From NCBI GenBank assembly GCA_017544725.1, contig JAFYDR010000317.1, positions 1-57,437 of the forward strand: a stretch of 57,437 nucleotides of DNA. Direction: 5' to 3'. Source of the DNA: Kiritimatiellia bacterium. Lineage in GTDB: Bacteria; Verrucomicrobiota; Kiritimatiellia; RFP12; UBA1067. Shown here piece after piece: positions 1-57,437 of this stretch. Below the pieces are notes generated by a model that was not told the origin of the DNA, searched no databases, and saw only the letters and a program-made list of their open reading frames with translations. The position numbers and the translations under genes are program-made. Numbering within the stretch: position 1 is the stretch's first letter; every line of letters starts with the position of its first letter.

Positions 1-264
1 CGCGCGGGAACGTTCATGGGGAATAACTTGTCGGTTTCGACGACATGGGCGTTATCGTTACGCGGCGGACGCGACGGAGCGCGTCCCTCCCATTCGTCAC
101 TGCAACCTCTGGTTGCTTACTTCTCAGCATCTCAGCTTCCCCGCTTCTCAGCTGGGCGGCTTCGCCGCCCTGCGAAGTTATAGGCAAGTTGTTCTACCAG
201 TTGTCATTGTCGTTTCCAAAATCCTCTCGTGTGCATGAGATGGGTGAATTACGCAGATACGCCC
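1..264. repeat. Right end of a palindrome-rich inverted-end element (copy 5, partial) with other repeat words
   Basis: No gene is supported here. Bases 1-30 resemble a stretch inside the element at 32635-33109 (near 32979). Bases 115-165 hold the octamer words CTCAGCTT/CCCCGCTT and the mini-palindrome GGCGG-CTTCG-CCGCC. Bases 189-264 match one end of the family best seen at 44661-44949 and 21811-22081, including the motif TCCTCTCGTG and the terminal GGTGAATTACGCAGATACGC. The left end is outside the window. The long reading frames in this stretch are repeat-derived. Confidence 0.7.
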
Positions 265-291
265 CATCATTCACAAAATACTCAAGATGCC

Positions 292-320
292 TTGACAACG
301 CACGGCATTTGTCGTAAAAT
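292..320 (+). promoter_or_regulatory. Promoter of the dinJ/yafQ toxin-antitoxin operon
   Basis: TTGACA at 292-297 is followed by a 17-base spacer and TAAAAT at 315-320, a near-consensus sigma70-type promoter. Transcription would start near 327 and give a leader of about 28 bases carrying AAGGAG at 341-346, 8 bases before the antitoxin ATG at 355. Autorepression by the antitoxin-toxin complex is usual for this family, but I saw no clear operator palindrome. Confidence 0.75.
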
Positions 321-354
321 GTCCATGTTTTCACCAAGTAAAGGAGTATTCATC

Positions 355-639
355 ATGGCAACCACATCCCTCTCTATCCGGATCGACGAAGACCTCAAGG
401 CGGAGGCAGACGAGTTCTTCTCGGATATCGGCATGAACATGACCACCGCAATCACTTGTTTCTTCAAGAAGTGCCTCGACACGGGGGAGATCCCCTTCAA
501 GCTCGGACGAGGGAAGCACCTCCCCAACGCGAAGACGCGAGCGGTTCTTGACCGTATGGCCGCCGGGACAGAACCGATGTACGGACCGTACGACAGTACC
601 GAAGAAATGCTCAAGGCCGCGTTGGCAATGGAGGATTGA
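355..639 (+). CDS. dinJ: DinJ/RelB-family antitoxin
   Basis: A 94-residue protein. It begins SLSIRIDEDLKAEADEF, the ribbon-helix-helix DNA-binding N-terminus of RelB/DinJ antitoxins, followed by the GMNMTTAITCFFKKCL helix pair typical of DinJ. It should neutralise the YafQ-like toxin encoded 5 bases downstream and repress the operon through its ribbon-helix-helix domain. The start at 355 is preferred over an upstream in-frame start at 229 because AAGGAG lies 8 bases before 355 and the promoter at 292-320 is downstream of 229. The C-terminal part (GPYDSTEEMLKAALAMED) is acidic, as expected for the toxin-binding segment. Family assignment is firm; the precise toxin partner is inferred from adjacency. 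Confidence 0.92.
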   Translation: MATTSLSIRIDEDLKAEADEFFSDIGMNMTTAITCFFKKCLDTGEIPFKLGRGKHLPNAKTRAVLDRMAAGTEPMYGPYDSTEEMLKAALAMED

Positions 640-644
640 ACGCC

Positions 645-923
645 ATGCTCCAACGCATTTTCACGAAGCAGTTTTCGAGGGATCTTAAACTTGCGGTCAG
701 GCGAGGCAAAAGTTTGGAAAAGATTACGTCTGTCATCGATTTGCTTTGTGCGCAAACACCGCTGCCGCCCTCATTCAATGACCATCCGCTCAAAGGGAAA
801 CTTACGGGATGCCGCGACTGCCATGTCGAGCCAGACCTTGTTCTGATCTACCGAATCGTTCAAGACCAGCTTCAGTTGATCTGTGTCCGCCTCGGCACCC
901 ACGTCGATCTCTTCGGCGCGTGA
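645..923 (+). CDS. yafQ: YafQ-family mRNA interferase toxin
   Basis: A 92-residue RelE/ParE-superfamily toxin of the YafQ type, expected to cut mRNA on the ribosome. Residues matching the E. coli YafQ active site are present: His47, His60, Asp64, His86 and Phe90 (motifs DHPLKGKLTGCRDCH, EPDLVLIYRI, RLGTHVDLF). The position usually held by Trp after the catalytic Asp is Leu65. The ATG at 645 is chosen; an in-frame TTG at 636 overlaps the antitoxin stop but is less well placed. GGAGG at the end of the antitoxin gene gives the ribosome site, so the two genes are probably translationally coupled. Functional state of the toxin is not provable from sequence, but no disruption is seen. Confidence 0.92.
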   Translation: MLQRIFTKQFSRDLKLAVRRGKSLEKITSVIDLLCAQTPLPPSFNDHPLKGKLTGCRDCHVEPDLVLIYRIVQDQLQLICVRLGTHVDLFGA

Positions 924-1049
924 AGACGACTATGGAGAGTCGCCCCGCTTCTCAGCCTCTCAGCTTCCCCGCTTCTCAGCTTATCCCGCCTCTCAGCTGG
1001 CGTTTTGTTTTTCATTTTTCATTCTTCATTCTTATGCTATGCTATTCGC
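924..1049. repeat. Octamer and heptamer tandem words upstream of the EEP-phosphatase gene
   Basis: From about 945 to 1000 the sequence is built of 8-base words (CTCAGCCT, CTCAGCTT, CCCCGCTT). From 1013 to 1036 it is built of 7-base words (CATTTTT, CATTCTT). The same words recur in most other intergenic regions of the window. TATGCT at 1038-1043 lies 6 bases before the ATG at 1050 and could be a -10 box for a leaderless transcript, with no good -35 visible. Confidence 0.6.
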
Positions 1050-2771
1050 ATGAAAACGAATGCGTATCTGTTTGTCGTGGGAGTCCTGCTGGCGGGATCG
1101 GCTACCGCCGAACCGTTGCGGTTTCTTTCCTTTAACATCTGGGGTGACTATTTCAAGAATCCTGTCGAGGAACGGGAGGGAGGTGTCGAACGGTCGATCC
1201 GAAAGTATGCCCCGAATGTCATCTCGTTGCAGGAGGTGACAACGAACTGGTGGGCAAGCAAAATGTTCTCCAATCTCTCTGCCTCTTACGGTATCGTGGG
1301 CGGCGATGTCGATGAGGCATTGCGTCGCGCAGGTGCCGCCGACACCTCCCTGAAACCCATCAACTGGGTGAACCACGAGCCGCTGCTGTATCGAAAGGAC
1401 AGACTGACGCTCTTGGACTCGGGTTGCGATTTCTTCCATCTCTCTCTCCAAGCAGAGAAGAGTCTCACTTGGGGTGTATTGGAGGATAAAAAGGACGGTC
1501 GTCGATTCATCGCCTTCGCCACACATTTCTGGTGGATGGGTAACGGGAAGGAGAGCGATACCATTCGCGAGTTGAACGCGCGGCAGGTTCTGGCACGTGT
1601 AGCGGAAATCCGCCGGAAGTGGGGCGCACTACCCGTAATCGGCGGCGGCGACCTGAACTCTGTCCCCGGCTCGCTGGCGCATGAGGTCTTCCGTCTGGCC
1701 GGTTACCATAACGCGGCGGACGAGGCGGACGTGCGTTCCCCGCACCGCTCGCACCACGGCGACCCGAAACGCGGCAAAGACGGCGCTTACCACGGTTCCC
1801 TGCGCCCGCCGACGGATGACCAGCCTGGATTCTCGATCGACCATGTGTTTTTCACAGACGGCATCCACGCGATTCGTCACCAGATCGGAATCTCACAAAT
1901 GGAGCTGGACGTCTCCGACCATTCGCCCGTCATCGTCGAATTTGAACTCGTCGCTTCGTCGAAGGACGAACCTCGAATCAGCGGTTCGTCTTCCACCCGC
2001 TTCGTGCAGGAGGCGCGGAAAGCCTACGTCACCGATGCCTTTGCCTCCTACACAAACTCGATCGTGCAACGGTTCATCGGTCGTGCAGACACAGCTCTCG
2101 ATTCTCCGCGCACGAGTGACCTCGTGCGGTGGCTCGCAGTACCGAACGTACGGAACGTACGGGATATCGGCGGCTGGACAGGGCTGAGGACCGGACGTGT
2201 CTATCGGGGTTCGGAACTGAACGCCGTCGCCGACCACAAGTTGTCGATCAACAAACACGGCCGACGGTTGTTGGTGCAGCTGCTCGGTATCCGCAGCGAC
2301 CTCGATTTCCGTGCCGTTAATGCCGAATCGCGCGGGAGTTGCGTAACCAACTCCGCGCTCGGCGCGACGGTGCGGTTGATCGACCGTCCCATCGGCGCCT
2401 ATACGGAACTCTTCTCGCAGACGAACCAATATGCCGCCGTGATGCGCGTCTTCGCAGACGAATCGAATTACCCGATCTACATGCACTGCTGGGGCGGAGT
2501 AGATCGGACAGGAACCGTCGCGTTCTTCCTAGAGGGACTGTGCGGCGTGTCGGAAGCGGATTTGGCGATCGACTACGAACTCTCCAGTTTCGCATCGTTC
2601 GGACTCCGAACCCGTGCGAACGCAGGGAGCTACCGGTACGGCGATCTCATCAGGCGAATCAAGACCTATCCCGGCGCCACACTGCGCGACAAGTTCGAGT
2701 CGTGCGCAAAAACGACACTCGGACTAAGCGATTCCGAAATCGCCGCCATCCGCCGTAACCTCTGCCCCTAG
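1050..2771 (+). CDS. Secreted endonuclease/exonuclease/phosphatase domain fused to a tyrosine phosphatase domain
   Basis: A 573-residue protein with a signal peptide (about residues 1-20, ending SATAEP), so it acts outside the cytoplasm. Residues about 20-300 form an EEP-fold hydrolase: FLSFNIWG, the metal Glu in ISLQEV, GGGDLNSVPG, SIDHVFFTD and the closing DVSDHSPVIVEF. Residues about 350-565 form a second domain with NVRDIGGW...RVYRGSEL and the catalytic loop HCWGGVDRTG (Cx5R), as in Y_phosphatase3/lipid or protein tyrosine phosphatases. EEP enzymes cleave phosphodiester or phosphomonoester bonds in nucleic acids, inositol phosphates or sphingolipids; the substrate here is unknown. Having both domains in one secreted chain suggests stepwise dephosphorylation of a phosphorylated nutrient (inference). 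The start at 1050 is chosen for the signal peptide; an upstream in-frame start at 1005 lies in repeat sequence. No Shine-Dalgarno is evident. Confidence 0.88.
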   Translation: MKTNAYLFVVGVLLAGSATAEPLRFLSFNIWGDYFKNPVEEREGGVERSIRKYAPNVISLQEVTTNWWASKMFSNLSASYGIVGGDVDEALRRAGAADTSLKPINWVNHEPLLYRKDRLTLLDSGCDFFHLSLQAEKSLTWGVLEDKKDGRRFIAFATHFWWMGNGKESDTIRELNARQVLARVAEIRRKWGALPVIGGGDLNSVPGSLAHEVFRLAGYHNAADEADVRSPHRSHHGDPKRGKDGAYHGSLRPPTDDQPGFSIDHVFFTDGIHAIRHQIGISQMELDVSDHSPVIVEFELVASSKDEPRISGSSSTRFVQEARKAYVTDAFASYTNSIVQRFIGRADTALDSPRTSDLVRWLAVPNVRNVRDIGGWTGLRTGRVYRGSELNAVADHKLSINKHGRRLLVQLLGIRSDLDFRAVNAESRGSCVTNSALGATVRLIDRPIGAYTELFSQTNQYAAVMRVFADESNYPIYMHCWGGVDRTGTVAFFLEGLCGVSEADLAIDYELSSFASFGLRTRANAGSYRYGDLIRRIKTYPGATLRDKFESCAKTTLGLSDSEIAAIRRNLCP

Positions 2772-3076
2772 CCAACTGCCGCCCGAGGCGGTGGTTGGGC
2801 AGTTAGGTGGTTAGGGAAGCAGCACTCCTACCGCTTTCGGTTGAACCTGTTGCAAAACCTACTTGTCTGTCCCACGCAAAGTCCGCAATGTAATTCTAAA
2901 AGCGGAACTTCGCGTACGTGATGAATTTGGCGTGAGATATATTCTGAGGGTTTTACAATTACCTCGGTTAATAATAGAGCGCGGGAAGGGATAAAAGCGA
3001 TACGGACTATTTCTCTCGTCACTCGTATCTTGTCTCTCATCACTACCGCCTTCGGCGGCTCTGCCGCCGAACGGGC
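2772..3076. repeat. Palindromic element (class iii, about 2850-2964) and short palindromes
   Basis: The stretch begins with a short palindrome around ACTGCCGCCCGAGGCGGT. From about 2850 (TTGCAAAACC) to 2964 (GGTTTTACAATTACC) the ends are inverted copies of each other. Inside them CCCACGCAAAGT pairs loosely with GGCGTGAGA. Related elements are at 10369-10462, 22246-22350, 26375-26493 and 53263-53391. Bases 3005-3075 contain TCTCGTCACTCGT words and a GC-rich GGCGGCTCTGCCGCC palindrome. No gene is supported. Confidence 0.6.
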
Positions 3077-3105
3077 TTGACAATCGGGGTAGTTTCTGTG
3101 AAAAT
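3077..3105 (+). promoter_or_regulatory. Possible promoter of the PfkB kinase gene
   Basis: TTGACA at 3077-3082, a 17-base spacer and GAAAAT at 3100-3105. The -35 is perfect and the -10 matches four of six positions. It would give a leader of about 28 bases containing AAAGGTGG before the ATG at 3140. Confidence 0.5.
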
Positions 3106-3139
3106 GCGGTTTCCTTCTTTGAACGAAAGGTGGTTGGAT

Positions 3140-4213
3140 ATGAAGTTGAAGAAAAAGGCGAAGATCGCGTTGTTGGTCCCGACGAGTATGGGTGTGCGGA
3201 TTACCCCGTTACAGGGACAGCCGGTGCATTGCAGTTCCCTGTTCCAAATGCAGGCGACCAGTGCGGAGACCAATGTAGCTAGCGTCTCATCCTACCTCGG
3301 TCTCCCTGTCCGTGTACTGACTGCGTTCGTGAAAGGCAGTCCCATCGCCCGCTTCATCAAGGACAACCTAGCCTCGCGTCACATGGAGTACGAGGGACCC
3401 GAAATTGAGCAGGGCGGTCCGTGGGGCTACCGCCACCAGTTCAACATCGCCGACAGCGGACTCGGTTCGCGCGGTCCCCGCGTGTGGAACGACCGTGCGG
3501 GCGAGGTGGGACGGCAGCTGAACGCGAAGGACTTTGATCTCGACCGTATCTTCGGGAAGGAAGGGGTACAGATCGTCCACCTTTCCGGACTGATCGGTGC
3601 GCTTTCCCCAGAGACGAGCCGCTTTTGCCTGGAGATTGCCCGCACGGCGAAACGCAACGGAAGCAAAATCTCGTTCGACCTGAACTACCGCGCCTCGTTC
3701 TGGGTGAACAGGGAAAAGGAACTCTCGAAGATCTTCCGTGAAATCGCCTCACTCTCTGACATTCTGGTCGGGAACGAAGAGGACTTCCAGCTTTGCCTCG
3801 GCATGAAAGGACCAGACGCGGGCGGGAAGGATCTGCAGGCGAAAATCGACGGCTTCAAAGAAATGATCGAGCGCGTCCGAAAAGAGTACCCGCAAGCGAG
3901 CGTTTTCGGTACGACCTTGCGTCAGGTGATCGACACCAACCATCATCTGTGGGGTGCGATTCTGCGGACGCCGGAGGGGTGGCAGGTCGTGCAGCCGCGC
4001 GAAATCGCCGTAACCGACCGCATCGGCGGCGGCGACGGCTTTGTCGGCGGACTGCTCTATGCGATCCTCCGAGGCTGGGAACCCGAAAAATGGATCCAGT
4101 TCGGCTGGGCTTGCGGCGCGTTGGCGACTACCCTGCTGACCGACTACGGGCAACCTGCCGACGAAGACCAGATCTGGTCGATCTGGAAAGGTAACGCCCG
4201 CGTCCAACGGTAG
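3140..4213 (+). CDS. PfkB-family sugar kinase, probably 2-keto-3-deoxygluconate kinase
   Basis: A 357-residue cytoplasmic ribokinase-fold kinase. The C-terminal PfkB signature reads TDRIGGGDGFVGGLLYAI, with Asp of GGGD as the catalytic base. FDLNYRASFW, ILVGNEEDF and the N-terminal TSAETNVASVSSYLG resemble 2-keto-3-deoxygluconate kinases, which feed uronate breakdown into the Entner-Doudoroff route. That fits a genome that also secretes a glucuronoyl esterase, but the substrate is inferred. The ATG at 3140 is chosen because AAAGGTGG lies about 8 bases upstream; the in-frame start at 3077 coincides with the TTGACA box of the promoter. The gene stands alone between repeat regions. Confidence 0.82.
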   Translation: MKLKKKAKIALLVPTSMGVRITPLQGQPVHCSSLFQMQATSAETNVASVSSYLGLPVRVLTAFVKGSPIARFIKDNLASRHMEYEGPEIEQGGPWGYRHQFNIADSGLGSRGPRVWNDRAGEVGRQLNAKDFDLDRIFGKEGVQIVHLSGLIGALSPETSRFCLEIARTAKRNGSKISFDLNYRASFWVNREKELSKIFREIASLSDILVGNEEDFQLCLGMKGPDAGGKDLQAKIDGFKEMIERVRKEYPQASVFGTTLRQVIDTNHHLWGAILRTPEGWQVVQPREIAVTDRIGGGDGFVGGLLYAILRGWEPEKWIQFGWACGALATTLLTDYGQPADEDQIWSIWKGNARVQR

Positions 4214-4586
4214 GCTGGGCAGCGGCGACATGGCATGACGAGCTGTGGTAGATTGTTCTGCCGCCCTTTCAGGGCTAAGCGGTCATGATAAGCGCGACTC
4301 TCCTGTTCGATTGCAATCGACAGCAATCGATAGCTGCCGATGACACGCGACAAACGACACGCGACACGTTGCATTGGACTGGCGGCTATCCCGTCCCAAC
4401 TGTCCCCTTTGTCTCCATCGTCCCCTACTTAGCCTCTCAGCTTCCCCGCTTCTCAGCTGGCGGCTTTGCCGCCTTGGGAGACACAAGCACAACACAACCT
4501 TGACGGATTTCCACCAAACTGCTATTCTTTCGCTGTCCAAAGGACAAAGTGTCCTGAAAACGTTTTTACCTCTGGAGTTCGAGACT
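4214..4586. repeat. Intergenic repeat mosaic before the nucleoside hydrolase
   Basis: Bases 4224-4276 are an inverted copy of 10126-10172 (GCCCTGAAAGGGC, then AACAATCTACC and CGTCATGCCATG when read on the minus strand). Bases 4334-4366 (GACACGCGACAAACGACAC) recur at 26103-26130 in the same orientation and are followed by the same ACTGGCGG word in both places. Bases 4430-4475 hold CTCAGCTT/CCCCGCTT words and GGCGGCTTTGCCGCC. No gene is supported. Confidence 0.6.
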
Positions 4587-5711
4587 ATGAAAAACGCAAT
4601 GATTCCAATTTGCCTGTTCGCAGCGTTGTTCGCGGCAGGGAACACGTCCCTGGCAGCCACAGACGGAAACGGTAAAACCACCGCGCCCGTAAAGGTAATC
4701 TTCGATACGGATATGCTTACGGACTTTGATGACGTGGGTGCGCTCGCCTGCCTGCACGCGCTCGCGGACGCGGGCGAGTGTGAAATCCTTGCCACGATCA
4801 GCTCGACGCGAGGCAACGCCTCTGTCGGCGCGGTCCAGGTGATCAACCACTACTACGGCCGCCCGAATCTCCCGGTCGGTGCGCCGAAGGGCATGGGCGT
4901 TCTCGGCGCGCACACCGGTGCCAAGGTGAAAGTAGATTCGTCCGCGCCTCTCGGCGAGAAGAAAGGCGGCCACTACAAGTACCGCAAGTTGCTTGCGGAC
5001 TACCCCGGTTGGTACCGCTATGCCGATTCGGACGACGCGCCGGATGCGAACAATGTCTATCGCAGCGTCCTCGCCGCGCAGCCGGACAACAGCGTTGTGA
5101 TCTGTTCCGTCGGCTTCATCACCAACATGCGCCGCCTTCTCGAAACAAAGCCCGATGCCATCTCGCCGCTTGACGGCAAGGCGCTCGTGGCGAAGAAGGT
5201 GAAACGCTGGGTCGCGATGGCGTGCCGTTATCCAGACGGCAAGGAATACAATTCGATGTGGGATCACGAATCCTCGCGCATCGCGTTCGAGAACTGGCCC
5301 ACGCCCATCCTGTTCTCCGACTGGCAGTACGGGCACGATTGCTTTGCCGGACGCGCCGTCGCGGAGATGAAGGTGGAGCGCAGCCCCGTAAAGGACGTGT
5401 TCGCGAACAACATTCCATCGCGAGATCAAATCCGCAAAGACTCCCACAAGTGGCTCCGAAGCGGGTTCGGCATGGGGGGACGTTCCGCGTGGGACGAGAC
5501 GGCTGTGTTGCTCGCCGTGCGTGGCGTAGAACCGTACTTCAACGCCGAGCGCGGTACCTACCGTATGGTCGGCGACAAGGGTGACGACGAGTGGGCACCT
5601 GATGCCGAGAACGGTCCGCACATCCGCATTACGCAGCGTATGCCTAAGGCGGAGGTCGCCCGCGTCATCGATGAACTGATGACACGCAAGCCGAAGAACG
5701 GCAAGAACTGA
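4587..5711 (+). CDS. Secreted nucleoside hydrolase-like protein
   Basis: A 374-residue protein with a signal peptide (about residues 1-23, ending TSLAA). It has the inosine-uridine nucleoside N-ribohydrolase fold. The calcium-binding signature IFDTDMLTDFDDVGAL (DTDxxxDxDD) is complete, and SSTRGNASVGAVQVINHYYG, VVICSVGFITNMRRLL and SAWDETAVLLAV follow the family pattern. It would cleave the N-glycosidic bond of ribonucleosides, or a related glycoside, in the periplasm or outside the cell. GGAG at 4574-4577 lies 9 bases before the ATG; the upstream in-frame extension is repeat sequence. The large family includes members of unknown substrate, so only the fold and likely reaction class are certain. 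Confidence 0.87.
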   Translation: MKNAMIPICLFAALFAAGNTSLAATDGNGKTTAPVKVIFDTDMLTDFDDVGALACLHALADAGECEILATISSTRGNASVGAVQVINHYYGRPNLPVGAPKGMGVLGAHTGAKVKVDSSAPLGEKKGGHYKYRKLLADYPGWYRYADSDDAPDANNVYRSVLAAQPDNSVVICSVGFITNMRRLLETKPDAISPLDGKALVAKKVKRWVAMACRYPDGKEYNSMWDHESSRIAFENWPTPILFSDWQYGHDCFAGRAVAEMKVERSPVKDVFANNIPSRDQIRKDSHKWLRSGFGMGGRSAWDETAVLLAVRGVEPYFNAERGTYRMVGDKGDDEWAPDAENGPHIRITQRMPKAEVARVIDELMTRKPKNGKN

Positions 5712-5777
5712 TTTCCTGTCAGGTCGCAACCGCCTATGGCTCATAAAAACCAAGAAGAACCAAAAAAGGAAACGGAC

Positions 5778-8700
5778 ATGAGTGCCACCAACAAAAACAA
5801 CAGAAGAAATGCCATTCGTTATCTCCTCGCCGGTTTCATGGCGGTCGCGACAAGCGGAACTCCACCGGCGTTAGCTGCCGACTGGACTGACACGAACAAC
5901 GCTACGTACACCGCACTGAGGTCTATCAACGGCGGAGCGACCGATATAGCCACGGGCGGCGGATGGATCGTCACCGACATCACGCCGACATGCACGGACA
6001 CCGTGAAGATACGCTTCAGACTTCATGACACGTGGACACAAACCCTGTGGTGCGGGCGGGGAACTACCACGACCTCCGCAACATTCACGGGGTTCTTCCT
6101 TGACAATGTAATCCGCTGCGACCGCAACGCCAATGCGGGGGCAAAAGGTGCGACAACGCCAGGCACCGCAAATGACTGCACCGTGGTCGCGAACTATGAT
6201 ACGTGTCAGTTCCTCGTCAATGACGAAGTGCAGGGCGCGATGATGGCTTCCGGCAACTATAATGTCGGCAGTGCGCTGATGCTCTTCGGCAGCCACACGA
6301 AGGGGACGGACCTCTCCGACTTAATTGCCGCCGAGGATGTTGACAACAGAGGTTCTTACGATCTATACTACTTCCAGCTTTATTCTTCCGCAGGAGCGTT
6401 GACGCACAATCTCATGCCGGCTGCTCGCGACAGCGACGGGGCGGTCGGTCTGTTCGACACGGTGACGAGTAACTTCTACGCCAAGGCGACGAACAGCGGC
6501 GATTTCACATCTGAGGCGAAGACGGTGGTCACAGGTACGCCAGTCAAGTGGACGGGGCTTGGCGGCGACAACAACATGTCCAACCCCGCGAACTGGGAGG
6601 GCGGCGTAGTACCCGTCGCGGGACAGGATCTCGACTTCACCATCGCAACACCGCTCGTCCCCATCAACGCAGACATCAACGCCACATTCGGCAACGTGTG
6701 GCTCGGCGATGTGGAGAAGACGACCTTCACCGGCACCTTGACCGCGAACGACGTCAACAACCGCTCGATGTTGGAGGTTGCCGATGGTGCGACGGTGACG
6801 CTCTTGAATGTTGTCGCATCCGCCATCTGGACGGGCACGGCGAATAACGGCGAATTCTACGATCCCGACAACTGGACATGCCTCAATGAAGTGGGCACCC
6901 CGATCGCCGGGGCGTTCCCACATACGATACCGCCATCACCCTCGGTGCGGATGTTCCCATCGATAGCTGGACGAACGTCAATTTCGCCGGGATATCTGGA
7001 CCGATAGATCTTGCCGGCCATTCGCTAACCGTATCGGGGACGTTCTTCAATGGGGTAACTTCATCGTCAAAGAATGTCATCGTAAACGGCACGTTCGAGG
7101 CAGACTCTGTTCCCGATGGAGAAAATCTGTCTGTTGCGCCAACAGGCTGGAGTACAAATGGTGTCGTGCTACTCATTCGAAAAAACACCACCTACACCTA
7201 TACATTGAGAAATACCGCAAGCAACTATTGCTATATTCAGAGAGGTGGATACATAACCCAGACGTTCACACTTGCCGAGGATGCCGTCCTCTCGATTTCG
7301 CTGAAGGTCTGCAACAAAAACGTTCTGAACAGCTCTGGAAAAGTCTCATATTGGAAATCGAACGGAAACATACAAATAGACGGCACGAAGGTTGTCTCGT
7401 GGACTGAAGGAGACCACAAGGAACGTACCATTACGGCGACTGCGTCGGTTTCTGCGGGAACGCACACGATCAAAATCTCCTGTACCAGCAATGCCGGCAA
7501 CGCGATCGACAACGTATCGTTGTCATTCACGCCATCTGTGAAAATCGTAACCGATACTGTCGGTGGTGGTGAACTGCACGTAAATGTGCCAGAGGACGAA
7601 ACGGCGAACAACATCGGCGTGGACTTGGCAGGGCATCTCAAGCTGGTGAAGGAAGGTGCGGGCGCGTTCGTCTCGAAACGGCGTACCCTTTCCTACGATG
7701 GCGGCAACGAAGTCGTAGCCGGAACGCTTTCTACAACGGAGGGTTGGGGTACGGAGGCAATCAACTATCGTACGTTCGGTGCACTTGAAAGCACTATCGC
7801 CGTCCGGTCCGGCGGCACGTTGCTCAATACCAAGAGCAACGGCGACTTCCTCAATTACGGCATCGTTCTCGACGGTGGTACGCTCAAGGCCGACGTGGAC
7901 GGTACGCTCGTACCGGCGAACGAGAACCTGACCTTGACGGTCGGCTCGGGAGGCGGCATCATCGACACCGCCGGAAAATCCGTTACGATCGATGAGCCAA
8001 TCCTTGCGGCGGACGGGATGTCCGGCGGTATGAGGTTCATGGGTGGCGGGGATGTCACGATCACCAATGGGAACACCTACGTTGGCACAATTGTGGAAAT
8101 CGGCACAATCCTCCACATTCCCACCGATGAAGATTTCCCCAGCACTTTTGCCATCGAGGTTCCGGTGGGGGCGACAGGCGAGTCCCTGTCAGATGGCGTT
8201 TATACGCTTGCCGTACTTGACGGCGCGGGCGAATTCCAGTCCAGTGTACTGACCGGCATCGTAAAGCCCGCAAATGTCGCGATACGCCTTTCCACAGACA
8301 ACAAGGCTATCATCTGCATCTACGGCAATCCACCGAACACGTGGATCGGTGGTTCCAGCGGAAGCCTGAGCGTGGATACGAACTGGAGCCTCGGCTTCAC
8401 GCCTAAAAGGGGCGACAGTTGCGTGATCGGTAACGGCACGGCGGCGAACTTGACCGTTGGGAGCACATTCGCGCCAGACGCCATCACCTTCCCAGAAGGC
8501 ACGGCGACGATTACAATTTCGGGCGGGGATTCGATTTCCGGAATTTCGGCAATCACGAACCTTTCGGACGAAACGTGTGTGTTCGAGGTCCCCGTCGCGT
8601 TCGCGGGTGAGATTCTTGTTTCGCAGAAGGCTGTTGATTGGGCTATGCACGAGCAATCGAGCATCCGTTTTACGGGAGGCGTGACAGGGACGACATTCGC

Positions 8701-9859
8701 CGAAGGTACGGCTCGCTACCTGAACGGCGCGTATTCGCTTTTGACCGCCGATGGGTGGGTAGCGAACACGTATTCGGACAATACGCGCTGGGGAATTCAG
8801 CAAGGATCATCGCTCACGGTTCCGGTGGCGACCGACACGAGCGAACTTGCGCTTGGCGAAGGTACTGATGTTGTCATCGCAGGCGGCGCATTCACGGCGG
8901 CGGTGGTGCGTACGACGGCTCGTTTGTGCTGCTACAATCAGGGGGAATATGTTGTTACGAATGAACTCGTGATGACGATGCCTGGTGCGGACCGACACCT
9001 TGCCTATCGGAAGAGCGCAGGGGCGTTCAAGTTCGAGAAGGTGACGCTCGGCAACACGGGCGCGAACAAGTGGTTCTACTTCGCCAACAGCGGTGATTAC
9101 TACCAGAACAAGAACATCTGGATCGGTGCGGGCGGGCTCAACTTCGCCGAGGGCGTGAGCGCGGCTACCGCATACGCCTGCGGACGGCGTGCGGACGACG
9201 TCATTTACGTGCGTCCGTGGCATTCCGACTACACGATCGGTACGAAATCCGGTTCGACGCGGGACTTCGTAATCTACAGGGCTACGCACCTCGGCACGAC
9301 CGACGAGAATGGCGTGGCGCGCACCGTGACGGCGGATGGCATATTCTACGGTTCCGCCGCATTGTATGTCGAGGGCGAGGGGCGATTTGTCGTCAACGCC
9401 GTCAACACGCTCTCCGGCGCGGTGACGGTCAACGACACGGCGACGCTGGCGGTCAACGCGGGTAAGAAGGTGACGACGGGGGCACTGACAGTCAACGCCG
9501 GTGCAACGCTAGAGGTGGCGCAGTCTGGCACGGTTACACTCGCCGGCAACCTGACGCTGGCGAGCGGCGCATGCCTTGGATTCAACTTCACGAACACCAA
9601 GAATCCTCCCGTACTTTCCATTGCTAACGGCAAAACAGTCACGGTAAATGGAGCGGTAACGGTGAAGATTTCTGCGGGCAGTGTCTGGCCGGCAGGTGGC
9701 GAAAAGGTTCTCACCACCTGCGGTGGATTCGATGCCGAAGGGGTGTCCGTCACGCTTGCCAATGACTCGCCGGAATGGGTGAAGAGCCTTTCCGTCAACT
9801 CCGAAGGTAACATCGTCATCGTCGTCAAGCCGCGGGGAACGATAATAATCTTGCGGTAA
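5778..9859 (+). pseudogene. Giant secreted beta-strand-repeat surface protein, broken by a single-base frameshift
   Basis: The first part (5778-7007) starts with a signal peptide (RRNAIRYLLAGFMAVATSG...ALAA) and ends soon after ADGATVTLLNVV...DNWTCLNEVG. At about 6924-6926 coding continues in another frame. Reading GAT at 6926 restores DTAITLGADVPIDSWTNV and runs unbroken to 9859, about 1360 residues in total. One base appears lost between CAT and GATACC. The protein is rich in the Gly/Thr/Ala beta-strand repeats of autotransporter-associated (PATR) proteins: KWTGLGGDNNMSNPANWEGG, GGGIIDTAGKSVTI, VNAVNTLSGAVTVNDTATL. It is predicted to be a beta-helix at the cell surface. It ends RGTIIILR, the terminal pattern shared with the three other giant repeat proteins here. 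AAAAAAGGA lies 7 bases before 5778. The break may be a real mutation, a phase-off state or a sequencing error. The restored downstream frame has an internal ATG at 7166, without a signal peptide. Confidence 0.8.
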
Positions 9860-10546
9860 AGCTCACCGCTGGTTTTGCTCAGTTCGCTTCGCGAGGGCAA
9901 CAATGAAAAGATAAAAATGAAGTGCCGCCTTGCTGCGGCAATGACAAATGAAAAATGAAGAACTGTGCCTTCATTTTCATTCTTCATTAGCGATATGCCC
10001 TCATCGTCGAAATCGACAGGATTTGCGCTGGCATGGTTATGTAAGCCCCGAAAGGGCGGCAACTATACAGACGGGGGTGAGCGAAGCGTAACCCCCGGCG
10101 GTACAACCAGTACCCGCCAAGCCCTGAAGGGGCGACGGAACAATCTACCGCAGATCGTCATGCCATGCCACCTTCTGTTGCCCTTTCAGGGTTAATGTCG
10201 CTTTTTTTGATTTCGGGGGGCTACGCTTGCCCCCGTCTGTGGACCTTCGCCCCTTCGGGGCTTGTCGAAATACCCATTTCACATTGACTGTTGGTTGTTA
10301 TCACATTTGCACATTTTCCTTAAGTTGCCGACTCGGATGATTTATCTCGCGAACGCTATGGGGAGCTTGTCTGTCCCACGCAAAGTATTTTTTAAGAACA
10401 GACACGTACTTGGTGTACTTGGCGTGAGATTTATTCGGGGTACAATCACAATTACCTCAGACTTTGAAATTACTTCTGCTATGAAGCATCGAGTCTCTTG
10501 CTTTTGAGCGACAGGCTTCTCATCTGGCGATGCCAGCCGTCCTATC
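9860..10546. repeat. Nested inverted-repeat element (about 10036-10265) plus a class iii palindrome (10369-10462)
   Basis: Bases 10041-10092 (AAGCCCCGAAAGGGCG ... CAGACGGGGG) recur inverted at about 10214-10265 (CCCCCGTCTG ... CCCCTTCGGGGCTT), giving an element of about 225 bp with imperfect ends of about 50 bp. Inside it, CCCTGAAGGGGC at 10127 pairs with GCCCTTTCAGGG at about 10180. Bases 10126-10172 also have an inverted relative at 4224-4276. Bases 9905-9990 hold CATTCTT-type heptamers. Bases 10369-10462 (CTTGTCTGTCCCACGCAAAG ... CAATTACCTC) match the palindrome at 2850-2964. No gene is supported. Confidence 0.6.
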
Positions 10547-11893
10547 TCAGTTCTTCTCCGAAAGAGGCGGGATGGCACGGATGAGCCAGCGGCGTTTGAC
10601 GGTAATACAAGAGTGGCTGTAGAGGTCGTGCATCGTCTGTGGTGCGTGTCCAGTAATACTGTCCGTAATGCCGGAGGGACATCCCGCCTCATCCATGCGC
10701 GTGATGAACGAGGCGCGGAAGGAGTGCATGGAGGCGCGTCCCCGATGATCGTCGCGAACACCCGCCGCAATCATGACTCGTTTGACGACGGAGGTGATAC
10801 GCGTCGGATGGTAAGTGTAGGTCTCATGTAGGCAAGGAAAGAGCCAGCCTGTCGGCGGTTTGGAATAACGAACCATGCGGCTGACGAGGAGTGTCACGAT
10901 CTCAGGGAGGTAAGGGATTTCCAACGGCCACGGTTTGGTTCCCTTCGTCTTGGGCGGAATATGGAGAAAAAAGTCCGTGTTCAGTTTCGTATTGAAGTCC
11001 TCCCAACGGAGGTTGGCGAGCGACCCGACGCGCATCCCGTAGTTCCAGGCGAAGAAAAGCGCATCGTGTAAATCGTCGTAGAGTTGCGCGTCAATCACCC
11101 TTCGGCGGTCGGCGTCCCCGGGACGACAACGGATGATCCGCCCCCGGTCGGGAGCGCAACGTAGATCTCGTTCTCGCTGCAACTGGTGGTGGAATGCTCT
11201 TGCCTCTTCGAGCGAGAGCCGCCGATACCGAAACACGCCAGTCCGCTCTTTCGGCTGGAGACGCAATCCGGTATTCCACGGATTCAGCGCATCCGGCCAA
11301 ATTGTCTGCCAAATTCGCTTCAATGTATTGAGTTCCGTTCGTGCGGAGATCTTGGTGGCGAAAAGGTGACGCGTGTACTCTTCTGCGAGTGGACGGGTAA
11401 TCTCATCGGCGTATTCGACAACCGTCCAGTTCTGAAAATTGCGCAAAATCTGTCGGTAACATCGAAGACTTGACGATGCCACTTGATACTTCTGCGTGAA
11501 AAGGAACCAGATGTCGGAAAGTGTAACCCTCGGGTGTGGTTCATGCGATGATTCGGGTAGGGCAGGATGTTGGATTTCAGGTGACTGAACGGCAGTTCTA
11601 GAAACATCGGTATCGTGAACAGCACGCGACTGAATGACACGCAGAAGGATTGAGATCGCTTCCGCAAGATTGGGCACGGAAAGGCTCGGCAGAGAGGTGG
11701 TCAGAACTAGCGCACGGCGACTCGCCTCTTCCGCGTTGCGAGTACGAAGGCTGACCGACACATGCCCACTCGGTGTACTCGGCAAAGGGAACCGATAGTA
11801 GAAAGTTCCGACCTTGGGAGAAGCCGCAGAACAGTATCTGCCGTTGACACGTTTGTACAAAAAACCACAAGTAGGAGTCAGAATGGGTTCCAT
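10547..11893 (-). CDS. Tyrosine recombinase / phage-type integrase
   Basis: A 448-residue site-specific recombinase. The catalytic set is complete: Arg288 in NYGMRVGSLANLRW, His390 and Arg393 in MHSFRASFITRM, His416 in ITGHAPQ and the nucleophile Tyr425 in MHDLYSH. A SAM-like core-binding domain (about residues 120-200) precedes it. The N-terminus (GFLYKRVNGRYC...FYYRFPLP...SVSLRTRNAEEA) is the arm-binding type found in element-borne integrases. The ATG at 11893 is chosen over a GTG at 11914 because AGAGAGGA lies 7 bases before it. That ribosome site sits in the 3' arm of a 13-bp hairpin that also looks like the terminator of the gene upstream, so expression is probably low or conditional. 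No att site or cargo could be defined; the gene is flanked by repeat elements. Confidence 0.9.
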   Translation of the reverse strand: MEPILTPTCGFLYKRVNGRYCSAASPKVGTFYYRFPLPSTPSGHVSVSLRTRNAEEASRRALVLTTSLPSLSVPNLAEAISILLRVIQSRAVHDTDVSRTAVQSPEIQHPALPESSHEPHPRVTLSDIWFLFTQKYQVASSSLRCYRQILRNFQNWTVVEYADEITRPLAEEYTRHLFATKISARTELNTLKRIWQTIWPDALNPWNTGLRLQPKERTGVFRYRRLSLEEARAFHHQLQRERDLRCAPDRGRIIRCRPGDADRRRVIDAQLYDDLHDALFFAWNYGMRVGSLANLRWEDFNTKLNTDFFLHIPPKTKGTKPWPLEIPYLPEIVTLLVSRMVRYSKPPTGWLFPCLHETYTYHPTRITSVVKRVMIAAGVRDDHRGRASMHSFRASFITRMDEAGCPSGITDSITGHAPQTMHDLYSHSCITVKRRWLIRAIPPLSEKN

Positions 11894-11927
11894 AAAAAAA
11901 TCCTCTCTTTCCACAAAGAGAGGATTT
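11891..11927 (-). terminator. Intrinsic terminator hairpin that also hides the integrase ribosome-binding site
   Basis: AAATCCTCTCTTT at 11898-11910 and AAAGAGAGGATTT at 11915-11927 form a perfect 13-bp stem with a 4-base loop. On the minus strand the stem runs into TTTTTTT and then the integrase ATG. It lies 26 bases after the stop of the DivIC-like gene, as expected for its terminator. The second arm contains AGAGAGGA, the only ribosome site for the integrase start at 11893. Confidence 0.8.
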
Positions 11928-11952
11928 CAAAAGAAAGGGAACTAAAAACAGG

Positions 11953-12255
11953 TTAGCGTTGTTCGGAATTAAAGACAAAGACCAATTCACCGGGCTGCGC
12001 CTGACGCGCCTCGCGCGCTAAAAACTCCACAAAACTGGGGTCATTCTTAAAACGCTGTTGTTTGGTCTTGAGCGATTGGATTTCGTTTTCCAAGTCCCGA
12101 ATCTCCTGATCCTGCTCATCTCGTTGATTTTGCAAACCATGCAGCTGCTTGATAATCGGATTACAGAACATGATACCGCCTCCGATCACGGCAATCATCA
12201 GCACGATGAACGACACCTTCTTGAAGACGGACGAAATCTGACTCTTCTCGCTCAC
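11953..12255 (-). CDS. FtsB/DivIC-family septum formation initiator
   Basis: A 100-residue protein with one N-terminal membrane segment (VSFIVLMIAVIGGGIMF), a coiled coil (QLHGLQNQRDEQDQEIRDLENEIQSL) and the closing FLAREARQAQPGELVFVF typical of FtsB/DivIC. These bitopic proteins join FtsL and FtsQ/DivIB in the divisome. The GTG at 12255 is chosen because AAAGGGGG lies 6 bases upstream on the minus strand; a longer frame from 12297 has no ribosome site. It is followed by the hairpin terminator at 11891-11927. Sequence in this family is weakly conserved, so the assignment rests on architecture and the C-terminal motif. Confidence 0.82.
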   Translation of the reverse strand: MSEKSQISSVFKKVSFIVLMIAVIGGGIMFCNPIIKQLHGLQNQRDEQDQEIRDLENEIQSLKTKQQRFKNDPSFVEFLAREARQAQPGELVFVFNSEQR

Positions 12256-12360
12256 AATCAACCCCCTTTGCGCGAAACCTACAGTCACATGAAACAATGA
12301 ATAGATTATACAACATTATTTTTCATAAGTCAATCAAGAGATACAAAAAAGTTTCATGTG

Positions 12361-12898
12361 GGGTGCATCTGCGTATTTCACCGTCGTCTTTTGAAAGTGA
12401 AACAACAGAAACAATAACTTCGCTACGCGAAGTAGTGACGAGTGACGAATGACGAGTGACAGGCGGCGAAGCCGCCAGCTGAGAAGCCGAGGTACTTCGC
12501 ATAGTGACGAGTGAAAAGTGACGAGGAATTTCGCCACTCCTGTTAGTCCCGTCGGTCTCGCTAGTCCCGTGCGGTGGGCGCGGCACTTAGCCGAAGGGCA
12601 CTTAGCCACGCAGTGGCACTTAGTCCCGCAGGGATACTTAACCTAAAGCGGCACTTGCCACTTTCCCAACTACCGAACCACCCAACCACCGAAGCGTGAG
12701 CACCACGCCCGCGCCCGAATAGTCCGTCCCATAAAGGTTACGGGACAATAATACCAAATGATTGTCGCGGTAAAGGCAAAGGAGAGATGATGCACGGACC
12801 GGTTGGTCCGCGCACCTCTTTCAGTTGTTGTCTTCAAGTTGTTCTGGTTGTTTCCAAAATCCTCTCGTGCGTACGGAATGGGTAACGCTGATGCGTCC
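12361..12898. repeat. Inverted-end palindrome-rich element, enlarged copy 4 (538 bp)
   Basis: It begins GGGTGCATCTGCG, continues CACCGTCGTCTTTTGAAA as in the copy at 21811, and ends with a diverged inverted end (GATGCGTCC at 12890-12898). It contains the conserved hairpin ACGGACCGGTTGGTCCG (about 12795) and the TCCTCTCGTG segment. Other repeat words sit between the two halves: four 7-base units GTGACGA/ATGACGA at 12435-12462, the palindrome GGCGGCGAAGCCGCC at 12463-12477, and the mini-hairpin array at 12583-12650. No 9-bp flanking duplication is visible for this copy. Reading frames inside are repeat-derived. Confidence 0.65.
12583..12650. repeat. Mini-hairpin (GNA-triloop) array, small copy
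   Basis: Successive units CACTTA + GCC-GAA-GGG, CACTTA + GCCAC-GCA-GTGGC and CACTTA + GTCCC-GCA-GGGAT. Stems differ in sequence but stay paired, and the loop is always G-N-A. It is the same design as the array after the RAYT gene at 34901-35070. Confidence 0.7.
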
Positions 12899-12966
12899 TC
12901 TTAATTCTTCTCAGCCTCTCAGCTTCCCCGCTGGCGGCTCAGCCGCTTACTGCCTAACGCCTATTC

Positions 12967-13698
12967 CTACGGCTCCCAGTTTTCTTGGATACGCTGGGGT
13001 TGCCAACGCGGGCGAGCGCCAAAGAGAACGGTGCCGAGGCGAAGCCAGGTAGCGCCTTCCTCCACAGCCTGAAGGTAGTCGTGGCTCATGCCCATTGAGA
13101 GTCGAGGCAGACCGATTCCGAATGTCTCCTGCCAATGGTCGCGCAATTCGCGAAGACGAGCGAAAACGGGGCGGGCGAATTCCGGATCAGGCGCAAACGG
13201 GGCTATCGTCATCAAACCGGTCAGAGTCAAGGCCCGACAGGAGAGTGCCACCTCCAGCACGGCAGGGGCGGCATCAGGACGAACGCCGGACTTGCTGGAT
13301 TCCCCTGACACGTTTACCTCCAGCAGAACTTCGGGGCGTGCCCCACACTCGTCCGCGATACGTTCGATACGCTGAAGCAACTCGACACTATCGACGGAGT
13401 GAATGGTTGAGAAAAGCTCCAGCGCAGGGCGCACCTTATTTTTCTGCAGATGACCAATCAGATGCCATTCGGCGCCGGGAACGCATTCGGGAATCTTCGC
13501 GGCAGCCTCCTGCACCTTATTCTCGCCGAATTTCGTCAAACCTGCATCCCATGCCTCGCGAATGACATCGGGACCATGCGTTTTCGTCACACCAAGAATC
13601 TCGACCTCATCGGGATTACGCCCCGTACGACGGCAAGCATCCTCCACTTTCGCCTGCACCTCGGCGAGGATATCGGCAACGGGTCTCTCGTTTGTCAT
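12967..13698 (-). CDS. yggS: YggS/PLPBP-family pyridoxal phosphate homeostasis protein
   Basis: A 243-residue fold-III PLP-binding protein that buffers PLP and affects amino-acid metabolism. PLP would attach to Lys39 in ILGVTKTH. GENKVQEAAAK, WHLIGHLQKNK, EVNVSGESSKSG, GLMTIAPF, LSMGMSHDYLQAVEEGAT and RLGTVLFGAR are all family signatures. It is the last gene of an operon: its ATG lies 24 bases after the stop of the giant secreted protein gene, with GAGG just upstream. The link to those secreted proteins is probably only transcriptional. Length matches the family (about 230 residues). The assignment is firm. Confidence 0.96.
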   Translation of the reverse strand: MTNERPVADILAEVQAKVEDACRRTGRNPDEVEILGVTKTHGPDVIREAWDAGLTKFGENKVQEAAAKIPECVPGAEWHLIGHLQKNKVRPALELFSTIHSVDSVELLQRIERIADECGARPEVLLEVNVSGESSKSGVRPDAAPAVLEVALSCRALTLTGLMTIAPFAPDPEFARPVFARLRELRDHWQETFGIGLPRLSMGMSHDYLQAVEEGATWLRLGTVLFGARPRWQPQRIQENWEP

Positions 13699-13722
13699 GA
13701 CGCAACCTCAATGTCCGCGCCC

Positions 13723-16700
13723 TCACCAGACGGCGGGGGCGGGACAATTTGTCAGCAGACGAATCGACATCGCGCGCTGCTCATCGTATTCCAGTTGCCA
13801 CTTGAAGAACGCCGAGTCCTTCCATTCGCGGAGATGCGGAATACCGTCGGCGAACGGGTAGTTGTCGATCAAGATGCGGCAGGCATGATTCGAGTCCCAC
13901 GAATTTTCATCGAACGTGTACTGACGCGCCGTAATCCACTCGGGATCGGTCAGCTTATGCTTCCCTTTGATCTTGAAGGTCGGGCGATCCAAATCGATAT
14001 TTCCGCGAAGCGCCGTAACATTCTTCGGCTCACCATCGTTACAGGCGAGCGACATCCATGCAGTCAGGAAGATATTTGTACCACCCATCGCACGTTCGAC
14101 CTTTCCGGTGAAACCGCCGTCAAACACATAGCGGTTGGTCGGATCGCAATTCAACCAATACAACTCCATGAAGGAGAGCGTACGGTTCTCCGGCACGCAC
14201 CAGCTGTCATACCGAATCTGATTGTCCGGGAAACTCATCAACCAATTGAGCGCGGTTGGCGGCAACCCGTAGGAGTTCAGTGTCGGGTCGCGTGAAATCC
14301 GAGCCGTGATGTCGGTCGCTTCCTGCACATTGGTGATGACCAGCGTGAAATTGGTCGTAGAATTCTGCGTGAAGTACGCACTGTTCAAGAGGCTCTCGCT
14401 TGTTTGGGAATCCGGATGTGCGGCAGTCAATGAAGTGATACGATACCAGTTGCGCGTATCGTACACGATGTTGGTCGCACCGGTCCCCTTCGGCAACTTG
14501 AAGGAGAGTTTCCTCGTTGTACCGTTTTGGAGCCCGTAGTCGGACGGCGAGATAACGGCTGTGACAACCACATTGGAGAGCCCTGCGTAGATTTCGGGAA
14601 CCTGCGGCAGAATCTGCATGAGGTTCGGTGCGCCGGGCGTCCAGACCTGTGTACCGACAGGGAAGGCGCGTTTCTTCTCAATGTAGTCGGATTCGTCCCC
14701 TTCCAGCACCAACGTACACCAGTCACGGGTGGTGGAATCCACGCAATTGGTCACGCTGAGTGAGGCATTGGGTATATCGGCGCCAACATACACAAGCTTG
14801 CCTTCTGGATCGAGCGCGGCAAAATCAACGCCATCTAAATCCTCGTACGCATACGCCACAGTATCCTCATACATCCCCAACGGACGTTTCACGCGGACAC
14901 CGCCATAGTCACCATTCAGGTAATTCAAAAAGTCCGTGATATACATATCCACGTTCGTCAGCGCGGGCGAGTACTCCCGTCCCCGGCTGGCGATCAGGAA
15001 GAAGGCGTAGCCATTGGTAACTTCCTCCTTTCCTTCCATCGTGATATCCAAAGCTTTCGTCACGGAACGCTCACTCTCGATGTTGATCGTCCAATTCCGC
15101 AAATCCATATCTGCCGGAATCGCCAGCTCGACATACGGGTTCATATTCGCCTGGGCATTGACATAGGAGTTCCGATTTTCGTAGGAGTTGATCTCGTTCA
15201 CGAACACCGTACCCAACGGGATGCGGTACACGATGAAGTACGGCGACCAACCCTCGTACCGCTCGTTCAGGTCAATCGGATAGTACCAAGACGGATTGGT
15301 GAAGGAATCCTTCTTCTGCACCTGGAAGTAGGAATTGACGTTCTGTGCGTCGGAGTAGAGCGCCCAAACACAGAACTGGACAATCGCGTTCTCCTCTTGG
15401 AACGGAATATCGTTCTCAATCGACGTACGGAACAACTGCGGATCATCCGGATCTGGATACATCCGCAAAGTGGTCGGTTGCAAAGAACGCCAGTTGCTCC
15501 GATTCGGTTCGCCCCAGAGGTTCGCGATACCCCACGTGTTCGTTCCCACATGGTAACTGACGAACACATTGATATTCGAAGGAGACATCCGAAGGTTGGT
15601 CAGACGCGCCTCAATACCGATCAGATCGGAGACGAGCGGCTGTTCACACACCTCATACTCGCCCCTGTTGTTGTGACGCAACAACTTCACGTCATTGATG
15701 TCAAATCCCGGATAGATCGGCTCGCAAACTGCCACATTCTCCAAACAGACACGAGGCTTGTCGCCGTCTTTACTCATCTGGAAGCGGATCGCTTTGTACT
15801 TCTCGCCATCAAAGTCCTCCAATTCAGAAGATGTCTTGGAGTAAACCGTGTAGTACTGAGAATTCACATTCGTAATCGTCAGAGATTCGAGATAGACCCA
15901 ATTCGTCGTATCGGTATTCCAATCCTCGTCCGTCATGCCCCAGACATCAATCGAGGTATCCGCATCGGTCGCATTGTACTTGCGAGCCTCCAAACGGATT
16001 TCTCCCACACCATTAAGCAGCAACGGTGTCTTCAGGTATGGGTCAAAGACATCCATCGGGGAGATGTCTGCATTAACATCCCGAGTTGTGGAATTGTTAA
16101 GGAAGAGCATCTTGCTCTCATCTAGAGCAATGCGGTCGCGATCGGTGTCCGTCGCCAATCCGTTGTATGTCTTCCACGAAGTGTTCGAAGGCTGCGGATA
16201 ATCCCATGCCGTCATGTTGTCGAATCGGACAATCCCTTCAGTATTTCCGACTCGCTCGTTCAACACGCGGAAGTAGCCGCCATTCGTATTACCGAGATAG
16301 GCGGTGATATGCTTCCACCCAGTCGCACTAGTTTCCGTCCATGTGGAGACGTCGTGCCAAGTCGAGCCATACAGAGACTTCTCCTGCACAGTCAGGTGCG
16401 ACGAACCGGAAACAATCTTGTAGTCGAAGGAGAGTTGCCCGTGTCCGTTCTCCAATGCGGGGGACTGGATATACTGTTCCGAGGAACTCTTCGACCGGGA
16501 AGTGTCCAATTCCACGACTCTCCCACGTGCAGTGACAGTATCGTTCGTCACCCATCCTTCGTACATCGACCACTCGTCATTGCCACCTGTCTGCGTCTTG
16601 CCATGCCAGCTACGCGAAACAATCGCATCGATCGCGATATCCGCAGAGCCACCATTCTGGAGTTTCACATGATAAGATGTCGCCGTTTGGGGCGAATAAG

Positions 16701-19700
16701 AGAAGTCTTTATACGAATAACTACCCACCGTAAACGTTTGCGCCAACTCCCATCCGTGGTCAGTTGGATCTGTCCTGTACTCGTAATTGTTGACAGGCTG
16801 CACATAAAGGTAGAGACGCTGCGAAGGTGTCAACGAAGTGATTGTTTGATTCGCAATGTTGTAACGGGAGGACGGCCAGCGCCAGTTATAGTTCGCACTA
16901 GCAGAATCGGCAATCAACCGCCTCGTGTTTTCAACTGCCGGACTTGTCTTTGGATCATCCCAAGATCTGATAAGACCAATATCTAACTGGCCGAAGTTCC
17001 CCTCGCAATTTGCGATCAACACACCAACATTACCATTGGTCAATTTCTGACTGGTTGAATCCGTGAAATAAAGCGCATCCGTGCCAAACCCACCGCGAAT
17101 ATACACACTCTCGCCAGCAGTAAATAGGCTCAACACCAATGTTCGAGAAGATGCAAGAGACTTCAATGTTCCGCTCAACACACCAGAACTCTGCGTAAGG
17201 ATGGTCGGCGTCCCGTTATTCCAGCGGTACAGAGCAATTCGACATTGTTTTGTTGTAAGAGCTGCTGTAGCTGATACAGGTCGCGTCTGCGTCACGCGAA
17301 ATTCATAAAACGAATTGTCACTCGTGATATACCCCAACAATGAGACGGAAAACTCCTCTTCAGATTCCCCTGTAATCGTAGCCTTGGAGGAAAAACTATA
17401 GTTTTTAGGAATCGTACCGCCCGTAGTCGGCATAGACGATCCGATATACTGCACCATCTGTTCCGGTGTAAGCGGTGTATTCACACGCGCCTTGAAGGAG
17501 ATGGATTTCAATCCATCCATGAGTGAATCCTTGGCGGTTGTGAGATAACCGAAACTGGTGATTCCATTGGTATTCATCGAAGAGGTCAGCATATCGCCAC
17601 CGATCAACCGTAACGCGACGTTCCCGAAACTATCGCGCGACTGCGTTGTGGCTGTCCAATAAGGGTTGTTGGCCTCGTCTGCCCGCACGATTTCCGACAC
17701 ATAGGTCGCGTTATATGCTTTAATGAGATCTTCCGTTTCGAATTCCAACCGATAGGTATTCGGCATCACAGCCGGGAATTTGAAATAGGCATTATGCAGA
17801 TCGTCTTCACTCTTGTTCCAGCTATCAAAGTTTTCCTTGAACGCGGTCGCATCCGGCTGGGCGTAGGTCGTAGCAAAGAAATTCGTGTACGACTGCCAGT
17901 CGTTGAAGTTCTGGTACTCAGCACGACAGACCTTGTATTCCATCAAGTTCAGGTCCAACGTAACCGCCGCATACGCGCCTCCCGTCACGCGAAATTTCAT
18001 CCGATGTTCATGATCCGTCTCCTGACAGGAACCACCGGTCGGAGCATAGGCAGTCACGCTGGTGGACTGTGCCAACTCCGCCCAGCACCGATAGGTCGTG
18101 TCTAACTGATGATCAAAGAAACCATCTGCATTCGTCACAGCGACATACGTGTTGGTCGTAAACATCCAGCACTCGAACGTGCCGTCATCCAACGAACGCA
18201 ACGGGAGATACGCACGCCAAACATTGTCTCCGATCAACTCCATGTGGAACGGTTCATCCTGAATGGTAGTACCGATCTGCATATCCCCGATATCTGAGGC
18301 ATAACGGCGCAATCGCACGAAGAACTCGCGTTCTCCACCCAGTTCCGTGTTCCGCAAAAGCCGAGGGGACAGCGATTCGGAATGCTCGCTCGAATTCGGC
18401 CAGTAGGTGTGACCAAGCCCCGTGTAATCGACTGGGATGAACCGAAAGCCGTCAAAATTACAGACAAAGTAGTACTCCAAATCACCAACACGCTCCTGCT
18501 CAGGAATCGCACCAGTGTACAACTCGCCATTCCCAGCACCGTCATCGCCTTCTGCTCCTGGCACATATTCCATCGTACTGGTTGTCCACGCACCAATCGA
18601 CTGGTCTAAATAGCGCCAACGATAGACCACCTGCACATTACGATCCTCCCACGCGGTTGGCACATTCGTATCGACATTGCTCACGCGGCAACGAATGGTC
18701 AACCTCTGCCCAGGTGTCGGATAACCGGGATCAAACGACAGAGGTTCCTGCTCAATCTTCACATCAGAGGGAGGTGACGACACTTGAATGTTATCAATTG
18801 CCAAAAAGTATGCATCTGGATAGGCGGAAAACCCGCTTGCTACGTCATTCGAGGTAATCACTGAACTCCGACAAATGCGAAAACGTATCGGCTCGTGGTA
18901 ATTGAGCGTATGCTGGAAACGCACAAATCCCTCCGAGTTATGCACCGAGTTTTGTGCCATGTTTAGATTCGTGGAACAGACAGTAGTCCAGTTGTTCGAG
19001 AAAATGTGCGCAATGTCCCCCGTTTCGTTCGAAACAACAAGCTCATCCAGATCAGAAATGTAATTCGTGTAAGCATTCCGCGTTACCCAGTCGAACATAT
19101 TTGTAGCGATTTGCAGTTGAATCTCTCCACCTTGTGTTAAAACATTAACAGCGTCAAAATATATCGTACCAATACCGTCAGAATAACATGGTGACTCGAC
19201 ACGTGCATTCAGTGTATTGTTTAAATTCGCCTGATAATTGGTAAGTCCAGGCACATATTGCTGCGGTCCTATATAATTTGCATTTGGGTTTCTCATCCAT
19301 GCGCTAGAACCAGTCTTTGCATCAATCACTTGCCACCCCACATTGTGGAAATGATTCGAACCATTCAAAAGAAACCGCCTAAAAAATGTCGGCAACGACG
19401 CGATTGGAGCGACATCGCTCGGAGCACCACCTTCGTGTTTCCACTGCCCACCGAAATAATCCCCATAATCAGTCCCATCCGTCCATTTATTGAAGAGCAT
19501 CAGGCGGTTCGTATCCAGTTCCGAGGTACTTTTCGGTATCGACCACTTCGAAACATCTTTGCTACTCACAACTGACTGCATGGTGATCACTGGTTCCCCG
19601 CCATCTGTCCAATAAGTGACTCCTGTCTGCGTATAATCGGTGGGGAAATACCGACCGCCCGTCACCGAACATTCGTAGTAGTAATCCACCGCAGTGGTTT

Positions 19701-20766
19701 CCGCCGGAAACTCGATCACGCCCTCGTAGTTTTCGTTGTTTCCTGAACCATCTCCCGTGCCAGGGCTATAAGTCAACAGCTGAGAAGAGTATGCAGATAC
19801 GATGGACGACTTGTAAAAAATTCGGACCGTGCGCATCTCGTGCGAGGAATAGAGCAACGCCGAGGATGAAGTATCAAAATCAGCATTCGAAACACGGCAA
19901 TTGACATTCGCCTGCGAAAGCAATCCCGGCACTTTGGAGATTTCGCCGCTCTGTACCCGCACACTATGTCGGGGATAAGAGACGCAGATGTTATCGACCG
20001 CAAGAAATGCGACATCCGTATAATTTTCTGTGACGCTCGTATCGACCGTCGTGCGAACAATCTTGAAGCAGACAGGCTGGAAAAGATCCAACGATTTCTG
20101 ATAACGATCCCATTCCGTCTGAGTCGCATCTAACGCACGGCTTAATGTCATCGTGTCAATCTCGAACCAATTGTAAGCCCATGTAGAGGACTCCTGCGCC
20201 AACAACGGTCCGTAGGTGTCGAGAATAGTCCTATGGACCATATTTGTGGCAATTTGAATCGAGAGTGTACCGGATGCCGTCGAATTGTTCACCGCATCAA
20301 AGTAAATCGTACCGATACCTTCAGCATAAACAGGTGATTCAATTCGTGCCCCCAGTGTATTGTGCAAACTCGCCTGCCAGTTTGTCGTCAATCCGATTGA
20401 AGCATTGTTGTACTCTTGTGGAGCAATATAATTTTTTGTTGATTGGCTCAAATAGGAGGACGATCCAACACTTCCTGAATACACTCGCCATCCGGAAGTG
20501 TGGAAATGGTTGGTTCCGGGTAAAAGCCAAGATCTCCGAAACGGTATCTGGAATACTGGGGCAGAACCACTATTATTCGGCGCACCGCCCTCATGCGTCC
20601 ATCCGCCGTAGTATTCACCGTAATCCTCGCCGTCTGTCCAACGGTTGAACAGCATCCGGCGTTCAACAGGAAGGGAAACGGTGGTATTATCATCATCTAT
20701 GTGTACCTGGGCGGATACAACACCCGCCAAGGCGATGAGGAGTAGGGAAAAACACTTTCTCTTCAT
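13723..20766 (-). CDS. Giant secreted multidomain protein (2347 residues), function unknown
   Basis: A signal peptide covers about residues 1-19 (MKRKCFSLLLIALAGVVSA). Two homologous modules follow, opening with LFNRWTDGEDYGEYYGGW at about residue 39 and LFNKWTDGTDYGDYFGG at about residue 425. Each contains NHFHxxGW and then ESPxYxxGIGTIYFDAVN, suggesting repeated beta-sandwich units. The middle has MAM- or CBM-like beta-rich stretches (SPALENGHGQLSFDYK, LLLNGVGEIRLEARKYN). Around residue 1850, VFVNEINSYENRNSYV...YVELAIPADMDLRNW resembles a lamin-tail (LTD) domain. It does not end with the hydrophobic-Arg tail of the four beta-strand-repeat proteins. AAAGGAG lies 6 bases before the ATG, and the gene starts 25 bases after a pseudopilin gene. 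That context hints at export or display linked to a type II or pilus-like system (inference). I recognise no catalytic motif. Confidence 0.85.
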   Translation of the reverse strand: MKRKCFSLLLIALAGVVSAQVHIDDDNTTVSLPVERRMLFNRWTDGEDYGEYYGGWTHEGGAPNNSGSAPVFQIPFRRSWLLPGTNHFHTSGWRVYSGSVGSSSYLSQSTKNYIAPQEYNNASIGLTTNWQASLHNTLGARIESPVYAEGIGTIYFDAVNNSTASGTLSIQIATNMVHRTILDTYGPLLAQESSTWAYNWFEIDTMTLSRALDATQTEWDRYQKSLDLFQPVCFKIVRTTVDTSVTENYTDVAFLAVDNICVSYPRHSVRVQSGEISKVPGLLSQANVNCRVSNADFDTSSSALLYSSHEMRTVRIFYKSSIVSAYSSQLLTYSPGTGDGSGNNENYEGVIEFPAETTAVDYYYECSVTGGRYFPTDYTQTGVTYWTDGGEPVITMQSVVSSKDVSKWSIPKSTSELDTNRLMLFNKWTDGTDYGDYFGGQWKHEGGAPSDVAPIASLPTFFRRFLLNGSNHFHNVGWQVIDAKTGSSAWMRNPNANYIGPQQYVPGLTNYQANLNNTLNARVESPCYSDGIGTIYFDAVNVLTQGGEIQLQIATNMFDWVTRNAYTNYISDLDELVVSNETGDIAHIFSNNWTTVCSTNLNMAQNSVHNSEGFVRFQHTLNYHEPIRFRICRSSVITSNDVASGFSAYPDAYFLAIDNIQVSSPPSDVKIEQEPLSFDPGYPTPGQRLTIRCRVSNVDTNVPTAWEDRNVQVVYRWRYLDQSIGAWTTSTMEYVPGAEGDDGAGNGELYTGAIPEQERVGDLEYYFVCNFDGFRFIPVDYTGLGHTYWPNSSEHSESLSPRLLRNTELGGEREFFVRLRRYASDIGDMQIGTTIQDEPFHMELIGDNVWRAYLPLRSLDDGTFECWMFTTNTYVAVTNADGFFDHQLDTTYRCWAELAQSTSVTAYAPTGGSCQETDHEHRMKFRVTGGAYAAVTLDLNLMEYKVCRAEYQNFNDWQSYTNFFATTYAQPDATAFKENFDSWNKSEDDLHNAYFKFPAVMPNTYRLEFETEDLIKAYNATYVSEIVRADEANNPYWTATTQSRDSFGNVALRLIGGDMLTSSMNTNGITSFGYLTTAKDSLMDGLKSISFKARVNTPLTPEQMVQYIGSSMPTTGGTIPKNYSFSSKATITGESEEEFSVSLLGYITSDNSFYEFRVTQTRPVSATAALTTKQCRIALYRWNNGTPTILTQSSGVLSGTLKSLASSRTLVLSLFTAGESVYIRGGFGTDALYFTDSTSQKLTNGNVGVLIANCEGNFGQLDIGLIRSWDDPKTSPAVENTRRLIADSASANYNWRWPSSRYNIANQTITSLTPSQRLYLYVQPVNNYEYRTDPTDHGWELAQTFTVGSYSYKDFSYSPQTATSYHVKLQNGGSADIAIDAIVSRSWHGKTQTGGNDEWSMYEGWVTNDTVTARGRVVELDTSRSKSSSEQYIQSPALENGHGQLSFDYKIVSGSSHLTVQEKSLYGSTWHDVSTWTETSATGWKHITAYLGNTNGGYFRVLNERVGNTEGIVRFDNMTAWDYPQPSNTSWKTYNGLATDTDRDRIALDESKMLFLNNSTTRDVNADISPMDVFDPYLKTPLLLNGVGEIRLEARKYNATDADTSIDVWGMTDEDWNTDTTNWVYLESLTITNVNSQYYTVYSKTSSELEDFDGEKYKAIRFQMSKDGDKPRVCLENVAVCEPIYPGFDINDVKLLRHNNRGEYEVCEQPLVSDLIGIEARLTNLRMSPSNINVFVSYHVGTNTWGIANLWGEPNRSNWRSLQPTTLRMYPDPDDPQLFRTSIENDIPFQEENAIVQFCVWALYSDAQNVNSYFQVQKKDSFTNPSWYYPIDLNERYEGWSPYFIVYRIPLGTVFVNEINSYENRNSYVNAQANMNPYVELAIPADMDLRNWTINIESERSVTKALDITMEGKEEVTNGYAFFLIASRGREYSPALTNVDMYITDFLNYLNGDYGGVRVKRPLGMYEDTVAYAYEDLDGVDFAALDPEGKLVYVGADIPNASLSVTNCVDSTTRDWCTLVLEGDESDYIEKKRAFPVGTQVWTPGAPNLMQILPQVPEIYAGLSNVVVTAVISPSDYGLQNGTTRKLSFKLPKGTGATNIVYDTRNWYRITSLTAAHPDSQTSESLLNSAYFTQNSTTNFTLVITNVQEATDITARISRDPTLNSYGLPPTALNWLMSFPDNQIRYDSWCVPENRTLSFMELYWLNCDPTNRYVFDGGFTGKVERAMGGTNIFLTAWMSLACNDGEPKNVTALRGNIDLDRPTFKIKGKHKLTDPEWITARQYTFDENSWDSNHACRILIDNYPFADGIPHLREWKDSAFFKWQLEYDEQRAMSIRLLTNCPAPAVW

Positions 20767-20791
20767 GGTTCACTCCTTTCCATCAACATTA

Positions 20792-21724
20792 TCACCGCAT
20801 CCGCTTCTGGAGCCGTTGCTCAATCTCCAATCCGTTACAGAAAGCCCGCGTGATATCCTGCAAATCCTTTTCGGTCGCAGTTGTCGGTTCGACAACCGCA
20901 TCCACATGACCATCCGCGAACGCGACATGACCCGAATTCCGTCGTCCGGAAGTGTGGTTAAATCCGATGTACTCTTCCGAACCGCTGGATGTCGAATACA
21001 GACTATCGACAATCTTCGTCTGCAACACGCCGTCTGACGCACTCTCGGATGTCTTGACATCGGTTTCACGACTGCCTGGCTTGTAGCAAGGCATCTCCGC
21101 GAAAAGCAACAACTTACTGGCGTCACCATGCCGGGACAAGGCAGTAAGAGAGACTCGCCTCTCCGAATTGGGCTTATTGTTTCCAGACCTTGCCCAGCCG
21201 AAATAGGGATTCATCACGTACGACCGCAGTGCTGTTTTTCCAAATTCCTTGCAAACCTTTTTGTGCGCATCGCATCCGTACACCTTGATGTCGCCACCTA
21301 CCAGACTGTACAACACACCATTGGAGATCGACTGGAACGCCGGATCGTGCACGGACATTTTCTGACTCTCCGCAAAACAATTCGCGGTCTTGGCACCAGA
21401 TCCAGGAGAGATTTGATCGCCTTTCGGACGTCCCGTCCAACCGACCCACGCCCCCTGTTCCCGATACATCACCTTACGCTTGAGGTCTGGCACTGCATAG
21501 TCGTAAGACCCTGCGCAAGGCAAATGATGGTACTTCCCAGCGCTCGCGTAGTTCAACGCCGCCTGAGCGAGATTGCGCAGATTGTTCTTACAACGTGCGC
21601 CACGCGCAGCCTCCGCCGCATTGCTAATCGGCGTAATCAAGGCAACCATCAGGCCACCGATAATCGCGATGACGATCATCAACTCAACCAACGTAAAAGC
21701 TCGATTGTTCAAAATCCGGTTCAT
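20792..21724 (-). CDS. Type II secretion-type pseudopilin with H-x-DG C-terminal domain
   Basis: A 310-residue protein. The N-terminus NNRAFTLVELMIVIAIIGGL is a class III prepilin signal: cleavage is expected before Phe and Glu5 of the mature chain is present. The rest is the large globular type common in Planctomycetes, Verrucomicrobia and Lentisphaerae, ending SGHVAFADGHVDAVV (the H-x-DG motif). It would be processed by a prepilin peptidase and inserted in the inner membrane or a pseudopilus. It is the first gene of an operon with the giant secreted protein and yggS. GGAG lies about 6 bases before the ATG. Many such proteins occur per genome and individual roles are unknown. Confidence 0.92.
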   Translation of the reverse strand: MNRILNNRAFTLVELMIVIAIIGGLMVALITPISNAAEAARGARCKNNLRNLAQAALNYASAGKYHHLPCAGSYDYAVPDLKRKVMYREQGAWVGWTGRPKGDQISPGSGAKTANCFAESQKMSVHDPAFQSISNGVLYSLVGGDIKVYGCDAHKKVCKEFGKTALRSYVMNPYFGWARSGNNKPNSERRVSLTALSRHGDASKLLLFAEMPCYKPGSRETDVKTSESASDGVLQTKIVDSLYSTSSGSEEYIGFNHTSGRRNSGHVAFADGHVDAVVEPTTATEKDLQDITRAFCNGLEIEQRLQKRMR

Positions 21725-21754
21725 GGCACTCCTAATCCAGCGTTCTTTTTCCCT

Positions 21755-21783
21755 ATTTTCCGCTTTTCTCGGTCACTTGGCAA
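21755..21783 (-). promoter_or_regulatory. Possible promoter of the pseudopilin operon
   Basis: On the minus strand TTGCCA (21783-21778), a 17-base spacer and GAAAAT (21760-21755) lie about 30 bases before the pseudopilin ATG at 21724. Confidence 0.4.
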
Positions 21784-21810
21784 GCCGAAAGTTAGGATTA
21801 TTTGTAATCT

Positions 21811-22081
21811 GGGCGCATCTGCATATTTCACCGTCGTCTTTTGAAAATGAAAACAACGGAAACAACTTAAAAAACAACTTGTCTTTAGAGCGCGGGCTAA
21901 CTCGCCCGCGTAGCACACGGCGACTCTTCATAGCGGCAAGTTACAGGCAAAGGAGAGACGATGCACGGACCGGTTGGTCCGTGCACCTCTTTCAAATGTT
22001 GTCTTCAAGTTGTTCTGGTTGTTTCTAAAATCCTCTCGTGCGCATGAGATGGGTGAATTACACCGCGTGTGCGAATTTCCC
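21811..22081. mobile_element. MITE-like element with perfect 9-bp target-site duplication (copy 2, 271 bp)
   Basis: The element begins GGGCGCATCTGCATATT and is flanked on both sides by TTGTAATCT (21802-21810 and 22082-22090), a perfect 9-bp direct repeat. The right end is diverged but keeps GGGTGAATTAC about 20 bases in and ends CCC. Inside are the hairpin GCGGGCTAACTCGCCCGC (about 21900) and the 10-bp stem GCACGGACC/GGTCCGTGC (about 21963-21984), plus AACAACTTG/CAAGTTGTT segments. No open reading frame of its own is supported, so it would need a transposase supplied elsewhere. Confidence 0.75.
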
Positions 22082-22369
22082 TTGTAATCTTCTGATTCTG
22101 AATTCTGAACAAGAAGGGTAAGTTCGACCGCTACCTATTCGTGTCCCTATTCACAGCTTGTGGGTGTCAAAAACAACCTGCCCGCGCCCTCTTTACGGGG
22201 GCGCGGGCATAAACGACGACGCAAATACCTGCGCCACTTAAAAACTAAAGCAATTTCAAAACCTTTCACCCATCCCGTTCTTCAACCACGGAATGCAAGG
22301 AAAATTATGAGTTCTCCGAGAAACCATTCCGTAAGTTCCGTACATTCCGTGGCTTACCTCAACTGACAG
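22082..22369. repeat. Intergenic stretch after cysK with a class iii palindrome (22246-22350)
   Basis: Bases 22180-22212 hold the GC-rich inverted pair CCCGCGCCC/GGGCGCGGGC, a plausible stem. Bases 22246-22350 run from GCAATTTCAAAACC to CCGTGGCTTACC and contain ACCACGGAATGCA facing ACCATTCCGTAAGTTCCGT. The same words form the palindrome at 53263-53391. It directly follows the cysK stop on the minus strand and may act as a transcription end. Confidence 0.5.
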
Positions 22370-23296
22370 CTATTCAAAGAGCCAAGTAGAGAGGTAACGT
22401 TCGCCGGTATCGGGAAGAAGGGCAACGACGGTCTTACCCGCAAACTCTTCGCGCTTGGAAAGTTCCAGTGCCGCCCAGAGTGCCGCCCCGGACGAGATGC
22501 CGATCAACAGTCCTTCTTGTGCTGCCGCCGCACGGGCGGTTGCCCCCGCGTTCTCTGCGGATACCTTAACCACCTCGCTCAGGAGCGTCGTGTCGAGCAC
22601 TTTCGGGACGAAGCCCGCACCGATTCCCTGTATCTTGTGCGGACCGGGCTGACCGCCGGAGAGCACGGGCGACGTATCGGGTTCAACTGCGAAGAGCTTG
22701 ACATCCGGATTCTGTTCCTTGAGATACTTACCCGTTCCCGTAATCGTTCCGCCTGTACCGACTCCCGCAACGAACGCCGCGACTTCCCCGTCCGTATCCT
22801 TCCAAACCTCCGGTCCAGTCGTGCGGTAGTGGAAATCGGGATTGGCGGGATTCTCGAACTGCTGCAGAATGACCGCGCCGGGTGTCGCGTCGCGAAGTTC
22901 GTTCGCCTTTGCGATCGCTCCCTTCATGCCCGCCGCTCCAGGCGTCAGTACAATCTCTGCCCCGTATGCCGCCGCAAGCTTGCGGCGTTCGATACTCATC
23001 GTTTCGGGCATGGTGAGGATCAAATGGTACCCCTTCACCGCTGAGACAAGCGCGAGTCCGACACCCGTGTTGCCGCTCGTCGGCTCGATGATGGTCGCAC
23101 CGGGTTGGAGAATGCCGTCTTTTTCAGCGGCCTCGACCATCGCGAGCGCAATCCTGTCCTTCACGCTACCGCCCGGATTGAAAAACTCGACCTTGACGAG
23201 TACCCGGGCCGTACCCTGATTGAGTTTCCGACTGATTTCCACAAGCGGCGTTCCGCCGACTTTGCTGAGGATGTTCGTGTTGATGTTGCTGCTCAT
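22370..23296 (-). CDS. cysK: Cysteine synthase (O-acetylserine sulfhydrylase)
   Basis: A 308-residue fold-II PLP enzyme making L-cysteine from O-acetylserine and sulfide. PLP Lys46 lies in FFNPGGSVKDRIAL; EPTSGNTGVGLA is the substrate loop, GVGTGGTITGTGKYL the phosphate-binding loop and GISSGAALW the C-terminal motif. Length is normal. It is the last gene of the minus-strand group metY - small peptide - DUF3034 protein - cysK, starting 27 bases after the DUF3034 stop with AAAGGAA upstream. The neighbourhood supports a sulfide-assimilation role. The assignment is firm. Confidence 0.97.
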   Translation of the reverse strand: MSSNINTNILSKVGGTPLVEISRKLNQGTARVLVKVEFFNPGGSVKDRIALAMVEAAEKDGILQPGATIIEPTSGNTGVGLALVSAVKGYHLILTMPETMSIERRKLAAAYGAEIVLTPGAAGMKGAIAKANELRDATPGAVILQQFENPANPDFHYRTTGPEVWKDTDGEVAAFVAGVGTGGTITGTGKYLKEQNPDVKLFAVEPDTSPVLSGGQPGPHKIQGIGAGFVPKVLDTTLLSEVVKVSAENAGATARAAAAQEGLLIGISSGAALWAALELSKREEFAGKTVVALLPDTGERYLSTWLFE

Positions 23297-23323
23297 TGCT
23301 TGATTCCTTTCTCTCTTGAATTC

Positions 23324-24199
23324 CTAGAACTGGTACTGGATCGAGAAGACGGCTCCCGAGCCGACTCCGAGATTCTTGGCTGAACCGCGCCGATAGAACT
23401 TGTCTTTATCGCCCGTCTCGGCGAAAGCCGCCACGAGCGAAAGCCGCTCCGTCACGAACCAAGCTACGTGTCCATCGTAGTAGTCGTGGTTACGAATGCC
23501 GTCACCCGCATCCACGCCCTGCTTGTATTCCAGACCGATGGCGACATTCTTCGCCGGCAACACATCAATGTTACCGAACGCGACTGCATCGTACTCGTTG
23601 TGTCCGACAACGCCGTTCACCACCTCGTCGGAAAGCAGGACGCCGGCAGAGAGCAGGACTGGTACCGGTAACTGCGTGATCAACTTCGTCGCCACCAGAT
23701 AGGCATCGAATCCGTCATCATCGAGTCCGAGCGCGTCAACCGTCTCCGAATCTGTGTACTTGTACACGCCGCCGACCGCGAACGCAGGCAACCACGCAGT
23801 GTCGAACGCGTTCTCGTCCAGGAACCGCAGTTTCGCACCGAGGTTGTAGGTGTTGATGTTCTTGTCGCCGTACTTGTGCGCGTTCACGAACCCGTACCCG
23901 GCGGAGACCTCCAGCCGATCGGCGAAGGTCAGCGCGGCGGAGGCCGCCCACCAGTTGATTCCCGCGTCGTTCAGATTGACGTACCAAAGACCCGCCTGCG
24001 GCTTCGAGACGACTTTGTTCACGTCGTTCGACTCGCCGCCTTCCCACGGCAGACCAGCCGTGTATGCGAGTGGGTTGAAGGCGATACCGCCCGTACCCTG
24101 CAGGTTGTTCAGCGGGACACCCGCCCAAGCGGTTCCCAACACGATTCCGAATGCCGCGACAGTAAGCACGGCGTGGATGTGACTGTTGTTGTTCTTCAT
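23324..24199 (-). CDS. DUF3034-family outer-membrane beta-barrel protein
   Basis: A 291-residue protein with a signal peptide (about residues 1-26, ending GTAWAGV). It continues NNLQGTGGIAFNPLAY and WYVNLNDAGINWWAA, which I associate with DUF3034, then alternating beta strands and a C-terminal FSIQYQF. Ending in aromatic Phe is the usual barrel-assembly signal. It is likely an outer-membrane channel. Its position between a 49-aa Cys peptide and cysK, with metY upstream, suggests a role in uptake or release of sulfur compounds (inference). AAAGGAG lies 8 bases before the ATG, and a stem GGGACG/CGTCCC lies just before that site. Confidence 0.82.
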   Translation of the reverse strand: MKNNNSHIHAVLTVAAFGIVLGTAWAGVPLNNLQGTGGIAFNPLAYTAGLPWEGGESNDVNKVVSKPQAGLWYVNLNDAGINWWAASAALTFADRLEVSAGYGFVNAHKYGDKNINTYNLGAKLRFLDENAFDTAWLPAFAVGGVYKYTDSETVDALGLDDDGFDAYLVATKLITQLPVPVLLSAGVLLSDEVVNGVVGHNEYDAVAFGNIDVLPAKNVAIGLEYKQGVDAGDGIRNHDYYDGHVAWFVTERLSLVAAFAETGDKDKFYRRGSAKNLGVGSGAVFSIQYQF

Positions 24200-24404
24200 G
24201 GATCAAACTCCTTTTGTGGTTGGGACGACTCACTCCGAGGCGTCCCGGTGTTGCGTTTCTGTGGTTTGGCTGAGAATTGTGAATCGTTCGTAAAAACGGA
24301 CTCCACCGATTTGGGGTGTGAGCCGGAAGTCATCCGGCCTTGATCAGGGATCCGTTTGGGACACGGTCGCTTCCGGTATTGCGACCGATGCCACTGTCTT
24401 GACA
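24200..24404 (-). other. Structured spacer between the Cys peptide and the DUF3034 gene
   Basis: On the minus strand this 205-base spacer has three hairpins: CGGTCGC/GCGACCG (around 24365-24388), GCCGGA/TCCGGC (24328-24344) and GGGACG/CGTCCC (24226-24250). The last one is just before the DUF3034 ribosome site. There is no clear T-run and no riboswitch consensus that I recognise. It may set relative expression of the flanking genes, for example through RNA processing or attenuation. Confidence 0.4.
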
Positions 24405-24554
24405 TCAGAGATGCGCCCGTACATCAAGACTTGTACGCATACAGGTTACATTCATACGACAACACCAGAACGGCATCGCCTGCTTGCCTTTCTCGCTAAA
24501 ATCTTTTCGACTGGCGGTGTTCACCGCCCAAACCTCGTCTGATACTTGACTCAT
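24405..24554 (-). CDS. Small 49-residue Cys-containing peptide in the sulfur operon, unknown function
   Basis: Reading from ATG at 24554 gives MSQVSDEVWAVNTASRKDFS, then a segment with the core MPFWCCRMNVTCMRTSLDV, and TGA at 24405-24407. AAAGGAG lies 6 bases before the ATG, as strong as the ribosome sites of its neighbours. It sits 77 bases after metY and 205 bases before the DUF3034 gene on the same strand. The three cysteines (CC-x5-C) and the Met-rich core in a cysteine/methionine operon suggest a redox or metal-binding peptide, or a sensor peptide whose translation depends on charged Cys or Met tRNA. I do not recognise its family. No membrane segment is seen. Confidence 0.7.
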   Translation of the reverse strand: MSQVSDEVWAVNTASRKDFSEKGKQAMPFWCCRMNVTCMRTSLDVRAHL

Positions 24555-24631
24555 GTTTTTCTCCTTTCTTCGTTTTGCCTTTGCTTGATAACCGTTCGTT
24601 TGTACCCACCTGCGGTTTCGCCGCCTCTCCG

Positions 24632-25927
24632 CTAGATCGCGTTGAGCGCGTCTTCCAACGCACCGATGATATCATCGATGTGTTCCAGCCCAATCGAGAG
24701 GCGAATCAGTTCCGGCGCGATGCCGCCCTTCGCCAAATCCTCCTCCGACAACTGTGAATGCGTAGTCGAGGCGGGATGAATGATCAAGCTTTTCGCATCG
24801 CCTACGTTCGCAAGAATCGAGAAGATCTCCCCGTTTGCCGCATCCGCCAACTTTCTCGCCTGTTCCGCCCCGCCCTTGACACCGAACACGACCACACCAC
24901 CTGCCCCGTTCGGCAGGTACTTCGCTGCCAGCTCTGGATAGGTGAGTGAGGGGTATTTCACCCAAGCTACCTTCGGATGCTTCTGCAACCACTGTGCGAC
25001 AGCCAGCGCATTCTCGCTATGCCTTGCGATACGAAGCGGAAGCGATTCTACGCCCTGCAGGAAGATCCACGCCGCGTCCGGTGCCAGCATCGGTCCCTGG
25101 TTACGGATACCGACCGTCAGAAGACGAATCGAGAACGCGATCGGCTTCAGCGGTTCCGGTAAATCGTGCGCGAAACGTAACCCGTGATACCCGGCGTCCG
25201 GCTCGTTGTAGAGCGCAAACTTGGGATCCGTCCAGTCGAAACGTCCCGCATCGACCACCACGCCTCCAATGCCTGCACCATGCCCACCGATCCACTTCGA
25301 GAGCGAGTGGATCACCAGATCGGCACCGTGGTCGATCGCCCGGAGAAGTGGAGGCGGCGTGAACGTCGCATCGACCACCAGCGGCAGATGATACTTCTTC
25401 GCGATGGCTGCGTATCCCTCGATGTCCGCGATGTCGAGCGCGGGATTGCCAACCGCCTCGATGAACAACAGGCGTGTCTTCTCGTTGATTGCCGCCTCAA
25501 CCGCCGCAAAGTCATTCACAGGCGTGAAGTTCACGTGGATTCCCGCATTCGGAAGAATCGCGTCAAACTGCGAGAAGGTACCTCCGTAGAGGTTGCTCGC
25601 CGCCACAATCTCATCCCCCGCACGAGCAATGTTGGTGATGGAAAAGAAGATCGCCGCCGTCCCGGAGGAAAGAGTCTGTGCCGCCGCGCCACCCTCCAGT
25701 GCTGCAATCCGTTTCGCCAGCACATCGTTCGTCGGGTTCATCAGGCGTGCGTAGATATTGCCCAGCTCACGCAGACCGAACAGATCGGCACCATGCTGGG
25801 AGTTGCGGAAATTGTATGCCGTGGTACGATAGACCGGCACGGCCCGTGCGGATGTTGCGGGATCTCCGTGCGGATCCTGTCCAGCGTGAATCGCCAATGT
25901 CTCAATGTGGTATTTCTTCTCGCTCAT
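24632..25927 (-). CDS. metY: O-acetylhomoserine sulfhydrylase (homocysteine synthase)
   Basis: A 431-residue Cys/Met-metabolism PLP enzyme making homocysteine from O-acetylhomoserine and sulfide. The N-terminal ETLAIHAGQDPH and PVYRTTAYNF, YARLMNPTNDVLAKRIAALEGG, LSSGTAAI, and PLP-Lys211 in IHSLSKWIGGHG all fit MetY rather than MetB/MetC. Length (about 430) also fits MetY. AAGGAG lies upstream of the ATG. It appears to lead the sulfur operon; an extended -10 box and a palindrome lie upstream (25963-26029). The assignment is firm. Confidence 0.95.
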   Translation of the reverse strand: MSEKKYHIETLAIHAGQDPHGDPATSARAVPVYRTTAYNFRNSQHGADLFGLRELGNIYARLMNPTNDVLAKRIAALEGGAAAQTLSSGTAAIFFSITNIARAGDEIVAASNLYGGTFSQFDAILPNAGIHVNFTPVNDFAAVEAAINEKTRLLFIEAVGNPALDIADIEGYAAIAKKYHLPLVVDATFTPPPLLRAIDHGADLVIHSLSKWIGGHGAGIGGVVVDAGRFDWTDPKFALYNEPDAGYHGLRFAHDLPEPLKPIAFSIRLLTVGIRNQGPMLAPDAAWIFLQGVESLPLRIARHSENALAVAQWLQKHPKVAWVKYPSLTYPELAAKYLPNGAGGVVVFGVKGGAEQARKLADAANGEIFSILANVGDAKSLIIHPASTTHSQLSEEDLAKGGIAPELIRLSIGLEHIDDIIGALEDALNAI

Positions 25928-25962
25928 GTCAGTTTCTCCTTCCTTGCGTTTGAACGAGACTT

Positions 25963-26029
25963 ATCATAGCACTTTCCCACATTATCGCATAATTGGAAAT
26001 AATTACTATTCTCAATAGGAAATTCCTAT
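25963..26029 (-). promoter_or_regulatory. Promoter region of metY with a 15-bp palindromic operator candidate
   Basis: On the minus strand TGCTATGAT (25971-25963) is an extended -10 box about 36 bases before the metY ATG. Upstream, ATAGGAAATTCCTAT at 26015-26029 is a perfect palindrome around one central base, about 70 bases from the expected start site, and it abuts TTGAGA (26015-26010). The palindrome is a candidate site for a sulfur-responsive regulator. No regulator gene is nearby. Confidence 0.45.
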
Positions 26030-26571
26030 GGATAACTTTTGGTTGTTAGCCCGTCACCCACGATTGCGCGAGGACTTTCCATGAGGATACTTTCGACAGC
26101 TACTGATGACACGCGACAAACGACACGCGACGTTCCGCGTTGGGACTGGCGGGACTAGCAGGACGGGCGAGACTGGCGGCTAAACACCTGTCCCCATCGT
26201 CCACGTTTCCCCTCTCAACCAACTGGCGGCTTTGCCTCTCTACTCGTCACTCGTCATTCGTCACTGGCGCGAAGCGCCTCGCGTCCCTGCTTCTCAGCTG
26301 GCGCGAAGCGCCCGCCTCCCCTACTGCCTACTCTCTATTGCCTACTGCCTTCTTCTCATTCTTCAGAGCCAGTTGCAAAACCCCCGCATATTTCTCACGC
26401 CAAGTTCACGAAGTTCGCGAAGTTTCGCTTTTCGAGTTACTTTACTTAGCGTACTTTGCGTGAGACAAACAAGTAGGTTTTGCAATTACCTCTTCATTCT
26501 TATTTCTTCATTCTTCATTGCCGCCTTCGGCGGCTCGCTTCTCAGCTGGCTGCGTTAGCCGTCTGCCACTG
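26030..26571. repeat. Intergenic repeat mosaic with a class iii palindrome (26375-26493)
   Basis: Bases 26103-26130 repeat the GACACGCGACAAACGACAC word of 4337-4363. Bases 26241-26268 are heptamers TACTCGT, CACTCGT, CATTCGT. Bases 26266-26310 hold GGCGCGAAGCGCC-type mini-palindromes. Bases 26326-26352 are TGCCTAC/TGCCTTC heptamers. Bases 26375-26493 run from GTTGCAAAACC to GGTTTTGCAATTACC, with CTCACGCCAAGT facing ACTTTGCGTGAG, a long imperfect hairpin. No gene is supported. Confidence 0.6.
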
Positions 26572-27372
26572 CTACCAAACAATGGTACGGCTTTCAAAGA
26601 CGGGACCATCTTTACAGACACGCGCAAGGTACTCGCTTCCGTCTTCGCGGCGGATTTTCTGCACACAGCCAAGACAAGCACCGACACCACAGACCATTCG
26701 TTCGTCGAGCGACAGCCAAGCGCGGCTACCTTCCGTTTCGGCCATCGCGCCGACTGCCCGCAACATTCCCGTGGGACCACAGGCGAAAATCTCCGCCTTC
26801 TTCCCTTCCTCGCGGAGTTGCCCCAGCGTCTCCTCCAGCAGCACCGTCACAAGTCCCTTTGTTCCGAGTGAACCGTCCTGCGTGGCAACCTTCACCGTCC
26901 ATCCGAGCGGCTCGAAATCCGCAGCAGCCAAAATATCCGCAGCAGTTCGTCCGCCTATCAACGTAATTCCTCCTGCCCCCGTACGCTTGGCGAGGAAACT
27001 AAGCGGGGCCACGCCGTATCCGCCCGCCACACAAACAGGGACAGTTCCTTTGGCTGGCTTGGGAAAACCGTTTCCAAGCGGTCCAAGAACTGGCACCGCC
27101 ACCCCTGCTTGAACACGGCTCAATGCCTCGGAACCGCGTCCGACGACCTTGAACAAAATACGCAGTTCATCTCCTTCCGCACCGTAAATGCTGAACGGAC
27201 GGCGAAGAGCGCTTGCCTCTAGTCCTGGCACACGGATGTGCACAAATTGTCCCGGACGCGCCTGTCCGGCGATCTGCGGCGCACGAAGCCGTAGCGTCCA
27301 GTATCCCTCCCCGATCGGAGAAATCGACAATACCTTCGTTTTTTCATCACAACAATCGGACTTTTTTCTCAT
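26572..27372 (-). CDS. pyrK: Dihydroorotate dehydrogenase electron-transfer subunit
   Basis: A 266-residue ferredoxin-reductase-type flavoprotein that passes electrons from dihydroorotate dehydrogenase B (PyrD) to NAD. The FAD-binding segment reads ALRRPFSIYG, the NAD-binding part GGYGVAPLSFLA, and the FACGPTGML motif is present. The C-terminal 2Fe-2S cluster cysteines are Cys228, Cys233, Cys236 and Cys253 (VCGVGACLGCVQ ... ARVCKDGPVF). The partner pyrD is not in this window. AAGGAAAA precedes the ATG. It starts 74 bases after the Ser/Thr kinase gene on the same strand and may be cotranscribed with it. Confidence 0.93.
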   Translation of the reverse strand: MRKKSDCCDEKTKVLSISPIGEGYWTLRLRAPQIAGQARPGQFVHIRVPGLEASALRRPFSIYGAEGDELRILFKVVGRGSEALSRVQAGVAVPVLGPLGNGFPKPAKGTVPVCVAGGYGVAPLSFLAKRTGAGGITLIGGRTAADILAAADFEPLGWTVKVATQDGSLGTKGLVTVLLEETLGQLREEGKKAEIFACGPTGMLRAVGAMAETEGSRAWLSLDERMVCGVGACLGCVQKIRREDGSEYLARVCKDGPVFESRTIVW

Positions 27373-27446
27373 GGTATTTTCCTTACGCTTCCCTGCTCCT
27401 AGGCTTACCCACCAATTTCAAACCGCACAGCGACGATTCAGACATT

Positions 27447-30400
27447 TCACTTTTCATTCTTCACTGATGGCACTACCCGTCCCTTGGCATCCTGTACCGT
27501 GTTCGTGGTATGGAGATCAGGCGGTTCGGGCGGACCAGGTGGATGCAACTCGTTTTGTGCCTCCAAATAGACCATCTGCGTCCGTACACGACGAATCTCC
27601 GCATTAACAAGAGCTGCCGCCTCCATGTGTCCCGCAACCGTCAACTTCTTTTGGAAGTCGCGCAGTTTCTGCAGGTAACCTTCCGTGATACCGATCACCC
27701 GTTCCGCCCGCTTCCTGCGAATCGATATCTGCTCTGCCACGTACCGCTGCTGCAAGACGGGGAGTTCGGGTGCCGCCATGTCCGCGAGATTTCCCGTGGT
27801 CAGTTCGCGGTCAGCCTCGAATCGCCCGATCTCGTATCGTACACTCTCCCAGCCACTGTAGTTTCCAGCACGCTGGTACTGATCCATCAGTTCATGCAAC
27901 TTGCCGAGATAGGCATCCGGCCAAGCGTCCATCTGTCCCGCAAATTCCTTCATTGCCGCAGTCAGCGACTTCTCGTACTCCGTGCGCATCTGCTCCACGT
28001 CGCGCAGGCGGGTCTCGCCCGTTGTGGTGGAAAGAAGCACGACTTGAGGCGGTCCGGACTCCGAGTCTGCCGCGTGTTGCGCATCGGCAAGCGTCTTCTC
28101 CGCCTCCAGCTGTTCCGGCGTGTTCTTGACACGCAGAATCTCGTCGTTGACGGACTTCGCCTCGTCGAGGTTCTTCTTTTTCGTCAGTCCGCTTTGCAGT
28201 TCCGTAAGTTCGTTCACGTACTTCTTGCCGAGCGTTACCAGCTTACGGCAGTGTACAAGTTTCTGTTCGATCTGCAACTGGCGGTATTTCTTCCACAGCA
28301 ACTTCAACTCGGAAGAAGCTACGTTCGTCTCCGTACCAGTCGGCAACTGACGCGTCTCTTCAAAGCGCGTGATCTCCGACTGAACTTGCATATATCCCTC
28401 AAAGTCACCCGACTCTTGCCTCGCCTGCTGGAGTTGCTCCAGCTCGTTCACGTAGGATGTCGGCCACGTCTGGTCGAAGTCGTGCATTTGCGCGGCGATG
28501 CCCTCTAATTGCCGCTCGTAGTCGCCCTTCTTCTTGCGTAGCACCAGTTCCGTCTCGGAAGCGGTCTTCACATTTGGCGCATTAGTCATGGCGGCAACAT
28601 TGGGCGTATCGGCAGCTTTCTCGTTGCGCATGAAGAAGTCGTTCAGTTTTCTCTTCTCCGACAAGAGCGGCGCCACGCAATACTCCGTGAAGTGCGGGAT
28701 GAGCCTCCCCGTCCAGTCATAGAACGCATGCGCCGGCTCGTAGGCAAGCCGCAACGCAGTCGGGAACGGAGGCTGCTGGAAGTGCGCAACAATCGGCAGA
28801 CTGATCAGATAGACCAGCAACATCGCAAAGCAGCAGACGAGCGTCCAAAAGGTATTCCGCACGATTTCGTGTCGGTGGATCGCGCGCCGAATCTTCGTCA
28901 GTTCCGGATCGTCCGATGCCACGACGCGTTCCAGATCGTTGTAAAGCCGCATCGTCGAATGCCATTCGCCGTTGCGAATGCACTGTTGTGCGCGCAGAAT
29001 GTCGCGCTGTGCGGTCAGTGCCGGAATCTGCCGCAGTTCCGCCTCAAACTCGTTCCGGTCCTCCGCCAACAGACGATACTGCTGAATGAAACGCGCCGCA
29101 CGTTCATAGTTCTCGACATTCATCTCGATGGGAATCTGCTCCTTGAGCTGTTCCCGACGACGAATCAGACGTCCCGCCTCTTCCCGCATGGCGGCGATTT
29201 CCTGCAGGTACTTTCTGCCCGAAGGGCCTGCCGGCTCGAATCCGTTAACACGCCCCGCGTAGGAAACCACGCGGTCGTAGCGTTGCAGCGACATCGCCTC
29301 TTTCATCTTCTTGATCAGTTGCTGCACAACCTCGTAGGCACGCGCATCGGCACCGCACGTACCGCAGTACTGTACGCCGACAAAGGTGTCCGCGCCGCAC
29401 TCCGGGCACGACTCGCTCCCGTCCCATCCACACTCCGCACAGAACTTGGTGGTCAACGGATTGACCGCGTCACACCACTTGCACCGCCAAGTCGTCTTGA
29501 CTGTCGGCAACTCGATCCGCGTCTTGCTCTGTACCTTCTGCAATGCGTCCATGAACGCGGCGGCAGAAACCCAACGCTGTTCCTTGTCGGTCGCGAGCGC
29601 CTTGACCACCAGTTCGCGCAACGAGACGGGAATGTCCTGTTCGCGGAAGTAACGCGGGTTCTGTCCTGTCAGCATGAAATAGAGTAACGCCCCTAGTCCG
29701 TACACATCCGAGCGCTCGTCCGTGTGCCGTGCGTCGCTCTCTTGTTCTGGCGCACCGTACCCTAGCGAAAGCAGCTTCTCTCCCGGCACAGTCAGTTGTG
29801 ACTCGTCAAGTCCCGCCTGCTTGAGTCGCGCAAGACCGAAATCCACAATCTTCGGTTCGCTGCTTTTGTCGAGTAGAATATTGCTCGGCTTCAAGTCGCG
29901 ATGGATCACGCCACACGAATGCGCGTACGCGACAGCCGAGGTGATCTTCAGAATCAAGTCGATGGACTCGTCCGCAGAGAGCGAACCGTGCCGAGAGACG
30001 TAACGATCCAGCGTGAGGGGAGGATTCGGATTGACCAGTCCGCCCGCTTCGGTCTTCTTGCGAACAATCGTGTCATCAGGACCCGCGATGTACTCCATCA
30101 CGATGTACGGACCGTCGTTGTCCTCCCCCAGCGCGTAGATGTGAACGATGTGATTGTGGCTCAATGAAGCGACCGCTCGCGCCTCGTGCAGGAAGCGCTT
30201 ACGCAGAACGGCAATCGACTGCGCCTGATGGTTCAGTCGTTTGATCGCAACGAAACGTCCGAGGCGCTTGTCACGCGCCAGATACACAATACCCATGCCA
30301 CCGCTTCCGATTTTGCTATAGATTGTGTACTGGCTGAAGAGGTCGTCATTACCCTGCCCTGATTCCGAAACGGACTGCTCTCCTTCCGGCGGAATCACAA

Positions 30401-30518
30401 CCGTGTGTTCGCCGACCTCGCCAGAGACGGGCACGATGATCCGTTCCGTCTTCGGTTCCTGATAACCAGCATCCGTCGGCGTCACTTCGATTCTGTCCGT
30501 CTCTTTTTTCTCGTCCAT
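27447..30518 (-). CDS. Transmembrane Ser/Thr protein kinase with zinc ribbons and coiled coils
   Basis: A 1023-residue PknB-like kinase. The kinase domain (about residues 60-335) has the glycine loop IGSGGMGIVYLARD, VAIKRL, the catalytic HRDLKPSNILL and KIVDFGLARL, all intact. After it (about 345-400) come zinc ribbons: CKWC...CAECGW, CPECGA, CGTCGA. A cytoplasmic helical region leads to one membrane segment (about 560-585, TLVCCFAMLLVYLISLPIVA). The outer part is made of three similar coiled-coil units (YVNELEQLQQARQESGDFEG, YLGKLHELMDQYQRAGNYSG), probably a sensory stalk. Kinases of this plan are common in Planctomycetes and Verrucomicrobia. Targets are unknown. GGAGG precedes the ATG at a good distance. 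Confidence 0.93.
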   Translation of the reverse strand: MDEKKETDRIEVTPTDAGYQEPKTERIIVPVSGEVGEHTVVIPPEGEQSVSESGQGNDDLFSQYTIYSKIGSGGMGIVYLARDKRLGRFVAIKRLNHQAQSIAVLRKRFLHEARAVASLSHNHIVHIYALGEDNDGPYIVMEYIAGPDDTIVRKKTEAGGLVNPNPPLTLDRYVSRHGSLSADESIDLILKITSAVAYAHSCGVIHRDLKPSNILLDKSSEPKIVDFGLARLKQAGLDESQLTVPGEKLLSLGYGAPEQESDARHTDERSDVYGLGALLYFMLTGQNPRYFREQDIPVSLRELVVKALATDKEQRWVSAAAFMDALQKVQSKTRIELPTVKTTWRCKWCDAVNPLTTKFCAECGWDGSESCPECGADTFVGVQYCGTCGADARAYEVVQQLIKKMKEAMSLQRYDRVVSYAGRVNGFEPAGPSGRKYLQEIAAMREEAGRLIRRREQLKEQIPIEMNVENYERAARFIQQYRLLAEDRNEFEAELRQIPALTAQRDILRAQQCIRNGEWHSTMRLYNDLERVVASDDPELTKIRRAIHRHEIVRNTFWTLVCCFAMLLVYLISLPIVAHFQQPPFPTALRLAYEPAHAFYDWTGRLIPHFTEYCVAPLLSEKRKLNDFFMRNEKAADTPNVAAMTNAPNVKTASETELVLRKKKGDYERQLEGIAAQMHDFDQTWPTSYVNELEQLQQARQESGDFEGYMQVQSEITRFEETRQLPTGTETNVASSELKLLWKKYRQLQIEQKLVHCRKLVTLGKKYVNELTELQSGLTKKKNLDEAKSVNDEILRVKNTPEQLEAEKTLADAQHAADSESGPPQVVLLSTTTGETRLRDVEQMRTEYEKSLTAAMKEFAGQMDAWPDAYLGKLHELMDQYQRAGNYSGWESVRYEIGRFEADRELTTGNLADMAAPELPVLQQRYVAEQISIRRKRAERVIGITEGYLQKLRDFQKKLTVAGHMEAAALVNAEIRRVRTQMVYLEAQNELHPPGPPEPPDLHTTNTVQDAKGRVVPSVKNEK

Positions 30519-30701
30519 GCAGCAGACCTCCGTCCATCTTGAAACGCCCCCAGTATATCAAACTCCGCCACTAAGATTCAAGTGACGAATGAAGGCAGCC
30601 GAGGCAGCCGCCGATGTTGGCAATGAAGGAATGAAAGCTAAAAGGTTCTGCAGGTTGCGCGTTTACGCAACCGTCCCATACGAAACACCCAAAAAACCGA
30701 A
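30519..30701. other. Spacer between the kinase and glycosyltransferase genes
   Basis: No gene is seen in these 183 bases. GGTTGCG (30653-30659) and CGCAACC (30666-30672) form a 7-bp stem 30 bases after the glycosyltransferase stop on the minus strand. A T-run does not follow it directly, so it is at most a weak terminator. Confidence 0.35.
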
Positions 30702-31694
30702 CTAACCACACCGCCTATACAATGCCAGCGTCTGCTTGCACATCGTATCGACGGAATACGAAGGGAGGGAGGCGCGCGCGTTTTCGGCGAGCTGGTGAAG
30801 ATGGTTACGATCCGCAAGCAAGCGTGGTATCGCGCGCCGCCATAATTCCGCGTCCATCGGCAGAAGAACACCGTTCTCATGATCGCGAATCATTTCCGCC
30901 AAACCGCCAATGGGAGTTGCCACCACGGGCGTTCCCGCCGCCCATGCTTCCAACAGCGTGTAGGGACAACCCTCCCAACGCGACGGCATGAGGACAAGCG
31001 AATAGCGGCGCATCAGACCGATTGCCTCATCCGGCCGATAGTCGGTGTGGAAATCGCACTCGATGCCGGTTGTGCGCAACCAGTCCGTTCCTTTCTGCGG
31101 ACACTCGCGACCGAAGAACGCGGCGCGGAGAAGTCGCGTACCCTCCGCATCCTCCATCGATGGAAGATGGATGCCGTTGGGAATGTACGCGATCCGTTCC
31201 GCAGAATAACCCAACTGCCGTGCAGCCTCCGCTTCCTGCCGTGTGACGCAAACGACACCAGCGGTGTGACCTGCCGCCCATCGCTCGAAACGTCGGTAGA
31301 ACGAAGACGCTCCCTGCATCAAAAACGGAAAGACGTGCGGCGTATAGACAACCGGAATACGCATACCGAGACAGGCAAGCCGCGCCAACGCACCCGCCTT
31401 GGAACTGTGCGCGTGAACGAGATCGGGCTTCTCGCGACGAATCAACGAACGCAACCGCAGACAGGCGACGGAATCGGCGAACGGTGAAATCGCACGACGC
31501 ATCGGCAACTCGATGACACGAACTCCTAACTGAGAATAAAAGGGTAAATCCTCATCTCGCGCCAGTGGGTCGCGCCCGAAGGAAAGGACAACCGTCACGC
31601 GGTTCCCGGCGGCAACGACACCTTCTGTCAGGTCACGCAGGTGCCGCCGAGTACCGCCGATGTTCGCCTCCAGGACATATAGGATATGGAGCAT
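30702..31694 (-). CDS. Family 4-type glycosyltransferase
   Basis: A 330-residue GT-B glycosyltransferase. The N-terminal half has the GT4 start ILYVLEANIGGTRRHLRDL and VHAHSSKAGALARLA; the C-terminal half has MPSRWEGCPYTLLEAWAAGTPVVAT, the EX7E sugar-nucleotide motif region. It would add a sugar from a nucleotide donor to a surface glycan. It starts 9 bases after the stop of kdsA on the same strand, so a role in LPS core or O-chain assembly is likely, though the sugar and acceptor are unknown. No signal peptide or membrane helix is seen. Confidence 0.9.
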   Translation of the reverse strand: MLHILYVLEANIGGTRRHLRDLTEGVVAAGNRVTVVLSFGRDPLARDEDLPFYSQLGVRVIELPMRRAISPFADSVACLRLRSLIRREKPDLVHAHSSKAGALARLACLGMRIPVVYTPHVFPFLMQGASSFYRRFERWAAGHTAGVVCVTRQEAEAARQLGYSAERIAYIPNGIHLPSMEDAEGTRLLRAAFFGRECPQKGTDWLRTTGIECDFHTDYRPDEAIGLMRRYSLVLMPSRWEGCPYTLLEAWAAGTPVVATPIGGLAEMIRDHENGVLLPMDAELWRRAIPRLLADRNHLHQLAENARASLPSYSVDTMCKQTLALYRRCG

Positions 31695-31703
31695 ACGTCT
31701 CCG

Positions 31704-32528
31704 TTAGGGAACAAGCGCATGGATCGCGAGCAACGTCTGCCAGAGTTTCTTCAAATCGCGGAAGGCGATCGCATTCGCTTTGTCGGAGAGAGCCTCGGCT
31801 GGATTGACGTGCGTTTCCATGAACACGCCGTCGCAACCGGTCGCGACCGCCGCACGAGCGAGTGCGGGCGCCCAGCGTCCGTCGCCGCCGCTCATCTTAC
31901 CGGCACCACCGGGACGCTGGACGCTATGCGTCGCATCGAAGACGACGGGAACACCCAACTCGCGCATGATCAGCAGACTGCGCATATCCGCTACCAAATT
32001 GTGGTAACCGAAACTCGCACCGCGCTCTGTTAAGACGATGCGGTCGTTACCCGAAGCGCGAATCTTCTCCATCACATGCACCATGTCTTCCGGAGCAAGG
32101 AACTGTGCCTTCTTCACGTTAATGACGCGACCGGTCTTAGCTGCCGCCACCAGCAGATCGGTCTGGCGACAGAGGAACGCGGGAATCTGGAGAACATCGC
32201 AAACCTCCGCAACTGGCTCCGCCTGCCACGGTTCATGAATGTCCGTCAACACCGGCACACCGAAACGCGCCTTGATCTCCTTCAGGATCGCAAGTCCGTC
32301 ATTCAGTCCCGGTCCACGATAGGAATCTAGCGAGGTACGATTCGCCTTGTCGAACGACGCCTTGAAGATGTATGGAACACCCAGGGAACGCGCCAGTTTG
32401 ACCAGACGCTCCGCCAAATCAAACGTCACCTTGCGCGACTCGATCACGCACGGTCCCGCGATAAAGACCAACGGCTTCGCACCGAACGAAACTCCCTTGC
32501 AGACTTTCACCTGTTTCATGATAGACAC
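31704..32528 (-). CDS. kdsA: 3-deoxy-8-phosphooctulonate (KDO-8-P) synthase
   Basis: A 274-residue aldolase-type enzyme condensing phosphoenolpyruvate with arabinose-5-phosphate to KDO-8-phosphate, the committed step for the LPS inner core. FIAGPCVIES, FKASFDKANRTS, DIHEPWQAEPVAEVCDVLQIPAFLCRQTDL, KKAQFLAPEDM, LTERGASFGYHNLV, FDATHSVQRPG and FMETHVNPAEALSD are diagnostic. The CVIES and DIHEP variants keep the expected residues. The frame opens with GTG at 32528; an ATG three codons in (32519) is an equally possible start, since two overlapping GGAGG motifs lie upstream. It is first in a pair with a glycosyltransferase. kdsB is at 38600-39340. Confidence 0.95.
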   Translation of the reverse strand: MSIMKQVKVCKGVSFGAKPLVFIAGPCVIESRKVTFDLAERLVKLARSLGVPYIFKASFDKANRTSLDSYRGPGLNDGLAILKEIKARFGVPVLTDIHEPWQAEPVAEVCDVLQIPAFLCRQTDLLVAAAKTGRVINVKKAQFLAPEDMVHVMEKIRASGNDRIVLTERGASFGYHNLVADMRSLLIMRELGVPVVFDATHSVQRPGGAGKMSGGDGRWAPALARAAVATGCDGVFMETHVNPAEALSDKANAIAFRDLKKLWQTLLAIHALVP

Positions 32529-33213
32529 TCGCCTCCTCCTCGCGCCTTAACCCTTCTGGTTGTTGTTTTTCATTTGTCAGTGTAAACCTTTTTCCCCGCC
32601 TATTCAATACCGAAGTTTGTAGCACGACCATTGCGGGCGCATCTGCGTAATTCACCCATCTCATGCGCACGAGAGGATTTTGGAAACAACCGGAACAACC
32701 TGAAGACAGGCGGCTTCGCCGCCCAGCGGGATAAGCGTGTTAAGCTGGTTAAGCTGAATCGTTTCGCGCGGTGACGAATGGGAGGGACGCGCTCCGTCAC
32801 GTCCGCTTGTGTAATGGCGACACCCCCGCGGTTCGCTACGCGAACGGTTCGGTAGTTAGGTGGTTGGATTGAGCCGTTCACGCATGGCATTGGGGAGGGG
32901 CAACGTCCTCGTTGCCTTTATGGGATCGACTATTCGGGCGCGGGCGAGTTAGCCCGCATTCTAAAGATAAGTGCCCCCCGCGCGGGAATATTCATAGGAA
33001 TAACTTGGAAAACTACCGCCTCTCGTCACTCGTCATTCGTCACTACTTCGCGCAGCGAAGTTGTTGTTTTCATTTTCAAAAGACGGCGGTGAATTACGCA
33101 GATGCGCCCTCCTTTTTTCTCCCTCCTTTTTTCGCGTTGCCGTGAGGTGGTGGAAATGTTAGAATTTTCCTTACTTATGGTTGACATAAGAGAATCGGAG
33201 AAGGACGGCGAAA
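32529..33213. repeat. Inverted-end element, composite copy 3 (32635-33109), and flanks
   Basis: The element starts GGGCGCATCTGCG at 32635 and ends CGCAGATGCGCCC at 33109, with well-matched inverted ends of about 23 bp. Its left part has the TCCTCTCGTG segment and its right part the TTCAAAAGACGGCGGTG segment, so both ends of the family are present. The interior is enlarged to 475 bp by GGCGGCTTCGCCGCC, GTTCGCTACGCGAAC, GCGGGCGAGTTAGCCCGC and ACTTCGCGCAGCGAAGT mini-palindromes and by CTCGTCA/TTCGTCA heptamers. No matching 9-bp duplication flanks it. No gene is supported. Confidence 0.7.
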
Positions 33214-33876
33214 ATGCTGATTGACGAGATAAGGAGTGGAGAGACAGACACGCTTGAGTTCAAGCGTGATGTGCCGTCGGATAAGTCGCTAGCACTGGCG
33301 TTCAAATACATGAATTTCATCGAAGAATGGGGAAGCGGAATACCACGCATACAGGAGATGCTTTCTAAGGCAGGTTTGCCGCCATTGCATATTGAGAATA
33401 GCGGCATGGACATTCGGTTTACGGTTTGGCGAAATCCTGTTAAACGAGCGATTTCTTCGGAAGTTGCCCAGAGAGGCGCGAAAGTTGCCCCGATCAACAG
33501 ACAAGTTGCCCCGAAACCGGCGGAAGTTGCCCAGAGAGGCGCGAAAGTTGCCCCGATCAACAGACAAGTTGCCCCGAAATCGGCGGAAGTTGCCCAGAGA
33601 GGCGCGAAAGTTGCCCCGATCAACAGACAAGTTGCCCCGAAATCAACGGAAGTTGCCCAGAGGCTCAGTGGTAAGGGGCGGGCAGATGCGGTAAGGAATG
33701 CGGTTGCTGTCTTCGAGTGTCTAATGGCAAATAGTGAAGTTTCTGTCCCGAATATCGAAAGTAAAACACATCTTTCGAATGGTTCGGTTAAAAATGCGAT
33801 TCGTTTGTTGCGGCAGAACGGGATCATCAAGCGTGACGGTTCCAACCGTAGCGGAAGATGGGTGGTTTTGGTGTGA
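33214..33876 (+). CDS. Internally deleted AlbA/RecG-like transcriptional regulator with a repeat-expanded linker
   Basis: A 220-residue remnant. The N-terminus MLIDEIRSGETDTLEFKRDV is the start of an AlbA_2 (Schlafen-type) domain. After about residue 25 it jumps to FIEEWGSGIPRIQEMLSKAGLPP, which in full-length relatives (about 400 residues or more) lies far downstream. The AlbA core and ATPase-like middle are therefore missing. Residues about 83-150 are three copies of a 21-residue repeat (VAQRGAK-VAPINRQ-VAPKPAE) followed by a winged-helix end (VFECLMANSEVSVPNIESKTHLSNGSVKNAIRLLRQNGI). The frame is open, so a short DNA-binding protein could still be made, but loss of function by deletion is more likely. 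It ends 7 bases before the RAYT gene. Confidence 0.7.
   Translation: MLIDEIRSGETDTLEFKRDVPSDKSLALAFKYMNFIEEWGSGIPRIQEMLSKAGLPPLHIENSGMDIRFTVWRNPVKRAISSEVAQRGAKVAPINRQVAPKPAEVAQRGAKVAPINRQVAPKSAEVAQRGAKVAPINRQVAPKSTEVAQRLSGKGRADAVRNAVAVFECLMANSEVSVPNIESKTHLSNGSVKNAIRLLRQNGIIKRDGSNRSGRWVVLV
33460..33664 (+). repeat. 63-bp tandem repeat (3.2 copies) built of 21-bp subunits
   Basis: Units begin at 33460, 33523, 33586 and 33649 (partial) with GAAGTTGCCCAGAG. Each 63-bp unit contains three AAGTTGCCC words spaced 21 bases apart. Copies are almost identical (changes at CCGG/TCGG and GCGG/ACGG), so the expansion is recent. The period is a multiple of three and keeps the frame. Confidence 0.95.
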
Positions 33877-33883
33877 ACGAGGA

Positions 33884-34891
33884 ATGGAGCAGAATCTCAA
33901 ACTGATGAGTGCGACGGAACGGAAATCTGGAGGTTATGACTATACACGCGGAGGATCGATGTTCGTGACGATCCGTCTCGAACCTCGGCGTCCGTTGTTT
34001 GGTCATGTGGATCACGATCATGTGGTGCTTTCTGAAGCGGGAGAGATCGTGAAGCGTGACCTGCTGGAGTCAGCTGGACGTTTCAAGGGGTTCATCACGC
34101 TCCGCGCCTGGACAATCATGCCGGACCATGTGCATCTCCGCTTCACATGGCCGTCGGGCAACACCGACGCCGAGAAGATGATCGGCTCATTCATTGGTCG
34201 GTTCAAGCAGTATTCGAAACATCATATCTCTTGGCACAGGGATGGCATTTGGGAAGAAGGTTACCACAGTTTGATCTGCGCGGCGGAACGCTTGAACCGT
34301 ACTGTCGATGCCTACATCCTCAACAATCCCCGCAAGCGTTCTCTCCTACACAGTGATCCGTCATTGATGCGCGTAGTCGAACCGTTCCCGTTACTTGAGG
34401 ACGGTGGCCACGATCTGTGGCGGGCAGTTGGGAATACCGACCTGTTGAAGCGTGACCGTATTGTCTCGCTCCGTATTTCGCGGAAGGTCTCGCTGGATGC
34501 GCTGCCGCAGATTGTCGAAACATGCCGACGTGATGTCGTAGAGAATGGTTATCCGGTTGCCTCTACCTTCTTCTCGCCCGGCGAAAGAATGGTATTCAAG
34601 GCGTTGGCGGAAGAGAAGGATTTGCCGATAATCCGATTGTTGCCCACGTTTACGGAGTTGGCGTATCGGCCGCACGGGTTGGAACCTTCGCTCTTCGCGG
34701 AAAAGCGGTTGCTGATACTTTCGCGCATGGTCGATCCGGCCGCACCGACAATGCCCGGAGAACTGGTGAGGTTGAATTTCATCGCCGCAAATATCGCTCG
34801 GGCGAGAGAGGGCGGACGAACCGTGTATGTTACGATCCCGGGAAAGGATCGCACCCAAATTGTTTACGAGGAGCATCCGATGTCCCCATAG
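33884..34891 (+). CDS. REP-associated tyrosine transposase (RAYT) with an extra C-terminal domain
   Basis: A 335-residue Y1-transposase-family (IS200-like, TnpA_REP) protein. It has the family start GGYDYTRGGSMFVTIRL, the HUH metal motif as His82-Val-His84 in MPDHVHLRF, SFIGRFKQYSK, and the nucleophile Tyr144 in DAYILNNPRKR. RAYTs are single-copy genes that nick and move REP hairpins, as in E. coli. Here an array of mini-hairpins begins 10 bases after the stop codon. Residues about 185-335 are an added domain (FFSPGERMVFKALAEE, IRLLPTFTELAYRPHG, EKRLLILS) with an alternating beta/alpha pattern that could be Rossmann- or DprA-like. The ATG at 33884 follows GAGGA immediately; 33905 is an alternative start. 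All catalytic residues are present, so the protein may be active. Confidence 0.88.
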   Translation: MEQNLKLMSATERKSGGYDYTRGGSMFVTIRLEPRRPLFGHVDHDHVVLSEAGEIVKRDLLESAGRFKGFITLRAWTIMPDHVHLRFTWPSGNTDAEKMIGSFIGRFKQYSKHHISWHRDGIWEEGYHSLICAAERLNRTVDAYILNNPRKRSLLHSDPSLMRVVEPFPLLEDGGHDLWRAVGNTDLLKRDRIVSLRISRKVSLDALPQIVETCRRDVVENGYPVASTFFSPGERMVFKALAEEKDLPIIRLLPTFTELAYRPHGLEPSLFAEKRLLILSRMVDPAAPTMPGELVRLNFIAANIARAREGGRTVYVTIPGKDRTQIVYEEHPMSP

Positions 34892-34900
34892 CCGCTATTA

Positions 34901-35070
34901 GTCGCCGCTGCACGGCTTTAAGTGAGCTACGGTCATAAGTCGGGCTTCACCCGTAAGTTGGGATTCGTCCCTTAAGCCCACTTAGTCACGAAGCGACACT
35001 TAGCTACGAAGTAGCACTTAGCCCGTAGGGCACTTAACAACGCAGTGGTACTTAATTCCGTAGGGATAAT
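34901..35070. repeat. BIME-like array of GNA-triloop mini-hairpins next to the RAYT gene
   Basis: The right half has five units of about 20 bases: CTTA then a stem, a G-N-A loop and the matching stem. Examples are GCTAC-GAA-GTAGC, GCCC-GTA-GGGC, GTCAC-GAA-GCGAC, ACAAC-GCA-GTGGT and ATTCC-GTA-GGGAT. The left half (34918-34975) has three or four units in the opposite orientation (CGGG-CTTC-ACCCG, GGGA-TTCG-TCCC), so the halves converge at about 34976. Stem sequences differ but remain mostly paired. A shorter relative is at 36841-36900 and another at 12583-12650. Confidence 0.85.
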
Positions 35071-35084
35071 GATGGAGTGATTAC

Positions 35085-36170
35085 ATGAAAACCGAAAAGA
35101 ATGAGGAAGCGAGGCGCGAGATCGAGGAGATCGATCGGCAAATCGCAGAACTGAAGAAAAGGCGAAAGGCGCTTTCTGCCGAACTCGGTACAGGACGCCT
35201 TTCGTGGGGTGCGATTATCGCCGGCGGATTCGGTGCGCTGATGATCGGATTGGGCATCATCGCGCTCTTCGCGGCAAACTGGAGTGAATTCGGTCGTGCC
35301 GCACGTGCGGCAATCGCGATTTCGCCGGTTGCCATCTGTGGATGTCTCGCGATCTTCGCCCACACGAAGGGATGGAAGTCGCGCGCGTTCTGGGAACCGC
35401 TGGGCATCCTTTGGTGTGTCTCGATCGGGGCGGCGACATGTCTGGTCGCTCAGACGTACCAAGTCGGCGGCAACGTACCCGGACTAATCCTCCTAGTTGC
35501 GCTACTGATGATTCCGGTAATCTGGACGACGCGAGCCGTGGTGCCAACCGTACTTTGGCCGATCTTTGCAGTCGTCTGGGGAACTTCGAAACTTGATTAC
35601 AGCGGAATGAAGTCGATCTCGCTCGCCGTGAAGTCTATCATTCTGATGTCGCTCTCGCTCCCCTTCTATATCGCGTTCCTGCGCAGTCGTCCGCCGAAAG
35701 CCGCACTGGTATCGGCGCAATTCGGAACGGGACTCATCTACTCGATCGGGCTGGCCATCCTCCTGATGACTACCATAGATCTTGACCACAGCGAATCGAT
35801 TGTTGTCTGTATCTTCTGGGCATGCGCGGGATTGGTCGCGCTGGCGGGCTGGTTTTTCTCGCTTCCGGTCTGGGGATCGGTCGGCATCCTCGTCGCGGCG
35901 ACCACGGCGTTCTCGACACCTTTCCTGAGAGAAAACACGACATACCTTGCCTCGCTGGTACTGGCGTGTACAATCATCGCGCTCAGCATCCGCAAAATGC
36001 AACTTTTCCTCACGAATGTAGGTGCTGTAACACTCCTTTGGCTGGTGTTGGCGAAATTCTTCATGAGTCACGTTTCATTCACGACCAAGGGAATCGTACT
36101 GATCATTGCGGGGTTGGCACTCACGGCGCTCAACGTGGTTCTCATCCGTCTGCGCAAAGGGAGGAGCTAA
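35085..36170 (+). CDS. DUF2157-type polytopic membrane protein
   Basis: A 361-residue inner-membrane protein. It begins with a charged coiled coil (residues about 1-35, EEIDRQIAELKKRRKAL) and then has about ten hydrophobic segments, starting LSWGAIIAGGFGALMIGLGIIALFAANW, which is the DUF2157 signature region. Its stop codon is 2 bases before the ATG of a GDYXXLXY-domain protein. This is the usual pairing, since DUF2157/DUF4401 and GDYXXLXY proteins are commonly encoded together. Function is unknown. The hairpin array ends about 15 bases before its ATG, so its transcript may carry several mini-hairpins in the leader. I saw no strong Shine-Dalgarno site apart from GGAG at about 35073. Confidence 0.85.
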   Translation: MKTEKNEEARREIEEIDRQIAELKKRRKALSAELGTGRLSWGAIIAGGFGALMIGLGIIALFAANWSEFGRAARAAIAISPVAICGCLAIFAHTKGWKSRAFWEPLGILWCVSIGAATCLVAQTYQVGGNVPGLILLVALLMIPVIWTTRAVVPTVLWPIFAVVWGTSKLDYSGMKSISLAVKSIILMSLSLPFYIAFLRSRPPKAALVSAQFGTGLIYSIGLAILLMTTIDLDHSESIVVCIFWACAGLVALAGWFFSLPVWGSVGILVAATTAFSTPFLRENTTYLASLVLACTIIALSIRKMQLFLTNVGAVTLLWLVLAKFFMSHVSFTTKGIVLIIAGLALTALNVVLIRLRKGRS

Positions 36171-36172
36171 TC

Positions 36173-36835
36173 ATGATGACGAACACGAAGAAAGCGATTC
36201 TGGCGGTTGCGGCGCTCGCCATACAGTGCGTGTGTATCGGCTGGCTCATCTGGCGTTACGAGCAGGTCGTCCGTCACGGAACCGAAGTGCGTTTCCGGTG
36301 TGAGGCATACGACCCGTATGACCCGCTTCGTGGACGTTACCTCCGCACGACTGTGCGCGAGAGTTGCACGAACCTCCTCATCGAAGGCGAGGTGAAAGAA
36401 AGCTGGCGAAGGCGTGCGCTTTACGCGAAACTGGAGCAAGGGACGAATGCGCTCTGGCATGTCACAGCAGTTGCCGAAGCACCGCAATCGGACGGCGGCA
36501 TCTGGGTGAAGCGGGAACGTACATCGATCAATCATTTGCTGAACTGGTCTGCTCGAGGTCGAGGAATAGACGAATCGTGGGAGGACTTCGAGAAACGCCG
36601 TAAGGCCTCGCCTCTCGCGGCGCTCGTGGAAATGCCCGACCAACTCTTCGTAAACGAGCGGCTCGCACCGAAAGCCGAAAAGGTATTGCGCGAGGCAACA
36701 TCCGCAAAGGGAAAGGGCGCGGTCGCCGTCTATCGTGTGAAAGACGGCGAGATCGTGATCACCGACATCGAGATCGACGGCGTCTCCGTCGTTGAGAAGG
36801 CAAAGGCTGCCAAGGGCGACAGTGACGAGGAATGA
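36173..36835 (+). CDS. GDYXXLXY-domain protein
   Basis: A 220-residue protein with one N-terminal membrane segment (AILAVAALAIQCVCIGWLIW) and then VRFRCEAYDPYDPLRGRYLRTTV, the family core (PxDPxxxxRGxYxxL). The C-terminal YRVKDGEIVITDIEIDGVSV also fits. It is coupled to the DUF2157 gene: GGGAGGAG overlaps that gene's end and the ATG follows 2 bases after its stop. Two adjacent ATG codons (36173, 36176) are possible starts. The two proteins probably form a membrane complex of unknown function. Confidence 0.85.
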   Translation: MMTNTKKAILAVAALAIQCVCIGWLIWRYEQVVRHGTEVRFRCEAYDPYDPLRGRYLRTTVRESCTNLLIEGEVKESWRRRALYAKLEQGTNALWHVTAVAEAPQSDGGIWVKRERTSINHLLNWSARGRGIDESWEDFEKRRKASPLAALVEMPDQLFVNERLAPKAEKVLREATSAKGKGAVAVYRVKDGEIVITDIEIDGVSVVEKAKAAKGDSDEE

Positions 36836-36837
36836 GT

Positions 36838-36900
36838 TACGTCGCCGCTGCTCGGCTCTAAGTGACCTACGGTCATCAGTCGGGCTTCGCCCCTTAAGTT
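36838..36900. repeat. Second partial copy of the RAYT-linked hairpin array
   Basis: The words GTCGCCGCTGC, CTAAGTGACCTACGGTCAT and CAGTCGGGCTTCGCCCCTTAAG repeat 34901-34965 closely and in the same orientation. With the array at 34901-35070, the copies flank the DUF2157/GDYXXLXY gene pair. Confidence 0.75.
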
Positions 36901-36949
36901 GCGAAACGACCACGAATCGGAGAACTGTTTTGAAAAAGGAGAGAATCGT

Positions 36950-38464
36950 ATGAAGAGATTAGGTATGTTATCGTGCGCCGCCGTGCTGGCTCTGGCTGGC
37001 AATGGTTTTGCGTTGTTGGAAAAATCAACGCCGGAGGCGGAGGGAATTTCCTCGTCCGCAATCGACGCTTGGATCACCGCTTGTGAAAAGGAATTGGATG
37101 CCGTCCACGGTTTTGTGCTACTGCGACACGGAAAGACGATTGCAGAAGGCTGGTGGAAGCCTTTCTCCGCTGACCGGACACACATCCTCTATTCCCATTC
37201 CAAAAGCTTCACCTCCACCGCAATCGGTTTCCTGATTGACGACGGAAAGCTCGACCTCGATGAATGTCTGGTGGACATCTTTCCCGACCGGCTTCCGGAA
37301 AACCCGCCGGATAACCTCAAGCGGCTTCGTGTCCGCGATCTTTTGACGATGAACACCGGTATGCCCTATACCGACGCGGAACGGAAGGACATCGGCGGGG
37401 ATTGGGTCAACCTCTTTCTGGCGAACCCGGTGGAGGATCGTCCAGGAACCCGCTTCCGCTACGACTCCTGCGCGACGCATGTCCTCGCCGCAATCGTCGA
37501 AAAACGGAGTGGGAAGAAGCTGATGGATTTCCTGAAGGAAAGGCTCTTCGATCCGATCGGTATCACGAAGGCGTGGTCGAACTGCAGCCCAACAGGAATC
37601 GCCTGTGGTGGTTGGGGCATGAGCATGACGACTCGCGAACTGGCACGTTTCGGTCAACTCTACTTGCAGGAAGGTATGTGGGACGGGACCCGTATCCTCT
37701 CGCGTGAGTGGGTACGACTGGCGACCTCGCGCCAAACCTACAACGGTGGTAAGATCGGCGTAAAGCAGATCAACGATAGTGATTGGGCGCAGGGATACGG
37801 CTTCCAGTTCTGGCGTTGTCGTTTCAACTGCTTCCGCGCCGACGGAGCGAGCGGACAGCTGACGGTCGTGATGCCCGACCAAGATGCTGTCCTGTCGGTT
37901 CATGCCGGACTCGGTCCGATGCAGAAGGAACTGGACTTGATTTGGAAGCACCTGTTGCCTGCCTTCCAAAACGCACCGTTGCCCGCAAACCCCGATGCGG
38001 CAAATGCACTGGCGGCGCGTTGCGCGGCACTCTCGCTCAAAAAAATCGACGGCAAAAAGGAAGGAACTGAAACGATCTTCGGGCGCACATTCGCGTTGGA
38101 GGGAAATCAGCCGCGTTTCCACTTCACGAGTGTCCGTTTGGAGAAACAGGAAAACGGCTGGGAGATGATCACCACTGGTGCCACTGGAGAACAACACTTC
38201 CCGATTGGTTTTGGAGAATGGCGCGAAGGCAAGGTTAAACTGGAGAACGCGACCTTCGAAGGACTGGGTGCCCTCATCGGCGAACAGTCTGTCGCCTCCT
38301 CCGGCGCATGGACAGCCCCCGACACCTTCCGCGTGCGGACGTACCTGAACGACGGTTTCTTCCGCCTCGACGCGACCTTCCAGTTCGCGAACGACGGCAA
38401 CCTTTCCCTCTCCTACAACCTAACCGGATGGGGAGACGGCCGTACGAACCTAAAGGGAAAATGA
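36950..38464 (+). CDS. Secreted serine hydrolase of the beta-lactamase (class C / penicillin-binding) family
   Basis: A 504-residue protein with a signal peptide (about residues 1-22, ending NGFALL). The active-site SxxK is Ser82-His-Ser-Lys85 in YSHSKSFTS. The second-motif Tyr is in FRYDSCATH, and the KTG-equivalent is HAG in SVHAGLGP. The C-terminal 130 residues are an added beta-rich domain. Relatives include esterases, D-aminopeptidases and carboxypeptidases, so beta-lactam hydrolysis should not be assumed. AAAGGAG lies 7 bases before the ATG at 36950. The gene ends in the strong terminator at 38574-38601. Confidence 0.9.
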   Translation: MKRLGMLSCAAVLALAGNGFALLEKSTPEAEGISSSAIDAWITACEKELDAVHGFVLLRHGKTIAEGWWKPFSADRTHILYSHSKSFTSTAIGFLIDDGKLDLDECLVDIFPDRLPENPPDNLKRLRVRDLLTMNTGMPYTDAERKDIGGDWVNLFLANPVEDRPGTRFRYDSCATHVLAAIVEKRSGKKLMDFLKERLFDPIGITKAWSNCSPTGIACGGWGMSMTTRELARFGQLYLQEGMWDGTRILSREWVRLATSRQTYNGGKIGVKQINDSDWAQGYGFQFWRCRFNCFRADGASGQLTVVMPDQDAVLSVHAGLGPMQKELDLIWKHLLPAFQNAPLPANPDAANALAARCAALSLKKIDGKKEGTETIFGRTFALEGNQPRFHFTSVRLEKQENGWEMITTGATGEQHFPIGFGEWREGKVKLENATFEGLGALIGEQSVASSGAWTAPDTFRVRTYLNDGFFRLDATFQFANDGNLSLSYNLTGWGDGRTNLKGK

Positions 38465-38573
38465 TGAGAGAAAATGAAGGGACGGGGCTGCCTGCGTGTT
38501 AGGCGTTCTTGCAGCTCCCGTCCTGTTCGCGCGGGCTTTCAGCTCTCACATCCCGCCAGTATTGTGTTCCGTG

Positions 38574-38601
38574 CCGCGCCATTTTTGGCGCGGTCTTTTT
38601 T
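38574..38601 (+). terminator. Intrinsic terminator between convergent serine hydrolase and kdsB genes
   Basis: CCGCGCCA (38574-38581) and TGGCGCGG (38586-38593) form a perfect 8-bp GC-rich stem with a TTTT loop, followed by TCTTTTTT. It ends the plus-strand gene and touches the kdsB stop codon (38600-38602) coming from the other side. Confidence 0.92.
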
Positions 38602-39340
38602 ACGGTAGCTCCCGCTCGGCTAGGATTTTCTCGACTGCCTCGGCATCGGCGGGTGTATCGACGCCGACACCCGGTTCATCGACCGGAATCACGGCGATAC
38701 GCGCACCTAGATAGAGCGCGCGGAGCTGTTCTAGCTTTTCGGTCTGCTCCAGCGCACAGGGCGGTGTCTTGACCAGCGTGTTTAAGAACTGTCCACGATA
38801 AGCGTAGATACCGAGATGCCGCCAGTAGAGTCCGCTCGCCAAATCCGCCTCGCCATCGCGACGGCAGGGAATCGGCAGGCGCGAGAAGTACAGCGCCTCG
38901 CCCTTCTGGTTCGTCACGACCTTTACAACGGTCCGCGCCGCAAGATCCTCCAATGTACGGATCGGCGTCGCCGCCGTTGCCATCTCGATCGGATCGTCCG
39001 CCATCCGCTGTGCGAGCGCGTCGATCAACGCGGGATTAATCAACGGTTCGTCGCCTTGAATGTTGATGACGACATCCTCGTCCTCGGCACGTGCGGCAAC
39101 TGCGACACGGTCGGTTCCTGACGGCAGGTCTGAATCCGTCATTACCACCTCGCACATCCCGTCAACGGCATACGCGATCCGATCATCGTCCGTCGCCAGC
39201 AACACGCGGTCGAGGAGCTTCGCGCGCTTGACCGCCTCCACCACCCACTGTACGAGCGGCTTGCCCAGCAACGGGAACAACGGTTTTCCGGGAAAACGGG
39301 AAGAACCATAGCGGGAAGGGATAACACCTATCGTCTTCAT
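38600..39340 (-). CDS. kdsB: 3-deoxy-manno-octulosonate cytidylyltransferase (CMP-KDO synthetase)
   Basis: A 246-residue nucleotidyltransferase that activates KDO with CTP for LPS core assembly. TIGVIPSRYGSSRFPGKPL, VLLATDDDRI, MTDSDLPSGTDRVA, VVINIQGDEPLI, YFSRLPIPCRR and HLGIYAYRG are diagnostic. The ATG at 39340 is chosen, with GGAGG upstream; a longer frame from 39391 overlaps the icd gene end. It follows icd by 5 bases on the same strand, so icd and kdsB are cotranscribed. Together with kdsA at 31704-32528 it shows a KDO-containing LPS. Confidence 0.96.
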   Translation of the reverse strand: MKTIGVIPSRYGSSRFPGKPLFPLLGKPLVQWVVEAVKRAKLLDRVLLATDDDRIAYAVDGMCEVVMTDSDLPSGTDRVAVAARAEDEDVVINIQGDEPLINPALIDALAQRMADDPIEMATAATPIRTLEDLAARTVVKVVTNQKGEALYFSRLPIPCRRDGEADLASGLYWRHLGIYAYRGQFLNTLVKTPPCALEQTEKLEQLRALYLGARIAVIPVDEPGVGVDTPADAEAVEKILAERELP

Positions 39341-39345
39341 GGTAC

Positions 39346-40614
39346 CTACCTCCTGCAAGCATCGGCAAGCGCTTTGCCGAATTCGCTGCATTTGATTTCC
39401 GTCGCGCCTTCCATCTGCCGTGCGAAATCGTAGGTCACCGTCTTGGCGGCGATAACCTGATCCATCGCGGCGATAATCCGGTCGGCAGCTTCAGTCCACC
39501 CCATGTAGCGCAACATCATCTCGCCAGAGAGGATGAGCGAACCGGGGTTCACTTTGTCGAGGTTCGCGTACTTCGGCGCGGTACCGTGCGTCGCCTCGAA
39601 AACAGCAACGCCTGTCTGGTAGTTGATGTTCGCGCCGGGCGCGATACCGATCCCTCCGACCGTCGCGGCAAGCGCATCGGAGACGTAGTCGCCGTTAAGG
39701 TTCAACGTCGCGATCACGTCATACTCCGCCGGGCGCGTCAGAATCTGTTGCAGGAAAGCATCGCAGATGCAATCCTTCACCACGATCTCGCGACCGGTCT
39801 TCGGATTCGTAAAGCGGCACCAAGGTCCTTGGTCAATCAGTTCCGCACCGTACTCACGGCGAGCGAGCTGGTAACCCCAGTCGCGGAAGGCTCCTTCCGT
39901 GAACTTCTGGATGTTGCCCTTGTGGACGAGCGTGACGGACTTGCGCTCGTTCGCAACCGCATAGTCGAGCGCGGCCTTCACCAGCCGTTCCGTTCCCTCC
40001 TTTGAGACGGGCTTGATGCCAATAGAAGCGGTCTCTGGAAAGCGAATTTTCTTCACGCCCATCTCCTGTTGGAGCCAGGCGACGACCTTTGCCGCTTCTG
40101 GTGTACCGTACAGCCATTCGATTCCGGCGTAGATGTCCTCCGTGTTCTCGCGGAAAATCACCATGTCCGTCAACTCGGGATGTTTCACCGGGGAGGGAAC
40201 ACCCTTAAACCAACGGACGGGACGAAGGCAAACGTAAAGATCGAGCTGCTGCCGCATGGCGACATTGATGGAACGGATGCCACCGCCGATCGGCGTCGTG
40301 AGCGGTCCCTTGATGGAGACCAGATACTCGCGACAGGCATCCAGCGTCTCCTGCGGCAACCACGTGTTCGGCGCATAGACGGCGTTCGCCTTCTCACCGG
40401 CGTACACCTCCATCCATGCGATCTTCCGTTTACCACCGTAGGCCGCCTCCACCGCCGCGTTCCAGACTGTCATCGCCGCACGCGTGATGTCCGGTCCGGT
40501 TCCGTCGCCCTCGATGAACGGGATGACGGGACAATCCGGCACGCGAAGCTTGCCGTTCGCACCCATCGTGATTTTCTCGCCGTCAGTCGGCACCTTGATC
40601 TTCTCGTAAGCCAT
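39346..40614 (-). CDS. icd: Isocitrate dehydrogenase, NADP-dependent type
   Basis: A 422-residue TCA-cycle enzyme converting isocitrate to 2-oxoglutarate. [48 protein letters not shown] split across the active-site Ser segment, [54 protein letters not shown] and [12 protein letters not shown] are all present. Length and motifs match the bacterial homodimeric NADP enzyme of the E. coli type. The Ser that is phosphorylated by AceK in enterobacteria is present (IRSINV), but no aceK is seen here. AAGGAAAA precedes the ATG. kdsB follows after 5 bases. Confidence 0.95.
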
Positions 40615-40773
40615 CGTCTGTTTTCCTTATTTTACAATACAAGGGGACTTCGGGGGTCAGGCACCCGAAGTCCCTGGGGCAGTGCCCGAAGACCCACGAG
40701 AACTAGGCAGTGCCCAATCCCCGTGGTTACCTAACTTTCCCTGCTAGCGTCGTTAGCCGCCACACCGCTCGTC
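40615..40773. other. Short spacer with palindromes
   Basis: No gene is seen. GGGACTTCGGG (40644) and CCCGAAGTCCC (40668) form an 11-bp stem with a short loop, on either strand. CAGTGCCC occurs twice at about 40681 and 40712. The stem could end transcription of the oxidoreductase gene read from the right, although there is no clear T-run. Confidence 0.45.
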
Positions 40774-42186
40774 TTACGCGCCGGGATCCAGCACCCAACC
40801 GTTGTGCAACGGCAGGTCGATCAGCGCATTCGCCTTGTCCGCGTCGGCACCGGTGAAGAGTTCCGCCGCCGGATCCCACGCGAGCTTCGACGCACCGATG
40901 CGCAGACCGATGTTCGCGATGTGGGAGATCGTGATCGAACGATGCCCGACCTCGCACGGCGTGATCGTCGGCTGACCGGAGTAGATACACTCGATGAAGT
41001 TGCGCTCGTGCTGACCGCTGACGTAGAGCTTCTGGTCGGTGTCCTTCAGCTTCGTGCGGTACAGCTCGGCAGGCGCGGTCTCCATCTTGCCGCGCGTCAC
41101 AAAGATCTGCTTGCCATCCTCGCCAAAGAAACGCAGTCCGTTCGCATACTTGTTGGAAACGAACGCACGCGTGCCATCGGCATAAACCACCTCGAAGGAG
41201 TATTCGCCCGCCGTATTCCAGAGCGGATCGGAGAGGTCGATGTCACCCTTGATGTTCTCGACGGCAACAGGTCCCGAACCGTCCTTGCCGATTGCCCACT
41301 GGAGAATGTCCAAGTGATGCGCACCCCAGTCGGTGATCATGCCGCCGCCGTAGGCGAGATTGAAGCGCCAAGACATCGGGCTGTGGATGGCGGGATTGAA
41401 GGCGCGTAGTGCGGCGCCACCCTGCCACATGCGGAAGCCTTCTTCGCCGAAGTATTCCGGCGGTTTCGCCCAAGTTTTCTTCTCGATCCATTCACCCTCT
41501 TTTCCCCACGGATTGAACTTGCCGCCGGGCAGACCGATCTCGACGCGCTGGATCTTGCCGAGGTAACCGTTGCGCACAAACTCGCAGGCGCGGCGGAACT
41601 CCGTCGCGGAGCGCTGCTGGGAACCGACCTGGAAGGTGACGCCCGTCTCGCGCGCCGCGCGCACCATCGCCTTGCCCTGACCGATCGTCAGCGACATCGG
41701 CTTTTGGCAATAGACGTGCTTGCCCTTGCGCATCGCGTAAATCGCGTTCATCGCGTGCCAGTGGTCAGGTGTGCTGATCACCACCGCATCGACGCCACAG
41801 TCCAACAGGTCGCGGAAGTCGGGGAAAGTCTTGCAGCCATTGTAGGCAACCGCGCCCTTCTGATCGGCGTAGAACTTGTCCACGCGCTCCTTGCACGGAC
41901 GCATACCGCCGCCGCGCGCACCGTTGTAGCCGTAGAGCTTGTCCGTGCCCTTGTTCGGGTCGCTGACCGCAACCACCTGCACGTTCTGGTTGTTCAGGAA
42001 ATTGCCGATGTTGTCATGCGCCATCGTGCCGTAGCCGATGAAACCGACGTTGATCCGCTCCGACGGTTGCGGACGCTTCGGCGCAACCATCCCTTTGCGG
42101 ATACCGATGCACCCGGACGAAATGATCACGGGAAACGACAACGCGCCTTCCAAAAAGCGCCGACGGGAAACACTCAACTTTGCCAT
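40774..42186 (-). CDS. Gfo/Idh/MocA-family oxidoreductase with Tat-type signal and lipobox
   Basis: A 470-residue NAD(P)-dependent sugar-oxidoreductase-like protein. The start SVSRRRFLEGALSFPVIISSGC has a twin-arginine motif (SRRRFL) and a Cys that could be lipidated, so it is probably exported folded with its cofactor. The Rossmann motif is GFIGYGTMAHDNI. The catalytic EKP segment appears as VYCQKPMS, with Gln in place of Glu but Lys kept, and DWGAHHLDILQW is the family helix. Exported members of this family are abundant in Planctomycetes, Verrucomicrobia and Lentisphaerae and often act on glycans. The substrate is unknown. AAGGAG lies 7 bases before the ATG. Confidence 0.9.
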   Translation of the reverse strand: MAKLSVSRRRFLEGALSFPVIISSGCIGIRKGMVAPKRPQPSERINVGFIGYGTMAHDNIGNFLNNQNVQVVAVSDPNKGTDKLYGYNGARGGGMRPCKERVDKFYADQKGAVAYNGCKTFPDFRDLLDCGVDAVVISTPDHWHAMNAIYAMRKGKHVYCQKPMSLTIGQGKAMVRAARETGVTFQVGSQQRSATEFRRACEFVRNGYLGKIQRVEIGLPGGKFNPWGKEGEWIEKKTWAKPPEYFGEEGFRMWQGGAALRAFNPAIHSPMSWRFNLAYGGGMITDWGAHHLDILQWAIGKDGSGPVAVENIKGDIDLSDPLWNTAGEYSFEVVYADGTRAFVSNKYANGLRFFGEDGKQIFVTRGKMETAPAELYRTKLKDTDQKLYVSGQHERNFIECIYSGQPTITPCEVGHRSITISHIANIGLRIGASKLAWDPAAELFTGADADKANALIDLPLHNGWVLDPGA

Positions 42187-42256
42187 ACAAGAACTCCTTC
42201 TGTTCTGTTACCTCATCCTTATTCCTCTGTCCGCACACACCCGCATACGGACTGCG

Positions 42257-43987
42257 TTACGCATCTGGCCACAACTGGGCGGCCAGTTCACGAAGCTTGA
42301 ACTTCTGGATCTTCTGGCTCGCCGTCATCGGGAATTCGTCCAGGAAGTGGACGTACTTCGGGATTTTGAACCAGGAGATCTTGTTCCGGCAGTAGTCCAT
42401 CACATCCTGCTCGGAGATCGTCGAACCGGGCATCCGGATCACAAACGCGCCGGGCTGCTCGCCGTACTTCTTGCTAGGTACGCCCACCACCTGCACGTCC
42501 TGTACCCCTTCCATGTGGCTGAGAAAGTCCTCGATCTCGCGCGGCGAGATGTTCTCGCCACCTCGGATGATGAGATCCTTCAGGCGGGAGGTGATGTAGA
42601 AGTACCCTTGCTCGTCCATGTGCCCGATATCACCCGAATGCAACCAGCCGTTCGCGTCGATGCACTTCGCGGTCTGCTCCGGCATCTTGTAGTAACCCTT
42701 CATGCAGTTGAAGCCGCGACAGCAGATTTCGCCGTCCTCGTTGATCCCGCACAACTCGCCCGTCTCGGGATTGATAATCGCGACTTCGATGCCCGGGTGC
42801 GCCTGACCGATCGTCGTGCACTTGCGCTCGAACGACGGCTCGAAGTAGCGCGTCATCGTCATCACCGGCCCCGACTCCGTCAGCCCGTAGGGGTTGGTGA
42901 TCTCCTTCATGTTCATGCGCTCCACCGCCTGTTCCATGCGTTTTACCGGACAAGTCGAACCGGACATGATGCCCGTGCGCAGGGACGAGAAGTCGAACTT
43001 CGAGAAGAGCGGATGGTCGAGGATTGCAATGTACATCGTCGGCACACCATACACCGCCGTACACCGTTCTTTCTCGATCGACATCATCACCGTCACCGGG
43101 TCGTACTTCTCCAGCAACACCATCGTCGAACCGTGGTTCACGCACGACATCACACCCAACACGCAACCGAAACAGTGGAAGAGCGGAACGGGAATGCACA
43201 CGCGGTCCTTGCACGAAAAGTTCTGGCAAGCCCCGATCCAAAATCCGTCGTTACCGATATTGTAGTGGGTCAGTTGCACTCCCTTCGGGAAACCAGTCGT
43301 ACCGGAAGTGTACTGCATGTTCACCACGTCATCGGGACGGCACTCCGCCTGACGTGCGTAGTACGCCTCCATCGACGTCTCCACCGACAGCGACAACGCC
43401 TCGTTCAGCGAGTAGAATCCACGATGCTTCTCCGGGCCCAAGAAGAAGAGCCGTTTCAGGCAGGGGTAACGTTCCGACTTCAGCTCGCCGCGCGGTTGCG
43501 TCTTCAGTTCGGGGATTAGTTTGTAGATGCACTCCAGATAGTCGAAGTCCCGATAGCCGTTGATGATAAAGAGGTTTTCCGTATCCGACTGCTTCAGCGC
43601 GAAGTCAATCTCCGCCTCTTTGTAGTTCATGTTCAGCGGCAGAAGAATCGCGCCGATCTTCGCCGTCGCGAACATCAGGATGATCCAGTGCGGCACGTTC
43701 GTGGACCACAGCGCGACCTTCTCGCCGCGCTTGATTCCCAACGCCATCAGGCCACGCGCCAAACGATCCACCTCCTCGCCGAACTCAAACCAGGTGAGGC
43801 GGAAGTCGCGGTCTGCATAGACCAGCGCGTCCTGCGGTCCGCACCGCGCAATCGTCTGGTCGAGCAACTGCCCCAACGTGTAGTTGCGCGTCACCGGATA
43901 GTTGTGCCACGGCACACCCGTCGAGACCGCCTGTGTGAAGGGCGGCTTGGACGGCGCGGTGCCGAACGGGTCGGTCAGTTTAAACAT
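42257..43987 (-). CDS. AMP-forming acyl-CoA synthetase (long-chain fatty acid CoA ligase-like)
   Basis: A 576-residue adenylate-forming enzyme. The phosphate loop is MQYTSGTTGFPKGVQLTH, then YGLTESGPV, the A8 region GWLHSGDIGHMDEQGYFYITSRLKDLIIRGGENISPREIE, and the A10 lysine in MTASQKIQKFKLRE. It would activate a carboxylic acid (probably a fatty or aromatic acid) as acyl-CoA. The ATG at 43987 is chosen because AAGGGGAAA lies just upstream; an extension to 44026 overlaps the preceding gene. That gene, an HTH-cupin regulator, ends 13 bases upstream. This pairing recurs widely and suggests the regulator senses the ligase's substrate or product. Confidence 0.93.
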   Translation of the reverse strand: MFKLTDPFGTAPSKPPFTQAVSTGVPWHNYPVTRNYTLGQLLDQTIARCGPQDALVYADRDFRLTWFEFGEEVDRLARGLMALGIKRGEKVALWSTNVPHWIILMFATAKIGAILLPLNMNYKEAEIDFALKQSDTENLFIINGYRDFDYLECIYKLIPELKTQPRGELKSERYPCLKRLFFLGPEKHRGFYSLNEALSLSVETSMEAYYARQAECRPDDVVNMQYTSGTTGFPKGVQLTHYNIGNDGFWIGACQNFSCKDRVCIPVPLFHCFGCVLGVMSCVNHGSTMVLLEKYDPVTVMMSIEKERCTAVYGVPTMYIAILDHPLFSKFDFSSLRTGIMSGSTCPVKRMEQAVERMNMKEITNPYGLTESGPVMTMTRYFEPSFERKCTTIGQAHPGIEVAIINPETGELCGINEDGEICCRGFNCMKGYYKMPEQTAKCIDANGWLHSGDIGHMDEQGYFYITSRLKDLIIRGGENISPREIEDFLSHMEGVQDVQVVGVPSKKYGEQPGAFVIRMPGSTISEQDVMDYCRNKISWFKIPKYVHFLDEFPMTASQKIQKFKLRELAAQLWPDA

Positions 43988-44000
43988 GGCTTTCCCCTTT

Positions 44001-44564
44001 TCAGAACGGCATGAAGATGCAGGCATAGATCGTCGCGGGCTTTCCGCCGTTGGCCTTTACGCGATGCTTCACCACCGAGTTGTAGTACGCCGAGTCGCCC
44101 GGCTTCAGGATCTTCACGTCCTCACCGTACAGCAACTCGATCTCGCCGGAGACGACGATGATGAACTCCTCGCCCTCATGCGAGGAAAGCTGCGCGTCCG
44201 CGTCCGCCGCGATCTCGATGTAGAACGGGTCGATGTGACGGTCCACCTTTCCCGCACCGAGCGAGAAGTAACGGAACCCAGCCGCCGACGTCTGCTGGTG
44301 GCTACGTTCGTCCAGCAGACGACTGTCACCGCGCACGATCACCGGGTCTGGCGTGAACTGGTCGTCCATGAACGTGCCAAGCCGCTGCCCTAGCGCACGC
44401 GCCAGCTTCACCAGCGTTCCCAGCGCGGGATACACTTCGTTCGCCTCCACAGCGCGAATCACGGAAGGGCTTACGCCCGATTCCTTCGCCAGCGTCTCCA
44501 CCGTCATTTCCAACCGCTCGCGGTATGTCGCGATGCGTTCTCCGAGTTTCTTTGCCTCTGCCAT
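44001..44564 (-). CDS. XRE-type HTH and cupin-domain transcriptional regulator
   Basis: A 187-residue protein. Residues about 7-63 are a helix-turn-helix (ERIATYRERLEMTVETLAKE, SGVSPSVIRAVEANEVYPAL). Residues about 110-187 are a cupin (SSHEGEEFIIVVSGEIELLY, LKPGDSAYYNSVVKHRVKA). It would bind DNA and a small ligand, and probably controls its own operon with the acyl-CoA synthetase that starts 13 bases later. The ATG at 44564 is chosen, with AAGGA 7 bases upstream; the longer frame to 44759 reads through the mobile element at 44661-44949. That element therefore sits in the promoter region of this operon. Confidence 0.92.
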   Translation of the reverse strand: MAEAKKLGERIATYRERLEMTVETLAKESGVSPSVIRAVEANEVYPALGTLVKLARALGQRLGTFMDDQFTPDPVIVRGDSRLLDERSHQQTSAAGFRYFSLGAGKVDRHIDPFYIEIAADADAQLSSHEGEEFIIVVSGEIELLYGEDVKILKPGDSAYYNSVVKHRVKANGGKPATIYACIFMPF

Positions 44565-44660
44565 GATGATTCCTTCTGCCTCTAGTTGTACCAAAAGCGG
44601 AGTCAGTATAGCAGAGTTCCCGCCGTCCCGCAAGTGTTCGCTTCCGTTCGCTTCGCTCAC

Positions 44661-44949
44661 GGGCGCATCTGTGAATTTACCCATCTCATGCGCACAAGAA
44701 GATTTTGGAAACAACCAGAACAACTTGAAGACAACATTTGAAAGAGGTGCGCGGACCAACCGATCCGCGCATCGCTTCTCCTTTGCCTGTAACTTGCAAC
44801 TATGGAGAGCCGCCGTCTCGGCGGCTCTCCATATTACCGCAGTGTGCTGCGCGGGCGAGTTAGCCCGCGCTCTAAAGACAAGTTGTTTTTTTAGTTGTTT
44901 CTGTTGTTTTCATTTTCAAAAGACGACGGTGAAATTCGCAGATGCGCCC
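44661..44949. mobile_element. MITE-like element with inverted ends and perfect 9-bp target-site duplication (copy 1, 289 bp)
   Basis: The left end GGGCGCATCTGTGAATTT and the right end AAATTCGCAGATGCGCCC are inverted copies with one mismatch over 18 bases. Both sides carry TTCGCTCAC (44652-44660 and 44950-44958), a perfect 9-bp target duplication. The interior has the hairpin GCGGACC/GATCCGC (44740-44760), a perfect 14-bp stem TATGGAGAGCCGCC / GGCGGCTCTCCATA (44801-44833) and GCGGGCGAGTTAGCCCGC (about 44851). It encodes no protein and lies upstream of the HTH-cupin operon. Confidence 0.85.
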
Positions 44950-45179
44950 TTCGCTCACGCCTGGGTTGGGGTGGTGGGATGATGGTTGCGCGACGCGCAA
45001 CCGACAAAACCCTTTTCTTGTAGCTTCTAGCTTTCAGCTGTTGGCTTTTAGCCCGCTACCTAGCTTCACGCGCTTACCCAGCTGGCGGCTTTGCCGCCCC
45101 TACTGCCTTCTTCTCAGCCTCTCATTTCTTCATTCGTCACTCGTCATTCGTCATTTTTCTCCCCGCCTCTGGCGGCCCG
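44950..45179. repeat. Heptamer-word spacer after the AraC gene
   Basis: Bases 45021-45054 are 7-base words TAGCTTC, TAGCTTT, CAGCTGT, TGGCTTT. Bases 45082-45096 are GGCGGCTTTGCCGCC. Bases 45131-45151 are CATTCGT, CACTCGT, CATTCGT. No gene is supported. Confidence 0.6.
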
Positions 45180-45968
45180 CTACACGCCCGACGCTCTGGA
45201 GCGGTACTTGGCGGGGGTCATGCCGGTGAGCTGACGGAAGGTGCGGATGAAGTGCGAGTGGTCGTAGAAGCCCGTCTCCGCTGCAATGTCCGTAATCAGC
45301 TTGTCCGTCGTTGCCAGCAACGTCTGCGCGGCGTTCACTCGTACCCGCGCGATGTAGTCCGAAGGCGACATCTGCGTCAGCTTGCGGAAGTGCTTGCGAA
45401 ACTGCGCTACCGAGTAGTTCGACATTGACGCCAGAAGTTCGATCGGCACCTTCTCCTTGTAGTGGTCGTTCAGGTAGGTGATCGCATGACGGATCGGGTC
45501 GTACCAGTTCGCCACCTGCATCTTCGCCTGTGCCCGGTAATAGACCGTCGCCGTGCCGATGCGCGTACCGTCCGTCCCGACAATCGGACGCACCGACACG
45601 CAGTTGAGATCGGTCGAACGGTTCGCGACGAATCCAAAGATTCGGTTGACAATCGGCACGCCAGTTTCGAAGACTTCGCGGTCGCGTCCCGCATAGACTG
45701 CCGCCTGATCTGGCGGGTACAATTCCTCCGAAGTGTACCCCACCATGTCGTACATCGTCCGCCACCCGCTGATCATCACGTTGTACGGATTGGTGTGTAC
45801 CAGCCGCCCATGCGCATCCTTCAGCGTGAACGCCACGTTCGGCAACGTCTCCATGAAGTCGATCAGCAGCTGTAACGTCGGTCCCGCCGCCTGGAAAAAC
45901 GCCTCCCGGATCCGCTCGACCTCTTCGCGCGGAACCGTCTTCTTGGAATATCTCGTGCGATAGTTCAT
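45180..45968 (-). CDS. AraC-family transcriptional regulator with an N-terminal PAS-like domain
   Basis: A 262-residue regulator. Residues about 30-145 look like a PAS sensor (FMETLPNVAFTLKDAHGRLVHTNPYNV ... VSVRPIVGTDGTRIGTATVYYR when read in order). Residues about 155-258 are the double helix-turn-helix of AraC/XylS proteins (IELLASMSNYSVAQFRKHFR, ITDIAAETGFYDHSHFIRTF, closing GMTPAKYR). It is divergent from the giant surface protein gene at 46142 and may control it; such AraC-PAS regulators often govern carbohydrate genes. The ATG at 45968 lies 7 bases after a perfect TATAAT, so the transcript is probably leaderless. Longer upstream frames enter the CTAG array and are rejected. Confidence 0.9.
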   Translation of the reverse strand: MNYRTRYSKKTVPREEVERIREAFFQAAGPTLQLLIDFMETLPNVAFTLKDAHGRLVHTNPYNVMISGWRTMYDMVGYTSEELYPPDQAAVYAGRDREVFETGVPIVNRIFGFVANRSTDLNCVSVRPIVGTDGTRIGTATVYYRAQAKMQVANWYDPIRHAITYLNDHYKEKVPIELLASMSNYSVAQFRKHFRKLTQMSPSDYIARVRVNAAQTLLATTDKLITDIAAETGFYDHSHFIRTFRQLTGMTPAKYRSRASGV

Positions 45969-45975
45969 GCTTCGG

Positions 45976-46005
45976 ATTATACACTTTTTGTTTCCGATTT
46001 TACAA
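45976..46005 (-). promoter_or_regulatory. Promoter of the AraC gene, apparently leaderless
   Basis: On the minus strand TTGTAA (46005-46000), an 18-base spacer and TATAAT (45981-45976) precede the ATG at 45968 by 7 bases. Transcription would begin at or next to the start codon, and there is no Shine-Dalgarno site. Confidence 0.7.
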
Positions 46006-46065
46006 GACAAATCCATCGTTTTATGGGAAAATATTTCAAAATTGTGTTGTGAATGGGTAGTTCTA

Positions 46066-46124
46066 CTAGAGAGGTACCTAGAGTTTCTAGGGCGTCTAGA
46101 TCTGCTAGCAATTAGACCGCCTAG
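46066..46124. repeat. CTAG array with a 9-bp step, upstream of a giant surface protein gene
   Basis: CTAG occurs at 46066, 46078, 46087, 46096, 46105 and 46121, with spacings of 12, 9, 9, 9 and 16. A related array is at 53392-53437 (spacings 9, 9, 16, 8). Both lie next to genes for giant beta-strand-repeat proteins. Confidence 0.8.
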
Positions 46125-46141
46125 AAACAAAAAAGGAGTGG

Positions 46142-49100
46142 ATGATGATGACATTGGACAGTTTGAATCGGATTTCGACAAACGGCGTTTTGCGTCGGCG
46201 CAACCGCTATACAGGGGGGGGCATCATAGTGAAATCTTGCCTCTTCTCGCTCGCTTGTACCCTTCTATTTGTCGGCTTCGGACGCGCCCTGACGCTCGGT
46301 CCGGGCGACACGCTCGACTGGGACGCGAACACGCCGGCGAGCAGTGAGACCATTACCGCGACGGGCGGCACGATCATCTTCAACTCCGACACCGAATCGG
46401 ACAACAACTTCGAACTCGGCGGCGAGGTGGTGGTGACGGTCAACAACGACTCGATGGTACGGTTCCTCAAGACATTCTACCAGACGGATCCGTCAGGACG
46501 GCTCGTGATGCCCCGAACGTTCCGTTTCGGGAGCAGAGACGCGAACAAGTTCGCCTTCCTCCCGGAGAACTCCATCGCGTTCGCGCCCGGCGCAACAGAC
46601 GCGCAGTTGCGGTTGGCGGGATACACATCGATGTTGGTCTTGCCGGACAAATGGAGCAATCCCGTTCCCTACGCCTTCGGGACTAATGTCCTAGTCTGCT
46701 TCTACGGCGGCAACATGATAACCGATGCAGCCTACACCATGCCGTCAAACTGCACTATCCGCATGACCAGCCCCACCAACTTTCCGGAAACGACCGTCAT
46801 TACCGTCCCTGCGACCTCAACCTTGCAAGACCGCCCCGCAAAGTTCAACCCCCAAACCAACGCGGGATCGGGCGTGGATAACCGGGGTACGACAACCGAA
46901 CGGAGAAACAACATCGTGCTAGACGGCGGCACCTTCGAGATCGCAACGGGGTCCACTCACAAGTACTGGGGCAACTTCTCCGGTTCTGGCAGTATCCTCG
47001 TATCGGAAACCGTACCGGAGAACGCGAACGGAAACGCCTACAAATACTTCTATGGATCCGTTCATGGTCTCGATGCGCAGAGTACACTGACGATCAAACA
47101 GATTAAAATATGGGATAACAACTTGAACAACGGAGTCCGGCTGAATTCCGATTTTGCAGGGACGGTCAAGCTTGATTTTGATACCTCGTGTTCAGATATC
47201 GTCTCCTTCGGGTTCAACAATCCCAACACGTCCGGTGCCACCAACGAGAACTGGCACGTCGGCGCAATTCAGGGCGGTAGCATCATTGGACCGCGTAGCG
47301 GTGAGGGCGGCGCACGCCTCCAGTTCTCGGCGATGCAGCACATATACGCTGGTCGGCTCTCCGGCAAGTTCGCGATCTTCGCGACGGCCGTCAACAACAA
47401 ACTCAACACGAACGACCTGTTCGCCGATACCGTCGCGGATAACACGATCATCTATGTGAAGAACGGCATTCGCCTCCATTTCGGCACTGTCGGCAAGGGC
47501 GTCAAGATCCGCTATATGGTTTCCCCCGTCAGTTCCAACGTCGTGGAGGTCGGATCCGGCACCATCGAAGAGATCTCCTTCTTCGGTACCGCCGCCGAGC
47601 AGACAAAGCCCGTTTATCTGCACGGCAACGTTGGACTGGTAACAGGGCCTGGAAAGGTTATCGCCTCTGACGGTAGCCGCGTCGGGTTCGTCGCCTCGAA
47701 CGCCACAGTGGAGGTCAATTCCGGCGCACTCACGCTGGGCGACGAGGAACTGCTCGGTTCCAAGCCCGCGCTCTGGGTTGACGCCTCGGATCTCTCCACC
47801 TACGCCCCGCTCTACAAGAGCAGCTACCATAACAACGGCACGCTTCATGCGCCGTCCACGTTGCTGGGCGCGGACAAGCCTGCGAACGTCTATACGAATG
47901 ACTTCCCGCTGATCGAAAAGTGGTACGACAAGCGCCCCGAGCAACGCCTCAACTTCTTCTGGAACAACAGATGGCAGGACGCCAACACCTTCTATCCGCA
48001 GTTCTATCCGTTTATCATCACCAACGCGCTGAATGGACGTGCAATTCTCTCCTTCGGCATCCATCGAGAGGCGGGTGACACCGGTCTTTCGTCCGAATGG
48101 TCGCATATCGGCAGTCCGGGGTCGAGTAATAGTTCAGAGAACCGCAGAATGCATCTAATGCAGAGCGCGTCCGAAGGACATGCCGTCTATGTCCACTCCT
48201 GCGTGATGGTCTTCGGTTCCGAGCGTGGCGGCGGACGCTGCATCCTCGGTGGCTACAACGGATATACCTCCACGCATCTCGGGGTTAACAACACGCACAA
48301 TCCCCCATGCGGTGACCACTTCTTCCGAACCGGTAGCGGTTACGGCGTAGAGAACGGCATCTTCGTTGCGAAGATTGAAGGCAGTGGTAAAAACACAAAA
48401 ACAAACCTCTACGAAACCTGGGTCAACGGAACATCCGTCGTCTGCACCAACACGCCGATGAGCGGTTCGTGGGATGTGATTTCCTTCCATACGGACAAAG
48501 CCGATGACGGTGGACGAGCCTTCCGCAACATCGGCTGTCCCGATGATGTCAACGCCTCGGGTGGCCAAGACTACGCCGAGTTTATCGTTTACACCAACAA
48601 GCTCACGAGCGCCGAGCGTATGAGCCTCGAGTACTACCTTGCTTGCAAGTGGGGATTGGAGTCCAAGCAGCTCCCCGTTGCCGGCACGGTGCGCGTTGGC
48701 GCGAACGCCTCCGTCATCGGCAGCCAGCTCAACATCGCGGGTGCCGGTTCCTGGACGCTGCGCGATTACGACGAAGTGACGCTTGACGGCCAGTTCACCG
48801 GTACGGTCTCCGGTCCCGGCAAGCTCAAGGCAATCGACGCCGCGAACGTGCCGACTCTCTCCTCCGCGTTCACCGGCGAACTGCAGTTCGTCAAAACCAG
48901 CACCCCGCTGACCTTCACCTTCGCCAACGGCACCGTCACCGACGCGATCAGCACGGAGAACGGCACGGTGACGATTCCAGACGAGGTGACCATCACCCTC
49001 GCTTGTGGAAGTCGTCCGATGTCCGGAAGATATCCGCTCGTCACGGCAGCAACGCTGACTGCGCCGTCCGAGATGGATGTGCAGCTCACCGGCGACGCTG

Positions 49101-49195
49101 CTGTAATCAACGGTGTCAAGGCGCGCCTCGCCGTCACGGCAACCACGCTTGCGGTGGAAATCATTCCCAGTGGGACAGTCATCTCGATTCGCTAG
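46142..49195 (+). CDS. Giant secreted beta-strand-repeat surface protein with a G8 tract in its signal region
   Basis: A 1017-residue protein. Its N-terminus is long: 30 residues with a basic patch (VLRRRNRY), then a signal-type hydrophobic stretch (CLFSLACTLLFVGFGRA). A run of eight G bases (46214-46221) lies inside this leader and is currently in frame, so slippage could switch the gene off. The body is Thr/Gly/Asn-rich beta-repeat sequence. About residues 540-860 form a LamG-like or concanavalin-like domain (KPALWVDASDLSTYAPL ... EYYLACKWGLESKQLPVAG). The C-terminus is beta-rich and ends SGTVISIR, like the other giant proteins here. AAAAGGAG lies just before three successive ATG codons (46142, 46145, 46148); 46145 or 46148 has the better spacing. 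A GTG at 46229, after the G8 run, is an alternative start with a normal-length signal peptide. Likely a surface adhesin or glycan-binding protein. Confidence 0.85.
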   Translation: MMMTLDSLNRISTNGVLRRRNRYTGGGIIVKSCLFSLACTLLFVGFGRALTLGPGDTLDWDANTPASSETITATGGTIIFNSDTESDNNFELGGEVVVTVNNDSMVRFLKTFYQTDPSGRLVMPRTFRFGSRDANKFAFLPENSIAFAPGATDAQLRLAGYTSMLVLPDKWSNPVPYAFGTNVLVCFYGGNMITDAAYTMPSNCTIRMTSPTNFPETTVITVPATSTLQDRPAKFNPQTNAGSGVDNRGTTTERRNNIVLDGGTFEIATGSTHKYWGNFSGSGSILVSETVPENANGNAYKYFYGSVHGLDAQSTLTIKQIKIWDNNLNNGVRLNSDFAGTVKLDFDTSCSDIVSFGFNNPNTSGATNENWHVGAIQGGSIIGPRSGEGGARLQFSAMQHIYAGRLSGKFAIFATAVNNKLNTNDLFADTVADNTIIYVKNGIRLHFGTVGKGVKIRYMVSPVSSNVVEVGSGTIEEISFFGTAAEQTKPVYLHGNVGLVTGPGKVIASDGSRVGFVASNATVEVNSGALTLGDEELLGSKPALWVDASDLSTYAPLYKSSYHNNGTLHAPSTLLGADKPANVYTNDFPLIEKWYDKRPEQRLNFFWNNRWQDANTFYPQFYPFIITNALNGRAILSFGIHREAGDTGLSSEWSHIGSPGSSNSSENRRMHLMQSASEGHAVYVHSCVMVFGSERGGGRCILGGYNGYTSTHLGVNNTHNPPCGDHFFRTGSGYGVENGIFVAKIEGSGKNTKTNLYETWVNGTSVVCTNTPMSGSWDVISFHTDKADDGGRAFRNIGCPDDVNASGGQDYAEFIVYTNKLTSAERMSLEYYLACKWGLESKQLPVAGTVRVGANASVIGSQLNIAGAGSWTLRDYDEVTLDGQFTGTVSGPGKLKAIDAANVPTLSSAFTGELQFVKTSTPLTFTFANGTVTDAISTENGTVTIPDEVTITLACGSRPMSGRYPLVTAATLTAPSEMDVQLTGDAAVINGVKARLAVTATTLAVEIIPSGTVISIR
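46214..46221 (+). repeat. Homopolymeric G8 tract within the leader coding region
   Basis: Eight consecutive G bases follow ACA in the coding frame and encode Gly-Gly plus the first two bases of a third Gly codon. Such tracts cause slipped-strand phase variation of surface proteins in many pathogens. Confidence 0.85.
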
Positions 49196-49524
49196 GCGCG
49201 TGCGCCTAGCGAAGGCAATAGGGAGTAGGCAGTAGGGAGTAGAAGCTAATAGCTAGTAGCTTTTAGCTGACAGCTGTTAGCTTTTAGGCCCATCATTGTT
49301 TCATTCGTCATTCACCATTTTCCTATTTTTCAGCTAGTGGCGTTAGCCGCCTTGGGAGGGGCAACGTCCTCGTTGCCCGCAACGGAACGAACTGGCGGCT
49401 AACCCCCATCCCCATTGTCCTCATCGTCCCCAGCGTCTCCGCTTTTCAGCCTCTCAGCTTTACCGCTTCTCAGCTGGCGGCTTCGCCGCCTCTCATTCGT
49501 CACTCGTCACTGGCGCGAAGCGCC
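49196..49524. repeat. Heptamer-word intergenic region between convergent giant genes
   Basis: Bases 49214-49240 are built of AGTAGGC/AGTAGGG words, and 49250-49288 of TAGCTTT, TAGCTGA, CAGCTGT words. CATTCGT/CACTCGT words occur at 49300-49316 and 49495-49510. GGCGGCTTCGCCGCC and GGCGCGAAGCGCC mini-palindromes lie at about 49477 and 49511. TGGGAGGGGCAACGTCCTCG recurs from 32889. No gene and no clear terminator are seen. Confidence 0.6.
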
Positions 49525-52500
49525 CTACCGAATCAGGAGGGTGGTGGCAGCTCGGATGAGTAGGACTTCGTTCGGATGATATGCGAGTTGCCAAGGTGTA
49601 CCCGCTAAGTTCGTACCCGCAAACTGTCCGACGAAACCGTCCGCAGATGTTGCGAGTGTGTATCTTGTCCCCATCAAGGTATTGAGGTTGGTGATGTGCA
49701 GGGTCAACCCAGTCAGGTCGAATAGACCCGATGTACACCTCACATTGTCGATTGCGTTCTCCGTCGCATCCAACTCTAGCGTTCCCGTGACACTCGCGTT
49801 GCTGAAGGTCAGCGTGGCAGTCTCCGTCGCGTTCGTGCCGGGGTCGATTGCACCGGTAACAGTAAGGACTCCGTTCGAGACAGTACCCGAACCAGTCAAC
49901 GTCGCGACTGTCTGTGAGTTGCCGCCTAATGCCAACATTACACCATCCGCGAGTGCAACGGCTCCGCTTTCCGGCAAGCGTGCGTCTGGCGCGAGCGCGA
50001 GTGTTCCTGCTGTCACGGTGGTATTCACTGCGTAGCTGTTCGTGCCGGTCAAGGTCAACACGCCCTCCCCGCATTTTTCAAACCCGTTCGCTTCGGCGCT
50101 CTCGGAATAATCTGCCCCCGCCAAAACGCTGATGGTCAGTTCTTCTTCCGACAGCGCACGATTCCAGACGCGCACCTCGTTGTAGTCCGCCGCAGCGTCG
50201 TGGTTTGCTGACTGACGCGAATGGCCGAGATAACAGGTGTCGAGATCCTGCGAGGACAATGACCAAGTATCGTTCGTGAACGCATGTTTCGAGAGCGTCA
50301 CGCCCGTAACGGCATCCTGCTTGTAGGCGGTCGCCAGCCATCCGCCATTGTTTGGAAGCGGCTCCAACACAAAGGCAATATGATACTCCGTGCCAAGCAT
50401 GTAGGGGGCCATGAAGTTGGATTGCGAAGCCGCGCCGTTGTAGATACGAATCATGTCCGTCTGGAGATCCTTCGATTTCGTCCAGGTCATGGTCACGTAA
50501 TTCGCGTTGGCACTTCCTTTTCCGAAATCGAAGATGCGGCTCCAGTCCCGTATCTCCCGCTGTGTCGCCCAAATCTCCAACGTCACAGGCTTCCCGTTTT
50601 TGGGAAGGGCATTCGCACCGAGATTCAGGTAGGACGTCCCGAAGGTGCCGCCAGCCAACCGAGCGCACCCATCCACGAAAGTCACGGCGCCAATCGCCGT
50701 CGCATCCTGTTCTCCGACGGAATCCTTCAGGTCTCCGTTGAAACTCCAGCGATGAACCAAGTCGGCATCCATACGCGGTGTCAGCCTCGCTACCGTCAAT
50801 GGTTGCGTGAACGTGATGTTGTGTCCGGCGGTATCAACCACACCGCCGCGCTCGCTCATCGAGAACGCCGTCAGCCCCGAAAGGTAGTTGTCCGACGAGG
50901 CGGTCGCGTACAACGTACCACCGTCGAAGGTGAACTCACGTTTCGTGCCAGCGACACCGATGACCTTTGGCGTCTCGATGACTCCCCCGGTTTTCAGCAC
51001 GACGCGTCCGCTCGCGCTTGCGTAATCCGCAATCCGCAATGCCAGCGTGTTGCCGCAACGCAAGATTCCTGAACAGGAAACTTCCAAGTAACCGTCTCCC
51101 CATTCGCCGACGCGGAAATTTTTCGCAACCGGCTGACTCCAAACACCGCCGGTCAAGTAGGCGAATCCTAAACTGTTCGCATCATGCCCGATACTGGTCA
51201 CGCCTAGCACGGTTGTCGTTCCCGCCGTCTGCCGAAAAACGCCAGTCCCCTTCGCCAACCCCAACTGGAAATGGTAGGAACAATCAATTGTCCCGCCGTT
51301 CTGTTCCAGCGTGGCTGTATCGCCCACGCCGACCTGTACGGCATCGCCGCCGGATGACGTACGGAGGGTGGCGGATTCCGCCACGCGCATCGTACCGTTG
51401 CTGGCGATCAACCGCATAAGCGCAAGCGTTGCATCGTTTGTAACCGTGAACATCCCTTTCTCGTTCGCGATTCGCAACAGACGGAAGTTGCTAGATGCGC
51501 AGAGATCAATCCTGCCGCCGACAATCTTCAGCTGTCCGTTTCCCGTTGAATCCGTAATCGCCCCGTACAACGACACGCTGTTCGTCACGGATCGGATGAC
51601 CGCCGTATTCCCGTACAGATCCAACGGCGTACAGAATGCGAGCGGCGCATCTGCCTCCGCTCCGTTCAAAATCAATTCCGACGGCGCGAATGGTTCCGTT
51701 CCCCACACGAGCGGTGTACCACCCGTATCCAAATCGACGGTCAATGGAACACCTTTCGCCGTAAAGCCGGAGGAGATGCCTGACGTAAACGAGAGTTCAC
51801 CCGCACCGGTACCCAGTCGTCCTGTAATCTGCCCGGTACGGCTCGATAGGCAACCGCCACGCAGATACACGGCGTGATTACTATCCAGACCCTCGCCCCA
51901 GTCGGCGCAAAGCGTTCCACCATACACCAGCATATCGCCGCCGAGCGTGTTCCGTCCGCTCAATGTAAGTGTATTAGATCCGAACTTCAGCAAGTTACCC
52001 ACACTCACTAGATTGGTCGAATGGTACTGGTCGCCAGAGGTGGTGTCGAACACCAGCGCATTGTCCACGATGGGCGAGAAACACCAGCCGTGGCGATCCA
52101 CAAAGTCCATGTAACGGTTCCAGTCGTAGAGTACAAGGTTGTGTTCTCCCGACCGCAAATGATAACTGATGTTCCCCTCCTGCATCGGCACTTCGACAGG
52201 CGGGAAGTTCGTCCCGACCATTCCACGCTTTCCGTAGAGTTCCCACGCCGGAGAAGCGAAGACCGCCGAGGCGAGTTCACCCCGCTGTCCCGCCCAGTTG
52301 TCCTGCGATGCGGAGCCGACCGCCAACAGACGCGGCGCGATCAACGCCAACAACTCGTGCTGGTCAAAGGGCATCTCAAACTCCTTCCCGGCAAAACTGT
52401 TGTATCGTGTGCAGAACCAGTGCGGGAAGTTGCGTGTGATGGAGGCGATGGATTCGGAAGAGGGTAAATCCATGTGATTCAGCTTGGCGCCAGTACATCC

Positions 52501-53238
52501 TGAATCATTTGAAATCACAAATGCGAAGCGCGTATCGGTCGCGCCCGTCCAGAGCGCGGTTTTACCGCCGCGCGAATGCCCGATCACCGCGATGTGCGCC
52601 GCATCCAGCAACGGTTCGGTCTCGATCCAGTCCATCACACGACTCGCACCCCATGCCCAAGCGGAGATTGTCGCCCAACTCTCTTCCGTCCGTACAGAGG
52701 GATCCTGCTCGAAAATCGCATGAACGCCAACGGTGAATCCGGTGGAACGATCCGGACAGACATCGCCGTTGTAAAAGGCAAGTGCGGCATAGCCACGCGC
52801 GACAATCTCCTCGACTGGCCAGAAGGGACTTTTCTTGACACGTTCCGGATCGATGTTCGCCTCCGGGTCGCGGTTGCAGATCAACAGGAAGCCTGGCGCT
52901 GGTGTGGCGCGAATCGGAATGAAGGCGTTCACGCGGATGCAACCGTTACCGCCCGGTCCCGAATAACGGATGTCGATCAGCTTTCGAATTGCACGTCCAC
53001 CAATCATCACGCAATTCGTTCCCGCCTGCTCAAAGGTGAGGGAGGCCGGACGCTCGATGGAACGGACGCCGAAGACATTCGTGGTGAAGGTCTGGAGAAG
53101 CTCCGGTCGGCGCACCGCCTCCCACTGTTGCACGGTCGTGACCGGATCGCCCGACGCCGTACGCATCAGCTCCGGCAACTCGTCAGCCAAGGCAAAACCA
53201 CCCAAGAGAAAAACCAAAATCGCAAGTCGAAATCTCAA
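49525..53238 (-). CDS. Secreted CE15 glucuronoyl esterase fused to a beta-strand-repeat / LamG surface scaffold
   Basis: A 1237-residue protein with a signal peptide (about residues 1-18, ending GFALADE). Residues about 20-388 are a carbohydrate esterase family 15 domain: nucleophile Ser222 in VIGHSRGGKTALW, then FVISNDSGCTGAKL, FPHWFC, FDQHELLALIAPR and SQDNWAGQRGE. The catalytic His366 is in LRSGEHNLVLYDWNRYMDFVDRHGW. CE15 enzymes cut the ester bond between glucuronic acid of xylan and lignin alcohols. The remaining 850 residues are autotransporter-type beta-strand repeats (FGSNTLTLSGRNTLGGDMLV), a LamG-like domain (LVHRWSFNGDLKDSVGEQD, about 835-1045) and more repeats, ending ATTLLIR. This part is paralogous to the neighbour at 53470-57291. 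The enzyme is thus probably displayed on the surface. Confidence 0.9.
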   Translation of the reverse strand: MRFRLAILVFLLGGFALADELPELMRTASGDPVTTVQQWEAVRRPELLQTFTTNVFGVRSIERPASLTFEQAGTNCVMIGGRAIRKLIDIRYSGPGGNGCIRVNAFIPIRATPAPGFLLICNRDPEANIDPERVKKSPFWPVEEIVARGYAALAFYNGDVCPDRSTGFTVGVHAIFEQDPSVRTEESWATISAWAWGASRVMDWIETEPLLDAAHIAVIGHSRGGKTALWTGATDTRFAFVISNDSGCTGAKLNHMDLPSSESIASITRNFPHWFCTRYNSFAGKEFEMPFDQHELLALIAPRLLAVGSASQDNWAGQRGELASAVFASPAWELYGKRGMVGTNFPPVEVPMQEGNISYHLRSGEHNLVLYDWNRYMDFVDRHGWCFSPIVDNALVFDTTSGDQYHSTNLVSVGNLLKFGSNTLTLSGRNTLGGDMLVYGGTLCADWGEGLDSNHAVYLRGGCLSSRTGQITGRLGTGAGELSFTSGISSGFTAKGVPLTVDLDTGGTPLVWGTEPFAPSELILNGAEADAPLAFCTPLDLYGNTAVIRSVTNSVSLYGAITDSTGNGQLKIVGGRIDLCASSNFRLLRIANEKGMFTVTNDATLALMRLIASNGTMRVAESATLRTSSGGDAVQVGVGDTATLEQNGGTIDCSYHFQLGLAKGTGVFRQTAGTTTVLGVTSIGHDANSLGFAYLTGGVWSQPVAKNFRVGEWGDGYLEVSCSGILRCGNTLALRIADYASASGRVVLKTGGVIETPKVIGVAGTKREFTFDGGTLYATASSDNYLSGLTAFSMSERGGVVDTAGHNITFTQPLTVARLTPRMDADLVHRWSFNGDLKDSVGEQDATAIGAVTFVDGCARLAGGTFGTSYLNLGANALPKNGKPVTLEIWATQREIRDWSRIFDFGKGSANANYVTMTWTKSKDLQTDMIRIYNGAASQSNFMAPYMLGTEYHIAFVLEPLPNNGGWLATAYKQDAVTGVTLSKHAFTNDTWSLSSQDLDTCYLGHSRQSANHDAAADYNEVRVWNRALSEEELTISVLAGADYSESAEANGFEKCGEGVLTLTGTNSYAVNTTVTAGTLALAPDARLPESGAVALADGVMLALGGNSQTVATLTGSGTVSNGVLTVTGAIDPGTNATETATLTFSNASVTGTLELDATENAIDNVRCTSGLFDLTGLTLHITNLNTLMGTRYTLATSADGFVGQFAGTNLAGTPWQLAYHPNEVLLIRAATTLLIR

Positions 53239-53469
53239 CGTCTTGTTACCCTAGAGGCCGTAGAGGCAATTGCAAAACCTCCCGACCATCTTTTTTCGAC
53301 CACGGAATACACGGAATGCACTGAAAAATCGCGACTCTCCTGAAAACCATTCCGTGAATTCCGTGTATTCCGTGGTTTTGAAATTACTTCCCTAGAAAGT
53401 CTAGCTGTTCTAGATACCCAGAAGTCTAGACAACTAGACCGCACAACCATCCGCAGCGGCTCGCCGCGC
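53239..53469. repeat. Class iii palindrome (53263-53391) and CTAG array (53392-53437)
   Basis: Bases 53263-53391 run from GGCAATTGCAAAACC to GGTTTTGAAATTACTT. Inside, ACCACGGAATACACGGAAT faces ATTCCGTGTATTCCGTGG, a long hairpin. CTAG then occurs at 53392, 53401, 53410, 53426 and 53434, with a further CCCTAGAGG at about 53250. The region separates two paralogous giant genes transcribed in the same direction. Confidence 0.75.
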
Positions 53470-56400
53470 CTACCGAACCATAAAGATGGTGCCGCCACGG
53501 CTCAGCAAGACCGCATTGCGATGGTAACTGACCTGCCACGGCGTTCCCGCCAAATTGGTTCCGGCAAACTGCCCGGTGATACCGCTGGCGCCCGAGGTCG
53601 CCAACGTGTAGCTCGCGCCCGTCAGAGCCTCGATATTGTTGATCTGCAGGCTCAACCCGGTCAGGTCGAAGGTACCCGCCGTGCAATCGATGTTGTCGAT
53701 CGCTGTCTCCGTCGCGTCCAACTCCAACGTCCCTGCGGCACTCACGTTGCTGAAGGTCAGCGTGGCTGTCTCGTTCGTACTCGTGCCGGGGTTGATTGCG
53801 CCGGTGACGGTGAGGTTGCCGCCCGAGACGGTACCCGAACCGGTCAACGCTACGACGGTCTGCGAGTTGCCGCCGAGCGCCAGTTCCGCGCCGTCTGCCA
53901 GTTCAACGCCCGTCGTGGATGGCAACGAGGAGGTCGCGCCGAGCTCCAGCGTGCCACCCGTTACGCGGGTATCGACCGGATACGTGTTCGCGCCCGTGAG
54001 CGTCAACTTGCCCGCCCCTTTCTTTTCAAACATAAAACTTGGCAGAACGTCCGGTCCGGCGCGAACATTCGCAGCCAGTTCCCACTCGGACAACGCCCGG
54101 TTCCAAATGCGCACCTCGTTGTAGTTCGCGGCGGCATCGGCATCGCTCTGCACGGAACGTCCGAGATAGCAGTAAGTCTGCACCAGCGAAGGGAGTGTCC
54201 AGGTCGTGTTCGTGAAGGACGTACTCTTCAGAGTCTCTCCGGTCACGGCATCCTGCTTGTAGGCGGTCGCTACCCAACCGCCGTCATTCGGGAGCGGATA
54301 CAACACAAGGGCGATGTGGAACTCCGTACCAAGTGTGTAAGGCGCCATCTTGTTCGAAACGGACGATGCCCCCTTGCGGATACGGATCATGTCTGTATTG
54401 ATGCCTTCACTCTTCGTCCAACTCATCGTCACGTAATCATTACCATCAACACCAACATCGAAGATACGACTAAAGCTCCTGACTTCGCGTTGCGTCGCCC
54501 AAATTTCGATCGTCGCGGGAGAACCGTCGCGGGGAAGGATGTTTGAACCGAGATTGACGTAGGACTTCTTCGAGCTCCCGCTCGCTGGGGTGAGTGCCAG
54601 TTCGCTGTTACCGTTCGTAAACGTGTAAATGTACGCCGTCGCATCCTGACCGCCGATGCTATCCTTCAAGTCTCCGTTGAAACTCCAGCGGTGGGTCAGA
54701 CCCTCGCCTTGCGCAATGTGCGATGAGGTCGCGGCAAGTGCGTTGCTGAAGGTGATGTTGCGCCCGTTCGAATCGACCGCGCCGCCCAGTTCACCCATAC
54801 CGAACGTTGTCAGGTTGTAGAGGTACTTGGCAGGAGCTTTCGTCGTCGCCCGCAGGGTACCCCCGTTGAAGAAAAACTTGGAGTAGCAACCATTCTTGCC
54901 GTTGTTCCCGGCAACTTCCGTCGCCTCAATTGTTCCGCCGTATCCCAACAGGACACGACCACCGGAACCGGAATTGCCTTCATGCGCGATACTCAGACGC
55001 GTGTTACCGGTCTGCACCTCGCCCGATCCGCTGACCTCCAAGTAACCGACGCTTCCTTCTCCAACGCGGAAATTCTTGGCGACCGGCTCACACAGAACAC
55101 CGCCAGTCACATACACCTCGCCCGTGCCACCACTTCCCCAACCGATGGAACAGACGCCCTTGACCGTGTTGGTACCGCCCGTTTGGCGGAAAGTACCCAG
55201 TCCCTTTTCACGTCCGAGTTGGAAGTGGTAACCGCAGTTCAACATCCCGTCGTTCAACACATACGTCCCGTTGGTGTAATACCCGATGGCCGTGGAAATA
55301 CCGCTGTTATTCCGCGTCGTCACTGTTCCGCCGTTCTGCGTAATCGTACCGCCGCGCACGAAAATCTGATCGAACGAAACATTCGCACCGTTGCCGATCT
55401 CAATTTCGCCGTTGCCGCGATTGGCACTTCCCGCATAGAGGGTTTTTCCGTATGTTGTCCCGCCATCAATCACGATCCGTTTCACCTTGGCGTTGTTTGC
55501 TTCATCCATCCCCGTGGTAATCTGATTCCCGTTCGTGACCATGCAGTCTTTGAGAATCAGAGTTCCGACTATGACGTTCAAGTTGTTGGTTATCGAGATC
55601 GTTTGGTTCGTCGCGGCGAACGTCGAACCGTCTCTGATGTTCATCAGACCGAGAACGTTCTCCTCCTGATTATTCAAGATGGTCGTACCGGCGTAGGTGT
55701 TGAGCCGACGAATCAACAATGGGCCCTCAAACGCGAGCGGGGCAGTACCGTACTTGTCCAATGCACTATCAGCTGCCGCCGAGGAGGTGATCCATCTGCC
55801 TGTGGCGACGGCACTGTTCTTGTTGACAGTCAGCGACACAATCTTACCGTTCAGGTCAAAGGAGTTCGCCAGCGTAATTTTCTGGTCCGCCTCGGAGGTG
55901 TTCAGGATCAAGGAGGTCACGGGGAAGAGTGCGCTTCCGAAGACGATCGGTACATCCGTGTCGCCCAACTTGACTGTCAGAGGGACGCCTTTTGCGGTAA
56001 AGGCGGGAACCATTCCGCTTGAGACCGTGATCTGCCCTGCGCCCGTTCCCAGTCCGGCGGTGATGGAACCGTTCGCGCTGGAAAGCGCACCGCCTAGCAG
56101 CTCCACCGCGTGGTTCGCGTCCAGCCCCTCACCGAAGTCCGCCTGAAGCGTACCCGCGTATATCCGCACGTTCCCGCCGAGGGTATTGTTTCCAGTGAGG
56201 AAGAGCGTGTTCGCACCGAACTTATCCAAGCCACCAGCCAATGCCAGATTTTCCGAAACCGTCTTGTTCCCCGACGCGGTGTTATAGACGCTGGAAGGGG
56301 AGATGTCCGCGCCGTTCTCGACCACCGCATTCGCGCGCAGGGTTGCCTGCTGTGCCGCCGTCCAAGCCGAGCCGAACTGCAACACGGCGCCGTTCCGTAC

Positions 56401-57291
56401 CGTCACCATGCCCGCCGTCGCGTATCCGGGCAGGGACTCCGGAGTCTCTACCACCAATGTTCCCGCGCTCACGACCGTCGGACCATTGTACGTATTCGTC
56501 GCCGCCAGCCACAGTGTTCCTGCGCCGATTTTCTCAATTCCAACGGGTGATGCCTGTACGCCGCTCGCGACCAACGGAATCGCGGCCTTGCAGAAGCGAC
56601 CGTTCGTGTCAAAGACAGCACCGCCATTGCCAATCGTTGCGGAGGTACCAGCCGCACCGGTGAGAAAGATTGTGTTCGCGGCACTGGTAATTCCGGTGGC
56701 GCAATAGGTACCGCCATCAAAGAGCAGCGTCGAGCCGACACGCACCAGTTCGATGCCGTTCGCTTCAATCCTGCCGCCGCTCACCACATGAACGATTCCG
56801 GTAGAACCAGGTTTTACCGCAAGTTGTACACGGTAGGGGGTCGAGAGCTTTCCCGTTCCCGTAATGGTCAAGGAACCGGTCGCGAACTCACCGACCGTCA
56901 CGCGGGATGGTGTACTGACCGTACCACCAGAAAGGGTGTACTCGGCGCGAATGCTCCCGTTCGCTCTCCCGTCTTCGCCACGTCCGACTTTGAATCCCGC
57001 GTCCCCATCACCACTGTAGGCCGCACAAACAGAACCGCCCGTCTGCACGATGTCGAACGAGTTCGTCCGTCCGGTAATCAGATACTTCACCACAATGTCC
57101 ATACCTTCGGAAATCGTCGCCGAACCAACACTCATGTTCACCGTATCGTCCGCTGCCGGATACGCATTGCTCGTCCAATTCGCCGGATCGGTGAAATCCC
57201 CGACCGCGCCCGGCAACCAAGTTCTCGTCACCGCCAGAGCGGAAAACGATACCAACGCCAAAAGCAACCAAATGCTCGTAAACTTCTTCAT
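53470..57291 (-). CDS. Giant secreted beta-strand-repeat protein with LamG-like domain
   Basis: A 1273-residue protein with a signal peptide (about residues 1-21, MKKFTSIWLLLALVSFSALA). The N-terminal third is beta-helix-type repeat sequence opening TRTWLPGAVGDFTDPANWTS, with PATR-like units (NTYNGPTVVSAGTLVVETPE, NNTLGGNVRIYAGTLQADFG). A LamG-like domain (LTHRWSFNGDLKDSIGGQDA) lies at about residues 880-1080, followed by more repeats and the terminal GGTIFMVR. From the NTLGG unit onward it is paralogous to the CE15 fusion downstream. It is likely a passenger-like surface protein, perhaps a glycan-binding adhesin; no membrane barrel domain follows. The ATG at 57291 is chosen, with AGGTTAGGA upstream; the longer frame to 57429 contains the promoter region. 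Confidence 0.88.
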   Translation of the reverse strand: MKKFTSIWLLLALVSFSALAVTRTWLPGAVGDFTDPANWTSNAYPAADDTVNMSVGSATISEGMDIVVKYLITGRTNSFDIVQTGGSVCAAYSGDGDAGFKVGRGEDGRANGSIRAEYTLSGGTVSTPSRVTVGEFATGSLTITGTGKLSTPYRVQLAVKPGSTGIVHVVSGGRIEANGIELVRVGSTLLFDGGTYCATGITSAANTIFLTGAAGTSATIGNGGAVFDTNGRFCKAAIPLVASGVQASPVGIEKIGAGTLWLAATNTYNGPTVVSAGTLVVETPESLPGYATAGMVTVRNGAVLQFGSAWTAAQQATLRANAVVENGADISPSSVYNTASGNKTVSENLALAGGLDKFGANTLFLTGNNTLGGNVRIYAGTLQADFGEGLDANHAVELLGGALSSANGSITAGLGTGAGQITVSSGMVPAFTAKGVPLTVKLGDTDVPIVFGSALFPVTSLILNTSEADQKITLANSFDLNGKIVSLTVNKNSAVATGRWITSSAAADSALDKYGTAPLAFEGPLLIRRLNTYAGTTILNNQEENVLGLMNIRDGSTFAATNQTISITNNLNVIVGTLILKDCMVTNGNQITTGMDEANNAKVKRIVIDGGTTYGKTLYAGSANRGNGEIEIGNGANVSFDQIFVRGGTITQNGGTVTTRNNSGISTAIGYYTNGTYVLNDGMLNCGYHFQLGREKGLGTFRQTGGTNTVKGVCSIGWGSGGTGEVYVTGGVLCEPVAKNFRVGEGSVGYLEVSGSGEVQTGNTRLSIAHEGNSGSGGRVLLGYGGTIEATEVAGNNGKNGCYSKFFFNGGTLRATTKAPAKYLYNLTTFGMGELGGAVDSNGRNITFSNALAATSSHIAQGEGLTHRWSFNGDLKDSIGGQDATAYIYTFTNGNSELALTPASGSSKKSYVNLGSNILPRDGSPATIEIWATQREVRSFSRIFDVGVDGNDYVTMSWTKSEGINTDMIRIRKGASSVSNKMAPYTLGTEFHIALVLYPLPNDGGWVATAYKQDAVTGETLKSTSFTNTTWTLPSLVQTYCYLGRSVQSDADAAANYNEVRIWNRALSEWELAANVRAGPDVLPSFMFEKKGAGKLTLTGANTYPVDTRVTGGTLELGATSSLPSTTGVELADGAELALGGNSQTVVALTGSGTVSGGNLTVTGAINPGTSTNETATLTFSNVSAAGTLELDATETAIDNIDCTAGTFDLTGLSLQINNIEALTGASYTLATSGASGITGQFAGTNLAGTPWQVSYHRNAVLLSRGGTIFMVR

Positions 57292-57364
57292 AATCCTAAC
57301 CTTTCCCGATTCATGCGGAGCGGATGTACCGTAACGAAAAGTCCCTCCGTCCACCGCAAGTAGA

Positions 57365-57414
57365 ATCATACCTAGAACTGCGTTTAGTTTGACAAAATGG
57401 AAGAGATTTGTCAA
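57365..57414 (-). promoter_or_regulatory. Possible promoter and inverted repeat upstream of the giant gene
   Basis: TTGACAAA (57389-57396) and TTTGTCAA (57407-57414) are a perfect 8-bp inverted repeat, so a TTGACA-like box occurs on both strands. On the minus strand TTGTCA (57395-57390), a 19-base spacer and TATGAT (57370-57365) could be a promoter about 75 bases before the ATG. The repeat may be a regulator site overlapping the -35. Confidence 0.4.
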
Positions 57415-57437
57415 GTTGAAGGATTCCATCTTTTCGA

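Follow-up and report, generated by a model that had tools for sequence, protein, structure and literature searches.

The window analysed here, a stretch of 57,437 nt that forms contig C262 of a 3.8 Mb genome in 366 contigs (G000), carries a RAYT-type transposase gene followed at once by an array of mini-hairpins. Small palindromic repeats are usually regarded as extragenic and RAYT-linked, and the original prediction was that this RAYT recognizes and spreads the hairpins, with CTTA taking the place of GTAG. We asked whether the neighboring transposase is indeed the partner of the array and, if not, what kind of repeat the array represents.

CTTA arrays in the window and in the genome

The positions of the relevant features are shown in Table 1. 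The order of elements that had been described, a Y1 gene ending at 34891 and then a diverging array of CTTA tags with 4–5 bp stems and GNA loops, was confirmed by sequence and by scan. The array spans approximately 34900–35068, starts about 10 bp past the RAYT stop codon and is confined to the 3' flank of the gene. Its "−" units are on the left (34939, 34957) and its "+" units on the right (34981, 34999, 35017, 35033, 35051). This copy is degenerate: stems are perfect in two units (GCTAC/GTAGC and GCCC/GGGC), and the others have at least one mismatch. Folding of the entire array yielded z-scores of −3.4 (+ strand, DNA), −3.8 (− strand, DNA), and −2.8 (+ strand, RNA), so that neither one strand nor RNA is favored by the fold.

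Table 1. Features of the window relevant to the CTTA arrays
Feature	Position	Strand	Remarks
CAACCTG + long GC hairpin REP	22174..22210	+	REP type flanking orthologs of this RAYT
RAYT-type Y1 (HUH) transposase gene	33884..34891	+	335 aa, apparently intact
Left arm of RAYT-adjacent array	34900..34963	−	Larger end unit GTCGCCGCTGCACGGC first; from sequence and scan
Right arm of RAYT-adjacent array	34977..35068	+	Five CTTA-stem-GNA-stem units of 16–18 bp; TRF period 18
Second array, degenerate	36838..36900	.	Left end same as in RAYT-adjacent array; from sequence, scan, and Pfam
Third array	12583..12650	+	"+" units only; other small repeats adjoin

The two further arrays that had been pointed out, at 36838 and 12583, were both real by the scan, and the former lies directly past the stop codon of a GDYXXLXY-family gene, which is not a RAYT. 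GNA hairpins extend beyond the CTTA tag. The window has 19 perfect 5-bp C-GNA-G hairpins versus 2.3 expected from shuffling, and most of them bear other tags, for example GGCGGCGAAGCCGCCAGCTGA; several repeat families in this genome have GNA loops as a hallmark.

The unit consists of CTTA(G), three to four variable bases of the stem, C-GNA-G, the bases that pair with them, and CA. Within each of two arms, units follow one another head to tail, and the arms point away from each other on either side of a short palindromic center. A pattern that fixes the tag and the C-GNA-G loop only, and does not require pairing (CTTAGNNNCGNAGNNNCACTTA), had 96 matches in the genome versus 0 for the reversed control pattern. 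All three free pairs were complementary in 70 of these 96 units, while 1,000 reshufflings of the arms gave 17 on average and never more than 30. The proportion of perfect stems was also high in further sets of units (45 of 55, shuffled mean 4.5) and in relatives (165 of 173, versus 24). The scan and the covariation check proposed with the original prediction both came out in favor of the hairpin family, and the statement that stems differ yet mostly remain paired holds genome-wide, with two perfect units in the RAYT-adjacent copy. The 96 units have 31 different stems. G.T and A.C mismatches were about equally frequent in G000 (11 vs. 9), so that nothing points to selection acting on one strand as RNA. 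TTTA variants of the tag are present, and TTTA-type hairpins also occur in G000.

The predicted genome-wide spread was borne out by 61 array clusters, none of them inside a gene according to a codon model and lying among genes of all orientations, including divergent ones. These arrays are often part of mosaic repeats of 200–350 bp with a second inverted-repeat core, ATGAAATGGTTAAA...TTTAACCATTTCAT. Arrays were found in approximately 10 of the 162 genomes of the order, with a patchy distribution within genera, and most of the loci belong to Kiritimatiellae MAGs of goat and cattle gut or rumen. Matches in Bdellovibrio, Pelosinus, Aquiluna, and other bacteria outside the Kiritimatiellae were single in each case and were taken as chance. 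A viral origin was considered as well, but viral contigs had six single matches only. Concerted evolution within a genome was considered and set aside, as stem sets from different sites of one genome (similarity 0.43) resembled each other no more than those of arrays at one site compared across genomes (0.47). An Rfam search of the arrays gave no match at either threshold, and in the non-subscription literature searched we came across no description of repeats with a CTTA tag, nor of repeats of this kind from Kiritimatiellae. These data support the arrays as a real, dispersed family of REP/BIME-like mini-hairpins in which the 5' tag is constant, the loops are GNA, and the stems covary.

The neighboring RAYT and its repeats

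The product of the gene at 33884 matches PF01797 (Y1_Tnp) with 25.2 bits (cut-off 23), and its profile matches ISDra2 TnpA (2xm3, E = 4e-7) and TnpArep (4er8, E = 8e-5). H82, H84, and Y144 are invariant across 20 homologs; judging by the family pattern, Y144, the tyrosine of a YIxxN motif, would be the catalytic residue. In its HUH histidines and this tyrosine, the protein agrees with the Y1 HUH transposase that a REP/RAYT system requires. The scan of its own genome revealed no second close copy, and a search for spread on plasmids found a single distant plasmid match. Upstream, with its stop codon 7 bp before the RAYT ATG, there is a gene for a RecG-C-terminal-like/winged-helix protein (33214–33876) containing 3.3 nearly identical 63-bp tandem repeats that encode VAPINRQVAPK...

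Among the relatives searched, orthologs of this RAYT (67% identity) are present in G002, G004, and G019, and all three genomes are without CTTA arrays. Conversely, arrays occur without an ortholog in G001, G036, G039, G074, G076, G077, G100, and G154, where the Y1 homologs are at most remote (up to ~40% identical). Strict units numbered 56 in G001 (97% complete), 45 in G036, 48 in G074, and 58 in G076, although several of the compared genomes are incomplete MAGs, so that a gene may only seem to be absent. The expectation that genomes lacking this RAYT would lack the arrays is contradicted by these last four genomes, and the REP-like co-distribution of repeat and RAYT is not seen for the CTTA arrays.

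Other Y1 genes were also considered as partners. Among the approximately 25 Y1 loci examined in array-bearing genomes, a CTTA array lay within ~1.5 kb of only one intact gene, that of the window, and of one remnant, and the Y1 genes of array-bearing relatives are flanked by other repeats or by none. The remnant (L011, positions 1755–1910 of G000 contig C45) is the C-terminal part of a RAYT of another clade, about 150 bp from its array. Elsewhere, the RAYT lineages at L045 (G048), L050 (G015), and L054 (G036) each have their own distinct flanking REP-like repeat.

The orthologs in G002, G004, and G019 have a different repeat, CAACCTG plus a long hairpin, on both sides. This REP is also dispersed in the genome of the window (~7–9 copies, one of them at 22174), and a similar CAACCTG repeat accompanies a more distant homolog of the RAYT in G041 and no other Y1 locus tested. 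Because it flanks the RAYT orthologs, the CAACCTG hairpin appears from these comparisons to be a likelier cognate REP of the gene than the CTTA array.

If RAYT and array formed a REP/RAYT pair with a new type of hairpin, this would account for the array lying 10 bp past the RAYT stop codon, for the RAYT remnant near another array, and for the retention of H82, H84, and Y144. It would also agree with the processing of GTAG-tagged REPs with 5-bp stems by other TnpAREP enzymes (PMC8266576). The two RAYT loci near arrays compare with 0.26 expected (P ~0.03), which leaves a small probability for a link. Nevertheless, this model is strongly weakened, and we now regard it as improbable: ortholog and arrays are not co-distributed, CAACCTG REPs flank the orthologs on both sides and occur in the genome itself, the CTTA array is one-sided where a RAYT would be flanked by its own REPs on both sides, and a like array follows a non-RAYT gene 2 kb on. 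The many stems also differ from REPs, for which one stem sequence per family is usual. Of the idea of a REP/RAYT system of a new hairpin type, the REP/BIME-like mini-hairpin family stands and the pairing with this RAYT does not. The neighboring transposase is probably not the partner of the CTTA arrays, and that the two lie so close here is most likely a coincidence in a genome crowded with repeats.

In-frame arrays inside genes of relatives

Arrays are located inside genes in G039 and in the sister genus g13, and in the latter this applies to nearly all of them. The host genes, named here from their sequences and not from databases, encode an FGGY-type kinase, an nspC-like decarboxylase, a SUMF1/propeller protein with two sites, and one further protein. 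Among arrays of at least 90 bp, a frame was open in 26 of 26 in the relatives versus 6 of 18 in G000 and G001, and unit spacings were a multiple of three in 129 of 130 versus 32 of 51, respectively; independent in-gene sites are few (~5), and orthologous arrays are partly inherited. The consensus unit, CTT AGN NNC GNA GNN NCA, makes a stop codon impossible in that frame. Multi-unit arrays encode up to ~85 aa in low-complexity units of six residues, and for the SUMF1 protein the array-derived peptide LSREATLRGEAPLR is predicted. Bypass or splicing of the inserts is disfavored, as the frame is kept open.

The host loops are short in orthologs that lack an array, among them kinases of 84% identity and the SUMF1 orthologs of G000 and G001. 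This comparison shows that arrays inside genes were inserted or have expanded at such loops. The number of units varies at the same site, and stems share a small vocabulary. Two G081 paralogs both have GGTGAAA inverted repeats at site 1, and one of them has a CTTA array at site 2; at this second loop the paralogs (L255, L269) hold different repeat families, a difference that suggests recent independent insertion or replacement. In-frame arrays of like design, with GAA hairpins spaced by TTTAAAT and not CTTA, were seen at these host loops in G004 (L256, L270). Other short in-frame repeats (GGGTCGGATAGGGTC... and GGGGAACG...) occupy the same kinase loop in L239, L224, and L227 (G009, G029, and G050).

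Spread of the arrays and comparison with known systems

The reading that we consider probable is that of a dispersed, non-autonomous palindromic repeat of rumen Kiritimatiellae, with a CTTA tag and variable stems, which would be spread by an enzyme other than the adjacent RAYT. The array beside the RAYT would be one copy of this family, and the RAYT itself would go with the CAACCTG-hairpin REP. Units may move or multiply as single-strand hairpins on which an enzyme other than this RAYT would act in trans, and copies would persist where they are harmless, that is, between genes or, in the stop-free frame, in permissive loops. The data show that the repeats are dispersed, that their stems pair, that arrays are inserted relative to orthologs, and that the frame is kept; with no mobilizing enzyme found and no target duplication defined, mobility is inferred from the dispersal and the empty sites. 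A broader proposal is that of mobile mini-hairpin arrays outside the GTAG/CGTC super-families, stop-free in one frame, entering genes as readily as intergenic DNA and moved by a non-RAYT single-strand DNA enzyme; we advance it only tentatively.

A rather unlikely alternative needs no dedicated enzyme: arrays would lengthen and stay palindromic through replication slippage and template-switching of hairpins where repeats already reside, and gene conversion or recombination would spread them. The variable unit number at one site, the small common vocabulary of stems, and the near equality of G.T and A.C mismatches agree with it, but it does not easily explain about 60 unrelated loci per genome or the differing repeat types at one site of the two G081 paralogs. 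The number of units could reflect slippage at the site itself, and in the preferred reading of a repeat mobilized in trans, slippage and template switching may add to both unit number and stem perfection. That the hairpins act as RNA, as terminators, attenuators, or mRNA stabilizers at gene ends, is suggested by two of the three window arrays starting at most 10 bp from a stop codon. This is very improbable given that G000 arrays are not confined to 3' ends and also lie between divergent genes (8 of 48 classified arrays, compared with 2 divergent pairs among the 26 gene pairs of the window), that there is neither a G.U asymmetry nor an Rfam match, and that relatives have their arrays inside genes. 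We give equally little credit to the arrays of the sister genus being retained as useful flexible Ser/Ala/Pro/Gly linkers, with protein function as the reason. They are always in frame, in linker-like loops common to several species, but the pairing is kept (165/173 perfect) though synonymous and non-synonymous changes could break the hairpins, orthologs do without arrays, and in the genus of the window the arrays are outside genes.

One family is thus intergenic in one genus and in-gene in its sister genus, with the pairing kept in both, and the array-free orthologs make the entry and survival of palindromic repeats in coding sequence directly testable. The locus also calls for caution, in that the nearest transposase may not be the partner of a repeat in repeat-rich genomes.

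Like REP/BIME elements with their RAYT, the CTTA arrays have a short hairpin, a constant unpaired 5' tetranucleotide, and many dispersed copies, with pairs and clusters in opposite orientation, here in 61 intergenic clusters of one genome. They differ in that the stem sequence is not conserved, the units are 18-bp tandems, and no cognate RAYT was found, the one nearby going with another REP. GTAG and CGTC are the tags that define the REP super-families (PMC3733652); the tags here are CTTA and its TTTA variants. Because of the differing tag and the missing RAYT partner, the CTTA family was not filed as a member of the RAYT-REP systems. Group 3 GTAG REPs likewise have a small perfect stem and a short loop with a sequence requirement, with a stem of 8 bp and a loop of 3 nt in Stenotrophomonas and a stem of 5 bp in Marinomonas Mb (PMC8266576); unlike the CTTA arrays, they have one stem sequence per system and a TnpAREP partner shown experimentally (PMC8266576).

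Intragenic REPs are known in Opitutus terrae and Rickettsia conorii (PMC3733652). Together with the Rickettsia palindromic elements (RPE), those of O. terrae resemble the CTTA arrays in being palindromic and occurring both between genes and as in-frame translated inserts (PMC3733652, PMC10969869). In-frame palindromic inserts in unrelated genes were found in the relatives and not in the genome of the window. RPE-type repeats end in CGTC and most of their in-gene inserts are of 20–30 aa, whereas the CTTA arrays are multi-unit and longer; neither a CGTC end nor an RPE family sequence was seen in the arrays examined, and here, unlike in RPE, the repeat family at a given loop differs between lineages. 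PARCELs are also tandem palindromic coding repeats (PMC2996958), but they form amphipathic domains of 25 residues in ORFs without a known function, in contrast to the six-residue units found here in conserved enzymes and in non-coding DNA. On our best reading of these comparisons, the CTTA arrays would work like REP/BIME and Rickettsia palindromic elements and be new in the type of tag.
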